A stretch of DNA of 64,000 bases from Actinomycetota bacterium (GTDB lineage Bacteria; Actinomycetota; Acidimicrobiia; Acidimicrobiales; Ilumatobacteraceae), in NCBI GenBank assembly GCA_026393535.1, contig JAPKZY010000105.1, forward strand, positions 1 to 64,000, read 5' to 3'. Below the pieces are notes generated by a model, which saw nothing but the letters and a program-made list of their open reading frames with translations, ran no database searches and had not been told where the DNA came from. Positions within the stretch are counted from its first letter, which is position 1, and every line of letters starts with the position of its first letter. Positions 1 through 64,000 of this stretch are shown one piece after another. Both the position numbers and the translations under genes were made by a program.

Positions 1-1179
1 GTTGACAATGTCATTAAGCCAGCCATGGAGCCGTTCGGTCATCGCGACGACCTGGCGCCTGAAAAGCACAGCGAGTATGTTCGCGAATTGATCATCCTTC
101 GAAAGAAAGCAGTGGAAGCAGGACTCTGGCTTCCTCACATGCCAAAAGAATGGGGCGGCATGGGCCTTGGTCATGTTGCTTTAGCAATGGTGCAGGCAGA
201 ATCGGCAAAGACTCGCGTCGGACCGTGGGTATTCAACTGCTCGGCCCCTGACGAAGGAAATATGCACACCCTGCTTCATTGGGCTACCGATGAGCAGAAG
301 GAAAAATATTTAAAGCCACTTCTCAATGGCGTTTCCTCATCGTGTTTCGCGATGACTGAACCAGAAGTGGCCGGATCTGATCCGACTTTGATTCGTACAA
401 ATGGAATCAAAGATGGCGACGAATGGATTCTCAATGGTCACAAGTGGTTTATTTCTGGTGCGCGTCGTGCAAAGTTTGCAATTCTCATCGCTCGTACCGA
501 GATGGACGTTCCACCAGGGTCTCGAGGAGCAAATACTGCTTTCATCATTGACCTTCCCTCACAGGGATGGAACGATGTTCGCGAAATCGAGACCATGCAT
601 GGCGCAACCGGTCACTCAGAGATCGTTATCGATGATCTTCGAGTACATGACTCTCAGATTCTTGGTGGCAGAGGAAATGGTCACCGCCTTGGACAATACC
701 GACTCGGGCCCGCTCGCTTGGCTCATTGCATGCGTTGGGTTGCCCAAGCCGAAACAGCACTTGACATGATGGTCGCGCGTTCGCTTGAGCGGTATTCACA
801 CGGCTCGCTCCTTGCAGAAAAGCAAGGAATTCAGTGGCTGATCGCAGACTCTGCAATGGAGATCTATCAGTGCAAGTTGATGATTCTTCATGCTGCGTCA
901 AAGATTGATGCAGGCGAGGACTTCCGTCAGGAAGTATCAATGTCGAAGCATTTTGTTGCGAATAGCTTGAACCGAATTATCGATAGAGCTATTCAGGTTC
1001 ACGGAGCGCTCGGTTATTCAACCGACACTCCGTTGGCAGGCATGATGCAGAATGCACGTTGGGCGCGATTTGCTGACGGTGCAGATGAAATTCATCAAAT
1101 GCGTATCGCTGAAATCACTATTAAGTCATACACAGATACGGGTAGCACTCGCGGTGCTACCGGCAACTTGCCGCTCTAG
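1..1179 (+). CDS. Acyl-CoA dehydrogenase, 5' partial
   Basis: Flavoprotein of the acyl-CoA dehydrogenase family, which forms the alpha,beta double bond of acyl-CoA thioesters. The frame is open from base 1 (codons GTT GAC AAT), so the true start lies outside the window; the first internal ATG is at 25. Visible features are the N-terminal helical part with MPKEWGGMGLG, the mid-domain stretch CFAMTEPEVAGSDPT that normally contacts FAD and substrate, and the C-terminal QVHGALGYSTDTPLAGM segment typical of ACAD10/11-like members. The stop codon overlaps the stop of the convergent ligase gene by 4 bases. Family assignment is secure; the acyl substrate is unknown. Confidence 0.9.
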   Translation, partial: VDNVIKPAMEPFGHRDDLAPEKHSEYVRELIILRKKAVEAGLWLPHMPKEWGGMGLGHVALAMVQAESAKTRVGPWVFNCSAPDEGNMHTLLHWATDEQKEKYLKPLLNGVSSSCFAMTEPEVAGSDPTLIRTNGIKDGDEWILNGHKWFISGARRAKFAILIARTEMDVPPGSRGANTAFIIDLPSQGWNDVREIETMHGATGHSEIVIDDLRVHDSQILGGRGNGHRLGQYRLGPARLAHCMRWVAQAETALDMMVARSLERYSHGSLLAEKQGIQWLIADSAMEIYQCKLMILHAASKIDAGEDFRQEVSMSKHFVANSLNRIIDRAIQVHGALGYSTDTPLAGMMQNARWARFADGADEIHQMRIAEITIKSYTDTGSTRGATGNLPL

Positions 1180-2816
1180 TTTGCGGCATCAATAGCGATC
1201 TGTTTGGCCCATCGGTAGTCGGCCTTGCCGGCTGGTGATCTGACGACTGTTTCTACAAACACAAACTGTTTCGGCAGCTTGAACCGAGCGATGTACTTCT
1301 GAGCCACCTCGAGAAGTGAAGCCTCGGTGGTGCTTGCACCGGCTTTGAGGCGCACAACTGCAACAACTTCATTTCCCCATCGCTCGCTAGGTCGTCCTGT
1401 GACGACACAGTCATACACATCGGGGTGTGCTTTGACTGCAGCTTCTACTTCTTCTGCGAAAATCTTTTCTCCGCCGGAGTTGATGGTGACAGAGTCGCGT
1501 CCGTGTACTTCAATCATCATCTCAGCCGTCAAGCGTGCTCTGTCGCCAGGCACCACATACCGAACCCCATCGACGATGGGGTATGTCTTTTTTGTTTTTA
1601 CTTCGTCGTTGAGATAGCCAAGAGCAAGTCGGCCGCTCTTTGCAAGCCAACCAAGACCTTCGTGTCCTGCCTGCAACTCACTGGTGAGGTCTTCGGACAA
1701 AATGTGATTCTGCGGCGCCATGGGAAAGCTGCCAGTTGTGGAACTATCTCCGCTTGCAACTTGAGACAATTGCCCGCCAGCTTCAGACGATCCGAGTCCA
1801 TCGACCAACATCACCGAAGGCAAATACTGATGGAATTCAACCTTGAGGTGAGCAGACAATGGCGCCCCGCCGGACAAAATGGAAAGAAGCGATGACAAGT
1901 CGCGTGTCGAAGTAGCTAGGCCGTCAAGTAGCGGTCGAGCAAAGGCGTCTCCGACAATCAGCAGGAAGTTGGCTTTCTCTTTTTCGATGAGCCCCCAGAT
2001 GTCGTCAGCGTCGAGTCGATCTGGTTGCGATTGAACGATGATGGTGCCACCGGCAAGCCATGTGCGCATCGCAATCCAATGACCTGCTCCGTGCATGAAC
2101 GGTGGGCTAGGGAGTGCACGAAAGTTTCCCGCTGCTTCTGTAACGAACTCCTCGACGGTGCGCGAGGTCTTCGAGCCTCCAAAGCATTCAACGACAGCAT
2201 CGGCATTACGCCATAAGACGCCTTTCGGCATACCCGTTGTGCCTCCTGTGTACAGGATGTAGAGATCATCGCCGTGGTACCCACCTGAGGGTTTGTCAGT
2301 AGACGAGCGACTGAGGGCCTCTTCGTACCAAACTGCTCCGTCCATCAATGGATTATCTGATGCGTCGGGTACCTGCAATATGACGCGCAGGTTCGGCAGT
2401 TCAGCGCGGATTTCCGCGAGTAATGGTGCAAAGCGGGAATGAATGACACACGCCGCAGCATTTGAGTCTTGTAACAAGTACTGCAACTCTTCAGCCACAT
2501 AGCGGTAGTTGACATTGAATGGTGCAACACGAGCCTTAAAGGCACCGAGCATTGTCTCGAGGTATTCGTTGCCATTGTGCAAATAAATTGCAACATGATC
2601 TTGTCCAGATTCCCAGCCGTTTAACTTTTCTCGTACGGTCTTGCATCCGAGGCCTTGTGAGCCAAAGTAGTTGGCTAATTGACGTGTACGTGTCGTTACG
2701 TCTGACCATGTGAGGCGCTTGTCGCGAAAGATGATGCATTCATCATCTGGCCGGGTGGCGGCGATTGCTTCATGAATTTCTGCGATGCCGATGATGGCTG
2801 GTGGGAATTGCGACAT
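1176..2816 (-). CDS. Acyl-CoA synthetase (AMP-forming, FadD-like)
   Basis: ANL-superfamily ligase of 546 residues, which activates a carboxylic acid to acyl-AMP and then acyl-CoA. The P-loop-like YTGGTTGMPKGVLW motif lies near residue 190, and the C-terminal domain carries NSGGEKIFAEEVEAAV and a terminal SPAGKADYRWAK with the expected catalytic lysine. The sequence style resembles the actinobacterial FadD19/FadD17 group that acts on long or sterol side-chain acids, but substrate cannot be read from sequence. Its stop overlaps that of the convergent acyl-CoA dehydrogenase, and it is divergent from the LLM oxidoreductase, so the three genes probably serve one acyl-CoA degradation route. Confidence 0.88.
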   Translation of the reverse strand: MSQFPPAIIGIAEIHEAIAATRPDDECIIFRDKRLTWSDVTTRTRQLANYFGSQGLGCKTVREKLNGWESGQDHVAIYLHNGNEYLETMLGAFKARVAPFNVNYRYVAEELQYLLQDSNAAACVIHSRFAPLLAEIRAELPNLRVILQVPDASDNPLMDGAVWYEEALSRSSTDKPSGGYHGDDLYILYTGGTTGMPKGVLWRNADAVVECFGGSKTSRTVEEFVTEAAGNFRALPSPPFMHGAGHWIAMRTWLAGGTIIVQSQPDRLDADDIWGLIEKEKANFLLIVGDAFARPLLDGLATSTRDLSSLLSILSGGAPLSAHLKVEFHQYLPSVMLVDGLGSSEAGGQLSQVASGDSSTTGSFPMAPQNHILSEDLTSELQAGHEGLGWLAKSGRLALGYLNDEVKTKKTYPIVDGVRYVVPGDRARLTAEMMIEVHGRDSVTINSGGEKIFAEEVEAAVKAHPDVYDCVVTGRPSERWGNEVVAVVRLKAGASTTEASLLEVAQKYIARFKLPKQFVFVETVVRSPAGKADYRWAKQIAIDAAN

Positions 2817-2840
2817 TGTTGAACGATAACCTCATGACAC

Positions 2841-2847
2841 AAGGAGG
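2841..2847 (+). promoter_or_regulatory. Strong Shine-Dalgarno AAGGAGG deciding the LLM gene start
   Basis: AAGGAGG with a 4-base spacer before ATG 2852. It selects this start over the in-frame upstream candidate at 2801. Strong ribosome binding sites are uncommon in this window, where many starts lack one. Confidence 0.8.
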
Positions 2848-2851
2848 GACT

Positions 2852-3826
2852 ATGTCGAACGAATCCCACTCACCAATATTTGGAGTCTTCATTCCGCAGG
2901 GATGGAAAATGGAACTTGCTGGCATCTCAGGTGCTGCCGAGCAATGGAAGACGGCTGTCGACATTGCTGTACTTGCTGAGAATCTTGGTTACGACTCAAT
3001 TTGGGTGTACGACCATTTCCATAACGTGCCGAAACCAGCGCAAGAAGCCGTGTTTGAATGTTGGACAACTATCGCAGCCATTAGTCAACTGACATCGCGA
3101 ATTCGTCTCGGACAGATGGTGGGATGCAACAGCTATCGCAATCCTGGGTTACTGGCGAAAATCACTTCGACAGTTGATGTGATCTCTGGTGGACGTCTTG
3201 ATTGGGGAATTGGTGCAGGCTGGTACGAAAGCGAATACAAGGGCTATGGCTATGAGTTTGCAAAACCATCAGACCGTATTGGGATGTTGCGTGAGACCGT
3301 TGAAATCGTCAAGTCAATGTGGACTCAAGAAGAAACCACATACGACGGCAAGTACTACAAAATGCAACGAGCAAACTGTGATCCGAAGCCCTTGCAAAAG
3401 CCGAACCCACCAGTGTGGATTGGCGGCGGTGGTGAGCAACTCACCTTGCGAGTGGTTGCTGAACATGCCGATGTTGCAAACTTCGGAAGCTCAGTTGATG
3501 AGTTCATTAAGAAGCGCGCCATTTTGCAAAAGCATTGCACCGTTGTTGGTCGCGATGAAGATTCAATCCGTAAAACAATCTCGAGTGAAGTGTTTATTCG
3601 CGAGACTGAAGAAGAGATAATACAAGCAGGCAGTTTGAATGTGTGGGGCAAAGATGCAGCCGAATGGCGCAATGAAGCTCTTGTAGGAACCCCTGACCAG
3701 GTCAGTGAAAAGATTCAGCGTTATCTCGATGCAGGTTGCACAGGGTTTATCCCATGGTGCTCTGACTATCCGTCGACAGAGACGCTTGAGCTCTTTGCTA
3801 AGAAGGTCATACCCAACTTTCGTTGA
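2852..3826 (+). CDS. LLM-class F420-dependent oxidoreductase
   Basis: Luciferase-like TIM-barrel oxidoreductase of 324 residues. Diagnostic parts are GYDSIWVYDHFHNVP near the N terminus, LGQMVGCNSYRNPGLLAK, the ISGGRLDWGIGAGWYESEY segment and PPVWIGGGGEQ. An upstream in-frame start exists at 2801, but a perfect AAGGAGG at 2841-2847 sits 4 bases before the ATG at 2852, so 2852 is chosen. In actinobacteria this group usually uses F420; an FMN-dependent monooxygenase is the alternative. It sits among acyl-CoA genes, so an oxidation step on a lipid or steroid-like compound is plausible but inferred. Confidence 0.85.
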   Translation: MSNESHSPIFGVFIPQGWKMELAGISGAAEQWKTAVDIAVLAENLGYDSIWVYDHFHNVPKPAQEAVFECWTTIAAISQLTSRIRLGQMVGCNSYRNPGLLAKITSTVDVISGGRLDWGIGAGWYESEYKGYGYEFAKPSDRIGMLRETVEIVKSMWTQEETTYDGKYYKMQRANCDPKPLQKPNPPVWIGGGGEQLTLRVVAEHADVANFGSSVDEFIKKRAILQKHCTVVGRDEDSIRKTISSEVFIRETEEEIIQAGSLNVWGKDAAEWRNEALVGTPDQVSEKIQRYLDAGCTGFIPWCSDYPSTETLELFAKKVIPNFR

Positions 3827-3838
3827 GATGATCTCTCA

Positions 3839-4297
3839 TTAGAAGAAGTATTGAAAGATAACTTCTGCGATGCATGAGGGCTTTGCAGCGCCTTTGCATT
3901 CAAATGTGGTCTCGAGAGTGACGCGTGCGCCACCTGGCGTGTCATCCACTGCGAGCACCTTGATGCCGGCGCGCAATTCGGCGCCAACCGGAACAGGCGA
4001 TACGAAGCGAACTTTGTTAGCGCCGTAGTTGACTCCCATGGAAATTCCGCCAACAGAGAAAATCTGAGGGAGAAATACTGGACCAAGCGAGAGTGTGAGG
4101 TATCCATGGGCAATGGGGCCTCCGAAAGGGCCAGCCTTTGCCTTCTCAACATCGATATGAATCCACTGGAAATCGCCAGTTGCTTCTGCAAATTGGTTGA
4201 CTCGCTCTTGCGAGATGGTCATGTACTCGGAATAACCGAGATGTTCGCCAATAAGTCCCTTGAGGGCGTCGATTGATTCAATATGTCGTGGTGCCAT
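3839..4297 (-). CDS. MaoC-like (R)-hydratase
   Basis: Hot-dog fold enoyl-CoA hydratase of the MaoC family, 152 residues from ATG 4297 (a GTG at 4315 would add six). The hydratase signature is intact: VNQFAEATGDFQWIHID followed by GPFGGPIAHGYLTLSL, carrying the catalytic Asp/His pair. The C-terminal part FVSPVPVGAELRAGIKV is also typical. It would hydrate trans-2-enoyl-CoA in beta-oxidation or a related route. It is convergent with the LLM oxidoreductase and 33 bases upstream of a small membrane-protein gene's stop. No clear Shine-Dalgarno favours either start. Confidence 0.85.
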   Translation of the reverse strand: MAPRHIESIDALKGLIGEHLGYSEYMTISQERVNQFAEATGDFQWIHIDVEKAKAGPFGGPIAHGYLTLSLGPVFLPQIFSVGGISMGVNYGANKVRFVSPVPVGAELRAGIKVLAVDDTPGGARVTLETTFECKGAAKPSCIAEVIFQYFF

Positions 4298-4330
4298 GGT
4301 CAAAGTGTTGCACACCTGAGCGCATCGGGT

Positions 4331-4789
4331 TTAACGCAGCCACGTACGGGCGTATGAACGACTCATGGGGTGCAGCAAGAGCACAACGAGGGCAGCTTCG
4401 AACATGAAACCGATGAGATCACCGCCCGTGATGCGATCAACAAGAGATATGGAGTAGCCGAGATTCTGCTGGTGGATTGAAATGATGAGTCGGGCTAAAA
4501 AAGGGCTAAACGACGCAGCAATGCCGAGGTACCAGCCAAGCAATTTGCCATTAGCCATGAGAAAGCCACTACCGAAGAAGCAGAGACACGACACAAGTCC
4601 AAGTAGTCCGGTCACGGGGCTGATGACGCGCAAGAATCCAAACTCATTTGATTTGTCGAGAAAGCCCAGCGTGGCAAAGACGCCGTCGAGGTACAGCAGC
4701 CATGTAGCAATCCCGAGAGTCTGGGGATGCATTCTGTCAAACCACTTGCGTTTATCTATGTCTGAAAAAGCATTATTAAACACGCACAC
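4331..4789 (-). CDS. Small multi-pass membrane protein, unknown function
   Basis: Unrecognised protein of up to 152 residues with about four hydrophobic segments (around residues 25-45, 56-78, 82-102 and 122-142). The ORF begins with a GTG at 4789; an internal ATG at 4732 (MHPQTLGIATWLLYLDG) would still keep every membrane segment and may be the true start. It lies just upstream of the MaoC hydratase on the same strand with a 33-base gap, so the two may be cotranscribed. No catalytic motif is visible; a transporter or membrane-anchor role is only a guess. Confidence 0.55.
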   Translation of the reverse strand: MCVFNNAFSDIDKRKWFDRMHPQTLGIATWLLYLDGVFATLGFLDKSNEFGFLRVISPVTGLLGLVSCLCFFGSGFLMANGKLLGWYLGIAASFSPFLARLIISIHQQNLGYSISLVDRITGGDLIGFMFEAALVVLLLHPMSRSYARTWLR

Positions 4790-4864
4790 AGTGTGTCATG
4801 CGTGGAACCGAAACTAGGTAATGCCTGTCAAGGGAGGGTGTAAAAATCTGCTACTAATACTTAC

Positions 4865-6424
4865 ATGCTTGATTTTTTAACGACTTTCGCCCAGACCCAG
4901 CCACATAAGCCTGCGGTGATCGACCATCGGCCAGGTCAAGAGCCTCTTGTCATTACGTGGTCCGAGTTAAATGACAGAGCAAACCGTCTAGCCCATGTGC
5001 TTATCGCGCTTGGGGTTCGTGCACCAGATTCGAAGGTGGTGTGGTGTGGTCAAAACTCAATCGGCATTGTGGTCATGATGAATGCTGCGCGCAAGCTTGG
5101 GGTCACGGCAGTTCCTCTCAACTACCGACTGTCAGACGACGAGACTGCATACGTGACAGACCATAGCGATGCTTCGGTTGTGTATGTTGACGCTGAATTT
5201 GCCTCCACTTTTGAGCGGGTTCGCGCGAACATTCCTAAGGTTGAGACTGTTCTTGTTTTTGATGGGCCAGCACTCAACGGAATGGAATCGGCTGATGAAT
5301 TGATGGCAGAAGCATCAGCTGCAGAGCCAGATATCCCCGAAGGTCAAGAGCCCGGCGCAACGATGATCTACACATCTGGAACCACGGGCAAACCAAAAGG
5401 TGCCTATCGACGTGCGTCTGCTGGACGCGAGCAGGGCGCCGCGCTGCTCGTTCATATTGGATATTCACCTGACGATATCTATTTAACGACGGGGCCTTTG
5501 TACCACAGTGGACCAGGAGGATTTTTGGCAACAGGTTTGGCTATGGGTCAGACAGTCCTTGTGCAGCGAAAGTTCGACCCAGAGGATTGGCTGCGACTGG
5601 TTGATACGTACAAGGTGACATCGACCTTTTCTGCCCCGACACCAATCCGTATGGTGTGCAACCTTCCTGAAGACGTAAAAAAGAAATACGACGTGTCGTC
5701 CATGCGGCGAATGATCGCCAATGCGGCACCGTGGAGTTTCACTTTAAAGCAGATGTATCTCCAGTATTTTCCGGCCATTTCGTTATTCGAGGTGTATGGC
5801 AGTACAGAGTTGGGGGTCAACTGTGTTTTGAAGCCTGAAGACCAATTGCGCAAACCCGGTTCGTGCGGACAACCATCTCCGATGGTTGAAATCAAATTAT
5901 TCGACGATGATGGAAACGAGGTACTTGGCACGGGACCAACCAATACGGGAGAGTTGTTCGTGAAAAGTCCGTCCGTCTTTAATGACTATTACAAGCAACA
6001 CGATAAGTTTCTGGCCGATCAAAAGCAGGGGTATCAGACCGTGGGGGACATCGCATATCGCGATGATGAGGGCTTTTATTACATCTGCGATCGAAAAAAG
6101 GACATGGTGATTTCTGGAGGGATGAACGTGTATCCAGCCGAAATCGAAGGAGTCTTAGAAAACCATCCGGATATTTACGAAGCTGCAGTCTTTGGTATTC
6201 CTAGCGAGGAATGGGGTGAATTGGTCCACGCTGTTGTTGTGAAACGACCTGGAGCGACTCTGAGTGAGGCAGATGTGTCGGCACATGCCCGCACGCACTT
6301 GGCTAGCTACAAGGTTCCACGATCAATGTCATGGATGGATGAACTTCCGAAGACTGGTTCGGGAAAAATTTTGAAACGTGAGTTGCGTGCGCCATTTTGG
6401 GAAGGGCGCGACTCAAAAGTTTGA
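4865..6424 (+). CDS. Acyl-CoA synthetase (AMP-forming, FadD-like)
   Basis: Second ANL-superfamily ligase, 519 residues. The AMP-binding motif MIYTSGTTGKPKGAYRRA lies around residue 168, the A5 region FEVYGSTELG around 310, the hinge YYICDRKKDMVISGGMNVYP around 400, and the C-terminal catalytic lysine in LPKTGSGKILKREL. It belongs to the medium/long-chain fatty acyl-CoA ligase type. The start is ATG 4865 with no ribosome binding site at normal spacing; an AT-rich TACTAATAC lies directly upstream, so the transcript may be nearly leaderless. Substrate is unknown. Confidence 0.88.
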   Translation: MLDFLTTFAQTQPHKPAVIDHRPGQEPLVITWSELNDRANRLAHVLIALGVRAPDSKVVWCGQNSIGIVVMMNAARKLGVTAVPLNYRLSDDETAYVTDHSDASVVYVDAEFASTFERVRANIPKVETVLVFDGPALNGMESADELMAEASAAEPDIPEGQEPGATMIYTSGTTGKPKGAYRRASAGREQGAALLVHIGYSPDDIYLTTGPLYHSGPGGFLATGLAMGQTVLVQRKFDPEDWLRLVDTYKVTSTFSAPTPIRMVCNLPEDVKKKYDVSSMRRMIANAAPWSFTLKQMYLQYFPAISLFEVYGSTELGVNCVLKPEDQLRKPGSCGQPSPMVEIKLFDDDGNEVLGTGPTNTGELFVKSPSVFNDYYKQHDKFLADQKQGYQTVGDIAYRDDEGFYYICDRKKDMVISGGMNVYPAEIEGVLENHPDIYEAAVFGIPSEEWGELVHAVVVKRPGATLSEADVSAHARTHLASYKVPRSMSWMDELPKTGSGKILKRELRAPFWEGRDSKV

Positions 6425-6475
6425 GCAAGTTCAGATTTTTTCACGCAGAGAGCATTTTGTTACTACTCTGTAAGA

Positions 6476-7315
6476 GTGCGTAGCGGATTTGTAACCTTTG
6501 TTGGTCGACCCAACGTGGGCAAGTCGACGCTCGTGAACGCAATGTGTGGGGTCAAGATCTCCATTGTTTCGAATAAGCCCCAAACCACTCGCACACGAAT
6601 TCGTGGTATTCATCACAGCCCTGATTCGCAAGTCGTTTTTGTCGACACTCCCGGTATTCATAAGCCAGTTACCTTGCTTGGTGAAAAAGTAAACGCAACC
6701 GCGCTAGAGAGCGCGAAGGATGTTGATGTCGTGTGTCTTTTAGTTGATGCCACGAAGCCTTTCGGCCGTGGTGATCAGTGGGTAGCGGATCATATTGATA
6801 TTGCAAAAGCATTTGTAATCGTCAATAAGACTGACAAAGCAACGAGAGAACAAGTCATTGCGCAGTTACATGCCGTGTCGTCTTTAGGTGCTGCTGAATA
6901 TTTTCCGGTGTCAGCGCGTACGGGCGAGGGAGTCCCAGAACTTCTTGCAGCGCTCAAGGCACTGATGCCTGAAGGGCCTGCCTACTACCCAGAAGACATG
7001 GTCACAGATACTGAAGATGCACAATGGATTGCAGAGTTGGTTCGTGAACAATTGTTAGCTGTGTTGAAAGATGAGTTGCCGTATTCTGTTGCCACGGTGG
7101 TCACAGAATGGGAATGGCCACGCGTGCGGTGCGAGATTTACGTTGAGCGCGAGAGCCAAAAGGGCATGGTAATTGGCAAGGGCGGGGAATTGCTGAAACA
7201 AGTAGGTATCGCCGTTCGTGCTCAAATGCCAGAGGGTGCATTTATTGAGCTTCATGTGGTTGTCGACAAGGACTGGCAACAGCACGCTGATCGACTGGAA
7301 AGATTCGGCTACTAG
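6476..7315 (+). CDS. era: GTPase Era
   Basis: Ribosome-assembly GTPase of 279 residues that binds the 3' end of 16S rRNA. G1 is GRPNVGKSTLVNA, G2 lies in the QTTRTRIRG segment, G3 is DTPG, and G4 is NKTD. The C-terminal KH domain shows KGMVIGKGGELLKQVG. The gene starts with GTG at 6476, immediately before the G domain, which fits the compact Era architecture. It precedes the dinG/uppS/recO/glyS region, consistent with the era-recO-uppS-glyS neighbourhood known in mycobacteria. Confidence 0.95.
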   Translation: MRSGFVTFVGRPNVGKSTLVNAMCGVKISIVSNKPQTTRTRIRGIHHSPDSQVVFVDTPGIHKPVTLLGEKVNATALESAKDVDVVCLLVDATKPFGRGDQWVADHIDIAKAFVIVNKTDKATREQVIAQLHAVSSLGAAEYFPVSARTGEGVPELLAALKALMPEGPAYYPEDMVTDTEDAQWIAELVREQLLAVLKDELPYSVATVVTEWEWPRVRCEIYVERESQKGMVIGKGGELLKQVGIAVRAQMPEGAFIELHVVVDKDWQQHADRLERFGY

Positions 7316-7321
7316 TTAGTT

Positions 7322-9217
7322 TTATTGGGCAGCGGTGATGTCGCGCAGGAACTGTTCAATTTCTGCCCGATCACGAGTGCGCGTCATTGGCGGCAAGGCA
7401 GCAATGAGGGTTCTCCAGTAACCGGCGGTTGCTAAGCGACGGTCGAGAACAGCAACGACTCCTTTGTCTTCTGCGGTGCGGATGAGGCGACCAGCAGCCT
7501 GTGCCAGAGACGTAGCTGCGATCGGCAGGTCGATCTGACCGAACGAGGTATCTCGACCAACAGCTTCGCGACGTGCTTCAAGTAGCGGGTCATCAGGGCG
7601 CGGAAACGGCAACTTGTCGAGGACGACTAGTGACAAGGTTCGGCCAGGAAGGTCGATGCCTTGAAAAAATGCCTGCGAGGCAAAGATGCAGGAACTCTCG
7701 TCGGCCATGAACATTTCAATGAGTTTCTGTCGCGGATAATCGGCGGGACTAAGAATGGGCACACTGAGACGTTCTCTCATGGCTGCAGTTGCAGCGTGCA
7801 GTGCCTTGTTGCTTGTGAAGAGTGCCAAGGTACGACCACCGGCTGCGGTAATAAGCGCTTCAAGTTCGTCGTGGACGAATTCGGTGAAGTTTGGAGCATT
7901 GCGATCAGGAAAAGTGGGCGAGCAATAGAGACGTGAGTTGCGTTCGTAGTCAAACGGGCTCTCAACGGAAAGAATTTCAGTGCCCTCAAGAGGCAGACCG
8001 ACCCTTTCAGGAAGTGAAGCAGGAATGGTCGCACTGGTAAGTACGGCTGCAACATTTCCCCACACGGAACCGGCCATCACTTCGCCCACGTGTAGAGGAC
8101 TGATGCGTAATTGTGGACGATCTGGTGAACCTTCTACGTATGCGACATAACCCTGAATTGTGCCGAGCGCGAGGTCGAGAGCTTCTGCGAGTCGTGTGGC
8201 TTGAGTTTGGGCCCTATAACTCTTTTGTTGAGTTGATTCGTTATCTGTCGTGATGCCACGCAACGCTCCAAGAATTGAGTTGATTTCGATGCGTGCTAAC
8301 GCAAGTGGTTCAGTCACTGATGTTGGCATTGGATTAGAAAGTCGCAATCCGGACATGGGAGTCAGTGCCTGCGTGAGACGTACTCCCTGAGATTCGAGCA
8401 CACTAGTAACTGTGGGGTCTGCAATGACCTTGCGCACGGCAGATGCAAGAGAGGTGAAGCGACCCGAACCGAGTTGCACGCCAACTGTGTCGCTCATGAC
8501 AGATTCCAATTGGTGAGCCTCATCAAAGATGACTACTTCGTGTTCGGGAAGGAGTGAACCGCCACTAGCAATGTGCAGCCCGTAGATGTGAAGGTTGACA
8601 ACGATTACATCTGCGGCTGCTGCTGCATCGCGGGCCTTCTCGGCAAAGCAATCATTACCCACTGGGCATTTTTGCTTTCCTGGACACTCGTCACTACTTA
8701 CTGAGACCGCAATGCGGGCTCGCTCACTTGGAACCCTTGGTAATTCTTCAAAGTCGCCAGTGCGAGTTTTGCCGGCCCACTTGACGATCGTTTCGATTTC
8801 GCGCTTGATAGGACCAGACACTTCTTCGAACTCCAACTGTCCTGCGGTTTCACTGAGTTCGTTGATGCGTTGTCGACAGACATAGTTGTTACGACCCTTG
8901 ATGACAGCCCAGGAAAAATCCATACCAAGATGCTTTGACAGCAGCGGAAGGTCATTGCGATTCAATTGATCTTGTAGTGCTTTTGTTGCAGTGGCAACGA
9001 CAGTCTTTTTCCCGTTGAGAAGAGCAGGTACGAGATATCCGAGTGATTTACCGGTTCCAGTTCCGGCTTGCACAATGATTGAGCGGCCTGCGGCGAGAGT
9101 TTCGGCGATGGCATATGCCATGTCAATTTGCCCTTGACGCTCTTCTGCTCCTTCGAACGACGAAGTGACAATGCGCAGGGCTTCAATGGATGCGGTGCCA
9201 GCAAGAGAGCGACTCAT
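7322..9217 (-). CDS. dinG: ATP-dependent helicase of the DinG/XPD family
   Basis: Superfamily 2 helicase, 631 residues. Walker A is QAGTGTGKSLGYLVPAL near residue 50, and Walker B is VIFDEAHQLES near residue 230. Four cysteines in DECPGKQKCPVGNDCF and the upstream VCRQR segment fit the 4Fe-4S cluster of the XPD/DinG group. C-terminal motifs include FFQGIDLPGRTL and QAAGRLIRT. It probably unwinds R-loops, D-loops or G-quadruplexes during repair. The ATG overlaps the uppS stop (ATGA, 9214-9217), so the two genes are translationally coupled. Mycobacterial annotations often call this family DinG; YoaA is the other option. Confidence 0.88.
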   Translation of the reverse strand: MSRSLAGTASIEALRIVTSSFEGAEERQGQIDMAYAIAETLAAGRSIIVQAGTGTGKSLGYLVPALLNGKKTVVATATKALQDQLNRNDLPLLSKHLGMDFSWAVIKGRNNYVCRQRINELSETAGQLEFEEVSGPIKREIETIVKWAGKTRTGDFEELPRVPSERARIAVSVSSDECPGKQKCPVGNDCFAEKARDAAAAADVIVVNLHIYGLHIASGGSLLPEHEVVIFDEAHQLESVMSDTVGVQLGSGRFTSLASAVRKVIADPTVTSVLESQGVRLTQALTPMSGLRLSNPMPTSVTEPLALARIEINSILGALRGITTDNESTQQKSYRAQTQATRLAEALDLALGTIQGYVAYVEGSPDRPQLRISPLHVGEVMAGSVWGNVAAVLTSATIPASLPERVGLPLEGTEILSVESPFDYERNSRLYCSPTFPDRNAPNFTEFVHDELEALITAAGGRTLALFTSNKALHAATAAMRERLSVPILSPADYPRQKLIEMFMADESSCIFASQAFFQGIDLPGRTLSLVVLDKLPFPRPDDPLLEARREAVGRDTSFGQIDLPIAATSLAQAAGRLIRTAEDKGVVAVLDRRLATAGYWRTLIAALPPMTRTRDRAEIEQFLRDITAAQ

Positions 9218-9903
9218 GAGGTGACGCCATTGGCGTATGCCGCAAGAGCAAGATCAAGTTCAGCGGCATCGAAATCGGGCCATGTACGTTCCGTAAAAAA
9301 CACCTGACTCCCGGTGATTTGCCACAACATAAAATTTGAAATTCGAGACTCCCCAGAGGTACGCACCAAAAGATCTACGGCTGGCATGGAATTGTCGTAC
9401 AAGTTCTGCGTAATGCTTTCTGCCGTAACAGAGCCATCAGCCATAGCGCGTTGTGAGGCTCGAACTAATTCGGCTCGGCTTCCGTAATCAAAAGCCACCG
9501 TGACGACAAGACCTGTGTTGTGTTCAGTATCTGCAATTGCTTTGCGAATGGCTTTTTGAACATAGACGGGTGTTCGAGCGCCCGTTTCGCCAAAGGGGCG
9601 CCCAATCCAACGGGTGCGCGCATTGTTTTCATTCATTTCATTGATGCGACCGAATAGCTTGCGGTGGAGAGACAAAATATGGCGTACCTCGGTGCGAGGA
9701 CGCACCCAGTTTTCCGTGGAGAAACCGAACACCGTGAGCCATCCGACAGACCGATGTGCACATGCCCGAACTACGCCGGCAAGAGCTTCCTCTCCGGCGG
9801 TATGGCCGTCTGTGCGCGGCAGTCCTTTACGGCTGGCCCAACGGCCATTGCCATCCATAATGCAGGCCACGTGGATTGGTAGGGGCGTAGCAGAGACATT
9901 CAT
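9214..9903 (-). CDS. uppS: Undecaprenyl (polyprenyl) diphosphate synthase, catalytic subunit lacking the RxG tail
   Basis: Cis-prenyltransferase that adds isopentenyl units to an allylic diphosphate to make the lipid carrier for cell-wall synthesis, 229 residues. The active site is intact: MDGNGRWA (Asp17), GHTAG (His34), FGFSTENW (61-66) and RTSGESRISNF (181-190). Two things are odd. The family's C-terminal RERRFGG tail is missing, the protein ending after AYANGVTS, and the position equivalent to E. coli Glu213 is Gln200 (ITGSQVFF instead of IAYAELYF). Both missing elements are present in the divergent paralogue starting at 9982. ATG 9903 has a TAGGGT box 9 bases upstream and no ribosome binding site. 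Confidence 0.92.
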   Translation of the reverse strand: MNVSATPLPIHVACIMDGNGRWASRKGLPRTDGHTAGEEALAGVVRACAHRSVGWLTVFGFSTENWVRPRTEVRHILSLHRKLFGRINEMNENNARTRWIGRPFGETGARTPVYVQKAIRKAIADTEHNTGLVVTVAFDYGSRAELVRASQRAMADGSVTAESITQNLYDNSMPAVDLLVRTSGESRISNFMLWQITGSQVFFTERTWPDFDAAELDLALAAYANGVTS

Positions 9904-9912
9904 GGCATCTGC

Positions 9913-9918
9913 ACCCTA
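9913..9918 (-). promoter_or_regulatory. Putative -10 box (TAGGGT) for a near-leaderless uppS mRNA
   Basis: TAGGGT on the minus strand, 9 bases before the uppS ATG, inside the 78-base divergent region shared with the paralogue. It fits the TANNNT actinobacterial -10 consensus. No clear -35 is visible. Confidence 0.4.
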
Positions 9919-9981
9919 GTTTCTCCGTGTGCCACTTTGCCGTGCAACAGGTTGTGAGGCGGGTGCGTGGGAGACTGTTGC

Positions 9982-10602
9982 GTGCCCCAAAGTGTTTCGC
10001 CACCATTCCCCGGACTTGATCATGTGGTCGTTTCGGGAGGCACCCCTGCTCAATGGGCAGAAATGTCTACAGCAGAGTGGACACATCGCTTAGACGCTTT
10101 AGCTGCCGGCGTGAAGAGCAGTGGAGCGCATTGGGTCACCTTGTTACCGCATCACGGAAGTGAATTATCTGCAGATGAAGCAGTGAAATTTTCAGATTTA
10201 CTTCTGCAGACGGGCAAAGTGGCACTGGAAGATGTTGGATACAGCGAGCGGTATGTATGGCATCGCTCTGCAAAGCAAAGCATCATCGTTGACCCGTCTT
10301 CCGATGGACATCGTAGGTTTGCATCGGTCGTCGAATCAATGCGACTACAAGGAATTGATCCAGACAGCATTGATGAAGACGCTCTGACTCATGCACTGCT
10401 AGCACCTGCTACTCAAGATGCAGATTTGGTGCTCGTTCTAGGGCCTCCTGATCGGATGCCGGAGTCCATGGTCTGGGAATTGGCGTATTGCGAGATTGTA
10501 TTTATCGATCTCGATTGGTCTGCTTTTACCGCAAATCATTTAGAACTTGCCATTGACGATTTCAATCGGCGTCATCGGCGTTTTGGCGGGCTCGATTCGT
10601 GA
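9982..10602 (+). CDS. Non-catalytic UppS-like paralogue, candidate partner subunit (NgBR/Nus1-like logic)
   Basis: Divergent cis-prenyltransferase-fold protein of about 206 residues. It aligns with the neighbouring UppS without gaps over the C-terminal region: VDLLVRTSGESRISNFMLWQ versus ADLVLVLGPPDRMPESMVWE, then ELAYCEIVFIDLDW (Glu171 at the E. coli Glu213 position) and a tail NRRHRRFGG (Arg200-Phe-Gly202). The N terminus aligns as HVVVSGGTPAQWAE, so the catalytic DGNGR is lost, as are the FSTENW and RTSGE motifs. The start is GTG 9982 with GGGAG 8 bases upstream; GTG 9967 would add five residues. The stop overlaps the recO GTG (GTGA). Loss of catalysis is seen directly; a structural, activity-completing role with UppS is inferred. 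Confidence 0.72.
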   Translation: MPQSVSPPFPGLDHVVVSGGTPAQWAEMSTAEWTHRLDALAAGVKSSGAHWVTLLPHHGSELSADEAVKFSDLLLQTGKVALEDVGYSERYVWHRSAKQSIIVDPSSDGHRRFASVVESMRLQGIDPDSIDEDALTHALLAPATQDADLVLVLGPPDRMPESMVWELAYCEIVFIDLDWSAFTANHLELAIDDFNRRHRRFGGLDS

Positions 10603-11318
10603 GCACATATCGTGACAACGCTGTCGTATTGGGTTCCCACAAGTTTGGTGAAGCGGACCGAGTTGTTGTTTTACTGACACAAGAGCACGGCAAGGTTCGT
10701 GCTGTAGCAAAGGGCGTTCGTAAAACTAAATCATCAATCGGTGCGCGATTAGAACCGATGAGTCATGTTGATGTGTCTCTCCGATCAGGTAAAGACTTAG
10801 ATACAGTTTCCGAAGTGCGACTTCTGCACACTCATTCTGCGCTTCGCACTGACTTTGATCGACTTAATCAAGGGCTGTCGATGTTGGAAGCAATCAATAA
10901 GTTGACTCCTGATCGAGAGCCTGTGCCGCATTTGTATGAAGTTCTGTCTCGGGCTTTACATGCGCTCAACGAAAGACATTCGCCATTGATGTTGGGTGCC
11001 TTTTATTGGCGTCTTTTGACTATTGAAGGCCATGGTCCTCAGATTGACTCATGTGTTCGTTGTGGCGAGACCGGAAATATTGTTTCCTTTGATGTGCTGG
11101 AAGGCGGGGGCCATTGCGCCGCGTGTCGATCTGGCGTTCCTATTTCGTCCCTGGCACTCGATATTTTGCGAATGGTGCTCGGCGGTCGGATGAATGAAGC
11201 GCTTGCGCTGCCAGAGTCCCCTGCGGTACACGAAGTCAGTCAATTGGCGATGGAAGCAATGGAATCTCATCTTGAACGACGACTACGAAGCCTCGGAGTG
11301 TTCGACCGTCACTTGTAG
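10599..11318 (+). CDS. recO: DNA repair protein RecO
   Basis: Recombination mediator of the RecFOR pathway, 239 residues, which helps load RecA on SSB-coated DNA. The N-terminal OB fold is seen in YRDNAVVLGSHKFGEADRVVVLL and GKVRAVAKGVRKTKS (the second before residue 45). A zinc-binding region CVRCG...CAAC lies near residues 150-180. The GTG start overlaps the stop of the UppS-like gene by 4 bases, indicating translational coupling. In mycobacteria recO is adjacent to uppS; here the adjacent gene is the non-catalytic paralogue instead. Confidence 0.92.
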   Translation: MSTYRDNAVVLGSHKFGEADRVVVLLTQEHGKVRAVAKGVRKTKSSIGARLEPMSHVDVSLRSGKDLDTVSEVRLLHTHSALRTDFDRLNQGLSMLEAINKLTPDREPVPHLYEVLSRALHALNERHSPLMLGAFYWRLLTIEGHGPQIDSCVRCGETGNIVSFDVLEGGGHCAACRSGVPISSLALDILRMVLGGRMNEALALPESPAVHEVSQLAMEAMESHLERRLRSLGVFDRHL

Positions 11319-11329
11319 GCTGAGAGGCT

Positions 11330-12637
11330 ATGCCAGCTAAAGATCTCGATCAGATTGTCAATCTGTGTAAGCGCCGCGGATTCGTTTTTCCTAGTGCTGA
11401 AATTTATGGAGGTTTTCGCTCGTCGTATGACTACGGCCCATTGGGGTCGTTGATGCTGCGTAACGTCAAAGAAGCGTGGGTTCGCACCATGGTGCAGCAA
11501 CGCGATGACACTGTTCTTATCGACGCTGCCATCCTTGGCCCGCCACAAATTTTTGAAGCGTCCGGCCACTTAGAGAACTTTTCTGACCCTCTTGTTGATT
11601 GCACCGTATGCAAGAGACGTTTCCGTGAGGACCACATAGAGACTCGTGATTGCCCGCAGGGGATGAAGGGGTGTGCCTTTACCGAGTCACGTGCTTTCAA
11701 CTTGATGTTCAAGACCACTGCTGGCCCTGTTGAAGGTTCTGGTGCAGATGTGTATCTTCGTCCGGAGACTGCACAAGGAATGTTCTTGAATTTCTCGAAT
11801 GTGCTGCAAACGAGTCGTAAGCGTCCGCCGTTTGGTATTGCACAAGTAGGAAAGAGTTTCCGTAACGAAATTACGCCAGGAAACTTCATCTTCCGTACTC
11901 GCGAGTTTGAACAAATGGAAATGGAATTCTTCGTTCCGCCAGCTGACGGTCCGAAGTGGTACGAGTATTGGTGCAAGGCACGTCTTGAGTGGTACATAGA
12001 ACTGGGCATTCCTGCAGAGATGTTGCGCATTCGTGCACATGATGCTGATGAGTTGTCTCACTATTCGGCCGGCACCAGTGATGTTGAATTTTTATTCCCA
12101 TGGGGGTGGGGGGAATTGGAAGGAATCGCACAACGTACTGACTTCGATCTCACTCAACATTCCAATGCTTCAGGGCAGAAGCTCGACTTCTTTGATCAGG
12201 CCACGAATGAACGGTATATCCCGTACGTTGTTGAGCCAGCTGCAGGTGCGAACCGCACAATGGCTGCGTTCCTTTTGGCTGCATATGACGAAGATATTGT
12301 CAACGACGAACCTCGCACAGTTCTCCGGCTACACCCGCGCCTTGCCCCATACAAGGTGGCAGTCTTGCCTTTGTCAAAGAAAGATACGTTGACCCCGCTT
12401 GCTCGTGAGATTTACGGGACTTTGGCTCAGCGATATATGTGTGATTACGACGAAACCCAAGCAATTGGGCGTCGCTATCGCCGCCAAGACGAAATCGGTA
12501 CGCCGCTGTGTGTCACGGTTGATTTTGATTCTTTAGAAGACAACGCTGTAACAATTCGCCATCGTGACTCAACTGAACAAGTGCGAGTGCCGATCTCGAG
12601 CCTGCTTTCCGAGGTCACGTCGATTCTCGGCTTTTAG
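11330..12637 (+). CDS. glyS: Glycyl-tRNA synthetase (class II, single chain)
   Basis: Charges tRNA-Gly, 435 residues, the alpha2-type enzyme used by actinobacteria rather than the two-subunit form. Class II motifs are visible: RGFVFPSAEIYGGFRSSYDYG at the N terminus, LRPETAQGMF near residue 143, FRNEITPGNFIFRTREFEQM (motif 2) near residue 180, and the C-terminal anticodon domain starting at APYKVAVLPL. Cysteines in CTVCKRRFREDH may bind zinc. The ATG at 11330 follows recO by 11 bases with no strong ribosome binding site. Confidence 0.95.
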   Translation: MPAKDLDQIVNLCKRRGFVFPSAEIYGGFRSSYDYGPLGSLMLRNVKEAWVRTMVQQRDDTVLIDAAILGPPQIFEASGHLENFSDPLVDCTVCKRRFREDHIETRDCPQGMKGCAFTESRAFNLMFKTTAGPVEGSGADVYLRPETAQGMFLNFSNVLQTSRKRPPFGIAQVGKSFRNEITPGNFIFRTREFEQMEMEFFVPPADGPKWYEYWCKARLEWYIELGIPAEMLRIRAHDADELSHYSAGTSDVEFLFPWGWGELEGIAQRTDFDLTQHSNASGQKLDFFDQATNERYIPYVVEPAAGANRTMAAFLLAAYDEDIVNDEPRTVLRLHPRLAPYKVAVLPLSKKDTLTPLAREIYGTLAQRYMCDYDETQAIGRRYRRQDEIGTPLCVTVDFDSLEDNAVTIRHRDSTEQVRVPISSLLSEVTSILGF

Positions 12638-12647
12638 GCTTACGACG

Positions 12648-12687
12648 GTGACGTGTAATATCGTCACATCAGATTGGCGTAGCGCCA
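12648..12687. repeat. Two small inverted repeats between glyS and the ABM gene
   Basis: GTGACG (12648-12653) and CGTCAC (12662-12667) pair around an 8-base loop. TGGCG (12675-12679) and CGCCA (12683-12687) pair around TAG. No T-run follows, so these look more like operators or weak mRNA hairpins than an intrinsic terminator. Confidence 0.4.
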
Positions 12688-12703
12688 GAAAGAATGGTTC
12701 ATC

Positions 12704-13009
12704 ATGAGCACAGTCGCATTGCTAGCAAAACTTCCCGCTGCTGAGGGTAAAGGTGCCGAACTCGCTGAAGCCTTTAAGGTCGCGTTTGATCATGTCAACA
12801 AAGAAGCCGGCACACGTATGTACGTGCTTCATGCTGATGCCACTAACGCAGACATTTTGTGGATCTATGAGATTTATGAAAACCAAGATGCAATGAACGC
12901 CCACATGACTGCTGATTGGTTTGGTCCTTTCGGTAAGTCTCTTGCGCCATTCATGGGTGGACGACCAGAGATGTTCTTTCTCACGCCTCTTGGCGGCAAG
13001 GGCCTCTAA
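12704..13009 (+). CDS. Antibiotic biosynthesis monooxygenase (ABM) domain protein
   Basis: Small ferredoxin-like fold protein of 101 residues. The pattern VALLAKLPAAEGKGAELAEAF, then TRMYVLHADATNADILWIYEIYENQDAMNAHM and the C-terminal helix before MFFLTPL, is typical of YgiN/ABM dimeric monooxygenases (the quoted middle part spans two adjacent strands and a helix). Substrate is unknown; quinol or a small aromatic is possible. It stands alone between glyS and trpC and has two short inverted repeats upstream that could regulate it. Confidence 0.75.
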   Translation: MSTVALLAKLPAAEGKGAELAEAFKVAFDHVNKEAGTRMYVLHADATNADILWIYEIYENQDAMNAHMTADWFGPFGKSLAPFMGGRPEMFFLTPLGGKGL

Positions 13010-13036
13010 CCCGTCTCGCACGAGTGCAGAACTAAC

Positions 13037-13828
13037 ATGACGCGCACGTACCTTGACGACATCGTCGCGTGGCATCGCCAGCGCTCACAGAACGACTCAC
13101 GTTCGTTAGACGAATTGCTTGCAGAAGCGAAAAGTTGCGTACCCACGCGTGGTTTCGCATCGAGTATTCGTGCAACACCACATTTAGCTGTGATTGCCGA
13201 AATTAAGCGGAGGTCTCCGTCAAAGGGCGACTTGAATGCCAGTCTTAATCCGGCCGAATTGGCTCTGCAGTATCAGCGAGGTGGAGCATCATGCCTGTCG
13301 GTATTAACAGACAATAATCATTTCGGTGGTTCTGTGTCGGATCTGCAGTTGGCACGTGCTGCATGCAGTGTTCCGGTCATTCGGAAAGACTTCACGGTTG
13401 ATGCACGAGATATTTGTGATGCTCGAATCATGGGAGCTGATTGTGTGTTGTTGATCGCTGCTGTGATTACGCCTGTGGAGTTGTCTTCGTTTCTGGAATT
13501 GTGCCGTGAAGTTGACATTGATGCACTGGTCGAAGTGCACGACGAAGCCGAGCTTGATGTTGCCATGCGTGCTGGCGCAACCATGGTCGGCGTCAATCAG
13601 CGCGACCTTGTCACTTTTGCAGTAGATCAAGCTCGTGCTGTGCGTATGGCTCCACTTATTCCAAATAATGTGATCAAGGTGGCTGAATCTGGGGTGCGTG
13701 GCCGCGACGATGCTATTGCCCTTCGGGCCGCTGGTTATGACGCGATTCTGGTTGGGGAGCATTTGGTGACGTCGCCGAATCCCGAAGCAGCACTGTCAGA
13801 TCTTTGTGTTGACAATGAGGCTCACTAG
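13037..13828 (+). CDS. trpC: Indole-3-glycerol phosphate synthase
   Basis: Closes the indole ring from CdRP in tryptophan synthesis, 263 residues, TIM barrel. Key motifs are VIAEIKRRSPSKGDL (catalytic Lys and Glu), SVLTDNNHFGGS, VIRKDFTVDARDI, and AESGVRGRDD with the phosphate-binding region near residue 215. It is followed by trpF, trpB and trpA in the same direction, so late tryptophan synthesis is clustered; trpE, trpG and trpD are not in the window. Confidence 0.95.
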   Translation: MTRTYLDDIVAWHRQRSQNDSRSLDELLAEAKSCVPTRGFASSIRATPHLAVIAEIKRRSPSKGDLNASLNPAELALQYQRGGASCLSVLTDNNHFGGSVSDLQLARAACSVPVIRKDFTVDARDICDARIMGADCVLLIAAVITPVELSSFLELCREVDIDALVEVHDEAELDVAMRAGATMVGVNQRDLVTFAVDQARAVRMAPLIPNNVIKVAESGVRGRDDAIALRAAGYDAILVGEHLVTSPNPEAALSDLCVDNEAH

Positions 13829-13844
13829 CTCGTTGTAGCAGGAC

Positions 13845-13850
13845 TACCGT
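13845..13850 (+). promoter_or_regulatory. Putative -10 box (TACCGT) before trpF
   Basis: TACCGT lies 6 bases before ATG 13857, inside the 10-mer ACTACCGTTA that recurs at the same distance before bcp. No ribosome binding site is present, so a leaderless transcript is suggested. Confidence 0.4.
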
Positions 13851-13856
13851 TAGGTC

Positions 13857-14510
13857 ATGTTCGTAAAAATCTGTGGCATCACAAATGAAGACGATGCTCT
13901 TCTGGCTGTTGCTTTAGGAGCTGATGCGATTGGCTTTATCTTTGCGCCATCGGTTCGTCAAGTTGCAGTTCAGAAGGTCTATGACATCACAAGGCGTATT
14001 CCGCCTGAAATTTTGACTGTAGGGGTGTTTCGCGATGAGCACCCGAGTCGTGTCATTGAACTAGTGCAATCAAGCGGCGTTAATGCGGCTCAATTACACG
14101 GGCATGAGAGCCCGGCTGATGTAGCTGCAGTCTCACTACATGTTCGTACCGTTATCAAGGCAGTGTCCGCCGGAACAGTAGATGCAACTCGCGCAGATGA
14201 ATTTGGAACAAAGATGATTTTGGTTGATGCGCCTGAGCCAGGTTCGGGGGCGGTCTTTGACTGGAAGATGGCTGCAGAGTTGCCAGAGGGGCTTCACATC
14301 ATCCTTGCGGGGGGACTAACCCCTGAGAACGTAGCAAACGGAATATCCATCGTTCGGCCGTGGGGAGTCGACGTCAGTAGCGGCGTGGAGTCAAGCCATG
14401 GAAGTAAAGACCCCATCCTGATGAAGCGGTTTATTGAAAATGCCAAGTCGGCCGCACCTGCGGAATACGACGGTGGTGAGTTTGTGCCGTATGACTGGCG
14501 TGACGAATGA
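13857..14510 (+). CDS. trpF: Phosphoribosylanthranilate isomerase
   Basis: Amadori isomerase of tryptophan synthesis, 217 residues. The start FVKICGITNEDDALLAVALG contains the catalytic Cys; GADAIGFIFAPSVRQV, VGVFRDEHP and the phosphate loop LAGGLTPENVANGI complete the pattern, with VDVSSGVESSHGSKD near the end. The C terminus carries an extra short acidic tail. It sits 28 bases after trpC with a possible promoter box directly upstream. Confidence 0.95.
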   Translation: MFVKICGITNEDDALLAVALGADAIGFIFAPSVRQVAVQKVYDITRRIPPEILTVGVFRDEHPSRVIELVQSSGVNAAQLHGHESPADVAAVSLHVRTVIKAVSAGTVDATRADEFGTKMILVDAPEPGSGAVFDWKMAAELPEGLHIILAGGLTPENVANGISIVRPWGVDVSSGVESSHGSKDPILMKRFIENAKSAAPAEYDGGEFVPYDWRDE

Positions 14511-14564
14511 CATGTCGCACCAATTGGTGATGTGATTTCGACTATCGCGTGGTGGAATAGGAAG

Positions 14565-15731
14565 ATGTCGATTTTACAGACCCCAGGTTCCGACGGACGC
14601 TTTGGTGAGTTCGGGGGCCGCTATGTCCCTGAGACCTTGGTTCCAGCATGTCAAGAGTTGGAAGCAGCGTTTGCAGATGCATGGAATGATCCGTTGTTCC
14701 GCGCCGATCTTGATCAGTTGCTGCGTGAATACGCGGGCCGTCCGAGCATGATTACCGAGTGCCATAACCTCAGCGAACAATTAGGTATTCGACTCTTCTT
14801 GAAGCGCGAAGATCTGAATCACACCGGCTCACACAAAATTAATAACGTTCTCGGTCAAGTGTTGTTGGCCAAGCGCATGGGTAAGAAGCGAATTGTCGCC
14901 GAGACTGGGGCTGGTCAGCACGGTGTTGCATCAGCTACGGCTGCAGCCCTATTGGGGCTTGAGTGCAAGGTGTACATGGGCGAAGTCGACATTGCTCGCC
15001 AAGAGTTGAATGTTTTCCGTATGCGCTTGTTGGGGTCTGAAGTTGAGGCTGTGACATCAGGAAGCAGAACCTTGAAAGATGCTGTTAATGAAGCCATGCG
15101 TGATTGGGTGGCTTCCGTAGAGACCACCCACTATTGCCTCGGTTCTGTCATGGGTCCTCATCCGTATCCGTTCATGGTTCGACAGTTTCACCGTGTAATT
15201 GGTGACGAAGCTTTCGTTCAAATGAATGATGCGACCGGCACATCTCCAGATTTCGTGGTGGCATGTGTAGGTGGAGGATCGAATGCAATGGGTATCTTCT
15301 CAGGCTTCATTGACACCCCTGCACGATTGATTGGCGTGGAACCTGCTGGCGGTGCAGCGGTGTCTCGCGGTCAACCAGGTGTTGTCCATGGAATGAAGAG
15401 CTTCTTGATGCAAGACGAATACGGTCAAGTTGCCGAGGCTCACAGCATCTCGGCTGGACTCGATTACCCCGGTGTCGGACCTGAACATTCGTATCTTGCG
15501 TCTATTGGACGTGCAGAGTATCCGACCGTTACAGATGACGAAGTGATCGCAGGTTTTCAATTGATGTCACGATCAGAAGGAATTATTCCGGCTCTTGAAT
15601 GTGCTCATGCGATGGCGTGGATCAGTCGCGAAGCGAAGAACATGCAAGGAAAGACTGTTCTAATGAACCTGTCCGGCCGTGGCGACAAGGATGTCGGCCA
15701 AATGATGTCAATCCTGAAAGACCTCACGTGA
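14565..15731 (+). CDS. trpB: Tryptophan synthase beta chain
   Basis: PLP enzyme that joins indole and serine, 388 residues. Seen are [13 protein letters not shown], the PLP lysine in [29 protein letters not shown], and the phosphate cup [13 protein letters not shown] 14565 is chosen because the family begins shortly before FGEFGG; an in-frame GTG at 14532 would add 11 residues. The stop overlaps the trpA GTG (GTGA, 15728-15731), coupling the two subunits of the channelled complex. Confidence 0.95.
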
Positions 15732-16507
15732 CGGGTCGGCTTGAAGCCACTTTGCGTACTCGAATCGATGGTGGCGGCAAGTGTCTTGTTCCGTACATCA
15801 CAGGTGGATATCCGGGTTGGGCTGATTCTGTGCGTGCGTGTGCAGCCAATGGCGCTGATGCCATCGAGATTGGAATCCCGTTTTCTGATCCGGTAATGGA
15901 TGGACCGGTTATTCAAAAAGCTTCACAAATTGCATTAGAAGCAGGCGCCACGCCTGTCTCAATTTTTCAGGAGATTCGTACTCTGGATGTTGGTATTCCG
16001 TTGGCCGTGATGTGTTACTACAACACAGTGTTTCACGCAGGACATGAACGTTTCGCTAGTGACCTTGTCGCAGCTGGAGTATCTGCGGCCATTGTGCCCG
16101 ACTTGCCTCTTGAAGAAGCAGGGGATTGGTGCACAGCAGCAGACGCAGCAGGTATTGAAACTGTGATGCTTGCAGCACCGACAGCACCTGATAATCGACT
16201 TCCCCGTGTTGCAGAGCGTGCGCGAGGTTTCGTGTATTCCGTAGGTCTACTTGGGGTCACAGGTGAACGCGCAGAGCTTGCTCTTACTGCAACTATTCTT
16301 GCTGCGCGAGTGAAGAAGATTACGAACAAGCCTGTGCTCATTGGTGTTGGTGTTTCAAATGCGTTGCAAGCCGTGGAAGCCAGTCGAGTCGCCGATGGAG
16401 TAATCATGGGCGCATCAGTTGTTAACCGGATGATGGATGGTGGTTCGGAAGCAGTTGGTCTGTTCGTAGCAGAAGTTCGGGCTGCTCTCGACGGTGCCAC
16501 ATGGTAA
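15728..16507 (+). CDS. trpA: Tryptophan synthase alpha chain
   Basis: Cleaves indole-3-glycerol phosphate to indole and GAP, 259 residues. [14 protein letters not shown], the catalytic [18 protein letters not shown] segment, [11 protein letters not shown] and SVGLLGVTG are visible. The frame is open much further upstream (to 15599), but the GTG at 15728 overlaps the trpB stop, gives the family's normal length and is chosen. The end overlaps the ATG of the next small gene (ATGGTAA). Confidence 0.95.
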
Positions 16508-16824
16508 ACATCTTCGGCGAAGGAATCTGTGAGCTGTGTCAAGCAGCCAAGATGTCTGAGTGGTTCTATGAAGATGAAGAATGCTGGATTGCTGAATGCG
16601 AAAGTTGCTCAGTGCCAATGGTGGTGTGGCGCGAGCACAATGCTTTCCCTGACGAAGACATAAAGTCCCGACTTCACGAGCGATTATCAGTAGTCGTTGC
16701 AGAATTCTTCACGTTTGAGATGAGAATCGATGATGACATGCGGACTATCCCTGACCATTACCACGCACATGCCCGGCCGAAAAAGGGATTCTTTGGCCAT
16801 GGAATGCGTAAACCTCTGCAGTGA
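16501..16824 (+). CDS. Small Cys/His-rich protein, possibly HIT-like
   Basis: Protein of 107 residues that I do not firmly recognise. It has CELC at residues 10-13, further cysteines at 28, 33 and 36, then VVWREHNAFPDEDI and a C-terminal DHYHAHARP. The spacing resembles a shortened HIT-superfamily protein: an N-terminal CxxC, a YEDEE strand, a P..V.W.REH region and an HxHxH element. That would imply nucleotide-phosphate chemistry or a zinc site, but it is a tentative reading. The ATG overlaps the end of trpA by 7 bases, so it is coupled to the trp genes. Confidence 0.55.
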   Translation: MVNIFGEGICELCQAAKMSEWFYEDEECWIAECESCSVPMVVWREHNAFPDEDIKSRLHERLSVVVAEFFTFEMRIDDDMRTIPDHYHAHARPKKGFFGHGMRKPLQ

Positions 16825-16830
16825 AAGAAC

Positions 16831-16836
16831 TACCGT
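16831..16836 (+). promoter_or_regulatory. Putative -10 box (TACCGT) before bcp
   Basis: TACCGT lies 6 bases before ATG 16843, within ACTACCGTTA, identical to the 10-mer before trpF. It suggests a leaderless bcp transcript. Confidence 0.4.
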
Positions 16837-16842
16837 TACAGC

Positions 16843-17292
16843 ATGCTGACTGACGGTTCCAAAGCACCAAAGATTGAGTTGCTCGATCAAAATGGCAAGA
16901 AGTTTTCACTTGCTTCGTTAGGCAAGAAGAAGGTTCTTGTCTACTTCTACCCGAAAGCTGATACGCCGGGCTGCACGGCTCAATCATGCGGTTTACGCGA
17001 CATCAAAGATGACATCGGTCGCACCCTGATTGTCGGAATTAGCCCAGACAAGCCAGAGAAACAGAAGAAGTTTGACGACAAATACGAATTGGGTTTCGCT
17101 CTGCTTGCAGATACGGAACATACAGTCGCGGAAGCCTTTGATGTGTGGAAAGAGAAGTCGATGTACGGAAAGAAGTACATGGGCATTGTTCGCTCTGCCT
17201 TTCTTATTCAAGACGGAGTGGTTCTTAATGCGTGGTACAAAATTTCTCCGGCTGATACCCCAGCCAATCTTTTGAAGGCACTGAAGAAGTGA
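16843..17292 (+). CDS. bcp: Thioredoxin-dependent peroxiredoxin (Bcp/PrxQ type)
   Basis: Reduces peroxides using thioredoxin, 149 residues. The active site FYPKADTPGCTAQSCGLRD has the peroxidatic Cys and a second Cys five residues later, as in PrxQ. SPDKPEKQKKFDDKYELGF and LLADTEHTVAEAFDVW follow as expected. The stop overlaps the GTG of fabZ (GTGA), so a redox and a lipid gene share an operon. Confidence 0.93.
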   Translation: MLTDGSKAPKIELLDQNGKKFSLASLGKKKVLVYFYPKADTPGCTAQSCGLRDIKDDIGRTLIVGISPDKPEKQKKFDDKYELGFALLADTEHTVAEAFDVWKEKSMYGKKYMGIVRSAFLIQDGVVLNAWYKISPADTPANLLKALKK

Positions 17293-17717
17293 GTGCGTTT
17301 CCTCTACCGATTGATGTGTTGCCACATCGTCCACCGTTTCTTTTTATTGATCGCGTGACGTTACTTGAAGTTGGCGTGTCGGCAGTTGGGCATTGGAAAC
17401 TCACAGGTGACGAATGGTTTTTTCCAGGCCATTTCCCCGGGCGTCCTACCTTGCCGGGTGTCCTGATGTGTGAGGCAATCGCGCAGTTAGGTGCGTACGC
17501 GTTACTGACCGACCCATTGCATCAGTCAAAGCTTCCTCTTTTTGGTGGACTTGATGGCGCTCGCTTTCGTCGCCAAGTGGTCCCAGGAGATGAACTTGAA
17601 TTGCAAGCAAATCTTGGTCATATCAGCGCCCGCGGTGGCAAAGGGTCTGGTCGTGCTTTACTCAACGGAAAGGTCGCGTGCGAATGCGACTTGATGTTCG
17701 TTCTCGTCGATCGGTAA
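17289..17717 (+). CDS. fabZ: 3-hydroxyacyl-ACP dehydratase FabZ-like
   Basis: Hot-dog dehydratase of type II fatty acid synthesis, 142 residues. LPHRPPFLFIDRVTLLE and GHFPGRPTLPGVLMCEAIAQ carry the catalytic His and Glu. It would remove water from 3-hydroxyacyl-ACP, completing the elongation steps encoded by the nearby minus-strand fab operon. The GTG start overlaps the bcp stop. Members of this subfamily sometimes work outside fatty acid synthesis, so the exact role is not fixed by sequence. Confidence 0.88.
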   Translation: MSAFPLPIDVLPHRPPFLFIDRVTLLEVGVSAVGHWKLTGDEWFFPGHFPGRPTLPGVLMCEAIAQLGAYALLTDPLHQSKLPLFGGLDGARFRRQVVPGDELELQANLGHISARGGKGSGRALLNGKVACECDLMFVLVDR

Positions 17718-17721
17718 ATGC

Positions 17722-18279
17722 ATGAGGCAGGTGTCTGTCGCTCCGGGACCGCTGCAGGTGGGCGAGTATGTTGTGCGCAAGTACGAACTGTCAGATGCTC
17801 AGGCTTTAGTTGATGCAGTGACCGAAAGTCACGAACACTTAGAGCCGTGGATGCCCTGGATCAAGTTCGAGCCTCAGTCGGTCGTTCAACGTGAAGTATT
17901 AATAAGCACGTGGAGCGAAGCATGGGACGACCGAACAGAATTCGTGATGGGAATCTTTCTTGGGGACCGCGTGATAGGTGGAACGGGGCTTCATTTCCGC
18001 GGGGATATAAAAACGGTAGAAATCGGTTATTGGTTACACGTTGATTTCCTCGGCAGGGGAATCGCGTCTCAGGTTGCCGGTGCGTTGACGGAACTCGCTT
18101 TCGCTACGTGGCTAGAAATTGACACGGTAGAAATCCATCATTCCGAATCAAATATTGCCTCGGGAAAAGTTCCTCTCCGCTTAGGTTTCAAGCACGTAAG
18201 AACATTTCGGAATCAAATACCTGAAGCTCCGGGTGAGAATGGTGTTGGTTACCACTGGGCAATGAAACGAGAAATGTAA
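17722..18279 (+). CDS. GNAT N-acetyltransferase (RimJ/RimL-like)
   Basis: Acetyl-CoA-dependent transferase of 185 residues. Visible parts are YELSDAQALVDAVTESHEHLEPWMPWI, the strand VIGGTGLHFRG, IGYWLHVDFLGRGIASQ (the acetyl-CoA loop) and a C-terminal RLGFKHVRTFRNQ. This is the RimJ/RimL layout acting on protein N termini or small amines; the target is unknown. It abuts the convergent fabF with no gap between stop codons. Confidence 0.82.
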   Translation: MRQVSVAPGPLQVGEYVVRKYELSDAQALVDAVTESHEHLEPWMPWIKFEPQSVVQREVLISTWSEAWDDRTEFVMGIFLGDRVIGGTGLHFRGDIKTVEIGYWLHVDFLGRGIASQVAGALTELAFATWLEIDTVEIHHSESNIASGKVPLRLGFKHVRTFRNQIPEAPGENGVGYHWAMKREM

Positions 18280-19464
18280 CTACTCGGGCGGGCCGATGAC
18301 AACGGAACCGTTGTGACCGCCGAAACCAAAGTTGTTTGAGATGGCTGGCCCAGGAATCCATGGCCGTGCTGCTCCCATAACTAAGTCAATTGTCATTGTC
18401 GGATCAAGTTCTGTGGTGCCTGCTGTCGGCGGAATCAACTTGTGTTGCATGGAGAGCACGACTTGTGCAGCCTCAAGAGCACCAGCAGCTCCGAGAGCGT
18501 GGCCAGTGACGCCTTTGCCGCTTGTGACAGCAACACCACGTGCGCCAAAGACATGAGTCATTGCTGCGGCTTCAGCAGAGTCATTCAATGGTGTCGACGT
18601 TCCGTGTGCATTAACCAATTTCACATCACTTGCTGAGATACCTGCATCGTCAAGAGCAAGATTCATACATGCAATTGCGCCAGTTCCGCCAGGAGCGGGA
18701 GCTGTGATGTGATGTGCGTCTGCGTTGCTGGCAGAGCCAAGGATTTCGCCAAGAATTGTGGCGCCACGAGCGACAGCAAGGTCATAGCGCTCGAGAATGA
18801 ATACTGCTGCGCCTTCGCCCATCACGAAACCATCTCGGGTTGTGTCGAATGGTTTTGACGAGCCTGTAGAAGACAGGGCGGTCATGTTTCCGAAACCTGC
18901 AAGAGAAGTAAGAGTGGCAGCGCATTCTGAGCCGCCGGTAGCAACTGCGTCACAACGACCCCATGCAATTAGTCGCGCTGCGTACCCAATTGCGTGTGTT
19001 CCGGCTGCACATGCTGTGCAGATTGTTTCATTTGGACCTTGCAGTCCGTACTTCATTGAAATAGCTGCGCCCGAGGCATTGGCCATCATCATGGGCACAA
19101 GGAACGGCGATACACGACGATCGCCTTTTTCTAGGCGAATAGTGACTTGTTCTTCCAATGTGTGAAGCCCACCGATGCCAGTGGCAAAGATGGTTCCAAA
19201 ACGAGCAGGGTCCACTTTGATGTCACCGGCTTGGGCAAATGCTTCAGAAGCAGCAGCTAGCGCCAATTGTTCTACGCGGTCTGCACGTCGTGCGTCCTTC
19301 GGAGAGTCGAAGTACGGCTGAGGATCCCAATCGGTAATTTCAAGCGATCGAGTGTTTGTAATTCCGGGCCCCATAAGGCCGTTCCAATACGCGTCTTTTC
19401 CGATACCGCACGGAGCAACGACTCCGAGACCGGTAATTGCAACGCGATGTCCGACACCATTCAT
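18280..19464 (-). CDS. fabF: 3-oxoacyl-ACP synthase II (FabF/KasA type)
   Basis: Elongating condensing enzyme, 394 residues, adding malonyl-ACP to acyl-ACP. Catalytic Cys152 is in TICTACAAGTHAIG; the two histidines are in LVNAHGTSTPLND and GVTGHALGAAGALE; the C terminus has SNNFGFGGHNGSVV. It closes the operon fabD-fabH-fabG-acpP-fabF and follows acpP by 17 bases. Start ATG 19464. Confidence 0.95.
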   Translation of the reverse strand: MNGVGHRVAITGLGVVAPCGIGKDAYWNGLMGPGITNTRSLEITDWDPQPYFDSPKDARRADRVEQLALAAASEAFAQAGDIKVDPARFGTIFATGIGGLHTLEEQVTIRLEKGDRRVSPFLVPMMMANASGAAISMKYGLQGPNETICTACAAGTHAIGYAARLIAWGRCDAVATGGSECAATLTSLAGFGNMTALSSTGSSKPFDTTRDGFVMGEGAAVFILERYDLAVARGATILGEILGSASNADAHHITAPAPGGTGAIACMNLALDDAGISASDVKLVNAHGTSTPLNDSAEAAAMTHVFGARGVAVTSGKGVTGHALGAAGALEAAQVVLSMQHKLIPPTAGTTELDPTMTIDLVMGAARPWIPGPAISNNFGFGGHNGSVVIGPPE

Positions 19465-19481
19465 GGCTGGAAAGATTTTGG

Positions 19482-19718
19482 TTACAGCTTGCCGACGATG
19501 ACGTCGAACGCTTGACCAACAGTTTTTACTTCTGCGAGGTCTTCTTCTGGCACTTCAATGCCGAATTCTTCTTCAAGTGCCATTACCAACTCGACAACGT
19601 CGAGCGAATCTGCATCGAGGTCTTCTGCGAAGTTAGCGGTGGGGACGACTTGAGCTGCGTCTACTGAGAGTGTCTCTACTGCGCACTTGACGAAGCGGCT
19701 AAATAGTTCTTGATCCAT
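19482..19718 (-). CDS. acpP: Acyl carrier protein
   Basis: Acidic four-helix protein of 78 residues. The phosphopantetheine attachment serine is Ser38 in [18 protein letters not shown]. It carries growing acyl chains for the surrounding Fab enzymes. The start ATG 19718 has AAGGAG on the minus strand 8 bases upstream, one of the strongest ribosome binding sites in the window, as expected for an abundant protein. Confidence 0.95.
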
Positions 19719-19803
19719 GGGGTGTTCTCCTTGTTAGGTCACCTAGTTTCGCACAGCGGGCACTTCGATTCATCCTTTTAGGAAAGTGAGGCGACTTGGG
19801 CGT

Positions 19804-20508
19804 TTAGTGACCCATGCCGAGACCACCATCAACAGGCAGGATTGCCCCGGTGATGTAGGCCGCGTCTGGTCCAGCAAGAAACACAACGGCTCCCGCGATT
19901 TCATCCGCCGACGCCATTCGGGCGAGAGGTACTGAGCTCGTGATTTGGTCAAGTTTGTCCTGGCCGAGACTTGCTGTCATGTCTGTTTCAACTGGGCCAG
20001 GAGCGACAACATTCACAGTAATGCTGCGAGAACCGAGTTCTCTTGCGAGCGAACGAGCGAACCCGACGAGCCCTGCTTTAGATGCTGCATAGTTTGCTTG
20101 ACCCGCTGATCCGAACATGCCCACAACGGATGACATCAGAATGATGCGGCCTTTTCTAGCGCGTAACATGCCTTGAGTTGCACGCTTGACGACCCGGAAA
20201 GTTCCTGTGAGGTTTGCGTCAATCACACTTGCAAAATCTTTTTCACTCATTCGCAACAACAGAGTGTCTTTCGTGACTCCGGCATTTGAAACAAGAATTT
20301 CCACTGGCCCAAAGTGCTCTTCTATAGCAGTGAATGCAGCGTCTACCTGAGCAGTGTCTGTGATGTCGCATTTGACTCCAAAAAATTGCGACGGTGGAGG
20401 AGTCGTGTTGTAGGTAATAGCAACTTTGTCTCCCAATGCTGCAAAGCGTTCGGCACAAGCAAGTCCGATGCCTCGTGAGCCGCCAGTAACTAAGACAACT
20501 CTGCTCAT
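19804..20508 (-). CDS. fabG: 3-oxoacyl-ACP reductase
   Basis: NADPH-dependent short-chain dehydrogenase of 234 residues. Cofactor motif VTGGSRGIGLACAERF, NAG in VSNAGVTKDTLLLRM, catalytic Ser and YAASKAGLVGFARSLARELG, and the C-terminal ITGAILPVDGGLGMGH. ATG 20508 overlaps the fabH stop (ATGA); an in-frame ATG at 20520 would give a 16-base overlap and is less likely. It catalyses the first reduction in each elongation cycle. Confidence 0.94.
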   Translation of the reverse strand: MSRVVLVTGGSRGIGLACAERFAALGDKVAITYNTTPPPSQFFGVKCDITDTAQVDAAFTAIEEHFGPVEILVSNAGVTKDTLLLRMSEKDFASVIDANLTGTFRVVKRATQGMLRARKGRIILMSSVVGMFGSAGQANYAASKAGLVGFARSLARELGSRSITVNVVAPGPVETDMTASLGQDKLDQITSSVPLARMASADEIAGAVVFLAGPDAAYITGAILPVDGGLGMGH

Positions 20509-21455
20509 TGTGCGCCCCATCTGACGACGGCGCTGGCAGCAGTCATTCCTGCACCGAAACCAACCATGAGAACCAGGTCGCCATCTTTGGCTTTGACCTG
20601 TCCAAAGTCACCAAACAACGCAAGGGGGATAGAAGCAGATGAAGTATTTCCTGTTTCGTGAACCACGACCGCCACCTTCTCCATCGGCACTCCCAATTTC
20701 TCGCACGCTGAAGTGATGATGCGAATGTTTGCTTGATGGGGTACAACAACATTCAGTTGGTCGACAGTAATACCTGCAGCTGTCATCGACTTTTGTGCGC
20801 TATCAACCATGATGCGTACGGCACGTCGAAACACCTCTTTGCCATCCATATGGACAAAGCCGCCGACTTCGCTATACAGAATTTCCTCGGCACTGCCGTC
20901 TGCATCAAGGTCCCAACCGAGTAATTGGCCATGTCCGGTTGTGCGTTCAAGAATTGCAGCACCTGATCCGTCTGCAAACAAAATGGCTGTGTTGCGATCT
21001 GTCCAATCGACAATTCGCGACAAGCTGTCAGTTCCGATAACAAGAACGCGCTGAGAACCCATTGCAATCAAACCGTGGGCGGTAATCATGCCGTAGACAA
21101 AACCCGAACAAGCTGCGTTTACATCAAATGCTCCACAACGAAGTCCAAGACCATGTTGCACCGTTGCAGAGGTGGCAGGAACAGTTCGATCGGGAGTTGT
21201 CGTGGCAAGGACAAGTGCATCGATACTCAACGGGTCTATTCCGGCCATTTCAATGGCTGCACGACCACTGGCGATACTCAGCTCGGCCGTTGAACCGCCG
21301 ATATGCCGGCGAATGATGCCGGTTCTCTCACGAATCCATTCGTCATTCGTGTCCATCGTTTTTGAAAGGTCGTCATTGGTGACAGTCGTATGACCGAGAG
21401 ATGTGCCCCAACCAATAAAGCGTGCACCGCGAACGTTGTCTGGTATCTGAGGCAT
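20505..21455 (-). CDS. fabH: 3-oxoacyl-ACP synthase III
   Basis: Initiating condensing enzyme, 316 residues, joining a CoA primer with malonyl-ACP. Catalytic Cys116 lies in FDVNAACSGFVYGM, His in VVPHQANIRII, and Asn in HETGNTSSASIPLAL. The N-terminal MDTNDEWIRERTGI is characteristic. It follows fabD by 24 bases and overlaps fabG. Primer preference (acetyl or branched) cannot be told from sequence. Confidence 0.95.
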   Translation of the reverse strand: MPQIPDNVRGARFIGWGTSLGHTTVTNDDLSKTMDTNDEWIRERTGIIRRHIGGSTAELSIASGRAAIEMAGIDPLSIDALVLATTTPDRTVPATSATVQHGLGLRCGAFDVNAACSGFVYGMITAHGLIAMGSQRVLVIGTDSLSRIVDWTDRNTAILFADGSGAAILERTTGHGQLLGWDLDADGSAEEILYSEVGGFVHMDGKEVFRRAVRIMVDSAQKSMTAAGITVDQLNVVVPHQANIRIITSACEKLGVPMEKVAVVVHETGNTSSASIPLALFGDFGQVKAKDGDLVLMVGFGAGMTAASAVVRWGAQ

Positions 21456-21479
21456 GTGTTCCTATTGATCTTCTCGTAA

Positions 21480-22655
21480 TTACTTTGTACGCAGCCAAGC
21501 AATTGGCTGTCGTGATGTCACACGTTCACCTTCAACTGCGATGTAACTCTGAACTATTCCTGCAAATGGCGAACGCACTTCTGTTTCGCCGACATGTCCG
21601 ATGAGGCGACCCACTGCAATCGTAGTGCCGTTTGTAATGTCACCAATCGGTGTGAAGACTCCGGCTGAAGGACTAACAACAAGACGTTCAACCGCGAAAA
21701 GGTGTTCGCCTTCGTGTTGACCAGCTGCCAATGGGGCTGATGCGTCGACCCATTCGATGAGTTTGTCTAGTTCGTCGGGAGTTGCAACGCTAATTGTTCG
21801 TGCCGATTGCACCGTGCGCTTGGCCATTCCTGTAAGAACCCCACCAGGACCTAGTTCTACGAAGCCCGTGACTCCAGCATCGGAGAGAGTCAACAGGCAA
21901 TGCTTCCAGCGAACAGGGTTCGATAACTGCGCAGACAAAAGTGATGACCATTCGTCGCCTGCATCGTGTAACGCCGCATCAACATTAGAGACAACGGGAA
22001 CTTCTGTGTCTCGTGGGCTAGCAGCTGCAATAGCAATTCGAAGTCGATCGCGGGCCGCAGTCATAAAGGGTGTGTGAAATGCGCCAGACACTTGTAGTGG
22101 CATCACTTTCTTTGCGCCGAGTTCTTTTGCTACGGCGCCCGCTGCTGCAACGCCAGCGGGAGATCCTGCGATGACCACTTGGCCAGGAGCATTGAAATTT
22201 GCAACCCATACGTCACTGTCGGCACGACGACATGCCACTTCCACAAGGTCATCATCAAGACCGAGAATCGCCGCCATGGTTCCAGGGGATGCAAGGCCGG
22301 CCTCGTGCATGGCATCTGCGCGCTCAACGACCAGACGAACGCCATCATCGAATGACAAAGCTCCCGTTGCGGTGAGGGCGGTGTATTCACCCAAACTATG
22401 ACCAGCACAAAAACTTGGTTCAATTCCTAATCGTTCAACAGCGTCAAGGACCATGAGGCTTGAAACAAAAGTGGTGAGTTGCGCATTGCGGGTATCTCGC
22501 AGAGTTTCTGCGTCAGCATCAAGCAGTAACGAGGCAACATCACGGCCTGCTACCTCTGAGGCTTCATCAACGAGCTCCCAACTTTCGGTATCGGTCCAAG
22601 GTCGGCCCATACCGGGACGTTGCGACCCTTGACCAGGGAATGTAAAGGCAAGCAC
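21480..22655 (-). CDS. fabD: Malonyl-CoA:ACP transacylase fused to a barrel-sandwich (biotinyl/lipoyl-like) domain
   Basis: Residues 1 to about 310 are a standard FabD: TFPGQGSQ, the nucleophile Ser87 in CAGHSLGEYTA, His194 in VSGAFHTPFM and the C-terminal FVELGPGGVLTGM. Residues 315-391 add a second domain with the biotinyl/lipoyl hammerhead pattern: VVSPSAGVFTPIG, GTTIAVGRLIGHVG, EVRSPFAGIVQSYIAVEG, ERVTSRQPIAWL. The turn that would hold the MKM lysine reads GHVGETEV, so there is no acceptor lysine. FabD is normally about 310 residues. It begins with GTG 22655 and a TAAGGT box 7 bases upstream, and heads the fab operon. The extra domain's role is unknown. Confidence 0.9.
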   Translation of the reverse strand: MLAFTFPGQGSQRPGMGRPWTDTESWELVDEASEVAGRDVASLLLDADAETLRDTRNAQLTTFVSSLMVLDAVERLGIEPSFCAGHSLGEYTALTATGALSFDDGVRLVVERADAMHEAGLASPGTMAAILGLDDDLVEVACRRADSDVWVANFNAPGQVVIAGSPAGVAAAGAVAKELGAKKVMPLQVSGAFHTPFMTAARDRLRIAIAAASPRDTEVPVVSNVDAALHDAGDEWSSLLSAQLSNPVRWKHCLLTLSDAGVTGFVELGPGGVLTGMAKRTVQSARTISVATPDELDKLIEWVDASAPLAAGQHEGEHLFAVERLVVSPSAGVFTPIGDITNGTTIAVGRLIGHVGETEVRSPFAGIVQSYIAVEGERVTSRQPIAWLRTK

Positions 22656-22662
22656 TGTGAAA

Positions 22663-22668
22663 ACCTTA
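22663..22668 (-). promoter_or_regulatory. Putative -10 box (TAAGGT) of the fab operon
   Basis: TAAGGT on the minus strand lies 7 bases before the fabD GTG. The spacing would place transcription initiation at or next to the start codon. Confidence 0.4.
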
Positions 22669-22745
22669 GACGGCGTGTTGATGGCAATGCGTACTACTCA
22701 TTAGTAAGGCTCTGAAGAGAAGTGCCGATACCATGGTCAACCCTG

Positions 22746-22828
22746 GCCCGAGTGGCGGAATGGCAGACGCGACGGACTCAAAATCCGTTGCTCGAAAGGG
22801 CGTGTGGGTTCGAGTCCCACCTCGGGCA
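22746..22828 (+). tRNA. tRNA-Leu (anticodon CAA)
   Basis: Type II cloverleaf of 83 bases. Acceptor arms GCCCGAG and CTCGGGC pair fully; the anticodon stem ACGGA/TCCGT encloses loop CTCAAAA with anticodon CAA at 22779-22781, reading TTG. The variable arm is GCTCGAAAGGGCGT-like and the T arm is GTGGG-TTCGAGT-CCCAC. The 3' CCA is not encoded (ACCC follows). Confidence 0.95.
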
Positions 22829-22841
22829 CCCAGGCAATCCA

Positions 22842-22847
22842 TACACT
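22842..22847 (+). promoter_or_regulatory. Putative -10 box (TACACT)
   Basis: TACACT lies 8 bases before ATG 22856 of the coiled-coil gene, just after tRNA-Leu. It is a candidate start for the coiled-coil/ANTAR regulator transcript. Confidence 0.35.
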
Positions 22848-22855
22848 GAAGGTGT

Positions 22856-23149
22856 ATGGGACATCGACTAGTGCAACGCCGTCTGTCCCAAGTCTCTGCA
22901 CGTATGCGAGAACTCTCAGAAGAACTTCGTGTGGTTCAAGATCAGATGAGTCAAGTTGTCGATGAAGCCGATGAGAAGTCACTTCGTGCGCTTGTGTCCG
23001 AAACTCCTGCAGCGGCTTTTGAATATCGTGAAGCGAAGAAGCATGCAGACGTAATTCAGCGTCACCATCAGCAGATAATTGCTGAATTGGCTGACCTTGA
23101 GCGGCGAATGAATAGTCTTCTAGATCGTATGAAGGAGCCAAGTGCATGA
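22856..23149 (+). CDS. Small coiled-coil protein of unknown function
   Basis: Protein of 97 residues, almost entirely charged helix with heptad-like leucine spacing (for example RRLSQVSARMRELSEELRVV and the C-terminal AELADLERRMNSLLDRM). No catalytic motif, signal peptide or membrane segment. The stop overlaps the ATG of the ANTAR regulator (ATGA, 23146-23149), so the two are translationally coupled and may interact. I do not recognise a named family. Confidence 0.7.
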   Translation: MGHRLVQRRLSQVSARMRELSEELRVVQDQMSQVVDEADEKSLRALVSETPAAAFEYREAKKHADVIQRHHQQIIAELADLERRMNSLLDRMKEPSA

Positions 23150-23724
23150 GCATTCGAGTAGTCATTGCCGAGGACGAGGCCATCATTCGTCTTGACTTGA
23201 AAGAGACCCTCGAAGAAGAGGGTTACGAAGTTGTGGGCGAAACAGGCCGCGGCGATAAAGCTGTGGAACTTGTACGAGAACTGCGACCTGATCTTGCAAT
23301 TCTCGATATCAAGATGCCGGGCATGGACGGCATTGAAGCTGCTCGGTTGATTACGAAAGATCGCATCTGTGGTGTTCTGGTCTTAACTGCATTCAGTCAG
23401 CGTGAAGTAATTGAACAGGCACGTGATGCGGGCGCACTGGCGTATCTGGTGAAACCGTTTCAAAAGACCGATCTTGTGCCAGCTATTGAAGTTGCTATTG
23501 CTCGCTTCCGTGAAATGCAGGCATTGAACGGAGAGGTTGATGCTCTGGAGGAACAACTAGAGACTCGTAAATCAATTGATCGCGCTAAAGGCATTCTGAT
23601 TGATCAGTGCTCGATGTCTGAATCTGATGCGTACGGTTTTATTCAACGCGGAGCTATGAATCACCGAGCCACCATGAAGGCAGTTGCTGACATGGTGATC
23701 GCTGGCGATCTGCGTCCCGAATAG
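23146..23724 (+). CDS. pdtaR: ANTAR-domain response regulator (PdtaR-like)
   Basis: Two-domain regulator of 192 residues. The receiver has VVIAEDEAIIRLDL, the phosphoacceptor Asp in LAILDIKMPGMDG, Thr in VLTAFSQ and Lys in YLVKPFQKTDL. A helix leads to a C-terminal ANTAR domain with RAKGILIDQCSMSESDAYGF and the AMNHR segment, which binds dual-hairpin RNA to block transcription termination. It resembles mycobacterial Rv1626 (PdtaR), which also lies near polA. No partner histidine kinase is in the window. Confidence 0.9.
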   Translation: MSIRVVIAEDEAIIRLDLKETLEEEGYEVVGETGRGDKAVELVRELRPDLAILDIKMPGMDGIEAARLITKDRICGVLVLTAFSQREVIEQARDAGALAYLVKPFQKTDLVPAIEVAIARFREMQALNGEVDALEEQLETRKSIDRAKGILIDQCSMSESDAYGFIQRGAMNHRATMKAVADMVIAGDLRPE

Positions 23725-23740
23725 TGATGGGAATTTTTCC

Positions 23741-26422
23741 ATGTTGATCATGGCGCTTGATGGCAACTCATTGGCGTATCGCGCGTTCTATGCGCTACCA
23801 GATGATATGGCTAACGCAAGTGGTCAAGTAACGAACGCGGTGTATGGCTTCACCACGATGTTGTTGACATTGATGCGCGATCACAAACCAGATGGCGTTG
23901 TAGTGGTTTTTGACAGGCCTGAACCTACTTTCCGACACGATGCAATTCCTGAGTACAAGGCACAGCGTGAAAAAGCTCCTGATATTTTGATCCAACAGCT
24001 AGGAATGATTCGTGAACTGCTCGATGTTCTCGGTGTTGTCTGGTGGGAGAAGGCTGGTTTCGAAGGCGACGACTTAATTGCGACAGTTGCCGAACATGCC
24101 GAACAGGCAGGGCACAATCTCATCGTTGTTACCGGCGACCGTGATAGTTACCAACTGGTGCGCGATCCACACATTCGTGTTTTGTACAACAAACGTGGCG
24201 TTAGTGATTATGCGTTGTATAACGAAGCAGGAATTTTAGAACGCACTGGTGTTACACCGGCTCAGTATGCCGATTATGCAGCGTTACGTGGTGACCCAAG
24301 TGACAACTTGGCAGGAATCCCAGGAGTGGGAGAGAAGACTGCTGCGAAGCTGATTAATCAATATGGGGACATTGACGGAGTTCTCGCTGCTGCCGAGGCT
24401 CAAACTCCAAAACTCAAGGCTGGCCTTGTTGAGCATGGTGAGCGTGTGAAACGAAATGCAGCCATGATGATTCTGCGTCGTGATGTGCCACTTGAAGTGA
24501 ATCTGAATGAACTTGCCCCGCACCCTGATCTAGCTGGTGCTGCACGCATGTTTGAGTTCTTGGAATTTAAGACAATGGCCAAGCGACTATCCGATGTTGC
24601 AAAGTCTTTGAATTGGGAAACACGAGGCGATGCTGCACCAGTAGCCACAGGCGTGGTGGTCACGGAGTCAATTGAAGTGTTGGGTCAAGTAACAATTGCA
24701 GATTCTGTCAATCAAGTTGTCATGGTTCTAAGCAAACTGCAATCTTTCGTTATTGCTTCGCACTTTGATGGCGAACCAGGTCGTACTGCGGTCTCAGGTT
24801 TGGCGGTTGTTACTGACAAGGCATCCGGTTCAGTGTTGTATGTGCCACGAAATCTGTTACTTAACAGTGACGTCGTCAGTGTGCTGAATGCAGGGACTCC
24901 GATTGTCTGTCATGACGCTAAACCATTGATGCGTGCATTGTTAGATGATTCAGTGGACCTTCTTTACTTATCTCTAGATACAGCCATTGCGTCGTACTTG
25001 GTCAACCCGTCTCGATCTAGCTATTCGCTAGCCGCAGTATCAATAGATGTGTTGGGACGTGAACCAACAACTTCTTCAGAGTCTGACGGCCAGTTCGATT
25101 TCGGAGGCACCGACGATTCCTTGAGGGCTTGTGCTGAAGAAGCCTTTTTCACGTCTCTGATTGCGCCAGTGATTACACAACAACTGGAAGCTATTCACAA
25201 CGAATCTTTATATGCCGACATCGAGAATCCATTAGTTCGCGTTCTAGCAAAAATGGAGCACATCGGTATCGCTGTTGACCGAAGGGAACTGGAAAGCATC
25301 CGTGATCGTTTGACTGCTGAAACGGTAGAACTCACTCAAACGTTGCATGGCATAGCGGGACGAACCTTTAATCTGAATTCACCCACGCAACTGCGAGAAA
25401 TCTTGTACACCGAACACGGATTGTCACCTGGCAAGAAAACTAAGACTGGTTTTAGTACCGATGCCGCAACCTTGGAAAAGATTCGTGACCAGTGGCCCGA
25501 GTTTATTGACCCTCTACTTCGCTATCGCGAGGTAGAGAAGTTACGTTCCACATATGGCGAAGGTCTTTTAGGCGAGGTCGCCACTGATAATCGTATTCAC
25601 GCAACGTTTAATCAGACTGTGGCGCGAACAGGCCGTCTCAGTAGTGACAAACCAAACTTGCACAACATTCCCGTGCGTACTGATGAAGGCCGAGTCTTCC
25701 GCACAGCTTTTGTAGCCAAAGAGGGAAGCTCCTTGCTTGTAGCTGACTACAACCAAATCGAACTTCGCTGCATCGCGCATCTTGCCAATGACCCAGGCCT
25801 CGTCGGCGCGTTTGCTGCAGGGCAAGATATTCATCAAGCAACTGCTGCGCGTGTGTTCGGCGTTAAGGCTGAAGACGTAACCCATGATCAACGTTCAAAG
25901 GCCAAGATGGTCTCCTACGGTTTGGCTTACGGCATGGAGGCGTACGGGTTGAGCCAACGTCTAGCGATTGGGGTTGACGAAGCATCAGGAATCTTGAACG
26001 CCTACTTCGCAGCTTTTCCAAACGTGAAGCAGTACATGGATGACGCAATTCATACCGCACGTCAGACTGGCTACACGGAAACATTGTTTGGTCGCCGTAG
26101 GCAAATACCCGAATTATTAAGTGACAATTTCCGAGTTCGTCAAGCAGGTGAGAGGCAAGCAATGAACGCAGCGATTCAAGGTCTTGCTGCTGACATTTTC
26201 AAAATTGCACTCGTGAGAATTGATGCTCTTCTCGAAAAGGGCGAATTTCAATCCCGAATTGTGTTGCAGGTGCATGACGAGGTGATTGTCGAAGTTGTTG
26301 AAAGCGAACGCGAAGTGGTGGGGCCACTTGTCCTCGACACCATGCGTGGCGCTGCAGAGTTGAGCGTTCCCTTCGAAGTGCATGCAGCGTGGGGTGCTAC
26401 CTGGGCTGCAGCAAAGGGTTGA
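23741..26422 (+). CDS. polA: DNA polymerase I
   Basis: Repair and Okazaki-fragment polymerase, 893 residues. The N-terminal 5' nuclease (about 1-290) shows LDGNSLAYRAFYALPDD, GFEGDDLIATVAEHAE and GVGEKTAAKLI. The middle exonuclease-like domain lacks an obvious catalytic set. The polymerase domain has motif A VADYNQIELRCIAHLA, motif B RSKAKMVSYGLAYGMEAYG and motif C LQVHDEVIVE. The O helix has Tyr (SYG) where E. coli has Phe762. Start ATG 23741 is chosen over 23750. Confidence 0.96.
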   Translation: MLIMALDGNSLAYRAFYALPDDMANASGQVTNAVYGFTTMLLTLMRDHKPDGVVVVFDRPEPTFRHDAIPEYKAQREKAPDILIQQLGMIRELLDVLGVVWWEKAGFEGDDLIATVAEHAEQAGHNLIVVTGDRDSYQLVRDPHIRVLYNKRGVSDYALYNEAGILERTGVTPAQYADYAALRGDPSDNLAGIPGVGEKTAAKLINQYGDIDGVLAAAEAQTPKLKAGLVEHGERVKRNAAMMILRRDVPLEVNLNELAPHPDLAGAARMFEFLEFKTMAKRLSDVAKSLNWETRGDAAPVATGVVVTESIEVLGQVTIADSVNQVVMVLSKLQSFVIASHFDGEPGRTAVSGLAVVTDKASGSVLYVPRNLLLNSDVVSVLNAGTPIVCHDAKPLMRALLDDSVDLLYLSLDTAIASYLVNPSRSSYSLAAVSIDVLGREPTTSSESDGQFDFGGTDDSLRACAEEAFFTSLIAPVITQQLEAIHNESLYADIENPLVRVLAKMEHIGIAVDRRELESIRDRLTAETVELTQTLHGIAGRTFNLNSPTQLREILYTEHGLSPGKKTKTGFSTDAATLEKIRDQWPEFIDPLLRYREVEKLRSTYGEGLLGEVATDNRIHATFNQTVARTGRLSSDKPNLHNIPVRTDEGRVFRTAFVAKEGSSLLVADYNQIELRCIAHLANDPGLVGAFAAGQDIHQATAARVFGVKAEDVTHDQRSKAKMVSYGLAYGMEAYGLSQRLAIGVDEASGILNAYFAAFPNVKQYMDDAIHTARQTGYTETLFGRRRQIPELLSDNFRVRQAGERQAMNAAIQGLAADIFKIALVRIDALLEKGEFQSRIVLQVHDEVIVEVVESEREVVGPLVLDTMRGAAELSVPFEVHAAWGATWAAAKG

Positions 26423-26432
26423 TTTTTCTCTG

Positions 26433-27179
26433 ATGGCTGATGAAGCAATTGGAGAGCATTGGTTCGAACCAATAGCTGACCACATGGGTTCTGCGTATTT
26501 GCGCTACTCATTTACCAAGGGCACTATTAACGAGATCGATGCCATAGTTCGGCTTCTGAATCTCCGCGTCGGAAGTCGAGTGTTAGATGTCGGTTGCGGG
26601 CCTGGTCGTCATGCACACGAGTTAGCACGGCGGGGAATCGCGGTTCACGGAATCGACATCAGTCAGACCTTTATTAATCTGGCAAATGCGAATGCTCCAA
26701 CGGGATCAACATTCGAACGGATGGACGCGCGAGCTATGTCTTTTGACGGCGAGTTCGACGCAGTGATTTGTTTGTGTCAGGGGGCGTTCGGTCTCATGAC
26801 TGCCGGTGGCCACGATATGGATGTTCTGACGGGGATAAGACGGGCACTCAAGCCGGGCGGAGCGCTTGCGTTATCTGCCTTCAATGCCTATTTCGCCGTG
26901 AAGTATTTCGAGGCTGCTCAGTTTGATGCGGACAATGGTGTGTCCCATGAACTGACAGAAGTCCGTAATCAGAACGGCGAAGTGATGGAGGTTGACCTCT
27001 GGACTGGCTGCTACACGCCCCGTGAACTTCGGTTAATGCTGGAAAAAGCTCAGATGAACGTGCGGGACATATTTAGCGTCGAGCCAGGGTCGTATGGCGA
27101 GGCAACGCCGTCCTTGGAGACTCCGGAGTATCTGGTGATAGCGTTTGCTTCGCCTTTCCAAAGGGAAGGTGCTTGCTAA
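26433..27179 (+). CDS. Class I SAM-dependent methyltransferase
   Basis: Rossmann methyltransferase of 248 residues. Motif I is RVLDVGCGPGRHAHELARRG, followed by HGIDISQTFINLA and a motif IV-like DAVICLCQGAFGLM. The reading frame runs back into polA, but ATG 26433, 11 bases after the polA stop, matches the domain start. The substrate is unknown; a small molecule such as a quinone precursor is as likely as a macromolecule. Confidence 0.82.
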   Translation: MADEAIGEHWFEPIADHMGSAYLRYSFTKGTINEIDAIVRLLNLRVGSRVLDVGCGPGRHAHELARRGIAVHGIDISQTFINLANANAPTGSTFERMDARAMSFDGEFDAVICLCQGAFGLMTAGGHDMDVLTGIRRALKPGGALALSAFNAYFAVKYFEAAQFDADNGVSHELTEVRNQNGEVMEVDLWTGCYTPRELRLMLEKAQMNVRDIFSVEPGSYGEATPSLETPEYLVIAFASPFQREGAC

Positions 27180-27227
27180 GGCAGGCTCACCGATATTCCT
27201 ACCTATCATTTTCGAAAGAATAATTCC

Positions 27228-28571
27228 TTGTCCGATACCAACATCACTTCCGCAGCCATGGGCACCTTTGACGCGGAAAACAATTACACACCACGACAAA
27301 TCACTGAACGTGATATTCCAAGTTTCGCCGAAGCCATCGAAGGCACAATGGTTGAACTGAAAGACGGACAACTCATTACCGGAATAGTTGTCAAGATTGA
27401 TCGTGATGGCGTGTTGCTCGATGTTGGTTACAAGACCGAAGGTGTTATCCCAACTCGCGAATTGGCGATCAAGAATGATGTCAATCCACATGATGTCGTA
27501 AAGCTCGGCGAAAGCATTGAAGCTCTTATCCTCACACTTGAAGACAAAGAGGGTCGCCTCGTTCTTTCCAAGAAGCGCGCTCAATACGAAAAGGCTTGGG
27601 CCGACATTGAGAAGAAGAAGGAAGAAGACGGAGTCGTTCACGGAACTGTCATCGAAGTTGTTAAGGGTGGGCTTATTGTCGACATTGGACTTCGTGGATT
27701 CCTACCTGCTTCACTCGTAGAACTTCGTCGCGTACGCGACCTTGCTCCGTACATGGGCCAGCCAATCGATGCAAAGATCATTGAACTCGACCGCAATCGC
27801 AACAACGTGGTTTTGTCACGTCGTGCATTCCTCGAAGAGAATCAGAAAGAAACACGCGACGACTTCTTGACAAACTTGAAGCCTGGCGAAATCCGCACTG
27901 GAAAGATCTCATCTGTTGTCGCCTTTGGTGCATTCGTAGATCTGGGCGGCATGGACGGCCTCATCCACGTGTCAGAGCTTTCATGGAAGCATGTCGAGCA
28001 CCCATCGCAAGTTGTGAACATCGGAGACGAAGTCACAGTTCAAGTCCTTGAAGTTGACTTCAGCCGTGAGCGCATCAGCTTGTCGTTGAAAGCAACACAG
28101 CAAGACCCATGGCAAGAATTTGCCGGAAGCCACGAAGTTGGCCAGCTTGTGTACGGTCGCATCACAAAGATCGTTCCATTCGGTGCATTCGTTCAAGTGG
28201 GCGACGGAATCGAAGGACTCGTTCACATCTCAGAATTGTCAACGCACCACGTTGAGTCAGCTGAACAAGTAGTAACGCCAGGCGAAGAGTTGTGGGTCAA
28301 GATCATTGATCTTGATCTCGCGCGCCGTCGTATTTCTATCTCTGTCAAGCAGGCTGCAGAGGGCGGCGAGCTTGCAGCTGAATACCAGGGCCAGTTCGAA
28401 GTTGACGAGAACGGAAACTGGATCGGTGGAGATGACACCGAGCGTGAAGCTGCATGGGCTGAGTACTACAAGGAATATGGCCAGCCAGGCGAAGAGGGTG
28501 CAGTACCTGCAGCCGAAGCACCTGCAGCTGAACCAGCTCCTGATGCAGTTGCTGCTCCTGAGGCTGACTAG
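27228..28571 (+). CDS. rpsA: 30S ribosomal protein S1
   Basis: RNA-binding ribosomal protein of 447 residues with four S1 domains, beginning near residues 45, 130, 215 and 300 (for example GGLIVDIGLRGFLPASLVE and SSVVAFGAFVDLGGMDGLIH). The four-domain form is usual in actinobacteria. The C terminus is an acidic Ala/Pro/Glu-rich tail. The start is TTG 27228; ATG 27258 is a possible internal start. In a setting with many apparently leaderless mRNAs its role in initiation may differ from E. coli. It precedes coaE as in mycobacteria. Confidence 0.95.
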   Translation: MSDTNITSAAMGTFDAENNYTPRQITERDIPSFAEAIEGTMVELKDGQLITGIVVKIDRDGVLLDVGYKTEGVIPTRELAIKNDVNPHDVVKLGESIEALILTLEDKEGRLVLSKKRAQYEKAWADIEKKKEEDGVVHGTVIEVVKGGLIVDIGLRGFLPASLVELRRVRDLAPYMGQPIDAKIIELDRNRNNVVLSRRAFLEENQKETRDDFLTNLKPGEIRTGKISSVVAFGAFVDLGGMDGLIHVSELSWKHVEHPSQVVNIGDEVTVQVLEVDFSRERISLSLKATQQDPWQEFAGSHEVGQLVYGRITKIVPFGAFVQVGDGIEGLVHISELSTHHVESAEQVVTPGEELWVKIIDLDLARRRISISVKQAAEGGELAAEYQGQFEVDENGNWIGGDDTEREAAWAEYYKEYGQPGEEGAVPAAEAPAAEPAPDAVAAPEAD

Positions 28572-28591
28572 GAAATTTCCTCGGTCACCCG

Positions 28592-29224
28592 ATGATTCTG
28601 ATTGGCCTCACCGGCGGAATTGGATCAGGTAAATCAACGGTCTCTGCGCTGCTTGCTGCTCGCGGAGCCGTCATTATCGATGCGGATGCAATTGCCAGAG
28701 AGCTTCAAGCGCCTGGTGCTCCTTTGCTTACTCTGCTTTCAGACAAATTTGGCACTTCGATTATCGATGCCAATGGCGCTCTTGACCGAGCAGCATTGGC
28801 GACCATTGCCTTCTCAGACCCAGATGCTTTGAAAGATCTCAACACGATCGTTCATCCGGCGATTGCTAAGGAAATGGATGCTCGGATGACGGCTCAGCGA
28901 TCGACGGACAACGTAGTTGTTCTGGATATTCCGCTGCTGACTGAGAACCCGCGTGCAGGATTATGTGGTGTCATTGTTGTGGATATTCCCGTTGAGCTTG
29001 CAGTATCTCGTTTAGTGGAATTTCGGTCAATGGCAGAAGATGATGCGCGTGCCCGTATTGCAAAACAGGCAACACGAGAAGAACGCCGAGCAATTGCGGA
29101 CAAAGTGATTGACAACTCCGGTGATATGACAAGTTTGAGCGACCAGGTTGAAGATGTATGGCAATGGGCAATAGCTCTTCCGCCAGCTGCTGATGATGCC
29201 GGAGATCGTGTACCTGCCTCGTAA
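28592..29224 (+). CDS. coaE: Dephospho-CoA kinase
   Basis: Last step of coenzyme A synthesis, 210 residues. P-loop [18 protein letters not shown] at the N terminus, [12 protein letters not shown] for substrate, and [10 protein letters not shown] plus LDIPLLTE in the core. It lies between rpsA and uvrB, an order also seen in mycobacteria, and lacks the C-terminal UPF0157 domain found fused in those species. Confidence 0.95.
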
Positions 29225-29235
29225 CTCGAGGGAAG

Positions 29236-29241
29236 TACGAT
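29236..29241 (+). promoter_or_regulatory. Putative -10 box (TACGAT) before uvrB
   Basis: TACGAT lies 6 bases before the uvrB GTG at 29248, without a ribosome binding site. Same arrangement as trpF and bcp. Confidence 0.4.
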
Positions 29242-29247
29242 GATTCT

Positions 29248-31269
29248 GTGCCAGATTTTCAGGTTGTTTCTGCTTTCCAGCCAGCCGGAGACCAGCCGAA
29301 GGCAATTGCTGGCTTAACTGAAGGCCTTAACGCGGGCGACAGATTTCAAACTTTGCTGGGAATCACTGGTTCCGGCAAGTCGGCAACTATCGCATGGACA
29401 ATTGAAGCTACTCAAAGACCAACTTTGATTCTTGCTCCCAATAAAAGTTTGGCTGCACAATTGGCACAGGAAATGCGTGAGTTCTTTCCACACAACCGTG
29501 TTGAGTTCTTTGTTAGTTATTACGACTATTACCAACCAGAGGCCTACATCCCGTCAAGCGACACATTCATTGAGAAGGATTCCTCAATCAACGATGAAAT
29601 TGATCGCCTACGTCATTCAGCCACAGCTGCTTTGCTGACTCGACGAGACACGATTGTTGTTGCCAGCGTTTCCTGCATTTATGGAATGGGAGACCCCGAG
29701 GAATATCGGGGACAACTTCTCGAACTGCACGTAGGTGTTGACTACGACCAGCGAAGCATGCTGCGACGCCTTGTGGATTTGCAATACGGACGAAACGACA
29801 TGACTCTTGGACGAGGTAACTTCAGAGTCCGTGGTGACACGGTGGAAGTCCACGCTGCGTATGAGGAATCTGTTGCCCGTATAGAGATGTTTGGCGACAC
29901 CATCGACCGCATCACGATGATTGATCCATTGACAGGAGAGACATTGTCTGAGCCCAAAGAGATTGTTATCTTTCCGGCTACGCACTATGTAACAGGCGAT
30001 GCGCGTATGCGCCGTGCTGTACTGGGTATTGAAAAAGAACTGCAAGAACAACTTGCAATGTTTGAGTCGCAAGGCAAATTGTTAGAGGCGCAACGGTTAC
30101 GTATGCGAACAAGCTACGACCTAGAAATGATGCAGGAGATGGGTTATTGCAATGGCATCGAGAACTATTCGATGCATATCGATGATCGTCAACCTGGTGA
30201 ACCTCCTTTTACGTTGCTTGACTACTTCCCGAAGGACTATTTACTCATCATTGATGAAAGCCACGTAGCGATTCCACAACTACATGCCCAATACGCCGGC
30301 GATAGAAGTCGAAAGAACACCTTGGTTGAACACGGATTTCGTTTGCCGAGTGCGCGTGACAATAGACCGCTGCAATTTGAAGAGACCATGGAACGCATTA
30401 ATCAATGCATCTTTATGTCGGCTACTCCTGCACCGTTTGAGTTAAACCACAGCGATCGCGTGGTTGACCAAATTGTTAGACCTACTGGCCTTGTTGACCC
30501 AGAAGTAATAGTTCGACCTACGAAGGGGCAGATTGATGACCTCATCGAGATGGTGCGTGGCCGTATAGAGATTGGTGATCGTATTCTTGTCACCACGTTG
30601 ACGAAGAAGATGTCTGAAGACCTTACGGATTATCTGCTAGAGCAAGGGCTCAGAGTGCGGTACCTGCACTCCAATATCGACACTATGCAAAGGATTGAGA
30701 TTCTTCGATCTTTGCGCCTCGGAGAATTTGATGTGTTAATAGGAATCAACTTATTGCGCGAAGGCCTAGACCTTCCTGAAGTATCCCTCGTTGCAATTCT
30801 TGATGCCGACAAGGAAGGCTTCCTGAGAAGCGAAACGGCACTTATCCAGATGATTGGTCGAGCGGCTCGAAATGTTTCCGGACAAGTCGTTATGTACGCA
30901 GACAAAATCACGCCGTCCATGGAACGTGCTATCGGAGAAACAAAGCGCCGCCGTGAGACTCAGATTGCCTACAACCTCGAAAACGGAATCGAACCGAAGA
31001 CAATTCGAAAGGCAGTCGGAGACATCTTGTCGTTCCTTAATGGTTTCGGCGAGGACTCGGCTTTGTCCGGAAAAGGCGGAAGGCGCCAACATGAGCGCGA
31101 CAAGGTGAAGCACGATTTGAAGTCACTTCCACAACAGGAACTTGGGCGACTTATTCAGACTCTGGAAGAGGAGATGCATGAGGCAGCTACCGACCTGAAA
31201 TTTGAATATGCGGCTCGATTGCGAGATGAAATAAATGATTTACGTCGCGAACTTCGTGACGCTCGATAG
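29248..31269 (+). CDS. uvrB: Excinuclease ABC subunit B
   Basis: Damage-verifying helicase-like subunit of nucleotide excision repair, 673 residues. Walker A is [13 protein letters not shown], the beta-hairpin region has [20 protein letters not shown], the DEAD-like box is [11 protein letters not shown], motif VI is MIGRAARN, and the C-terminal UVR domain (about 635-670) has [20 protein letters not shown] for UvrC contact. GTG start. It heads the uvrB-uvrA-uvrC run. Confidence 0.96.
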
Positions 31270-31289
31270 TCGTTCGGTAACCTTGTTAT

Positions 31290-34274
31290 ATGGCTGACCA
31301 AATAGTCGTGCGCGGAGCCCGTGAGCACAATCTTAAGAACGTCAGCATTGAACTGCCGCGCGACAAACTCATCGTTTTCACAGGCCTGTCTGGCAGTGGC
31401 AAGAGTTCTCTGGCCTTCGACACCATTTACGCTGAGGGCCAACGTCGATACGTTGAAAGTTTGTCCGCGTACGCACGCCAGTTCTTAGGCCAGATGGACA
31501 AACCAGACGTTGACCTGATTGAGGGCTTGTCTCCTGCGATTTCCATCGATCAGAAGTCAGCTAGTCGCAACCCCCGCTCTACCGTGGGCACAATTACAGA
31601 GATTTACGACTATCTGCGTTTGTTGTATGCGCGCATTGGGGTCCAGCATTGCCCGAATGACGGAACCCGTCTAGAGCGTCAGACTCCACAACAAATCGTT
31701 GACCGCATATTGACTCTTCCTGAGGGAACCAGATTCCAAGTTCTGGCGCCGATTGTGCGGGGACGCAAGGGCGAATATGACACGTTGTTGTCCGAATTAG
31801 CCGGCCAGGGCTATGTGCGTGCCCGCATTGACGGTGAAGTGAGAGACATCGCAGAGTTCTTGGCTTCAGGGGAGAAGTTGGCGCGCTATGAGAACCATTC
31901 AATTGACATTATTGTCGACCGTCTGGTTCTGCGAGACGATATTACGCGTCGTTTGACGGACTCGTTAGAAACTGCACTACGTCTTGCTGATGGTGTTGCA
32001 GCAGTTGAACTTGTTGCCAAGGGTGACGAGGAAGGCGAGATACTGACTTTTAGCCAACATGTAGGTTGCCCGAAGTGTGGTGCCAGTTATGACGAACCTG
32101 CGCCGCGAAATTTCTCCTTCAACTCGCCCTTTGGAGCCTGTGACAATTGCGAAGGTCTTGGAACAAAGTTTGAAGTAGACCCAGATTTGGTGATTCCCGA
32201 TATGTCAATGTCACTGCGAGAAGGCGCTTTGTCTCCGTGGCGTACTGCTCACACACAATATTTTCATCGCATGTTGGTGTCTCTGGCTGAGCAAGAGGAC
32301 ATTGATCTTGACAAGCCCTTCTCAAAGTTGTCGGCGAAGAGTCAGAAGTTAGTACTGCACGGCAAAGCCGGAGCAATGTTAGTGAAGTACAAGAACAGAT
32401 TCGGTAAAGTTCGTCAGTTCAGCACCTCGTATGAGGGCGTTATCCCATGGATCAAGCGTCGTCATGTGGAAGCGGAAAGCGACTACACCCGTGAACAATT
32501 CGAGACCTATATGCGACAAGTACCATGTCCGGCTTGTAATGGTGCTCGACTTCGTCCGGCAACTCTCGCTGTAACCATTAACGACAAACACATCGCTGAC
32601 GTTTGCGATATGTCAATTGCGGATTCTTCTGCGTTCCTATCTGGATTGACTTTGAACAACAGAGACTCGATCATTGCTGAGCGCATTACGAAAGAAATCA
32701 ACGCTCGCCTCGGATTTCTTTTGGATGTCGGACTGAACTATCTCACACTGTCACGACCTGCTGGCACATTGGCTGGCGGAGAAGCGCAGCGAATCCGTTT
32801 GGCGAGTCAGATTGGTTCTGGTTTGGTTGGCACTTTGTACGTGCTTGACGAACCGAGTATCGGCTTACACCAACGAGACAATCGGCGTCTTATTGACACT
32901 CTCATTCGCTTGCGCGATCTTGGAAATACCGTATTGGTTGTTGAGCACGACGAAGAGACAATAAAAGAAAGCGACTGGATTGTCGATATTGGTCCTGGTG
33001 CAGGTGAGCATGGCGGATGGGTCGTGTATAGCGGACCTGTTGCTGGTATTGGCAGTGCAACTGACTCCATCACAGGGAAATATCTGACTGGCAAGGCAAG
33101 TATTGCTGTGCCGAAGAAGAGACGCGAGCCGAGCGGATATGAAATTACGGTTCGGGGCGCTCGCGAGCACAACTTACAAAATATAGATGTGTCGATCCCG
33201 CTCGGATGTTTCGTAGCAGTCACTGGTGTGTCGGGTAGTGGTAAGAGCACTTTGATTCGCGACATCTTGTTGCCATCGATGATGCAGAAGATCTACAAGA
33301 GCAAAGATTCGCCTGGCAAGCATCGTTCTGTCGAAGGTATCGAAGCCATTGACAAAGTAATTGACATGGATCAGTCGCCGATTGGCCGTACTCCGCGATC
33401 GAATGCCGCCACCTACACAGGCGTGTTTGATTCAATCAGAAAGTTGTTTGCAGCGTCGCCGGAAGCAAAAGTTCGTGGGTATCAGCCAGGACGATTTAGC
33501 TTCAATGTTAAAGGTGGTCGCTGCGACGCATGCTCTGGCGACGGCACGATTAAAATTGAGATGTTCTTTCTTCCTGATGTCTACGTGCCCTGTGAAGTGT
33601 GTAAAGGTGCCCGCTACAACCGAGACACATTAGAGATTCAATTCAAAGGCAAGAACATTGCGGAAATTCTTGACATGCCGATTTCAGAGGCAGTTAATTT
33701 TTTCTCTAACCAACCGGTAATCGCACGCCATATGCAAACCTTGGTAGATGTCGGATTGGGGTACGTGCGCCTCGGCCAATCGGCTCCCACTTTGTCAGGT
33801 GGTGAAGCACAACGCGTAAAGCTCGCAGGAGAACTTGCGAAGCGTTCAACCGGTCACACCATGTATCTTCTCGATGAACCAACGACAGGATTGCATTTTG
33901 AAGATGTGAGACGCTTATTGACTGTGTTGTCGCGCCTCGTTGATCAAGGAAACACTGTTTTGGTTATCGAGCACAACTTGGATGTCATTAAGACAGCCGA
34001 CTGGCTGATTGACCTTGGACCGGAAGGTGGAAGTGGCGGTGGTCTCGTGATAGCTGAAGGCACACCAGAGGCTGTTGCAACTGTTCCGGGCAGTTATACA
34101 GGTTTCTATTTGGCGCCCATGCTGGGTCTGAAATCAATACCGATGGAGACCGAAAAGAAACAGGTAGTCAAGAAGGCGACAGTGAAGAAGCCTGTTGCGA
34201 AAAAGGCAGTTTCAAAGAAACCAGCGACAAAAACCAATACTGCAGTGAAACGAACCACTGCTGCAAAGAAGTAG
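31290..34274 (+). CDS. uvrA: Excinuclease ABC subunit A with a lysine-rich C-terminal tail
   Basis: Damage-recognition ATPase, 994 residues, with two ABC modules: Walker [15 protein letters not shown] near residue 35 and [14 protein letters not shown] near 650, and ABC signatures [16 protein letters not shown] and [16 protein letters not shown]. Zinc cysteines are CPKCG/CDNC and CDAC/CEVC. Residues 952-994 form an extra tail with 14 lysines in 43 residues, arranged as repeated KK pairs with Ala, Val, Thr and Pro, like histone H1 or the mycobacterial HupB tail; standard UvrA lacks this. The stop is 2 bases from uvrC. Confidence 0.96.
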
Positions 34275-34276
34275 TT

Positions 34277-36151
34277 ATGCCGGTTGAACGTCCAGCGACA
34301 GGATCAGTTCCTACGTCACCAGGGTCGTATCAATTCAAAGATGAACTTGGTCGCGTCATTTATGTCGGCAAGGCGTCCAACTTGCGATCTCGCGTATCTA
34401 ACTATTTTCAAGATGTTACGCAGTTGCATCCGCGAACTGCCGCAATGGTCACTGCTGCGTATTCTCTTGAGTGGATTGAAGTGAGAAACGAAGTAGAAGC
34501 ACTGATTCTTGAATATTCGCTCATCAAGCAACATCGCCCTCGTTTTAATGTTCGCTTACGCGACGACAAGAGTTATCCGTTTCTGGCTGTGACACTTGAT
34601 GAAGAATGGCCACGTGCAGTTGTTATGCGTGGCGTTAGGAAGAAGGGCACCCGGTATTTCGGTCCATATCCGCACGCATGGGCAATTCGCGACACGTTAG
34701 ATCTGTTGCTGCGAACATTTCCTGTTCGAACCTGCAGTCAATCAAAATTCAATACTCACAACAAACTTGGTAAGCCTTGTCTGTTGTTTCACATTGAGAA
34801 GTGTTCTGGACCCTGCGTGGGAGAAGTTTCAGATACTGCGTATGCAGAATACGTAAAACAACTGTGCGCTTTTCTTGATGGCGATACTGATTCAGTAGTC
34901 ATGCAACTGCGTACAGAGATGCTGGAAGCCTCTAAGAACATGGAATACGAAAAGGCGGGTCGTATACGGGACCGTCTGAGCGGAGTAGAGCGTGCGCTTG
35001 AAAAACAGCAAATGGTGGGCGAGCGCGATGAAGATCTCGATGTCATCGGTCTAGTAGATGATGAACTAGAAGCTGCAGTGCAGGTGTTTTACGTACGCAA
35101 AGGACGTGTTGTCGGGCGTAAGGGTTTCATTTTGGACAAGGTGGAAGACTTATCGCCAGGCGGTCTTGTTGATCGAATATTGGAAGAGATGTACGGCGAC
35201 GAGCCAGCGTTAGGCGTTCCGTCACAGGTCTTAGTGCATGTTCTTCCAGATGATGCCATTACGTACACCGAATGGTTGACACATCTACGCGGCTCTGCTG
35301 TCCAGATTCGGGTTCCGCAACGCGGCGACAAGCGTGAATTACATGAAACCGTCACTGTAAATGCGCGAGAAGAGTTCGCCAGGCATCGCCTGCGTCGAGC
35401 GTCTGATCACAATTCACGAAGTCAGGCATTGACTGAATTGCAGCAACTGCTCAATCTTCCGATAGCGCCGTTGCGCATTGAGTGCTACGACATGGCCCAC
35501 TTGCACGGCACTGACTACGTGGGCTCCATGGTGGTTTTGGAAGATGGCATCCCGAACAAACGTGAATACCGGCGATTCGTAGTGAAGGAAGTGATTGGTA
35601 ACGACGACTATGCAGCCATGAAGGAAGTATTAACTCGCCGACTTCAGGCGTATCTCGACGCACGCAATGCGCCAGCTGCAGCCGATGGAGCTAAACCATC
35701 CAAGTTTTCATATCCGCCACAGTTGCTTTTGGTCGACGGCGGCAAAGGTCAACTGGGTGTCGCCGTTCAGGTGCTGGCCGACTTGGGGCTTACAGATGAA
35801 ATTCCTGTTGCTTCACTTGCGAAAAAGTTTGAAGAAGTTTTCGTGCCGGGACGACAGGAACCAATCATCATTCCGAGAGGTAGCGAAGCACTCTTCATGT
35901 TGCAACGAGTTCGAGACGAAGCGCACAGATTCGCCAATACGTTCCACAGGGAGTTACGCGGGAAACGGATGGTCTCATCGCAACTCGATGGAATTGTTGG
36001 TCTCGGAGAAGTTCGAGCAAAACGCTTAGTAAAAGAGATGAAGGGTGTCAACGCAGTAAAGAATGCGTCGCGTGAAGATTTGTCTCTCTTGTCTTGGTTG
36101 CCCTCTGCTGTAGCAGATGCCATTTACGTTCATTTCCATTCAGACATCTAG
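34277..36151 (+). CDS. uvrC: Excinuclease ABC subunit C
   Basis: Dual-incision nuclease of excision repair, 624 residues. The N-terminal GIY-YIG domain shows GSYQFKDELGRVIYVGKASN, followed by a UVR helix pair (EMLEASKNMEYEKAGRIRD), the RNase H-like C-terminal nuclease (ECYDMAHLHGTDYVGSMVV, LLLVDGGKGQLG) and a helix-hairpin-helix end (LDGIVGLGEVRAKRL). ATG 34277 lies 2 bases after the uvrA stop, so all three subunits can be made together. Confidence 0.96.
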   Translation: MPVERPATGSVPTSPGSYQFKDELGRVIYVGKASNLRSRVSNYFQDVTQLHPRTAAMVTAAYSLEWIEVRNEVEALILEYSLIKQHRPRFNVRLRDDKSYPFLAVTLDEEWPRAVVMRGVRKKGTRYFGPYPHAWAIRDTLDLLLRTFPVRTCSQSKFNTHNKLGKPCLLFHIEKCSGPCVGEVSDTAYAEYVKQLCAFLDGDTDSVVMQLRTEMLEASKNMEYEKAGRIRDRLSGVERALEKQQMVGERDEDLDVIGLVDDELEAAVQVFYVRKGRVVGRKGFILDKVEDLSPGGLVDRILEEMYGDEPALGVPSQVLVHVLPDDAITYTEWLTHLRGSAVQIRVPQRGDKRELHETVTVNAREEFARHRLRRASDHNSRSQALTELQQLLNLPIAPLRIECYDMAHLHGTDYVGSMVVLEDGIPNKREYRRFVVKEVIGNDDYAAMKEVLTRRLQAYLDARNAPAAADGAKPSKFSYPPQLLLVDGGKGQLGVAVQVLADLGLTDEIPVASLAKKFEEVFVPGRQEPIIIPRGSEALFMLQRVRDEAHRFANTFHRELRGKRMVSSQLDGIVGLGEVRAKRLVKEMKGVNAVKNASREDLSLLSWLPSAVADAIYVHFHSDI

Positions 36152-36160
36152 TGTGTAGAG

Positions 36161-36886
36161 ATGAGTGACAATGGTTTGTGGGACGAACATGCCCAGTGGT
36201 GGATCGACGGATTCACAAATGGCGCCGACCCTGAATATGTTGAGCAGATAATTCCACTTGCTGTTGAAGAACTTGCAGGCCGGGCTCATGTTCTTGACCT
36301 CGGTTGTGGCGACGGTCAAATTGCTCGCGCTTTGGCTGCGCAAGGGTCTGACGTTCTCGGAGTTGATCCGACTCAATTACATATCGATGTTGCGATAGAG
36401 CGTGGCGGTGGTCCCCGATACCTACTCGGTGGTGCCACAAACATTCCAGCCCCCGACAACTCCTTTGATGCTGTCGTTGCTTGTTTAGTGTTCGAGCACA
36501 TAGATCAAATGGATGATGCAATGACAGAAGTGGCGCGCGTCTTGAAGCCACATGGCCAATTCAGTTTTTTTCTTAATCATCCGTTGCTGCAAACACCAGG
36601 AAGTGGCTGGATTGACGACCACATCATTGACCCACCCGAGCAATATTGGAGAATAGGCCCGTATTTGGTGGAGACCGAATCGATTGAAGAAGTGGAAAAG
36701 GACGTGTACATCCGATTCATACATCGGCCTCTTAGTCGGTATGTCAATGCTCTGATTGCAAACGGTATGACTATTGAAAGAATGGTGGAGCCTTCACCGC
36801 CCGCTGGATTTCTAGCGAGAGCACCCGAATATGCATTGGCTCATACCGTTCCCCGTTTGTTGTATCTACGTTCAACCAAGCAATAA
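36161..36886 (+). CDS. Class I SAM-dependent methyltransferase
   Basis: Methyltransferase of 241 residues in the UbiE/Methyltransf_11 style. Motif I is HVLDLGCGDGQIARALAAQG, then LGVDPTQLHIDVA, and motif IV region DAVVACLVFEHIDQM with VARVLKPHGQFSFFLNHP. The opening LWDEHAQWWIDGFTNG resembles enzymes that methylate small polyketide or sugar substrates. It is inserted between uvrC and rapZ; the link to its neighbours is unclear. Confidence 0.82.
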   Translation: MSDNGLWDEHAQWWIDGFTNGADPEYVEQIIPLAVEELAGRAHVLDLGCGDGQIARALAAQGSDVLGVDPTQLHIDVAIERGGGPRYLLGGATNIPAPDNSFDAVVACLVFEHIDQMDDAMTEVARVLKPHGQFSFFLNHPLLQTPGSGWIDDHIIDPPEQYWRIGPYLVETESIEEVEKDVYIRFIHRPLSRYVNALIANGMTIERMVEPSPPAGFLARAPEYALAHTVPRLLYLRSTKQ

Positions 36887-36897
36887 CTTTCACCCTG

Positions 36898-36903
36898 TAG
36901 CCT
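36898..36903 (+). promoter_or_regulatory. Putative -10 box (TAGCCT) before rapZ
   Basis: TAGCCT lies 6 bases before the rapZ ATG at 36910. TANNNT match, no ribosome binding site. Confidence 0.35.
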
Positions 36904-36909
36904 TCGCTT

Positions 36910-37764
36910 ATGACTGACATCCTCGTTGTAACGGGACTCTCAGGTGGTGGACGTTCCCAAGCTGCTGACAGCTTGGAAGACATGGGCTGGTTTGTCGTCG
37001 ACAATCTGCCGGTTGTGTTAATCGACAAAGTTGTTGAGTTGTCAGGGGAAGCTGGCGGCGAGATCAATAAATTGTGTCTTGTAGTCGGCAACGCTCGCCA
37101 ACAAGCCGGAATACTCGGAGCTATTGAAACTCTTCGCTCTGAAGGACACAGAGTGAGGATCGTCTTTCTTGAAGCAACGACTCGTGAGTTGGTACGACGC
37201 TATGAAGCGACGCGACGTAAGCACCCATTAAGTGATGGAAGTCTTGGGTTAGAAGAAGTGATCGAGCGTGAGCGAGGCGCCATCGGAGAAGTGAAAGCCG
37301 CTGCCGACATCGTGATCGATACGACCGGACTCAATGTTCACCAATTGAAGAGTCAGTTGTCATCACTGTTTGGTACTGAAGACATCAAGGATTCTCTACA
37401 GGTGTCCGTCATGTCATTTGGTTTCAAACATGGTGTTCCTATCGACGTGGACATGATTCTTGACGTTCGTTTCTTGCCGAACCCGCACTGGGATGAAAAC
37501 TTGCGTCCACTCAGTGGTCTTGACCAATCCGTCAAGGACTATGTGCTGGCAACGTCTCTCGCTGCTGAATTCTCAGACAAGGTGAATAACCTCCTTGAGT
37601 TGATATTGCCGGCCTACGTGCAAGAGGGGCGAAGCTATTTCACCATCGGTATCGGATGTACCGGAGGACGGCACAGGTCCGTTGCTTTGGCAGGCCATAT
37701 TGCCGAAAGAATTGCTGAGATGGGCTATCAATTGCGCGTCACCCACCGCGATGTCAACCTCTAG
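36910..37764 (+). CDS. rapZ: RapZ/YvcJ-family nucleotide-binding protein
   Basis: P-loop protein of 284 residues. The N-terminal Walker A reads GLSGGGRSQA, with Arg in place of the usual Lys as in some actinobacterial members, and DMGWFVVDNLP follows. The C-terminal domain has SFGFKHGVPIDVDMILDVRFLPNP (spanning adjacent strands) and the IGCTGGRHRSVALA loop that binds a metabolite in RapZ. It follows uvrC as in mycobacteria, but the normal downstream partners yvcK and whiA are absent; gap comes next after 107 bases. RNA-adaptor function is known only for enterobacteria. Confidence 0.9.
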   Translation: MTDILVVTGLSGGGRSQAADSLEDMGWFVVDNLPVVLIDKVVELSGEAGGEINKLCLVVGNARQQAGILGAIETLRSEGHRVRIVFLEATTRELVRRYEATRRKHPLSDGSLGLEEVIERERGAIGEVKAAADIVIDTTGLNVHQLKSQLSSLFGTEDIKDSLQVSVMSFGFKHGVPIDVDMILDVRFLPNPHWDENLRPLSGLDQSVKDYVLATSLAAEFSDKVNNLLELILPAYVQEGRSYFTIGIGCTGGRHRSVALAGHIAERIAEMGYQLRVTHRDVNL

Positions 37765-37871
37765 AGGCCTCGCAATCTGAGCGGGCACTCGTCGTGCGAG
37801 GGCGGCGAACTAAGGTGTTGGGGCGGTTCGCCTCGAGCGAGCCCCACGATTCTTGATGAAAGGACCACATT

Positions 37872-38870
37872 GTGACTGTACGCGTTGGTATTAACGGATT
37901 TGGTCGAATCGGCCGCAACTTCTTTCGGGCAATTGCAGCCCGCGGTGCCGATATTGAGATTGTGGCAGTCAATGATCTGGGGTCTCTCAAGACGATGGCT
38001 CATCTTTTGAAATATGACTCAGTACTCGGCGTCCTTCCACACACAATCGAAGCCGTTGAAGGCGGGATCAGTGTTGATGGAAAAGTTCTGAAGGTTCTTA
38101 CAGAGCGTGACCCAAAGGCATTGCCGTGGGGAGCGTTAGGAGTTGATCTCGTCATTGAATCAACTGGAATTTTCACGGACCGCGACAAAGCAGCCATGCA
38201 TCTCGAAGGTGGCGCACCACTGGTTATTGTTTCCGCTCCGTCGAACGGTGCAGATGCCACAATCGTGTACGGCGTGAATCACAATGATTTCAAACGCGGT
38301 ACTCATACAGTCATTTCAAACGCCAGTTGCACAACCAACTGTTTCGTTCCGATGGTAAAAGTTCTCGATGACGCCTTTGGTGTCGAGAATGGTCTGATGA
38401 CCACGATTCATGCGTATACCGGTGATCAATCCTTGGTCGACGGGCCTCACAGCGATCTGCGTCGTGCCCGTGGAGCTGCGATCAATATCGTGCCCACAAG
38501 TACTGGCGCTGCACGTGCCACAAGCCTTGTCCTCGAATCAATGAAGGGCAAACTAGACGGAACTTCTTTGCGTGTACCAGTCCCAACCGGTTCGATTACA
38601 GATTTTGTCGCAAACTTAAAGAAGCCAGCATCGGTAGAGGAAATCAAAGCTGCTTTTAAGGCAGCTGCTGCTGGGCCATTGAAGGGCATTCTGGAATACA
38701 CGGATGCACCTATTGTGTCGAGCGACATTGTGACGAACTCTCACTCGTGCATTTTCGATAGCGACCTAACAATGAGCATGGGCTCTTTGGTCAAGGTTCT
38801 CGGCTGGTATGACAACGAGTGGGGCTATTCAAACCGACTTGTTGATCTTGCTTTGCACGTAGCTAAGTAG
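37872..38870 (+). CDS. gap: Glyceraldehyde-3-phosphate dehydrogenase
   Basis: Glycolytic enzyme of 332 residues. NAD-binding VGINGFGRIGRNFFRAI, catalytic Cys in SNASCTTNCFVP near residue 152, and WYDNEWGYSNRLVDL at the end. The GTG start at 37872 has GAAAGGA upstream. It is the first gene of gap-pgk-tpiA, with a 9-base gap to pgk. Confidence 0.96.
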   Translation: MTVRVGINGFGRIGRNFFRAIAARGADIEIVAVNDLGSLKTMAHLLKYDSVLGVLPHTIEAVEGGISVDGKVLKVLTERDPKALPWGALGVDLVIESTGIFTDRDKAAMHLEGGAPLVIVSAPSNGADATIVYGVNHNDFKRGTHTVISNASCTTNCFVPMVKVLDDAFGVENGLMTTIHAYTGDQSLVDGPHSDLRRARGAAINIVPTSTGAARATSLVLESMKGKLDGTSLRVPVPTGSITDFVANLKKPASVEEIKAAFKAAAAGPLKGILEYTDAPIVSSDIVTNSHSCIFDSDLTMSMGSLVKVLGWYDNEWGYSNRLVDLALHVAK

Positions 38871-38879
38871 GCGTTGCAC

Positions 38880-39995
38880 ATGGCGCGTGTCCCTGTACTA
38901 GAGGACCTCGGTGATATCGCTGGAAAGCGTGTTCTTGTTCGTACTGATTTTAATGTTCCGATGCACGGTCCCGATGATGCTCGCGAAATCTCTGATGATT
39001 TTCGTATCAAAGCGGCTTTGCCAACCATTGAATGGTTGACGAGTAGGGGAGCCACGGTCGTATGTGCCAGTCACCTCGGTCGTCCCAAAGGTAAACCTGT
39101 ACCGAAATATTCGATGGAGCCGATTCGTCGTCGATTGGCGGAACTGGCGCCTGGTGTCGAACTACTGGAGAATTTGCGTTTCAACGCTGGTGAAGAGGGG
39201 AACTCTCCGGAGTTCGTCGCGAGCCTTGTTAAGGGAATTGACTTGTATGTCAATGACGCTTTCGGTGCAGCACATCGCTCACATGCGTCGATCGTAGGAC
39301 CCCCGCGTTCCCTGCCGTCGGCAGCTGGGCGACTGCTGGAACGCGAAGTCGAGATTCTTGGTTCACTGCGCGATTCCCCGAAGCGACCTTTCGTTGCGGT
39401 GCTCGGAGGTGCAAAAGTCAGCGACAAGATTGGCGTTATCGAAGCACTTCTACGTGTCGTCGACGCTCTAGTGATTGGTGGAGGGATGTGCTTTACATTC
39501 CTCGCAGCAAAGGGGTACCCAGTCGGTGACTCATTGTGTGAACTTGACCAAATTGCAACATGTAGAAAGTTACTTGAGAATTCGAAACCAATTTATTTGC
39601 CAGAGGACATAAACGGTCTGGATGCCGATGGGCAGTTCGCTTCGTATGGTATTCGTTTGCCTGATGGCGCAAAAGGTCTCGATATCGGACCTGGTACCGC
39701 AGGCGCGTTTACTGACGTGATCATGGACGCACGCACAGTCTTTTGGAATGGTCCGATGGGAATGTTTGAGGACGCTCGTTTTGCTGCTGGCACGCGCACT
39801 GTCGCCGAAGCGATGGCGGCAACTAAAGCGTTTACAGTTGTGGGTGGTGGAGACAGCGCCGCGGCGCTTGCAACATTCGACTTGGATGATCAAATCGACC
39901 ACGTGTCCACCGGTGGTGGTGCATCATTAGAACTTCTCGAGTTGGGCGATCTTCCTGGCTTGGCCGCATTGAGAGGCGCTCCAAATGTCAAATAA
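38880..39995 (+). CDS. pgk: Phosphoglycerate kinase
   Basis: Makes ATP from 1,3-bisphosphoglycerate, 371 residues. KRVLVRTDFNVPM, CASHLGRPKGKPVPKYSM, the FAVLGGAKVSDKIGV hinge and VVGGGDSAAAL near the end are diagnostic. ATG 38880 is chosen; a TTG two codons earlier (38874) is possible. It is slightly shorter than the usual 390-400 residues. It overlaps tpiA by 11 bases. Confidence 0.95.
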   Translation: MARVPVLEDLGDIAGKRVLVRTDFNVPMHGPDDAREISDDFRIKAALPTIEWLTSRGATVVCASHLGRPKGKPVPKYSMEPIRRRLAELAPGVELLENLRFNAGEEGNSPEFVASLVKGIDLYVNDAFGAAHRSHASIVGPPRSLPSAAGRLLEREVEILGSLRDSPKRPFVAVLGGAKVSDKIGVIEALLRVVDALVIGGGMCFTFLAAKGYPVGDSLCELDQIATCRKLLENSKPIYLPEDINGLDADGQFASYGIRLPDGAKGLDIGPGTAGAFTDVIMDARTVFWNGPMGMFEDARFAAGTRTVAEAMAATKAFTVVGGGDSAAALATFDLDDQIDHVSTGGGASLELLELGDLPGLAALRGAPNVK

Positions 39996-40779
39996 TTCTC
40001 GTAAGCCGTTGATAAGCGGCAATTGGAAAATGAATCAGAATCACTTTGAAGCAATTCAGTGTGTGCAGAAGTTGGCGTACCTCGTGGGGAAAGACGATTT
40101 TGCGTCAGTCGACGTGAGCGTTCACCCGCCGTTTACGGATATTCGTAGTGTTCAGACTTTGATTGACGCCGACGACCTGAAGTTTCTGCTTGGTGCACAG
40201 CATTGTCATTTTGAAGACAAGGGAGCGTTCACGGGTGAAGTTGCACCTGTGTTCCTGGCCAAGCTAAGCGTGAAATACGTGATTTGTGGCCATAGCGAGC
40301 GGCGTGAATTGTTTGCTGAGACTGATGAGATTGTGCAGAAAAAGGTTTCAGCCATTCTTGCGAACAAGATGATTCCAATTGTGTGTGTTGGAGAGACTTT
40401 GGCAGAACGTGAGGAGAGCAAGACACTCGAAAAAGTGCTTGGGCAGTTGCGTGCGGGTCTTGCAAAACTCACTCCGGAACAGGTCGCGACAATCGTCGTC
40501 GCATACGAGCCAATATGGGCTATTGGTACTGGAAAAACAGCCACAACTGCCGATGCGCAGGAAGTATGCCATGCGATACGCCTAGAGATCGGCGTTTTAT
40601 TTGGTGCCGAGGCCGCTGCCGCCTTGCGAATTCAGTATGGTGGCTCTGTGAAGGCTGCAAATATTGCTGAATTAATGCGACAGACCGATATTGATGGCGC
40701 GTTGGTCGGGGGGGCGAGTCTTGATCCTGATGAGTTTGCTCGTATTGTTCAGTATCGCTTGCACGAAGAAGCCCTATGA
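39985..40779 (+). CDS. tpiA: Triosephosphate isomerase
   Basis: TIM-barrel isomerase of 264 residues. ISGNWKMNQNHFEAI with the active-site Asn and Lys, CGHSERRELF with the catalytic His, AYEPIWAIGTGKTA with the catalytic Glu, and IQYGGSVKAANI for phosphate. It overlaps pgk by 11 bases upstream and the ABC permease by 4 bases (ATGA) downstream, where most actinobacteria have secG. Confidence 0.96.
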   Translation: MSNNSRKPLISGNWKMNQNHFEAIQCVQKLAYLVGKDDFASVDVSVHPPFTDIRSVQTLIDADDLKFLLGAQHCHFEDKGAFTGEVAPVFLAKLSVKYVICGHSERRELFAETDEIVQKKVSAILANKMIPIVCVGETLAEREESKTLEKVLGQLRAGLAKLTPEQVATIVVAYEPIWAIGTGKTATTADAQEVCHAIRLEIGVLFGAEAAAALRIQYGGSVKAANIAELMRQTDIDGALVGGASLDPDEFARIVQYRLHEEAL

Positions 40780-41774
40780 CATCAACGATCGATTCTGTTC
40801 GCGATGACGGCACAGGTGTGCCTGTCACAGCATCGATCGTAGGTAAATCCCCACGTGAACTCGCGTGGAATAGATTCCGCAAAGATAAGTTTGCATTGTT
40901 CGCAGTCGGAGTTATCGCTTTTTATATCTTCGTAGCATTGTTCGCACCAATAATTTGCAGTGCTCTCGGCATCAGTCCTACGCGGTTGGATGGTCAGGCG
41001 CTAAATGATTACGGCTTGCCGGACGGTCCGTTTGGAAATATTTCGACTTCACATTTGCTAGGGGTTGAACCAGGAACAGGGCGCGACATCTTGGCTCGTC
41101 TGTTGTACGGAGCACGCGTGTCGCTGATGGTTGGCTTTATAGCAACTTTTCTAACAACAACTATCGGAGTTGTCCTTGGTGTGGTTGCTGGTTACAAGAG
41201 GGGGAAAATCGATGCTGTTATCGGCCGAATGACAGATTTGACTCTGGCTTTCCCATCGTTTCTTCTGATCATCGCTCTGACGCGTCCTTTTACTCAACGA
41301 CTTGAGTCGATCGGAGTTCCGGAAGGAAACCCGGCTCGACTGACTTACATCGTCTTGGTGTTGTCATTGTTTGGGTGGGTATATGTTGCGCGCGTTGTAC
41401 GTGGACAAACTTTGTCACTTCGTGAACGTGAGTTTGTTGAGGCAGCTCGCTCGTGTGGCGCTGGTAATTCTCACATCATCTTCAAAGAACTGCTTCCGAA
41501 TCTGTGGGCTCCGGTCATCGTGATTGTGTCGCTCAGTCTTCCTGGCTATGTCTCCACCGAGGCAACTCTGTCGTTCCTCGGCCTTGGCATGATCGCACCG
41601 GCAGCATCGTGGGGGGTCATGTTGGGAGACTCAGTGAAGTACTACCGAGCAGATCCCACGTATCTGTTTATTCCAGGAATCGCTCTCATCGTTCTGGTGT
41701 TGGCTTTCAACATCGTCGGGGACGCTGTTAGGGATGCCTTAGACCCTAAGGGTGATCGACAGAACCTGTTGTAG
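40776..41774 (+). CDS. ABC transporter permease (DppC/OppC type)
   Basis: Inner-membrane permease of 332 residues with an N-terminal transmembrane helix (about residues 45-65), a periplasmic loop, then five helices. The binding-protein-dependent permease signature with the EAA loop is EAARSCGAGNSHIIFKELLP, and ARLLYGARVSLMVGF opens the core. The ATG overlaps the tpiA stop, so this transporter is coupled to glycolytic genes. Substrate is likely a peptide or related compound. Confidence 0.88.
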   Translation: MTSTIDSVRDDGTGVPVTASIVGKSPRELAWNRFRKDKFALFAVGVIAFYIFVALFAPIICSALGISPTRLDGQALNDYGLPDGPFGNISTSHLLGVEPGTGRDILARLLYGARVSLMVGFIATFLTTTIGVVLGVVAGYKRGKIDAVIGRMTDLTLAFPSFLLIIALTRPFTQRLESIGVPEGNPARLTYIVLVLSLFGWVYVARVVRGQTLSLREREFVEAARSCGAGNSHIIFKELLPNLWAPVIVIVSLSLPGYVSTEATLSFLGLGMIAPAASWGVMLGDSVKYYRADPTYLFIPGIALIVLVLAFNIVGDAVRDALDPKGDRQNLL

Positions 41775-41802
41775 GTCATAACTGGCCAATTTTCAGGCTA
41801 GG

Positions 41803-41808
41803 TACAAT
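41803..41808 (+). promoter_or_regulatory. Putative -10 box (TACAAT) for the binding-protein gene
   Basis: TACAAT in the 99-base gap before the lipoprotein gene, leaving a leader of about 60 bases with GGGGAG at 41862-41867. No convincing -35. It would give the binding protein a promoter separate from the upstream permease. Confidence 0.35.
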
Positions 41809-41873
41809 GGTTCTGGCACTTGATTGTTTCTAGTAAGTTATGGGAAAGCAACGAATGCTTTGGGGAGATAATC

Positions 41874-43592
41874 ATGAAGAAAAAATCAATCTTTGGGGCG
41901 ATTGGTTTGGGGCTTGTCGCCTCAGTCATCGCCGCATCGTGTGGTGGAAGCAGCTCAAGTAGCAGTTCTGGCGGCGCACCGAAAAAAGGTGGCACTGTCC
42001 ATATCTTGTCGATGGGCGAGCAGATTGCTCACCTTGACCCGCAGCGTAACTACACCGGCACAGACCTTGCGTTTGCAGCGTCAACAATGCAACGCACACT
42101 TACTTCGTACAAGTACGCAGAGGGTGATGCGGGATCAGAAGTCACAGCTGACCTTGCTACTGATACCGGGACAGTGTCAAACGAAGGTAAGACCTGGGCT
42201 TTTACGCTCGGTGACGGCGGAACGTTTGAAGACGGTTCGGCTATTACTTGTGCAGACGTCGCTTACGGTGTTTCTCGTACATTCGCAACGGACATCATTA
42301 CCGACGGACCAACCTATGCGATCTCGTACCTCGACGTTGCGGATTATCCAGGACCGTACAAGGCAACTGCTGATCAGCAGGCAGCTTTTGATAAGGCCGT
42401 TAATTGCGTCGACAAGACAATTACTTTCAACTTGAAAGTGCCAGTAGCGGACTTTAACTACACCACAACTCTTACTTCCTTCAGCCCAGTGCCGAAGGCT
42501 CTCGATACTGGTGAAAAGTACGACATGAAGCCAGTTTCTTCTGGACCATACAAGATTGAAAGTTACGAAATCGGCAAGTCTCTCGTCCTTGTTCGTAACG
42601 ACAAGTGGGACCAGGCTTCTGACCCAATCCGTCATGCCTATGCAGATTCGATCGTGTATGAATTCGGTCTTGACCCTTCAGTAATCGATGAGCGCATGAT
42701 CAAGGATGCTGGCGATGACCAGTTTGCAGTCTCTGAATCAATTCAGCCTGAAAACTTGCCAACAATCTTCGATGACGAAGCTTTTAAGAGCCGCCGCGTT
42801 GACTACTACGACCCATTCGTGTCGTACACAAACCTCAGCGTCAAGAACTTGTCATGTCTCGATGTACGTAAAGCTCTCTACCTTGCCCTTGACCGCGATG
42901 CGTTGCGCAAGGCCGGTGGCGGACCGTACACAGGTGACTATGCAGATGGATTCATCAAACCAGCACTCGCTCTTGACTATGCAAAGTCAAAAATGCTTGA
43001 CGGTTTGAATTCAGACGGAACTGCAAACGTCGAAGCTGCTCAAGCAGCGATGGACGCAGCAAAAGCAAGTTGCCCAGATGTTGCTAAGCATGCAGCTGAT
43101 GGATTGGTCTACTACTACCCAGACACCCCAGTGTGGGCCAAGGCAATTGCAATTTGGATCGAATCAGAAGCGAAAGTAGGAATAACCATTAAGGGTAGTC
43201 CTGTAGAAGCTTCGAAGTACTGGCCGACAGTTATGAACCCAGACACTAACTACGACATTGTTCGTGGTGGTTGGGCTCCAGACTGGGCGAACGCTTCAAC
43301 TGTGATTCCAGAGTTGTTCGCAACATCAGGTGGATTCAACCTCACCCGTAATGCCGATGATCCTGACTACGCAGCATTCGATGCCGCTGTTACCGCAGCC
43401 AAGGCAGACCTTGATCGCGCGTCTCAGGGTAAGAAGTGGCAGGCGCTCAACCAGTACGTGGTCGACCGCTTGTGGGCACTGCCCGGAACATTCTTGAAGT
43501 CACAATCAATATGGGGCTCAAAAGTAGGTAACACCTACCAATGGGGTCCATACGGTTCCTTCAACTTCGGTGAACTCAGTATCAATTCGTAA
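41874..43592 (+). CDS. Peptide/opine-type ABC transporter substrate-binding lipoprotein
   Basis: Extracellular solute-binding protein family 5, 572 residues. It opens with KKKS, a hydrophobic stretch and the lipobox VIAASC, Cys23 being the lipidation site, followed by a serine-rich linker. KKGGTVHILSMGEQIAHLDP begins the mature fold; LRVNDKW-like LVLVRNDKWDQASDP and SCLDVRKALYLALDRDALRK are typical. The frame opens at 41820, but ATG 41874 with GGGGAG upstream gives the signal peptide directly at the start. It is flanked by a promoter candidate and a strong hairpin. Confidence 0.92.
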   Translation: MKKKSIFGAIGLGLVASVIAASCGGSSSSSSSGGAPKKGGTVHILSMGEQIAHLDPQRNYTGTDLAFAASTMQRTLTSYKYAEGDAGSEVTADLATDTGTVSNEGKTWAFTLGDGGTFEDGSAITCADVAYGVSRTFATDIITDGPTYAISYLDVADYPGPYKATADQQAAFDKAVNCVDKTITFNLKVPVADFNYTTTLTSFSPVPKALDTGEKYDMKPVSSGPYKIESYEIGKSLVLVRNDKWDQASDPIRHAYADSIVYEFGLDPSVIDERMIKDAGDDQFAVSESIQPENLPTIFDDEAFKSRRVDYYDPFVSYTNLSVKNLSCLDVRKALYLALDRDALRKAGGGPYTGDYADGFIKPALALDYAKSKMLDGLNSDGTANVEAAQAAMDAAKASCPDVAKHAADGLVYYYPDTPVWAKAIAIWIESEAKVGITIKGSPVEASKYWPTVMNPDTNYDIVRGGWAPDWANASTVIPELFATSGGFNLTRNADDPDYAAFDAAVTAAKADLDRASQGKKWQALNQYVVDRLWALPGTFLKSQSIWGSKVGNTYQWGPYGSFNFGELSINS

Positions 43593-43610
43593 TTGACACT
43601 ATGAACTAGA

Positions 43611-43645
43611 AAATGGGGGTGACGGCAACGCCGTCACCCCCATTT
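43611..43645 (+). terminator. Perfect 16-bp hairpin after the binding-protein gene
   Basis: Arms 43611-43626 and 43630-43645 are fully complementary around an AAC loop, with the core GGGGGTGACGGC. A T-rich tract (TTTCTATTCGATTTCTTATT) follows. It is an intrinsic terminator, or a partial terminator and 3' stabiliser that keeps binding-protein mRNA above permease mRNA. It is 44 bases before the next gene of the same transporter. Confidence 0.85.
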
Positions 43646-43689
43646 CTATTCGATTTCTTATTTCTCTCTTATTCTCATAGGATTTTGTC

Positions 43690-44682
43690 TTGTTCCTGTT
43701 TGTTGTCAGACGCCTTTTTTTCGCAGTCGTGTTACTGCTCGCGGTGTCTGTTTTTACATATTTACTGTTTGCGCTCTTGCCAACTGATCCCGCTGCGCTG
43801 ACGTGTGGCATACATTGCAAGCCTGAAACTGTTCTAGCCAATCGCATTCGCTTGGGATACGACAAACCGGTCCTCGAGCAATATTGGCAATTTCTTCGCG
43901 GTATTTTTGTCGGTCGGGATTATGGTCTCGGTCAGACGGCGTTCTCGTGTCCCGCGCCATCGTTGGGATACTCCTTCAATCAGCACGCCTGTGTGACGTC
44001 ATTAATTGGTGAGACTTTCCCGGTAACGGCATTCTTGGCCATTGGCGCTTTCATTCTGTGGATGATCATTGGCATCGGAGTTGGAGCAATCGCAGCGCTC
44101 AATAAAGGTAAATGGCAAGACCGTTTCGCCACTGGTTTTGCTGCAGTCGGTGTAAGCCTGCCCACGTTTTATATCGGTCTATTAGTTCTATTTTCTGTGG
44201 TTATCTGGTTCCAGATACTTCCATTTCCTTCCTATGAATCGCCTCTCGATAATTTCTCAGCCTTTATTACTGCAATGATTTTGCCTTGGCTGGTGTTAGC
44301 TGTCCTTTCTGCTGCGTCGTACACACGATTGACTCGAAACGGAATGCTTGAAGCAATGAATGAAGACTTCGTGCGGCTGGGAGTTGCTAAGGGTCTTCGA
44401 TTGCGCGTGATTCTGCTTCGATATGTGATGCGTCAAGCGCTCATTCCAATTGTCACAATCGCAGGTCTTGACTTTGCGGGACTCTTAGGGGGAGCAATCA
44501 TCACTGAAAGCGTTTTTTCCCTGCCGGGAATGGGACGAATGTCGATCCGTGCAGTGGTCGACTCTGACCTTCCCGTTTTGGTGGGCACAACAATGGTGGC
44601 AGCAGTTTTCATTGTCGCGGCCAATGTGATCGTTGATATTGCTTATGGTTTCCTCGACCCCAGAGTGCGAGTGTCGTCATGA
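43690..44682 (+). CDS. ABC transporter permease (DppB/OppB type)
   Basis: Inner-membrane permease of 330 residues. The first helix (VVRRLFFAVVLLLAVSVFTY) is followed by a long loop with GRDYGLGQTAFSCP and then five helices. The EAA-type loop is GVAKGLRLRVILLRYVMRQA, and TESVFSLPGMGRMSI closes the domain. The start is TTG 43690 with AGGA at 43679-43682; no ATG is available. The stop overlaps the ATG of the ATPase gene (44679-44682). Confidence 0.88.
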   Translation: MFLFVVRRLFFAVVLLLAVSVFTYLLFALLPTDPAALTCGIHCKPETVLANRIRLGYDKPVLEQYWQFLRGIFVGRDYGLGQTAFSCPAPSLGYSFNQHACVTSLIGETFPVTAFLAIGAFILWMIIGIGVGAIAALNKGKWQDRFATGFAAVGVSLPTFYIGLLVLFSVVIWFQILPFPSYESPLDNFSAFITAMILPWLVLAVLSAASYTRLTRNGMLEAMNEDFVRLGVAKGLRLRVILLRYVMRQALIPIVTIAGLDFAGLLGGAIITESVFSLPGMGRMSIRAVVDSDLPVLVGTTMVAAVFIVAANVIVDIAYGFLDPRVRVSS

Positions 44683-45710
44683 CAGAGAACTCGGTCCCTG
44701 TTCTCTCTGTGCAGAACCTGCGTGTTTCGTTCGATACACAGGACGGAACTGTGCATGCTGTTGATGGTGTTTCGTTCGATGCCTATGCAGGGGAAACCAT
44801 TTGCATCGTTGGTGAGAGTGGCTCAGGAAAGTCGGTGATGGCCAGTTCCATCATGCGATTGAATAATTCCTCTACAGCCACAACTGAAGGAAGAATTCTG
44901 GTCAAAGGCCTTGATGTTCTTTCGGCTAGCGAAGAAGAAGTGCGTGGCATTCGCGGTAGTGAAGTCGCCATGATCTTCCAAGATCCGATGTCGGCATTGA
45001 ACCCGTATTTCACTGTTGGCAAACAAATAGCAGAGGCTTATGTGGTGCACCATCCTGGAGCATCGAAGCACGAAATACATGACGTGGTGTTGGCCATGAT
45101 GATTAAGGTTGGTATTCCTAGTCCTGAGAAGAGAATCGATGAGTACCCGCATCAATTCTCTGGCGGAATGCGACAGAGAATTGTGATTGCAATAGCCCTC
45201 ATTAATAATCCAAAAATACTGATTGCTGACGAGCCGACCACGGCTCTCGATGTGACAGTCCAAGCCCAAATTCTCGACTTGATGATGTCGCTGCAAAAAG
45301 AATTCGGAATGACAATCATCTTGATAACCCATGACTTAGGAGTTGTTGCCGAAGTCGCACAAGACGTGATCGTGATGTATGCCGGCCATATTGTCGAACA
45401 ATCTCACGTGGATGCTCTGTTCCATGCACCCACCCATCCATACTCATGGGGACTGCTCGGGTCCGTTGCTAGTTACGGAGATAACAAACGAGGAGGTCTG
45501 TTAACTATTTCTGGATCGCCACCGTCCCTGATCTCTTTGCCTGTTGGTTGTTCTTTCCATCCACGATGTGCTCATTCCAAAGGAGAGGGAAGTGTGTGCA
45601 TGACCGACTCACCCTCGTTGCGAAGCGTAGGTTCTGATGGTTCTCGTAGCGCGTGTCATCTTGCTGATGACGTTTTGGTGTCCGTTGGCCGAAGGGGTTT
45701 TCGTTCATGA
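44679..45710 (+). CDS. ABC transporter ATP-binding protein (DppD/OppD type)
   Basis: ATPase of 343 residues. Walker A VGESGSGKSVMASS, signature FSGGMRQRIVIAIALI, Walker B ILIADEPTTALD and the H-loop LITHDLGVVAEVA. The C terminus has the oligopeptide-transporter region with cysteines in GCSFHPRCAH and SACHL that can bind an iron-sulfur cluster in some members. Both ends overlap their neighbours by 4 bases. Confidence 0.92.
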   Translation: MTENSVPVLSVQNLRVSFDTQDGTVHAVDGVSFDAYAGETICIVGESGSGKSVMASSIMRLNNSSTATTEGRILVKGLDVLSASEEEVRGIRGSEVAMIFQDPMSALNPYFTVGKQIAEAYVVHHPGASKHEIHDVVLAMMIKVGIPSPEKRIDEYPHQFSGGMRQRIVIAIALINNPKILIADEPTTALDVTVQAQILDLMMSLQKEFGMTIILITHDLGVVAEVAQDVIVMYAGHIVEQSHVDALFHAPTHPYSWGLLGSVASYGDNKRGGLLTISGSPPSLISLPVGCSFHPRCAHSKGEGSVCMTDSPSLRSVGSDGSRSACHLADDVLVSVGRRGFRS

Positions 45711-46720
45711 GTTCTGAAATAGCACTGCAAGCAGTTGATTTGGTGAAGCATTTTCCGACTGGATCTAAGGGAATTCTTGGTCGCCCTGACAAGAATGTTC
45801 GTGCAGTAGACGGTGTGTCATTTACGTTGCGAAAAGGAAAGACGCTCGGCATTGTGGGGGAGTCTGGTTGCGGTAAGTCAACTCTCGCTCGTGTTGTTAC
45901 TCGACTGATTGAACCTACGAGCGGAAATGTGCTTCTCGACGGCGTCGATATTACGAAGACTTCTGGCAAAGATTTGCGTCGTTTGCGTCGTCAGATGCAA
46001 ATGATTTTCCAAGACCCGGTGTCTTCGCTAAACCCGCGTCACAGTGTTGGTCAAATTATTGAGATGCCACTTCGTGTGCAAGGACTGCTTGATGAAGCAG
46101 ATTCAATTAAGAGAGTCAAGGAATTGATGCAACTCGTGGGTTTGAATCCAGAGCATTTTAATAGATACCCACATGAATTCTCGGGTGGACAGCGCCAGCG
46201 AATAGGAATCGCGCGATCGCTCGCACTGAATCCGACAGTGATAATTGCTGACGAGCCAGTGTCTGCTCTTGATGTGTCTGTGCAGGCGCAAATTTTGAAT
46301 CTCTTAGAGCGCCTTCAATCTGATCTCGGGTTGTCGATGATTTTTATCGCGCACGATCTTTCTGTTGTTCGCCATATTGCTGATGACGTAGCAGTGATGT
46401 ACCTGGGTAAAATTGTGGAGATAGGGCCAGCTCAAGATGTGTATTCCAGACCAGCTCATCCGTACACCAAGGCGTTGCTCTCGGCAGTTCCCATCCACGA
46501 TCCCTCTGAACGCGGTGGAACAGGGCGCATACGGTTAGTGGGAGATGTTCCGTCACCTATTGACCCACCTTCAGGGTGTCGATTCCGTACCCGCTGTTGG
46601 AAGGCGACTGACCTCTGTGGGGCCATAGAGCCTCCGTTGCAGGCCGACGCCTCAGGCAGGATAGTTGCGTGCCATTTCCCCGAAGAGACTCCTGTGACCA
46701 TAGGGAAGAGCCCCGAATAG
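45707..46720 (+). CDS. ABC transporter ATP-binding protein (DppF/OppF type)
   Basis: Second ATPase of the transporter, 337 residues. Walker A VGESGCGKSTLARVV, Q-loop MQMIFQDPVSSLNPRHSVGQ, signature FSGGQRQRIGIARSLA, Walker B VIIADEPVSALDVSVQ and the H-loop IAHDLSVVRHIAD. The C-terminal GCRFRTRCW is typical of the oligopeptide subfamily. It is the last transporter gene before secG. Confidence 0.92.
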   Translation: MSSEIALQAVDLVKHFPTGSKGILGRPDKNVRAVDGVSFTLRKGKTLGIVGESGCGKSTLARVVTRLIEPTSGNVLLDGVDITKTSGKDLRRLRRQMQMIFQDPVSSLNPRHSVGQIIEMPLRVQGLLDEADSIKRVKELMQLVGLNPEHFNRYPHEFSGGQRQRIGIARSLALNPTVIIADEPVSALDVSVQAQILNLLERLQSDLGLSMIFIAHDLSVVRHIADDVAVMYLGKIVEIGPAQDVYSRPAHPYTKALLSAVPIHDPSERGGTGRIRLVGDVPSPIDPPSGCRFRTRCWKATDLCGAIEPPLQADASGRIVACHFPEETPVTIGKSPE

Positions 46721-46725
46721 GGCGA

Positions 46726-46731
46726 TAGGAT
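46726..46731 (+). promoter_or_regulatory. Putative -10 box (TAGGAT) before secG
   Basis: TAGGAT lies 7 bases before the secG GTG at 46739. It could drive secG independently of the ABC operon. Confidence 0.35.
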
Positions 46732-46738
46732 TCCCTTC

Positions 46739-46975
46739 GTGCGATCCATTGTTATGTACATCACTCTCGTCTTGAACGTTGTTTCTATGTTGTCTCTCAT
46801 TGTGGGTGTTTTGCTCCACAGCGGACAGGGTGGCGGCCTCTCAGACATGTTTGGTGGAGCTAGTGGCGCTGCGCTTGGTTCTGCAGCAGCTGAGCGCAAC
46901 CTCAACAGAATTACCACGGTTTTTGCGACAATTTGGCTGTTCACAGTTATTGCACTGTCTTTCTTGCTGAATTAA
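46739..46975 (+). CDS. secG: Preprotein translocase subunit SecG
   Basis: Small SecYEG component of 78 residues with two membrane helices (about residues 5-24 and 56-76). The connecting loop GVLLHSGQGGGLSDMFGGAS is the SecG hallmark. GTG start. In actinobacteria secG usually follows tpiA directly; here five transporter genes lie between. Confidence 0.92.
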   Translation: MRSIVMYITLVLNVVSMLSLIVGVLLHSGQGGGLSDMFGGASGAALGSAAAERNLNRITTVFATIWLFTVIALSFLLN

Positions 46976-47017
46976 CTCGTCCGATTCTGAAAGCATTCTC
47001 GGTATCCTGACATCCAC

Positions 47018-47104
47018 GTCGAAGTGGCGAAATCGGCAGACGCACCGGCTTAAGGGGCCGGCGCCCGCAAGGGCGTGGGGGTTCAAGTCCCCCCTTCGAC
47101 ACCA
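47018..47104 (+). tRNA. tRNA-Leu (anticodon AAG)
   Basis: Type II cloverleaf. Acceptor arms GTCGAAG and CTTCGAC pair, followed by A and an encoded CCA at 47102-47104. The anticodon stem CCGGC (47045-47049) pairs with GCCGG (47057-47061), giving loop TTAAGGG and anticodon AAG at 47052-47054. Bacterial isoacceptors of this shape normally have GAG (loop TTGAGGG), so position 34 is A rather than G. A TAA reading would need an anticodon stem that does not pair. Confidence 0.92.
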
Positions 47105-47109
47105 AATGA

Positions 47110-47135
47110 AAAAGCGGCGCTTAGGCGCCGCTTTT
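47110..47135 (+). terminator. Intrinsic terminator after tRNA-Leu, probably bidirectional
   Basis: Arms AAAAGCGGCGC (47110-47120) and GCGCCGCTTTT (47125-47135) pair fully around TTAG, followed by CTTTT. The minus strand also ends in a T-run, so it may also stop the convergent deacetylase transcript whose stop codon is at 47144. Confidence 0.88.
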
Positions 47136-47143
47136 CTTTTGCC

Positions 47144-47794
47144 CTATTTCAGATAATCCGACAATCGAGCAACAGTGAGACCCTGAGCCTTCAAACGTCT
47201 CTCTAACTGTCTGATGCTTTTAGCCATCGATCCGACGTAATGGACAAGCACAATATTTCCTGGATGTATCTTTCCGTCCCATGTGGTGATTGTTCGCCCA
47301 TTCAGGCTGACCGTCCAGAGAACCACGTGGGTAATCCCACACGCCGCCGCTGCTTGAAGAGTTCGTTTATCCCATGATCCGTATGGCGGTCTGAAATAGC
47401 CAGTTGTTGACCCAAACTTTTCTTTGATGCGCCGTTCGCCTTCACAGATTTCCTTTTTTTGCTTCTCGAATGAAAGGCCCTTCAACGCATCGTGATGTGC
47501 CGAGTGTGAACCAATGTCATTGTGGGAACCAAGTGAAGAAAACCATGAAGCGTAGGTCCCAACTTTTGACGGAAGTATAAAACTACTGATGGGCCATTGA
47601 AGCCGTTCAAGCTCTGCCTCTGCATCTGGAGGCCTATCTGCACCATCATCTGCGGTGAAAAAGACCACTTGGTCTTTTGTCGGAATCGTATACAGCAGTT
47701 TTGCCTGGGGCAGCTCGGTAGCGAAAATGGAATGAGAACTGACAGAGACTACTGAGCCGAATACGATTGCGGCAGATAAAACACGACGAAGCAC
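47144..47794 (-). CDS. Secreted polysaccharide deacetylase (NodB/CE4)
   Basis: Exported deacetylase of 216 residues. A signal peptide (LRRVLSAAIVFGSVVSVSSH, residues 2-21) precedes the CE4 domain. Motif 1 reads VVFFTADDGAD, a variant of the usual TFDDGP; motif 2 is GSHSAHH with the metal histidines; motif 3 is FRPPYGSWD; the C-terminal part has IVLVHYVGS. It likely acts on peptidoglycan or another cell-surface polysaccharide. Start GTG 47794, 10 bases downstream of the MFS gene, so it is probably the operon's last gene. Confidence 0.85.
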   Translation of the reverse strand: MLRRVLSAAIVFGSVVSVSSHSIFATELPQAKLLYTIPTKDQVVFFTADDGADRPPDAEAELERLQWPISSFILPSKVGTYASWFSSLGSHNDIGSHSAHHDALKGLSFEKQKKEICEGERRIKEKFGSTTGYFRPPYGSWDKRTLQAAAACGITHVVLWTVSLNGRTITTWDGKIHPGNIVLVHYVGSMAKSIRQLERRLKAQGLTVARLSDYLK

Positions 47795-47804
47795 TTTGAT
47801 GAGT

Positions 47805-49073
47805 TTATGCCATAGGACGAAGGTGTTTTTTCATAGCGACGAAATACAGCGCGAGACAAAGCATGAGGGCGCCGGCACACGAGAATGTGAGAGGAGCATT
47901 GTCGAGTTTGCGAGCAATAACCCCGACTAGTAGCGCAGCCATTGGGGCGAGTCCGCTCATGAGAAGTGAGTGAAACGCCATCACCCTTCCCATCACCTGA
48001 GGTGGGGTGTTGTTTTGAATCAAGGTTTGACTGAGGTTCATGTAGAAGCCTCCGCCCATTCCCCACGCAAACAGAAAGACGCCCATACCAATCAGTGAAG
48101 AGGATTGTCCGAGAAGAATCTGAATGCTGCCGCCCCAACATAAACCGCACATGAACCACAGACCCTTCTTAATCATCTTGTGGTTGTAACGCATGATGAG
48201 AGTTGATGTAAGAAGTTGGCCGACTCCAAGCATGGCAAAAAGTATGGTTGTCTGACTACCCGATGCGCCGGCTTCTTCTTTAGCGATTTGAGGCCCAAGC
48301 ACCATCCATGGCGCCATCATAAAAATTACAGACCCAGCCAACAGAACAAAGAATGACCGCACGGCAGCATTTCCTTGAATGAAAGAAATGCCTCCAAAGA
48401 TTTCATCCCGCAATTTGCGTCGGTGAGAGTTCTGGCTTGGGGGGAGTTGTAGAGGCAACAGGGCAAGAAACCCTAACGCGTAGAGAGCTGCCTGTAACCA
48501 AAATGCACCTTCGATTCCCCATGTACTAATTGCGGGGCCAGCTGCAATAGGTCCGATTATCAAACCGAAATTATTTCCTATGGTGCTTATTGCAATCGCC
48601 CCTACCAATTTGTCACTCGGTACAAGTGTCGGCACGATGGCGGAACGCACAGGTGTGCCGAGGGCTATGAAAATCCCTGCAATAAACGAGCCAACGATGG
48701 CCCAACGGATTGTCATGTGGTCAAGTGTGATCATGGCTGCGATTGCAATGGTGATTATGAGTGCCCCGATTTGACTCACCATCAGAATGGCACGCCTATT
48801 CATGTGGTCACTCATTACACCGACAGGAAGAGAAATGAGGAGAGCCGGAACCCCCATGACAAAAAGGAGAAAACCGCTGATGTCTGATTTGGCTCCTAGT
48901 CCTAATGCCAGCCATACGAAGGCAAATCGTTGGGTGCTTTGCACCAAAATAAAGACGAAACTATTGAGCCACAGCAATCGAAATGGTTTAATTCGCAGCA
49001 GGTCTACTGGCCGAATCGCTCCATTGTCACTCACGGAGTCAATGGTGTCAGATGTGTCAATAAATCGTGTCAC
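47805..49073 (-). CDS. MFS transporter
   Basis: Twelve-helix major facilitator of 422 residues, in the MFS_3/enterobactin-exporter-like style: RIKPFRLLWLNSFVFILVQS, a loop 2-3 motif GVMSDHMNRRAILM and LGTPVRSAIVPTLVPSDKLV. It probably exports a small molecule. The GTG overlaps the stop of the upstream esterase gene (GTGA), and the operon includes thiolase and DUF35 genes. Substrate unknown. Confidence 0.87.
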   Translation of the reverse strand: MTRFIDTSDTIDSVSDNGAIRPVDLLRIKPFRLLWLNSFVFILVQSTQRFAFVWLALGLGAKSDISGFLLFVMGVPALLISLPVGVMSDHMNRRAILMVSQIGALIITIAIAAMITLDHMTIRWAIVGSFIAGIFIALGTPVRSAIVPTLVPSDKLVGAIAISTIGNNFGLIIGPIAAGPAISTWGIEGAFWLQAALYALGFLALLPLQLPPSQNSHRRKLRDEIFGGISFIQGNAAVRSFFVLLAGSVIFMMAPWMVLGPQIAKEEAGASGSQTTILFAMLGVGQLLTSTLIMRYNHKMIKKGLWFMCGLCWGGSIQILLGQSSSLIGMGVFLFAWGMGGGFYMNLSQTLIQNNTPPQVMGRVMAFHSLLMSGLAPMAALLVGVIARKLDNAPLTFSCAGALMLCLALYFVAMKKHLRPMA

Positions 49074-50221
49074 TGAAGGACTGAATAGAGCGATTCAATC
49101 AGTGCTCTATTCCGAGGGTTTTGCCAACGAGGTCCCATCTGATTCATGACGTACCCAAAACCAACCTTGACCTTCGGGTCGCAAAAACCTACAGAGCCAC
49201 CTGCACCAAAATGTCCGAATGATTCAGTGTTTGGTCCAAATCCACGCTCAGGAATTGGTAGTTGAAAACCATGAGCGAAACGTGAAACTCGATGAAGGAT
49301 TCTGTCGTCACCCATTGAGACTTCTGACGAAGTAATATCTAGCACTGCGGAGGGAAGCAAGGTCACGTTGTGGTGTGTGCCGCCGTGTGCAAGAGATGTG
49401 TACAACGTGGAAATGGCACGTGCTGAAGCATGAACGTTGGTACTAGGCATTTCAGCGAGTCTCCACGGTGCTGTATTCACTACGCCCGCACCGGAAAGAC
49501 CAGAAGGGTTGGAGTACGTATTGAACTGAACAAGTTGTTCTTCATCTAACCCTGCAGGTTCCTCTTCTGGAAAAGGGTCGCTCGGCCATTCATAATCTGC
49601 GATTCGAGAATGCAGATGTGCTGGAGTCCCCAAATAGATCTCGGCGTTCAGGGGTGCCGCAATCATTTCTGTAATCAACTGCCCAACTGTTTTGCCGGTA
49701 GTGCGTCGCAACACTTCACCGACTAGGAACCCATATGTATTTACGTGGTAACCATGTGCTTGTCCAGGTATCCACCACGGTGTCTCTGCTGCTAACGACT
49801 CTGTCATTAGTTTCCAGTTGAACATTGAGTTGGCGGGCAGGCGAGTGCGCACTGCTGGTAGCCCTGCGCGATGTCCTAACAAATCTCGAAGCGTCAGAGT
49901 CTCTTTGCCATTGACCGCGAATTCAGGCCAAACGGAAGCTACTCGAGTGTCGTATGAAATGAAGCCGAGTGCAACACATTGGGCGGCAACGACCGCAGTT
50001 ATGCCCTTGCCGATAGAGAACGCATTAACCAGTTGATCCTCTTGCCAAAGATGGGTCTTCTCGGGGTTAGAGAACCCGCCCCACAGGTCGACGACCTTCG
50101 CACCATTGACGGTGATGCAGACAGAAGCCCCAATTTCTCCATGTTCAGAAAAGTTGTTATTAAATGCATCACGCACTGCGTGAAACGCCGCATCACATAT
50201 TCCGTGAACGGGCGTCGGCAT
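49070..50221 (-). CDS. Beta-lactamase-fold serine hydrolase (EstB-like esterase)
   Basis: Class C-like serine hydrolase of 383 residues. Ser69 and Lys72 form the SxxK motif in AFSIGKGI; the second motif tyrosine is in GYHVNTYGFLVGEVLRR; the C terminus has FGHFGAGGSVGFCDP. No signal peptide, so it is probably a cytoplasmic esterase rather than a beta-lactamase. The frame opens upstream at 50347 inside the thiolase gene; ATG 50221, 2 bases after the thiolase stop, is chosen. Confidence 0.86.
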   Translation of the reverse strand: MPTPVHGICDAAFHAVRDAFNNNFSEHGEIGASVCITVNGAKVVDLWGGFSNPEKTHLWQEDQLVNAFSIGKGITAVVAAQCVALGFISYDTRVASVWPEFAVNGKETLTLRDLLGHRAGLPAVRTRLPANSMFNWKLMTESLAAETPWWIPGQAHGYHVNTYGFLVGEVLRRTTGKTVGQLITEMIAAPLNAEIYLGTPAHLHSRIADYEWPSDPFPEEEPAGLDEEQLVQFNTYSNPSGLSGAGVVNTAPWRLAEMPSTNVHASARAISTLYTSLAHGGTHHNVTLLPSAVLDITSSEVSMGDDRILHRVSRFAHGFQLPIPERGFGPNTESFGHFGAGGSVGFCDPKVKVGFGYVMNQMGPRWQNPRNRALIESLYSVLQ

Positions 50222-50223
50222 TA

Positions 50224-51429
50224 TTAGAGAGCTGACTTCTCCAGGATGTGAATACCGCAAGCAGATCCAAGACCAATGACGTGGGCAAGACCAACCTTGG
50301 CGCCTTCGATTTGGCGAGGTCCTGCTTCTCCACGCAAGTGATGGCACACTTCCCAGATGTTTGCGATACCAGTGGCCGCAATTGGGTGACCTTTCGACTC
50401 AAGTCCGCCTGACACATTGACAGGCATTGAACCGTCGCGCCAGGTTGCACCTGAATTGAAGAAGTCGACTGCGCCGCCTTCTTCACAGAGCATGAGATTG
50501 TCGTAGTGAACAAGTTCGGCAGTGGCAAAGCAGTCATGAAGTTCAACGAGGTTGAGGTCTGACGGTGAGACTCCGGCCTGTTCGTACGCTTGTTTTGCTG
50601 CAATGCGGGTCAATGTGTTGACGTCGGGAAGCACTTGGCAAGCCTCTTGGTACGGGTCACTAGTGAGAATAGAAGCTGACACCTTGATGGCACGACGTTG
50701 TTGTTCTAACGACAGTGTCTTCAACTTGGCACCGCTGACTACTACTGCAGCCGCTGCGCCGTCGCAGTTAGCTGAGCACATAGGACGAGTGTTCGGGTAA
50801 GAGATCATGATGTCGTTCATAATCTCGTCGAGTGACATGCGCTTTGAGTATGCAGCGAGCGGGTTCAATGTTGAATGCGCGTGGTTCTTTTCTGAGATTT
50901 TTGCGAACAGTTCAAATGTGGCACCGCCATATTTGTGGCCGTATTCCATTCCAACTTGAGCAAAGGTCCCCGGCATCGCTGCAGTACCGATAAGTCCATC
51001 AACGTTGGTGACTGATCCGAAACGACCAGATGGTGTCCATTCCTTGTTCTTTGACTTTGGAGCTCCGCCACCACCAAGGAGGCCAACACCAGCAAGTTTT
51101 TCAACACCAACGGCAAGGCCCATGTCGCATTCGCCTGCTTTGATAGCCATGATGGCGGTACGCAGTGCGGTGGCGCCTGTGGCGCATGCATTAGAAACGT
51201 TGTACACGGGAATACCGGTTTGACCGATTTGCTTCTGAATCATCTGGCCTATGCCACCTTGACCCATGAGGCAACCTGCAGCCATGACGCCGATGTCTTT
51301 CATTGTGACCTGTGCATCGGCTAGAGCAGCGATAACCGCTTCTGATGCAAGGTCAACTGTGTCTTTGTCGGGGTACTTGCCAAATTTGGTCATGTAAATT
51401 CCGAGGATGTAGATGTCGTCAGTAGCCAT
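50224..51429 (-). CDS. Thiolase-family protein (SCP-x/acetyl-CoA acetyltransferase type)
   Basis: Thiolase of 401 residues. The nucleophile Cys lies in VYNVSNACATGATAL; HDCFATAEL and GGLESKGHPIAATG carry the other catalytic residues, and the last motif is GLGSACGIHIL. It belongs to the SCP-x group that often pairs with a DUF35 protein; such a gene lies directly upstream. It would cleave 3-oxoacyl-CoA. Since the Cys is kept, thiolysis rather than the Ltp2-type aldolase reaction is favoured. Confidence 0.9.
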   Translation of the reverse strand: MATDDIYILGIYMTKFGKYPDKDTVDLASEAVIAALADAQVTMKDIGVMAAGCLMGQGGIGQMIQKQIGQTGIPVYNVSNACATGATALRTAIMAIKAGECDMGLAVGVEKLAGVGLLGGGGAPKSKNKEWTPSGRFGSVTNVDGLIGTAAMPGTFAQVGMEYGHKYGGATFELFAKISEKNHAHSTLNPLAAYSKRMSLDEIMNDIMISYPNTRPMCSANCDGAAAAVVVSGAKLKTLSLEQQRRAIKVSASILTSDPYQEACQVLPDVNTLTRIAAKQAYEQAGVSPSDLNLVELHDCFATAELVHYDNLMLCEEGGAVDFFNSGATWRDGSMPVNVSGGLESKGHPIAATGIANIWEVCHHLRGEAGPRQIEGAKVGLAHVIGLGSACGIHILEKSAL

Positions 51430-51478
51430 TGTGTTCTCCGTTATGTAGTGATTGTTGTAGTGGTGATATTAGGACTAA

Positions 51479-51874
51479 TTACGCAGGCTCGTAGCCAAAA
51501 CCAATAGCTTCGAGGCCGTTGTCGTCTGCGCCAAGTGAATAGGTAGTGAGTTTGACTTTCATACCCAGGGTTACCTTCTCTGGAGTCGGGTCAACGTTTG
51601 CAAGGTTGCCCCGCACGCTGGTGCCGCCACAATCGATGATTGCTGCAACGAAGGGGACAGGCACACCAGGCGCTGCGAACGTGACAATGGTGAAAGAACG
51701 CACAATGCCATCGTTGACTATTGTTACTTTTTTGAAATCGGTAGCGAAGCATGATGCGCATGCATTGCGGCGATCGAAATACCGAGCGCCACATTTGGTG
51801 CACTCGTTTGCGGTGAGATGGGGCTTGTCCCCGAGGACAAGGTAATCAACCAATGGAACTTGTGTGATGGTCAT
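51479..51874 (-). CDS. DUF35 / OB-fold zinc-ribbon partner of thiolase
   Basis: Protein of 131 residues with a rubredoxin-like zinc ribbon (CTKCGARYFDRRNACASC, four cysteines near residues 25-42) followed by an OB fold (FTIVTFAAPGVPVPFVAAII and VKLTTYSLG). DUF35 proteins bind CoA and form complexes with thiolase-fold enzymes in archaeal mevalonate and steroid side-chain pathways. Its place 49 bases upstream of the thiolase supports such a complex here. ATG 51874. Confidence 0.88.
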   Translation of the reverse strand: MTITQVPLVDYLVLGDKPHLTANECTKCGARYFDRRNACASCFATDFKKVTIVNDGIVRSFTIVTFAAPGVPVPFVAAIIDCGGTSVRGNLANVDPTPEKVTLGMKVKLTTYSLGADDNGLEAIGFGYEPA

Positions 51875-51947
51875 AATTTCCCTTAACTAATGAGCAGAGT
51901 CCTACCTTATGCCGTACGAGGGGGTGGGAACCGAGCCAGAGACTCAC

Positions 51948-51954
51948 GAGGAGG
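51948..51954 (+). promoter_or_regulatory. Shine-Dalgarno GAGGAGG upstream of the lactone oxidase
   Basis: GAGGAGG lies 7 bases before ATG 51962. A second strong site, GGGAGGG at 51989-51995, lies 8 bases before ATG 52004. Two starts, each with its own strong site, are possible. Confidence 0.6.
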
Positions 51955-52003
51955 TTCTAAGATGGGGTCGCAGAAACCATCTGTTCTTGGGAGGGAAAGC
52001 CGC

Positions 52004-53296
52004 ATGGCGACTTGGCGAAATTGGGCAGGAAATCAGATCGCTCATCCGCAATCAATAGAGTCTCCTCGCAACGTGACCGAGTTGGCAGCAGTGGTTGCAG
52101 ACGCATCTTCTCGGGGTCAGAAGGTAAAGGCAGTTGGCTCTGGCCATAGTTTTACGTCGGCGGCAGCCACAGACGGCCGCATGATTCGGCTCGACCATCT
52201 GAGTGGCATTTCGCACGTGGATCGCGCGAAGAATCAAGTCACAGTGGGGGCGGGAACGCGACTGTCTGATCTGAACCCTCTTCTCCACGCCGAAGGTTTG
52301 GCGTTAGCAAACTTGGGCGATATTGCCTACCAGACCGTGGCCGGAGCAATCTCTACGTCAACACACGGCACAGGAAAGGCACTCACGGGACTCGCAGGTC
52401 AAGTTGTTGCCATGACATTGGTCAACGGCCACGGTGAGATTGTCGAATGTTCTGAATCATCTAATGCGGACATTCTTGATGTTGGTCGTGTGTCAGTTGG
52501 GGCGTTAGGAGTGATTTCTGAATACACACTCCAGGCGGTTCCGTCTTTTCGGCTCCGAGCGTTAGAGCAACCGATGAGGCTTGACGATGTTCTGGAGAGT
52601 GCTCATGAATTAGCGGCAGCACATGATCACTTCGAGTTCTTCTGGATTCCACATACAAAGTGGGCGCTGACTAAGCGCAACAACCGAACTGATGATGAAT
52701 TACAACCGCTTCCGAAGGTCAAAGGTTGGATTGAGAAAACATTCATGGAGAATTATGCGTTCGGTGCGTTGTGTCGCGTAGGTCGGGCCCGACCATCTCT
52801 TATTCCTCGCCTAGCTACAGCGTTGCCCTCGTCTGGCTCTCGTGAATATGTGGATCAGAGTTTCAAAATTTTCGCCAGCCCACGTATCGTTCGTTTCTAT
52901 GAGATGGAGCACGCGTTGCCCGTCGAAGCTGTTGCACCTGCTCTAAGAGAGATCCGCGCAATGGTCGAACGAAAGGGCTACCTACTGAATTTCCCCGTTG
53001 AAGTTCGCTTCACAAAAGGTGATGACGTTGCACTGTCAACTGCGTATGGCAGAGAATCTGCATATATCGCAGTCCATGTGTACAAGGGCATGGAGTGCGA
53101 ACCGTTCTTTCGCGATGTGGAAGACATTTTACGGGGTTATGACGCTCGACCTCATTGGGGCAAAGTTCATTATCGCGAAGCCGAAGAACTGTCAGCCTTG
53201 TATCCACGTTGGAACGATTTCATTGCGCTGCGTAATCGTCTAGACCCACTACGTACGTTTTCGAATGCCTATACAGACACTGTCTTTGGTAAATAA
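52004..53296 (+). CDS. FAD-linked aldonolactone oxidase (gulonolactone/arabinonolactone oxidase-like)
   Basis: VAO-family flavoenzyme of about 430 residues. The FAD domain has SPRNVTELAAVVADA, KAVGSGHSFTSAA (His is a candidate covalent FAD site) and GAISTSTHGTG; the C-terminal ALO domain ends with HWGKVHYREAEELSALYP and RLDPLRTFSNAY. It would oxidise a sugar lactone or alditol. The family normally begins near WRNWAGNQ, so ATG 52004 is preferred; ATG 51962 adds 14 residues. It is convergent with the molybdenum hydroxylase, 3 bases apart. Confidence 0.88.
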   Translation: MATWRNWAGNQIAHPQSIESPRNVTELAAVVADASSRGQKVKAVGSGHSFTSAAATDGRMIRLDHLSGISHVDRAKNQVTVGAGTRLSDLNPLLHAEGLALANLGDIAYQTVAGAISTSTHGTGKALTGLAGQVVAMTLVNGHGEIVECSESSNADILDVGRVSVGALGVISEYTLQAVPSFRLRALEQPMRLDDVLESAHELAAAHDHFEFFWIPHTKWALTKRNNRTDDELQPLPKVKGWIEKTFMENYAFGALCRVGRARPSLIPRLATALPSSGSREYVDQSFKIFASPRIVRFYEMEHALPVEAVAPALREIRAMVERKGYLLNFPVEVRFTKGDDVALSTAYGRESAYIAVHVYKGMECEPFFRDVEDILRGYDARPHWGKVHYREAEELSALYPRWNDFIALRNRLDPLRTFSNAYTDTVFGK

Positions 53297-53299
53297 AAG

Positions 53300-55561
53300 T
53301 TAGAAGCAGATGTCTTGTGGGCGAACAGGGCAGCGATCAATTGATTTTCCGGTGGCGTTACGAATGGCAGCAACTATCGCCGGAGTAACTGAGATACACG
53401 GAGCTTCACCAACTCCCTTGGCACCCATAGGTGCTTGTGGGTCTGGCTCTTCAATCATTGAGATCAGAACTTGTGGTGCGTCGAGAGCAGTTGGCAGCAA
53501 ATAATCAGTAAAGCTTGGGTTACGAACTATTCCGTTTGTAACAATGATTTCTTCCATCACGGCTAGTCCTAAGCCCTGAGCAATTCCACCTTCAATTTGT
53601 CCGATAACAGACATGGGATTGAGCACTCGCCCTACATCCTGGGCTGTAGCAATTTGCACAACTTTGACTAATCCGAGTTCGACATCGACGTCGACAACGG
53701 CACGGTGTGCGACGAAAGCGAACGCCACGTGGCAATTGCCTTGACCATTATCGTCTAGATCTTGCGTAGGGCGGTGGTGGTATTCAAATGTTTCAGAGAC
53801 GGTGAAATTTGTAGAGGCTTCTTGGACGGTAATACGCAACGATCCGATGGTGTCAACAACGTCCGTGTCGTCGATGGCAAGTCGAAGAGGATCGATTCCG
53901 TGAAGTGCTCCGACGTGCTCAAACAAGCGCTCTCTCACCATGCGGCATGCCCCGTCCACTGCGCCACCGCTCATCCATGTTTGACGAGATGCTGAGGTGG
54001 ATCCTGCTGAGCCGATCTGGGTGTCGATCGTGTCGTATGTGACATTGTCAACGCCCAGAACTGACCGAGCAATCTGTGGTGCAAGAGTGACAAAGCCTTG
54101 GCCTACTTCACTTGTTGCAAATTTCAATTCGACAGAACCGTTGGTCAGAGTGCAACGTGCTGTTGAGTAGTCATCGAAACCTTCGCTGTACATAAGGTTT
54201 TTCATGCTGACTCCCCAGCCAATACCGCGAACTATGTTTCTGCGGTCAGCTGTACGTCCCGAACCTCCAGGCAGATCTAATTCATGCGGATGCGCTTCCA
54301 TTTCGCGGGGCAACGGCATGGCTGCGGTTTCCCGAATGCAACGTTCTAGGGGAGCAACGCTCTCAAGAACCTGTCCGGTAATCATCGTGTCGCCGGTGTG
54401 AATAATATTTCGCAGACGAATCTCTACCTCATCAATACCTGTGGCGACTGCAAGTTTGTCCATTTGGCCTTCGTGAGCAAAGCAAGCCTGCACAACTCCG
54501 AAACCACGCATCGCGCCACACGGAGGATTATTGGTGCGAACGGCGTATCCGTCAACAATTGCATTTGGACATTGGTATGGCCCTTGAGTATGAGTGACGC
54601 CGTTGATGAGAACTGCTGAAGACGTTGACGAGTACGCACCACCATCAAACACAAATCGTGCCTCTATCTTTACGATGCGTCCGTCAGTATTGGCATGATG
54701 GCGCATCCAGATTTGAGCAGGATGACGATGAACGTGACCAAAGAAGCTTTCTTCGCGGCCGTATTGCATCTTGACAGGACGACTGGTCCGCATAGCTAAG
54801 AGAGCTGTGTGCACCTGCAAACTTATGTCCTCACGTGCACCAAAGGCTCCGCCGACACCGCCGAGAACTAGGCGAACTTTCTCTTCAGGAAGAGCTAAAC
54901 ATTTCGCCATTTGTTTGCGATCTTCATGAAGCCATTGGGTGGCCACAAAGACTTCTATTCCCGCACCGTCGTGATCGGGGATAGCCAGAGCGGACTCAGT
55001 TCCAAGAAACGCTTGATCTTGCATTCCAATGTCGTACGTGCCTTCAACGACAATGGGTGCTGTTGCGTTGACGTCCCCATGGATGATTTGTTGGCGTCGG
55101 ATGATATTCCCATCAGGATGAATAGGTTCGCGCGCTTCGTCTATGGCATGTTCTGGGTTTGTTAGTGGTGTGAGAACTTCGTAAACGACCACAATGGCTG
55201 CAAGTGCCCTTCGACACGTTTCAGGATGGTCCGCGGCGACTGCTGCGACCGGTTCTCCCATGTACCGAACAAAGTCTTTGGCAAACACTGGTTGGTCTTC
55301 ACTGATGAGGCCGTATGTCAATTGTCCTGGAACGTCTTCTGCAGTGATCACACATTCAACGCCTGCAATCTTCCATGCGCCTGAAAGATCGATCGAGATA
55401 ATTCGTGCATACGGATGGGGAGATCGAAGTGTCGCTCCCCACAACATGTTCTCTGCATGTAAGTCAGAAGAAAAAGCGAAATCACCTTGCACCTTGGATA
55501 CGCCGTCAGGGCGTAATGCACTCGACCCGAGAATGTCACGTTGTGTTTTAGTAATTGTCAT
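53300..55561 (-). CDS. Xanthine dehydrogenase-family molybdenum-binding subunit
   Basis: Large catalytic subunit of 753 residues. GGVGGAFGAREDISLQ, GAMRGFGVVQACFAHEGQ and the active-site Glu in MGAKGVGEAP are the molybdopterin-hydroxylase signatures, and QIEGGIAQGLGLA closes the domain. Together with the 2Fe-2S and FAD subunits encoded just upstream it hydroxylates a heterocycle or aldehyde. The ATG overlaps the upstream stop (55558-55561). A purine-type substrate is suggested by the neighbouring deaminase and carbamoylases, not by the sequence alone. Confidence 0.9.
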   Translation of the reverse strand: MTITKTQRDILGSSALRPDGVSKVQGDFAFSSDLHAENMLWGATLRSPHPYARIISIDLSGAWKIAGVECVITAEDVPGQLTYGLISEDQPVFAKDFVRYMGEPVAAVAADHPETCRRALAAIVVVYEVLTPLTNPEHAIDEAREPIHPDGNIIRRQQIIHGDVNATAPIVVEGTYDIGMQDQAFLGTESALAIPDHDGAGIEVFVATQWLHEDRKQMAKCLALPEEKVRLVLGGVGGAFGAREDISLQVHTALLAMRTSRPVKMQYGREESFFGHVHRHPAQIWMRHHANTDGRIVKIEARFVFDGGAYSSTSSAVLINGVTHTQGPYQCPNAIVDGYAVRTNNPPCGAMRGFGVVQACFAHEGQMDKLAVATGIDEVEIRLRNIIHTGDTMITGQVLESVAPLERCIRETAAMPLPREMEAHPHELDLPGGSGRTADRRNIVRGIGWGVSMKNLMYSEGFDDYSTARCTLTNGSVELKFATSEVGQGFVTLAPQIARSVLGVDNVTYDTIDTQIGSAGSTSASRQTWMSGGAVDGACRMVRERLFEHVGALHGIDPLRLAIDDTDVVDTIGSLRITVQEASTNFTVSETFEYHHRPTQDLDDNGQGNCHVAFAFVAHRAVVDVDVELGLVKVVQIATAQDVGRVLNPMSVIGQIEGGIAQGLGLAVMEEIIVTNGIVRNPSFTDYLLPTALDAPQVLISMIEEPDPQAPMGAKGVGEAPCISVTPAIVAAIRNATGKSIDRCPVRPQDICF

Positions 55562-56046
55562 GACGCAGTGCTCTTACGTATAGAAATGACTGAATCAACT
55601 GCTGCGAAGATACGGCCATACCCTGTACAACGACAAATGTTGCCCGATAGCGCTTCTTTAATCTCTTGCTCGTTTGGCGTTTCATTGTGGTCCAGAAGAT
55701 GGTGTACTGCCATCACGAGTCCCGGTGTGCAAAAGCCGCACTGCACTGCACCTTCGGATACAAAGGCTTGTTGTACGTCTGTAAGTGATCCGTCTTGGTT
55801 CAAGCCTTCCACCGTGGCAATCTGTGTTCCTACTGCGGTTGCAGCCATAATGAGACAGCTGCATACGGCAGCATTGTCTACATACACCGTGCAACTACCG
55901 CATTCGCCTTGTTCGCATGCCCCTTTAGAGCCAGGTAATCCGAGTCTCTCGCGAAGGACATACAAGAGGCTTTCGCCAATCCATGCATCAGATACATGGC
56001 GATCTTCTCCATTTATGGTCAGCGTGTAATGCTCAAGCTCGCTCAT
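55558..56046 (-). CDS. Molybdenum hydroxylase 2Fe-2S subunit
   Basis: Electron-transfer subunit of 162 residues. The plant-type cluster motif CEQGECGSCTVYVDNAAVC and the second cluster motif CGFCTPG...CRCTGYGRI are complete, giving two 2Fe-2S centres. It passes electrons from the molybdenum site to FAD. It overlaps the neighbouring genes by 4 bases on both sides. Confidence 0.94.
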   Translation of the reverse strand: MSELEHYTLTINGEDRHVSDAWIGESLLYVLRERLGLPGSKGACEQGECGSCTVYVDNAAVCSCLIMAATAVGTQIATVEGLNQDGSLTDVQQAFVSEGAVQCGFCTPGLVMAVHHLLDHNETPNEQEIKEALSGNICRCTGYGRIFAAVDSVISIRKSTAS

Positions 56047-56876
56047 CTTTGTACCCCTCGTAGTAGTAGTCGAGTAGCCAGCACGCCGACTGCGTGTCGT
56101 CGATACTCTGCCGTAGACCGGTGATCATCGATAGGGCGGGACTCTGCACGCACGCGTTCACCGAATTCTTGTGCCACTGATGGAGTCACATTCTCAAGTC
56201 CGACGGAATTGATCCACGCCTCGGATTCCGAGCCACGAATAATAGTGGGCCCAACTGACCCGAGGGCGACGCGTACATTGCCATCATGAATGGCAAGGCA
56301 CACTGAAGCAACTGAGATAACCATTGCGTTACGAACACCCACTTTGGCGTACCCTTGCCAACCATTTGTCAAAGGAATAGTGACACCGGAGATGATTTCA
56401 TTCGGTAGGCGAGAGTTTCTCTTAGGTCCGACCATGAACTCTGCAAAGGGGACTGATCGGCTGGTCGTTTCAGAGTGCAAATGAACAATTGCGTTCAGCG
56501 CTGAAAGTACGGGCAGCGAATCTCCAGCAGGTGAACATGTACCGAGATTGCCTCCCAATGAACCAGCTGCGCGTATCTGTGGCGAGCCAACAGTTCTAGC
56601 GGCTTCTGCGAGTGCGGGCAGGGCCTGGGCAAGTTCTCCATGCTCCATCGTTGCGTAGGGGACAGATGATCCGATGTGGACGACACCTGACTTGTTATCG
56701 ATGTTCCAATGTTGGAACTCAGGAATCTTACGAAGAGAAATAACCGTCTCGGGGTGTCTGTGATTGAAATTAACTTCAACCATTAGGTCTGTCCCGCCAG
56801 TTACGAGATGCGCACTTGGATTATTTGAGAGAAGCCGTGTGGCGTCTGTAAGAGAAGAAGGAATGAATACTGGCAT
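56043..56876 (-). CDS. Molybdenum hydroxylase FAD-binding subunit
   Basis: CoxM/XdhB-type subunit of 277 residues. The FAD motifs are LVTGGTDLMVEVN and the segment AGSLGGNLGTCSPAGDSLPV, followed by the CO_deh_flav_C domain with ALGSVGPTIIRG. It sits between the 2Fe-2S subunit gene and the amidohydrolase, with a 2-base gap to the latter. Confidence 0.92.
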   Translation of the reverse strand: MPVFIPSSLTDATRLLSNNPSAHLVTGGTDLMVEVNFNHRHPETVISLRKIPEFQHWNIDNKSGVVHIGSSVPYATMEHGELAQALPALAEAARTVGSPQIRAAGSLGGNLGTCSPAGDSLPVLSALNAIVHLHSETTSRSVPFAEFMVGPKRNSRLPNEIISGVTIPLTNGWQGYAKVGVRNAMVISVASVCLAIHDGNVRVALGSVGPTIIRGSESEAWINSVGLENVTPSVAQEFGERVRAESRPIDDHRSTAEYRRHAVGVLATRLLLRGVQR

Positions 56877-56878
56877 AG

Positions 56879-57949
56879 CTACGTCAAGGCAAGTTTCTTA
56901 TGGAGTTTGGCGGATGCTTCAGAAGCTTTGGTTCTGATTTCATTCATATCGAATTGTGTGGGAGATCCATTCTTGACAACCAATTGACCGTCAACACGAA
57001 CATCAACACACCGGATGCCTGGTGTGAACGCGACATGCCATGGGCTATCTACTTTGTCGTAAGACCATGTAACAGTGTCGTTAACTATCTCAGGGAAGAA
57101 CTTTTCTGCGGTATGTAACCACTTCCAGACAGTGTCTGGTGATTGGGTCACATCAGACTCACGTAGACGAACGTATGCCAATCGCGCTTCTTCCAACATG
57201 TCAGCACCGATACCATCTGTTCCGATAGCGACATCATTAGTGAACCGAAGAGGATTCCCATATCCGACTGAGTTGTTCATATTTGAACGCGGGTTATGAA
57301 CGATAGTTCCAGCAAGCTGACGATCAAGGTGCACTGCATGGACTAGCAGCCAGCTGTCCTTGGCTCGACTCTGAAGTCGAGCACCCGCTTCTTTGTCGTC
57401 GATCCCCTCGGCTACATGAATATGTACACCTGTATTCATTGATTCTGCCAACGATGAAGCGCGGTCAAGAGTCTCATCCGAACATGTAAAGCAAGCATGC
57501 ACACCCACCATTCCGCGACCGCCAGCTTGTAGGAAACGTTCGTTTTCGCGAAGACCCCGAGCTGCACCTTCGGTCATGGGAGATAGTGGGCTTACCTTCG
57601 AATGCAGGGTTGACCCATCCCAACGATCCGTAATTCCGTACGACAAATTCGTCTTGACCCCAATCATCGAACAAGCATCGGCAATGACATCCAGGCTGCC
57701 GTCTATGGCTAGCGGTGATTCGTGATGGTCGACGATGGCGGTCGTTCCATTACACAACGCCTCTGCTGCACCAAGAGCCGCAGACCAATACAAGGTATCT
57801 AGGTCAAGGGCAACATCTAATTTCCACCATACATTTTCCAGTATTGAAAGAAATGAATGTGGCGACACGGTAGGTGCCGGCATGCCTCGTGCAAGAGATG
57901 AATACAAATGATGGTGAGCACAGACCATCGCTCGAGTCTCAAAGGACAT
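56879..57949 (-). CDS. SsnA-like amidohydrolase (8-oxoguanine/cytosine deaminase family), N-terminally short
   Basis: Metal-dependent TIM-barrel deaminase of 356 residues. The metal HxH motif is at residues 12-14 in CAHHHLYSSLARG; VGVHACFTCSDETL, VHIHVAEGIDDKE, LLVHAVHLD, NPRSNMNNSVGYG and AIGTDGIGADM carry the remaining ligands. Family members normally have about 55-60 residues before HxH forming part of a beta-sandwich. Here an in-frame TGA lies about 22 codons upstream with no start codon between, so the short N terminus is real. It likely deaminates a purine-like product of the adjacent hydroxylase. Confidence 0.82.
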   Translation of the reverse strand: MSFETRAMVCAHHHLYSSLARGMPAPTVSPHSFLSILENVWWKLDVALDLDTLYWSAALGAAEALCNGTTAIVDHHESPLAIDGSLDVIADACSMIGVKTNLSYGITDRWDGSTLHSKVSPLSPMTEGAARGLRENERFLQAGGRGMVGVHACFTCSDETLDRASSLAESMNTGVHIHVAEGIDDKEAGARLQSRAKDSWLLVHAVHLDRQLAGTIVHNPRSNMNNSVGYGNPLRFTNDVAIGTDGIGADMLEEARLAYVRLRESDVTQSPDTVWKWLHTAEKFFPEIVNDTVTWSYDKVDSPWHVAFTPGIRCVDVRVDGQLVVKNGSPTQFDMNEIRTKASEASAKLHKKLALT

Positions 57950-57951
57950 CG

Positions 57952-58875
57952 TTAATCCAGTTCCACTCCGCGTTGAGCAGTGATGCGGGTATAAACCTCT
58001 GGTCTGCGATAACGGTCAAAGTCGAAAAGAGTCTTTGTGTACTTCTGGCACCAATCCATGTCGCAATGGGCGACAAGTAGTTCGTCGTCAGTGGTTAAAG
58101 CTTGGGCAATGATCTGACCCGATGGCGCAACAATCATGCTTTGACCAAGAGAATCAACACCTTCTTCAACGCCAGCTTTCGCTACGCCGACTACCCAGGT
58201 TCCATTTTGGTAGGCGCCCGACTGCATAACGAGTGCATTGTGAAAACCCTGCAATATGTCTTGACTCGGATCTGGGATGTAATGAATTGGCGTGTTGTAT
58301 CCACACAAAATAAGTTCAACACCTTGAAGACCCATGACGCGGTATGACTCTGGCCAACGACGGTCATTACAGATCATCATCCCAACGCGTGAACCAAATG
58401 CATTCCAGACTCCGAAGCCCTCATTTGATGGTGTGAAGTAATAACGCTCTGCATGTTGGAAAGCACGATCAGGTTCATGCTCTTCATGACCAGGAATATG
58501 TACCTTGCGATACTTTGCTACAACGGTTCCGTCTTTCTCGACAAGAATCTGCGTGTTGAAGCGTTCACCGTTGTTTGTCAGTTCCGCATAACCGAGACAG
58601 AAACCGATGCCCAATTTTTTCGCTTCTTTGAAAAGCGGAGCCGTTACGGGTGATGGCATTTCTGTTTCGTAATAATGATCTGTTTCAGAGATGTTTTTAA
58701 CGAACCAGCGTGGAAAAAATGTGGTGAGAGCTAGTTCGGGGAAAACCACAAGATCGCAGCCGGCTGCGTGGGCCTGGCGAAGTAACGCGATAAGGCGTGT
58801 TACCACTTGTTCACGCGTGTGCTCACGTTGGATGGGGCCTAGTTGTGCAGCACCGATGGTAATAATTCGAGTCAT
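57952..58875 (-). CDS. Nitrilase-superfamily N-carbamoyl-D-amino-acid hydrolase-like amidase
   Basis: Carbon-nitrogen hydrolase of 307 residues. The catalytic triad is Glu47 (VVFPELALTTFFPRW), Lys124 (KYRKVHIPGHEEH) and Cys169 (MMICNDRRWPESYRVMGL). From memory the sequence follows Agrobacterium D-carbamoylase closely, including YETEMPSPV, LGYAEL and GYNTP. It would split a carbamoyl group to ammonia and CO2. The ATG overlaps the stop of the M20 hydrolase, and its stop is 2 bases from the deaminase gene. Confidence 0.88.
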   Translation of the reverse strand: MTRIITIGAAQLGPIQREHTREQVVTRLIALLRQAHAAGCDLVVFPELALTTFFPRWFVKNISETDHYYETEMPSPVTAPLFKEAKKLGIGFCLGYAELTNNGERFNTQILVEKDGTVVAKYRKVHIPGHEEHEPDRAFQHAERYYFTPSNEGFGVWNAFGSRVGMMICNDRRWPESYRVMGLQGVELILCGYNTPIHYIPDPSQDILQGFHNALVMQSGAYQNGTWVVGVAKAGVEEGVDSLGQSMIVAPSGQIIAQALTTDDELLVAHCDMDWCQKYTKTLFDFDRYRRPEVYTRITAQRGVELD

Positions 58876-60137
58876 GAGTCAAAGACCTCAATGTGAGAGA
58901 GCTCGATAAGGACTTGAAGCAAGATGTTTGTTCCTAACACCATGTCCTTGGGTTCAGTGAACTCTGCGGGGTTGTGACTAATGCCTTCAACGCTTGGCAC
59001 AAAGACCATGGCTGATGGACAAACGCGAGCAAACATCTGTGCGTCGTGTCCAGCACCGCTTGGCATGCGAACAACTGAAGGCGAATGAGAAGCAGAGATC
59101 TTTTCGACGATGTCAATAACTTGTGGATGAAAGACCACCGGCTCGAATCGCGCCAGATATCGGGTAGAAATTTCAACACTTTCGCTTTGCGACAATGATG
59201 TGACGAAGTCTGTGATCTCTTTTTCGGCCTTTTTAAGTTTGCGTTCATCAGTGTTGCGAACGTCAAGTGTCATTACGGCTTTGGCGGGAATGACATTAAT
59301 TAAGTTAGGAAAGAGATCAACTTTTCCTACTGTGCAGACCTGATGTCCTCCGTAACGATCAGCTAAGTCTCGAAGGAACACCGCAATCTTTGCCGCTACA
59401 TAGCTTGGGTCTTTACGCATATTCATAGGTGTTGTGCCTGCGTGGTTCGATTGCCCTGTGATGGTGACTTCTTGCCAACTAATGCCTTGCACTCCGGTGA
59501 CAGCACCGATCCTTACATTGGTCTTTTCCAAAACTGGGCCTTGTTCGATGTGTAATTCAACAAAAGCATGCGGCGCAAAGCCAGGACACGGTGTGGCGCC
59601 GTTGTAACCAATTCGTTCTAATTCGTCTCCGACTCTCGCTCCGTCGATTCCGACGATGTCGAGAGCTTCCTCTATCGCAAGGCCACCGACATACACAAGA
59701 GATCCCAACATGTCAGGTGCAAATCGAGAACCTTCTTCGTTGGTAAAAATTCCCACACTGATAGGGCGTGTCGGCACAAATGAGGACTCTTGCAACGTTT
59801 CAATTATTTCAAGACCAGCTAGGACTCCCAGATTCCCGTCGTATTTTCCACCTGTACGAACTGTGTCGATATGAGATCCAGTCATGACAGGCGATCCTTT
59901 GCCCACATTCCAAGTACCAATGACGTTTCCTATGACATCTGTTGTCACTGTCAGTCCTAATTCATGCATCCAACCGACAACCAGGTCTCGACCCGCGGCA
60001 TCTTCGTCCGTCAGTGCCAGGCGGGCACAGCCGCCACCGTCAATTGCGCCGATGCTTGCAAGATCCATAATTCTTTGCAGCAGACGACCTCCGTTGATCG
60101 GGGGCATCACGGGCGACGTCGAAGTGGGCACTCCCAA
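58872..60137 (-). CDS. M20-family amidase (N-carbamoyl-L-amino-acid hydrolase / allantoate amidohydrolase type)
   Basis: Dizinc hydrolase of 421 residues. Metal ligands lie in GSHIDTVRTGGKYDGNLG, the catalytic Glu in FTNEEGSRF, a further ligand in ELHIEQGPVLE, and the lid domain has GQSNHAGTTPM. It hydrolyses carbamoyl or ureido groups of linear substrates. First gene of the minus-strand catabolic operon. The start may be TTG 60137 or ATG 60107; neither has a good ribosome binding site. Confidence 0.88.
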   Translation of the reverse strand: MGVPTSTSPVMPPINGGRLLQRIMDLASIGAIDGGGCARLALTDEDAAGRDLVVGWMHELGLTVTTDVIGNVIGTWNVGKGSPVMTGSHIDTVRTGGKYDGNLGVLAGLEIIETLQESSFVPTRPISVGIFTNEEGSRFAPDMLGSLVYVGGLAIEEALDIVGIDGARVGDELERIGYNGATPCPGFAPHAFVELHIEQGPVLEKTNVRIGAVTGVQGISWQEVTITGQSNHAGTTPMNMRKDPSYVAAKIAVFLRDLADRYGGHQVCTVGKVDLFPNLINVIPAKAVMTLDVRNTDERKLKKAEKEITDFVTSLSQSESVEISTRYLARFEPVVFHPQVIDIVEKISASHSPSVVRMPSGAGHDAQMFARVCPSAMVFVPSVEGISHNPAEFTEPKDMVLGTNILLQVLIELSHIEVFDS

Positions 60138-60174
60138 AGTGTACGAAATGTAAAGGTCAAAAGCCTGAATGATA

Positions 60175-60189
60175 GGGACCTGAGGACCC
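60175..60189. promoter_or_regulatory. Operator-like inverted repeat in a divergent intergenic region
   Basis: GGGACCTGAGGACCC: the outer GGG/CCC and inner CCT/AGG pair with one mismatch about a central G. It lies in the 104-base gap between the catabolic operon and the divergent TauE-like gene, a likely place for a regulator to control both. Confidence 0.4.
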
Positions 60190-60228
60190 AGGCCGCCGCT
60201 AAAACGGCTCTCAGCAGTCTGATGAGCC

Positions 60229-60234
60229 TAGGGT
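60229..60234 (+). promoter_or_regulatory. Putative -10 box (TAGGGT) before the TauE-like gene
   Basis: TAGGGT lies 7 bases before ATG 60242. Same arrangement as the other near-leaderless candidates. Confidence 0.35.
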
Positions 60235-60241
60235 TGCTGCG

Positions 60242-60973
60242 ATGAGTGGGGGAGAGTTGGCCTGGATTGCCGGGTGCATAGCTTTTTCCTCGTTTGCTCA
60301 GACTCTTTCCGGCTTTGGTTTCTCTCTCCTGGCCGTACCTCTGATGACGTTGGTGGTGAGCCCTCGTGATGCCGTGGTTGTGGCCACGATTCTTGCTTCA
60401 GTGTCCACTACTTCTCAGTCTCTGATTGACCGAAAGCATGTGGACCGGTCGATCGCTAAACGACTGATCTTGGCCTCGTATGCAGGGATGCCCTTCGGAT
60501 TGTTGGCCTTTATTTTCGTCTCTGAAACAGGATTGCGACTTGTACTTGGAATAGTCGTAGTGACCGCGGCCATGCTGCTTCTTCGTGGTTTCCACTTGAA
60601 AGATGATTCGCATCATTTTGATTGGCTGTTGGGCATGGTGAGTGGATTCCTCTCCACTTCGACATCTACTAATGGCCCACCGTTAGTTTTTCTCATGCAG
60701 GCCAGACGACTAGATCCGGCAACGTTCCGAGCAACGATCAACACAGTGTTCGCCGTTGTTAACCTCGGTGCTCTTGCCTTGTTCGCGTCAGCTGGAAAAG
60801 TAAATAGCAACAACTTGTCTGGTGTCGCAGTTGCATTACCTGCACTGGGAATCGCAATAGCCGTTGGTTATACAGTGCGTCGGCACATCACGCAAGAACG
60901 GTTTAATTCGTTGGTGATTGTTTTGCTGTTTCTTTCGGCAATAAGTGTTGTTGTATCAGCTTTTACGAACTAA
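60242..60973 (+). CDS. TauE/SafE-family permease
   Basis: Membrane protein of 243 residues with about eight hydrophobic helices. The opening half SGFGFSLLAVPLMTLVVSPR and the repeat-like second half GMVSGFLSTSTSTNGPP are characteristic of the TauE/SafE (DUF81) family, which moves organic acids or sulfur compounds. It is divergent from the catabolic operon and may transport its substrate or product. Its stop overlaps that of the convergent metallo-hydrolase. Confidence 0.85.
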   Translation: MSGGELAWIAGCIAFSSFAQTLSGFGFSLLAVPLMTLVVSPRDAVVVATILASVSTTSQSLIDRKHVDRSIAKRLILASYAGMPFGLLAFIFVSETGLRLVLGIVVVTAAMLLLRGFHLKDDSHHFDWLLGMVSGFLSTSTSTNGPPLVFLMQARRLDPATFRATINTVFAVVNLGALALFASAGKVNSNNLSGVAVALPALGIAIAVGYTVRRHITQERFNSLVIVLLFLSAISVVVSAFTN

Positions 60974-61695
60974 TCGTGGCCAAACATCATTAGCCATTGT
61001 TCACGAGTGCGTGGACGAAAAACATAGTTGTTCTCTTTCACATCCGAAAGGCGCGCAGCGGACGGTGCCGAATACTGATGCCCCGGTAACACCACCGTGT
61101 CATTTGGTAGTGATGCCAAAAGCGTCAAACTGTCGTACATGTCTGACACATTTGACCCGGGTAAGTCAGTGCGCCCACATCCATCAAGAAATAATGTGTC
61201 TCCAGAAATAAGGCAGCCGTTAGTAAGGAAGCATTGACTCCCTGGAGTGTGGCCAGGTGTATGCACGCATGTGACTTCTACATTGCCAACAGAAATAATG
61301 TCTCCCGCATCATGAACCATTAAGTCCTTGTCAGAGATCCCGGTTGTCTTCAGAACCCACGGGGCTTCGTGACGATTGACATGAATCGGAACGCTCACTC
61401 GATCCAGCAAAGCTGCCACACCTTCAATGGTGTGACCCATCATTGAACCTCCGACGTGGTCAGGGTGGTAGTGGCTTGCAAGTACACCCGTCACGGTCAT
61501 CCCGTCGGCCTCAGCAATGCCGAGCAAGTCATCAACCGCGTACGCCGGGTCCACGATTAGGCACTCTTTTGTGTTGGCATCGCCAACTAGATATGCAAAA
61601 TTAACCATTTGATGCGCGATGGGGTTCTGGGAGCCGAAATCCCGCCCGCTGAGAAGTTGTCGGAAATAGAACGGATTGTCGTCTTGTGTACTCAC
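60970..61695 (-). CDS. Metallo-beta-lactamase-fold hydrolase (glyoxalase II-like)
   Basis: Hydrolase of 241 residues. The metal site HYHPDHVGG (HxHxDH) is near residue 75, followed by CVHTPGHTPGSQCF, ISGDTLFLDGCGRTDLPG and VLPGHQYS. This matches the glyoxalase II/persulfide dioxygenase branch; the exact reaction is unknown. GTG start 61695, only 18 bases from the divergent ProA-like start. Its stop overlaps the TauE-like gene's stop by 4 bases. Confidence 0.88.
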   Translation of the reverse strand: MSTQDDNPFYFRQLLSGRDFGSQNPIAHQMVNFAYLVGDANTKECLIVDPAYAVDDLLGIAEADGMTVTGVLASHYHPDHVGGSMMGHTIEGVAALLDRVSVPIHVNRHEAPWVLKTTGISDKDLMVHDAGDIISVGNVEVTCVHTPGHTPGSQCFLTNGCLISGDTLFLDGCGRTDLPGSNVSDMYDSLTLLASLPNDTVVLPGHQYSAPSAARLSDVKENNYVFRPRTREQWLMMFGHD

Positions 61696-61713
61696 ACACA
61701 GCAGAATAGAACA

Positions 61714-63201
61714 ATGACAAGTGATGAACGACTTCGAGCCGGGGATCTGGTGGCAATTGGGCGCTACCGAACAGTGGTTTCTCAGGAATTTGCCGACTCA
61801 ATGGAGCCTGGTGACCAAGTTCTGGCGATGTCTCATAACGGAGAAATGCGTCGGTTGCCCAATGCCGTGGTTGGTCTTGTTGAATATGCCGTTACCGCGG
61901 CGTCCCAAGCGTTCACTGAACTGTCTTTCGTTTCCGATGCTTCTATCAATCTCTTTTTTCAACTAGCAGCCGATGCCCTGGAGGACGAATCCACGTTCAG
62001 CAAACTGCGTGAAGCAAATGAACGTGATGAAGAGTCTGCTCGTGCACGGGGTCGCTCTGTAACGCGACTGGTGTTGTCAGAAAATATGAGACGCGACATG
62101 ATCTCAGCATTACTTATGTGGAGAGACGTTCCGATGTCACGTGATTCTCTTGTTTCTCAAACAAAGCACACAGGTTGGCTAGTAGAGCAACGCTCTGCGC
62201 CACTCGGAGTATTGGGGTTTGTGTTCGAAGGTCGCCCGAATGTATTTGCTGATGCTACGGGTGTCCTGAAAGGCGGAAACACCGTGGTGTTTCGAATCGG
62301 GAGTGACGCGTTAGGAACTGCGACAGCAATGATGGACCTTATTGTTCGTCCATCGTTGCTTACAGCGGGCCTTCCTGTCGATGCGGTATTTTTGTTGAAT
62401 TCACCAGAGCATTCAGCTGGCTGGGCACTTTTTTCTGATTCTCGTCTCAGTCTTGCTGTCGCACGAGGTTCTGGTAAAGCAGTCGCTGAATTGGGTTCCA
62501 TTGCTCAACAATCTGGCGTACCGGTCAGCCTGCATGGCACAGGCGGGGCGTGGATGCTGGTCGGTAAGGACGCTGACCTCTCACGTCTCGAGTTGTGTGT
62601 GTTTCACAGTCTCGACCGAAAGGTGTGCAACACCCTGAATGTTGTGTGTGTGCATCGTCATCTTGCCTCAGTTCATGTACCGATCATTATGAAGGCTGCC
62701 GAGAATGCAGCGTCTGCGCGAGGCAGCCGCCCACGAATTCATGCGGTGCAGGGTGCAGAGCAATATCTCTCGACGGTCGAAGAGATTATTGTCCATCGGT
62801 CAGAGGGGCAGCAGAGCGAACCTCAAGTGACTATTAGCAGTGTTGAATCTTTGTACACAGAGTACGAGTGGGAAGAGAATCCCGAGTTTGCAATTCTGAT
62901 TGTTGAATCACTCGATGAAGCGATTGACTTATTCAATAAATACAGCCCACAATTTATCGCAAGTATTATTTCTGAAAACGAATCCGAACAACAATCTGTG
63001 TGGGCTTCCACTAATGCGCCGTTTGTAGGCGATGGATTTACTCGTTGGGTCGATGGTCAGTTTTCATTGCTTCGACCTGAACTCGGACTTTCGAATTGGG
63101 AAAACGGCCGCCTATTTGGCCGTTCAGGAGTCTTGTCGGGAGATTCCGCCTTTAGTGTGCGATTACGCGCTCATCAGGTGGACGACAACCTCCACCGTTA
63201 G
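61714..63201 (+). CDS. ProA-like aldehyde dehydrogenase (glutamate-5-semialdehyde dehydrogenase family)
   Basis: ALDH-superfamily protein of about 495 residues, longer than canonical ProA (about 420). APLGVLGFVFEGRPNVFADA matches the ProA cofactor region, and the catalytic Cys is in LDRKVCNTLNVVCVH. The C terminus has FVGDGFTRWVDGQFSLLRPE, matching the ProA TRFTDGGEFGLG element. An N-terminal extension of about 50 residues precedes the ProA-like helical part. ATG 61714 is chosen; the frame is open back to 61609, within the divergent gene. It may be a distinct acyl-phosphate or acyl-CoA reductase rather than the proline enzyme. Confidence 0.75.
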   Translation: MTSDERLRAGDLVAIGRYRTVVSQEFADSMEPGDQVLAMSHNGEMRRLPNAVVGLVEYAVTAASQAFTELSFVSDASINLFFQLAADALEDESTFSKLREANERDEESARARGRSVTRLVLSENMRRDMISALLMWRDVPMSRDSLVSQTKHTGWLVEQRSAPLGVLGFVFEGRPNVFADATGVLKGGNTVVFRIGSDALGTATAMMDLIVRPSLLTAGLPVDAVFLLNSPEHSAGWALFSDSRLSLAVARGSGKAVAELGSIAQQSGVPVSLHGTGGAWMLVGKDADLSRLELCVFHSLDRKVCNTLNVVCVHRHLASVHVPIIMKAAENAASARGSRPRIHAVQGAEQYLSTVEEIIVHRSEGQQSEPQVTISSVESLYTEYEWEENPEFAILIVESLDEAIDLFNKYSPQFIASIISENESEQQSVWASTNAPFVGDGFTRWVDGQFSLLRPELGLSNWENGRLFGRSGVLSGDSAFSVRLRAHQVDDNLHR

Positions 63202-64000
63202 GGGATTAATTTCCCTAACAACCAGTTAACGAATCGATTCTTGCGGCCTGTTCGCTTTTCGGTTTCGTCAGCTCGTTCCGTTAGACGCAAGATTGAATTG
63301 ATTCCGACGTAGCGAAGAGGTTCTGGTTCCCATCGGGGAGACACATGATTCACGATTGGTAACGGATAGTGGTTATCCGGTGTACCAGTAATGGAAATTG
63401 CAAGTTCCTTTGCTGCTACGTAACTAAACGCCACACCGTCGCCGACATAGCCACCGAGTGACGCAATGTTGCTCTCGTGATCTATTTGCGCTGAAGTGAA
63501 CCAATCTCGATGAACGCCGAGTGCGCCACCCCACCGATGAGTGACAGCGACATCGTCTATAGCTGGAAACATCTCACGCATTGATTCCTCAATAAGTGAG
63601 TGAATGTTTGCATTGTTGTCAAAATGAGATCCGATGCGACTCGCATACTTGTACGGGGCACCCCGTCCGCCAAATGCGATCCGTCCGTCTGCGGTTCTTT
63701 GGGCATAGATAACCAAGTTGCGCCCATCTGACACGGTTTCTCTATTGCTCCAGCCGATGTCTTTCCATTGAGAAACACTCAATGGTTCCGTTGCAATCAT
63801 GTATGAGTACAGCGGAGCTACATCTCGCCGGTACTGCTTCATTCGGGCGGTGAACCCCTCTGTTGCTCGGATAATCCATTTTGCATCAACAGAAACAGAA
63901 CCTTTGGACGTGTCGGCAGAAACTCGATGAGATGTGATGTGGCTAACACGGGAAGAACCGAAAAACTGAACGTTTCTGGAGAGCAGTTGCTCAACCAGGC
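63198..64000 (-). CDS. FAD-dependent oxidoreductase (DAO family), 5' partial
   Basis: C-terminal part of a DadA/glycine-oxidase-like flavoprotein. The frame is open to the window edge (LVEQLLSRNVQFFGSSRV is encoded near 63950), so the start and the FAD Rossmann motif lie outside. Visible are WIIRATEGFTAR, IATEPLSVSQWKDIGW, FGGRGAPYKYASRI, VTHRWGGALGVHRD and GGYVGDGVAFSYVAA, the family's second FAD element. It would oxidise an amine or amino acid. Its stop overlaps the ProA-like gene's stop by 4 bases. Confidence 0.85.
   Translation of the reverse strand, partial: LVEQLLSRNVQFFGSSRVSHITSHRVSADTSKGSVSVDAKWIIRATEGFTARMKQYRRDVAPLYSYMIATEPLSVSQWKDIGWSNRETVSDGRNLVIYAQRTADGRIAFGGRGAPYKYASRIGSHFDNNANIHSLIEESMREMFPAIDDVAVTHRWGGALGVHRDWFTSAQIDHESNIASLGGYVGDGVAFSYVAAKELAISITGTPDNHYPLPIVNHVSPRWEPEPLRYVGINSILRLTERADETEKRTGRKNRFVNWLLGKLIP

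Follow-up and report, generated by a model that had tools for sequence, protein, structure and literature searches.

The DNA analyzed, referred to here as the window, is a stretch of 64,000 nucleotides from an actinobacterium of the family Ilumatobacteraceae. It includes a fatty acid synthesis operon on the minus strand. The first gene of this operon, fabD-X (21480..22655, minus strand), encodes FabD, the ACP S-malonyltransferase, followed by a biotinyl-like domain that lacks the acceptor lysine, which we call X. The 391-amino acid frame starts at a GTG codon, ends at a stop codon located at 21480-21482, and is free of interruptions. The next gene, fabH (20505..21455, minus strand), is found 24 bases past this stop codon and is followed on the same strand by fabG (19804..20520), acpP, which codes for the acyl carrier protein (19482..19718), and fabF (18280..19464), the last operon gene in the window. 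The set runs in this order from 22655 down to 18280 and stops against convergent plus-strand genes located downstream of fabF. The gene for an AccD6-like carboxyltransferase, which comes after fabF in genomes where X is a stand-alone protein, is not in the window operon. It was found on contig C16 of the same genome (G000:C16, L169:5306-6679), with a LysR-like regulator gene on one side and a citrate-synthase-like gene on the other, both named from their sequences. A tRNA-Leu (caa) gene is located just upstream of the fabD-X start (22746-22830, plus strand), and an open reading frame called at 22737-23186 on the minus strand runs across it and is probably spurious. The window has a second tRNA-Leu gene (aag) at 47018-47104.

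Residues 1-305 of the protein (21741..22655, minus strand) correspond to FabD. Residues 2-283 matched the NCBIfam model TIGR00128 with 285.7 bits (cut-off 260.9), and Pfam Acyl_transf_1 matched residues 4-292. The motifs GQGSQ (residues 8-12), GHSLGE, which includes Ser87 (codon 22395-22397, minus strand), and GAFHT, which includes His194 (codon 22074-22076, minus strand), were retained and are invariant in 37 of 37 FabD sequences. Judging from these matches, this region is an ordinary FabD with intact catalytic motifs and all the other invariant FabD residues. The FabD proteins of solved structure cover the sequence up to about residue 304, and none of those listed spans the last ~77 residues; the C-terminal extension is therefore real. 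It consists of a variable linker (residues 306-314, 21714..21740, minus strand) and domain X (residues 315-391, 21483..21713, minus strand). AlphaFold2 predicted a disordered linker at residues 308-320, with confidence below 50. The clean domain boundary and intact frame described by an earlier sequence-only reading of the locus were thus borne out.

That reading had also assigned the extension to the biotinyl/lipoyl fold, and the AlphaFold2 model and the profile searches agreed with it. Modeled alone, X was predicted to be all-beta with a mean pLDDT of 92.4, and within the whole protein its pLDDT values were mostly above 86. A single X sequence produced a weak match to Pfam Biotin_lipoyl (E 0.0035, under the gathering cut-off), and the X members included in two Pfam scans (19 and 23 members) also scored under the cut-off of this family. 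The profile built from the X alignment matched solved structures over nearly its full length, including the methylmalonyl-CoA decarboxylase BCCP 2d5d (E 5.9e-9) and the BCCP of E. coli (E 1.4e-7; 1bdo was listed among the PDB matches). Comparison with genuine AccB/BCCP by hhalign resulted in a probability of 98.6% and an E-value of 7.7e-16, with A-M-K of the BCCPs opposite G-P-G. The homology to AccB/BCCP (Biotin_lipoyl, PF00364) extends over the full domain and takes in the AP..G.F motif as well as the last strand, V..GQP; the pattern conserved in X is ER.VVSP.AGVF ... V.S.F.G ... GERV..QPIAWLR. Lipoyl domains matched the X profile as well, with BCCPs aligning most fully, and the firm claim is therefore limited to membership in the biotinyl/lipoyl family, in which profile homology across the whole domain places X. 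The putative barrel-sandwich fold rests on this homology and on the secondary structure of the predicted model. A relationship to YqeB was considered and rejected, because the NCBIfam match was weak and far under the cut-off and profile searches favored BCCP.

Functional biotin carriers have a lysine within an A-M-K-M turn. X has neither the lysine nor this turn. A lysine at the acceptor position was found in none of about 200 X sequences (duplicates included), and the only two present at that position in the alignment set belonged to genuine BCCPs. The absence of the acceptor lysine, pointed out before from the window alone, is therefore general to X. The MKM turn had been described as replaced by GHVGETEV. 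Alignment of fused X with BCCPs showed a four-residue gap exactly at the AMK(M) turn, and the corresponding tip, GETE (residues 356-359, 21579..21590, minus strand), is four residues shorter than in BCCP and has no lysine. By alignment, the turn in fused X is deleted more than replaced. The stand-alone relatives of X retain the turn, often as G-P-G-T/S. Some fused relatives (L193-L195, L197, and L208) have ~20-70 residues inserted behind the GVF motif, close to the site of the BCCP thumb. The idea that X is the AccB of the genome was discarded: TIGR00531 found solely BC-BCCP-type frames in nearly all relatives. The window genome itself has a genuine BC-BCCP with AMKM (L170). X, unlike AccB/BCCP, accompanies FabD, as a neighboring gene or a fused domain, and not BC.

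In the GTDB genome collection, 318 locations were confirmed to hold relatives of X, and the named isolates among the best 80 of these 318 include Ilumatobacter nonamiensis and Desertimonas flava. X was found in nearly all genomes of the same genus, and its range takes in many families within both the order and the class. The sequence-only reading knew the FabD extension. The survey added that X also exists as a separate gene across the phylum, fusion to FabD being one of its forms, and that it constitutes an apparently unnamed family spread across Actinomycetota. The separate form is a protein of ~80-90 amino acids encoded between fabD and fabH, usually in the arrangement fabD-X-fabH-fabG-acpP-fabF-accD; the fused form was present in 176 examined loci (duplicates included). 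Outside the class both forms recur: several families have X as a separate gene, and others have the fusion. On the FabD tree, three switches between the fused and separate states are required, of which well-supported branches force only one, and recurrent fusion or fission of X with FabD is likely on this phylogeny. X was also located beside fabH without an adjacent fabD (L036, L249, and L264-L266), and it was kept at L187 and L193-L195 with no fabH match nearby. X is not a marker of FabD use in general, as many FabD-positive genomes are devoid of it.

The pN/pS values of X (0.04-0.28) were comparable to those of the FabD part (0.03-0.19), and the linker evolves faster than X, with higher pN/pS, in most pairs. 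X is under strong purifying selection. One same-genus genome has FabD-X split across two frames (L029 / L159, G018:C357), as a result of a frameshift or an assembly error.

A carboxyltransferase of ~450-490 residues closes the operons of the class that carry stand-alone X. The name AccD6-like is used here by size and fab-locus setting and does not mean strict orthology. The protein of the window genome gave better scores with PccB-type chains than with AccD6, with AccD6 4fb8 (473 aa) among its relatives, and it is shorter than the PccB type by ~50 N-terminal residues, its residue 48 aligning with PccB residue 95. Outside the class, the fab-linked carboxyltransferase belongs to other subtypes. 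In the N-terminal half of the window-genome protein (L169:5306-6679) there is an SSGAD sequence in the place of the SGGAR found in other carboxyltransferases, for example that of L269. Among the readable loci, an accD6-like gene was found downstream of fabF in 22 with separate X and was missing from two, while in those with fused X it was present in two and missing from 73; these counts include related and duplicate loci, and one genome appears twice among the 24 separate-X loci. In the fused genomes the carboxyltransferase is located elsewhere and is mostly gone from the operon, and outside the class none was seen near FabD-fused X at L239, L241, and L244-L246; both observations count against a partnership of the two. 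In family f103 (L248/L269 and L259), X lies directly upstream of a carboxyltransferase at L259 and L269, with fabD, fabH, and fabF absent nearby.

The presence of X (E <1e-9) and of the short carboxyltransferase (profile E <1e-168, a threshold that falls between two separate groups of scores) was compared in 296 genomes of the class. Both were present in 101 and neither in 178. The remaining 17 were discordant, 14 with X only and three with the carboxyltransferase only. A Fisher p-value for this co-occurrence ignores kinship and overstates the case, since the genomes are not independent. Two of the three carboxyltransferase-only genomes (G072 and G088) were also without any FabD match, and their fab locus is therefore probably missing from the assembly. 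Among the 14 X-positive genomes without a clear short carboxyltransferase, some, such as G026 and G235, have a divergent or broken copy. In others none was found; one of these is G146, a genome 85% complete, which stands as a counter-example to the association.

More informative than these totals are losses shared within particular lineages. At L295 and L296 (family f53) and L297 (f45), where FabD branches inside the X-positive clade, fabD, fabG, acpP, and fabF were kept, as was fabH at L295 and L297 (it was not seen at L296). The slot behind fabD, however, no longer holds X, and no carboxyltransferase separates fabF from the gene that follows it. In family f20, G256 and G304 have X and the carboxyltransferase, and 15 other genomes have FabD and neither of the two. 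The X-less FabDs of f20 form a separate long-branched clade, so replacement of the whole operon is possible in this family. When X and the carboxyltransferase are in the same operon, they could also vanish jointly through gene order. The joint losses favor the carboxyltransferase, rather than FabD, as the main partner of X. The epsilon subunit (PF13822) was undetected in 40 of 41 relatives. In other members of the phylum this subunit contributes to assembly, and X may simply take its place. No ACC_epsilon match was listed for X in the Pfam scans of 19 and 23 members.

The observed fusion, BCCP homology, lysine loss, conservation, operon linkage, co-occurrence, and joint loss are best accommodated by a model in which X is a non-catalytic component that helps dock or assemble the acetyl-CoA carboxylase of fatty acid synthesis. 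In the lineage of the window X is fused to FabD and would tether the consumer of malonyl-CoA to its producer. We give this model an even chance of being correct. The biotinyl domain of a carboxylase visits both active sites. Having lost the lysine, X cannot carry biotin at the usual site. It keeps the shape of such a domain and, in the simplest reading, would have retained one of its binding faces. It would dock most likely on the AccD6-like carboxyltransferase, possibly in the groove that receives the biotinyl domain, or on the BC-BCCP subunit, and in this way could aid the acetyl-CoA carboxylase that supplies type II fatty acid synthesis. With FabD held near the carboxylase by the flexible linker of FabD-X, malonyl-CoA would then have less distance to cover. 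The sequence-only reading had suggested that the extension docks FabD to acetyl-CoA carboxylase or to ACP. The link to the carboxylase gained indirect backing, since X and the AccD6-like carboxyltransferase share operons, co-occur, and were lost together; docking to ACP was unsupported.

The fold family to which X belongs is known, and the presumed role of X has a parallel in plants. The plant BADC proteins, like X, consist of a BCCP-like domain from which the biotinylation motif is absent. BADC is a non-catalytic partner of plant acetyl-CoA carboxylase that helps BC and BCCP assemble (PMC11926652). The two differ in their settings: BADCs are separate proteins of the multi-subunit carboxylase of plant plastids, whereas X would partner a carboxylase of actinobacteria and in some genomes forms part of FabD. 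AccE, the epsilon subunit (PF13822), resembles X in being small (~80 aa), non-catalytic, and linked to a carboxyltransferase, in the case of X by genomic association. In T. fusca, binding of AccE to the CT subunit increases Vmax/Km roughly 5- to 20-fold depending on the substrate (PMC7835884). The two are nevertheless unrelated families, AccE belonging to ACC_epsilon and X matching Biotin_lipoyl. AccD6 is the fatty acid carboxyltransferase of the M. tuberculosis FAS-II locus (PMC5311964, PMC4949712). As in the X operons, this locus combines fab genes with a carboxyltransferase of ~473 residues, but X is not part of the locus as described. No account of a FabD that bears a biotinyl-like domain turned up in a search of open-licence papers. 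A broader proposal, which we put forward tentatively and hold somewhat doubtful, is that X is a bacterial counterpart of BADC and, when fused to FabD, physically holds acetyl-CoA carboxylase and malonyl-CoA:ACP transacylase together in a malonyl-CoA channelling unit, widespread in Actinomycetota and previously unnamed. In the usual description, type II fatty acid synthesis is run by individual proteins that share malonyl-CoA through solution. If X ties the carboxylase to FabD, a large bacterial phylum would couple the supply of malonyl-CoA physically to its use, and the kind of lysine-less biotin carrier that serves assembly in plant plastids would have a bacterial form. The natural fused, separate, and joint-loss versions are ready comparisons.

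Other functions of X can be envisioned. It could serve FabD itself as an internal cap, a dimerisation element, or an ACP-docking element that tunes malonyl transfer, in which case the tie to the carboxyltransferase would reflect shared operon history only. The 176 fused loci, the location of X next to fabD in most others, and the three changes in the FabD tree, by which joining FabD may have recurred, are in keeping with this explanation. However, FabD stayed at L295-L297 after X and the carboxyltransferase were dropped, X is found without fabD beside a carboxyltransferase (L259 and L269) or beside fabH (L036), and a linker that is variable and predicted to be disordered is unlike that of a fixed intramolecular cap. 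We regard a role confined to FabD as rather unlikely. The position of fabH after X in most loci, including the fabD-less L036, L249, and L264-L266, could instead indicate that X partners FabH or another fab enzyme as a scaffold of the initiation step. This is quite improbable: X occurs beside a carboxyltransferase with no fabH at L259 and L269, it persists at L187 and L193-L195 with no fabH match nearby, and the operons at L295 and L297 lost X and kept fabH.

The carboxylase could also be the target of X in the opposite sense. X may be an inhibitor or regulator that fills the biotinyl-domain site whenever there is too much malonyl-CoA or FabD, a feedback brake of the kind originally proposed for plant BADC. 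BCCP homology would permit competition for the same groove, and inhibition of plant ACCase was the role initially ascribed to BCCP homologues without the lysine, in earlier work cited in PMC11926652. The later reconstitution and NMR work in the same article favors an assembly role, and one-to-one fusion to a constitutive enzyme would be easier to reconcile with a structural role than with a titratable brake, which makes this function unlikely. That X is a decayed BCCP remnant without present function is hardly credible. The residue that defines the catalytic carrier is indeed lost, but the low pN/pS values, the residues invariant across families, the confident predicted fold, and the presence throughout the phylum contradict decay.

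Several X-negative genomes rely on a type I FAS instead, and in several genomes of the same order the malonyltransferase was found inside type I FAS-like frames of 2,300-3,000 amino acids, with no discrete FabD (L038, G031:C140; G099, G208, G220, and G283). Weak X matches in the small genomes of family f39 were not confirmed; the fab locus of L303 has no X, and its only match falls in BC-BCCP. FabD-X was also present in contigs titled as Bifidobacterium breve MAGs (L098, L100, L103, L128, and L149). These titles look misassigned, and the X of L100 is 96% identical to that of the window.
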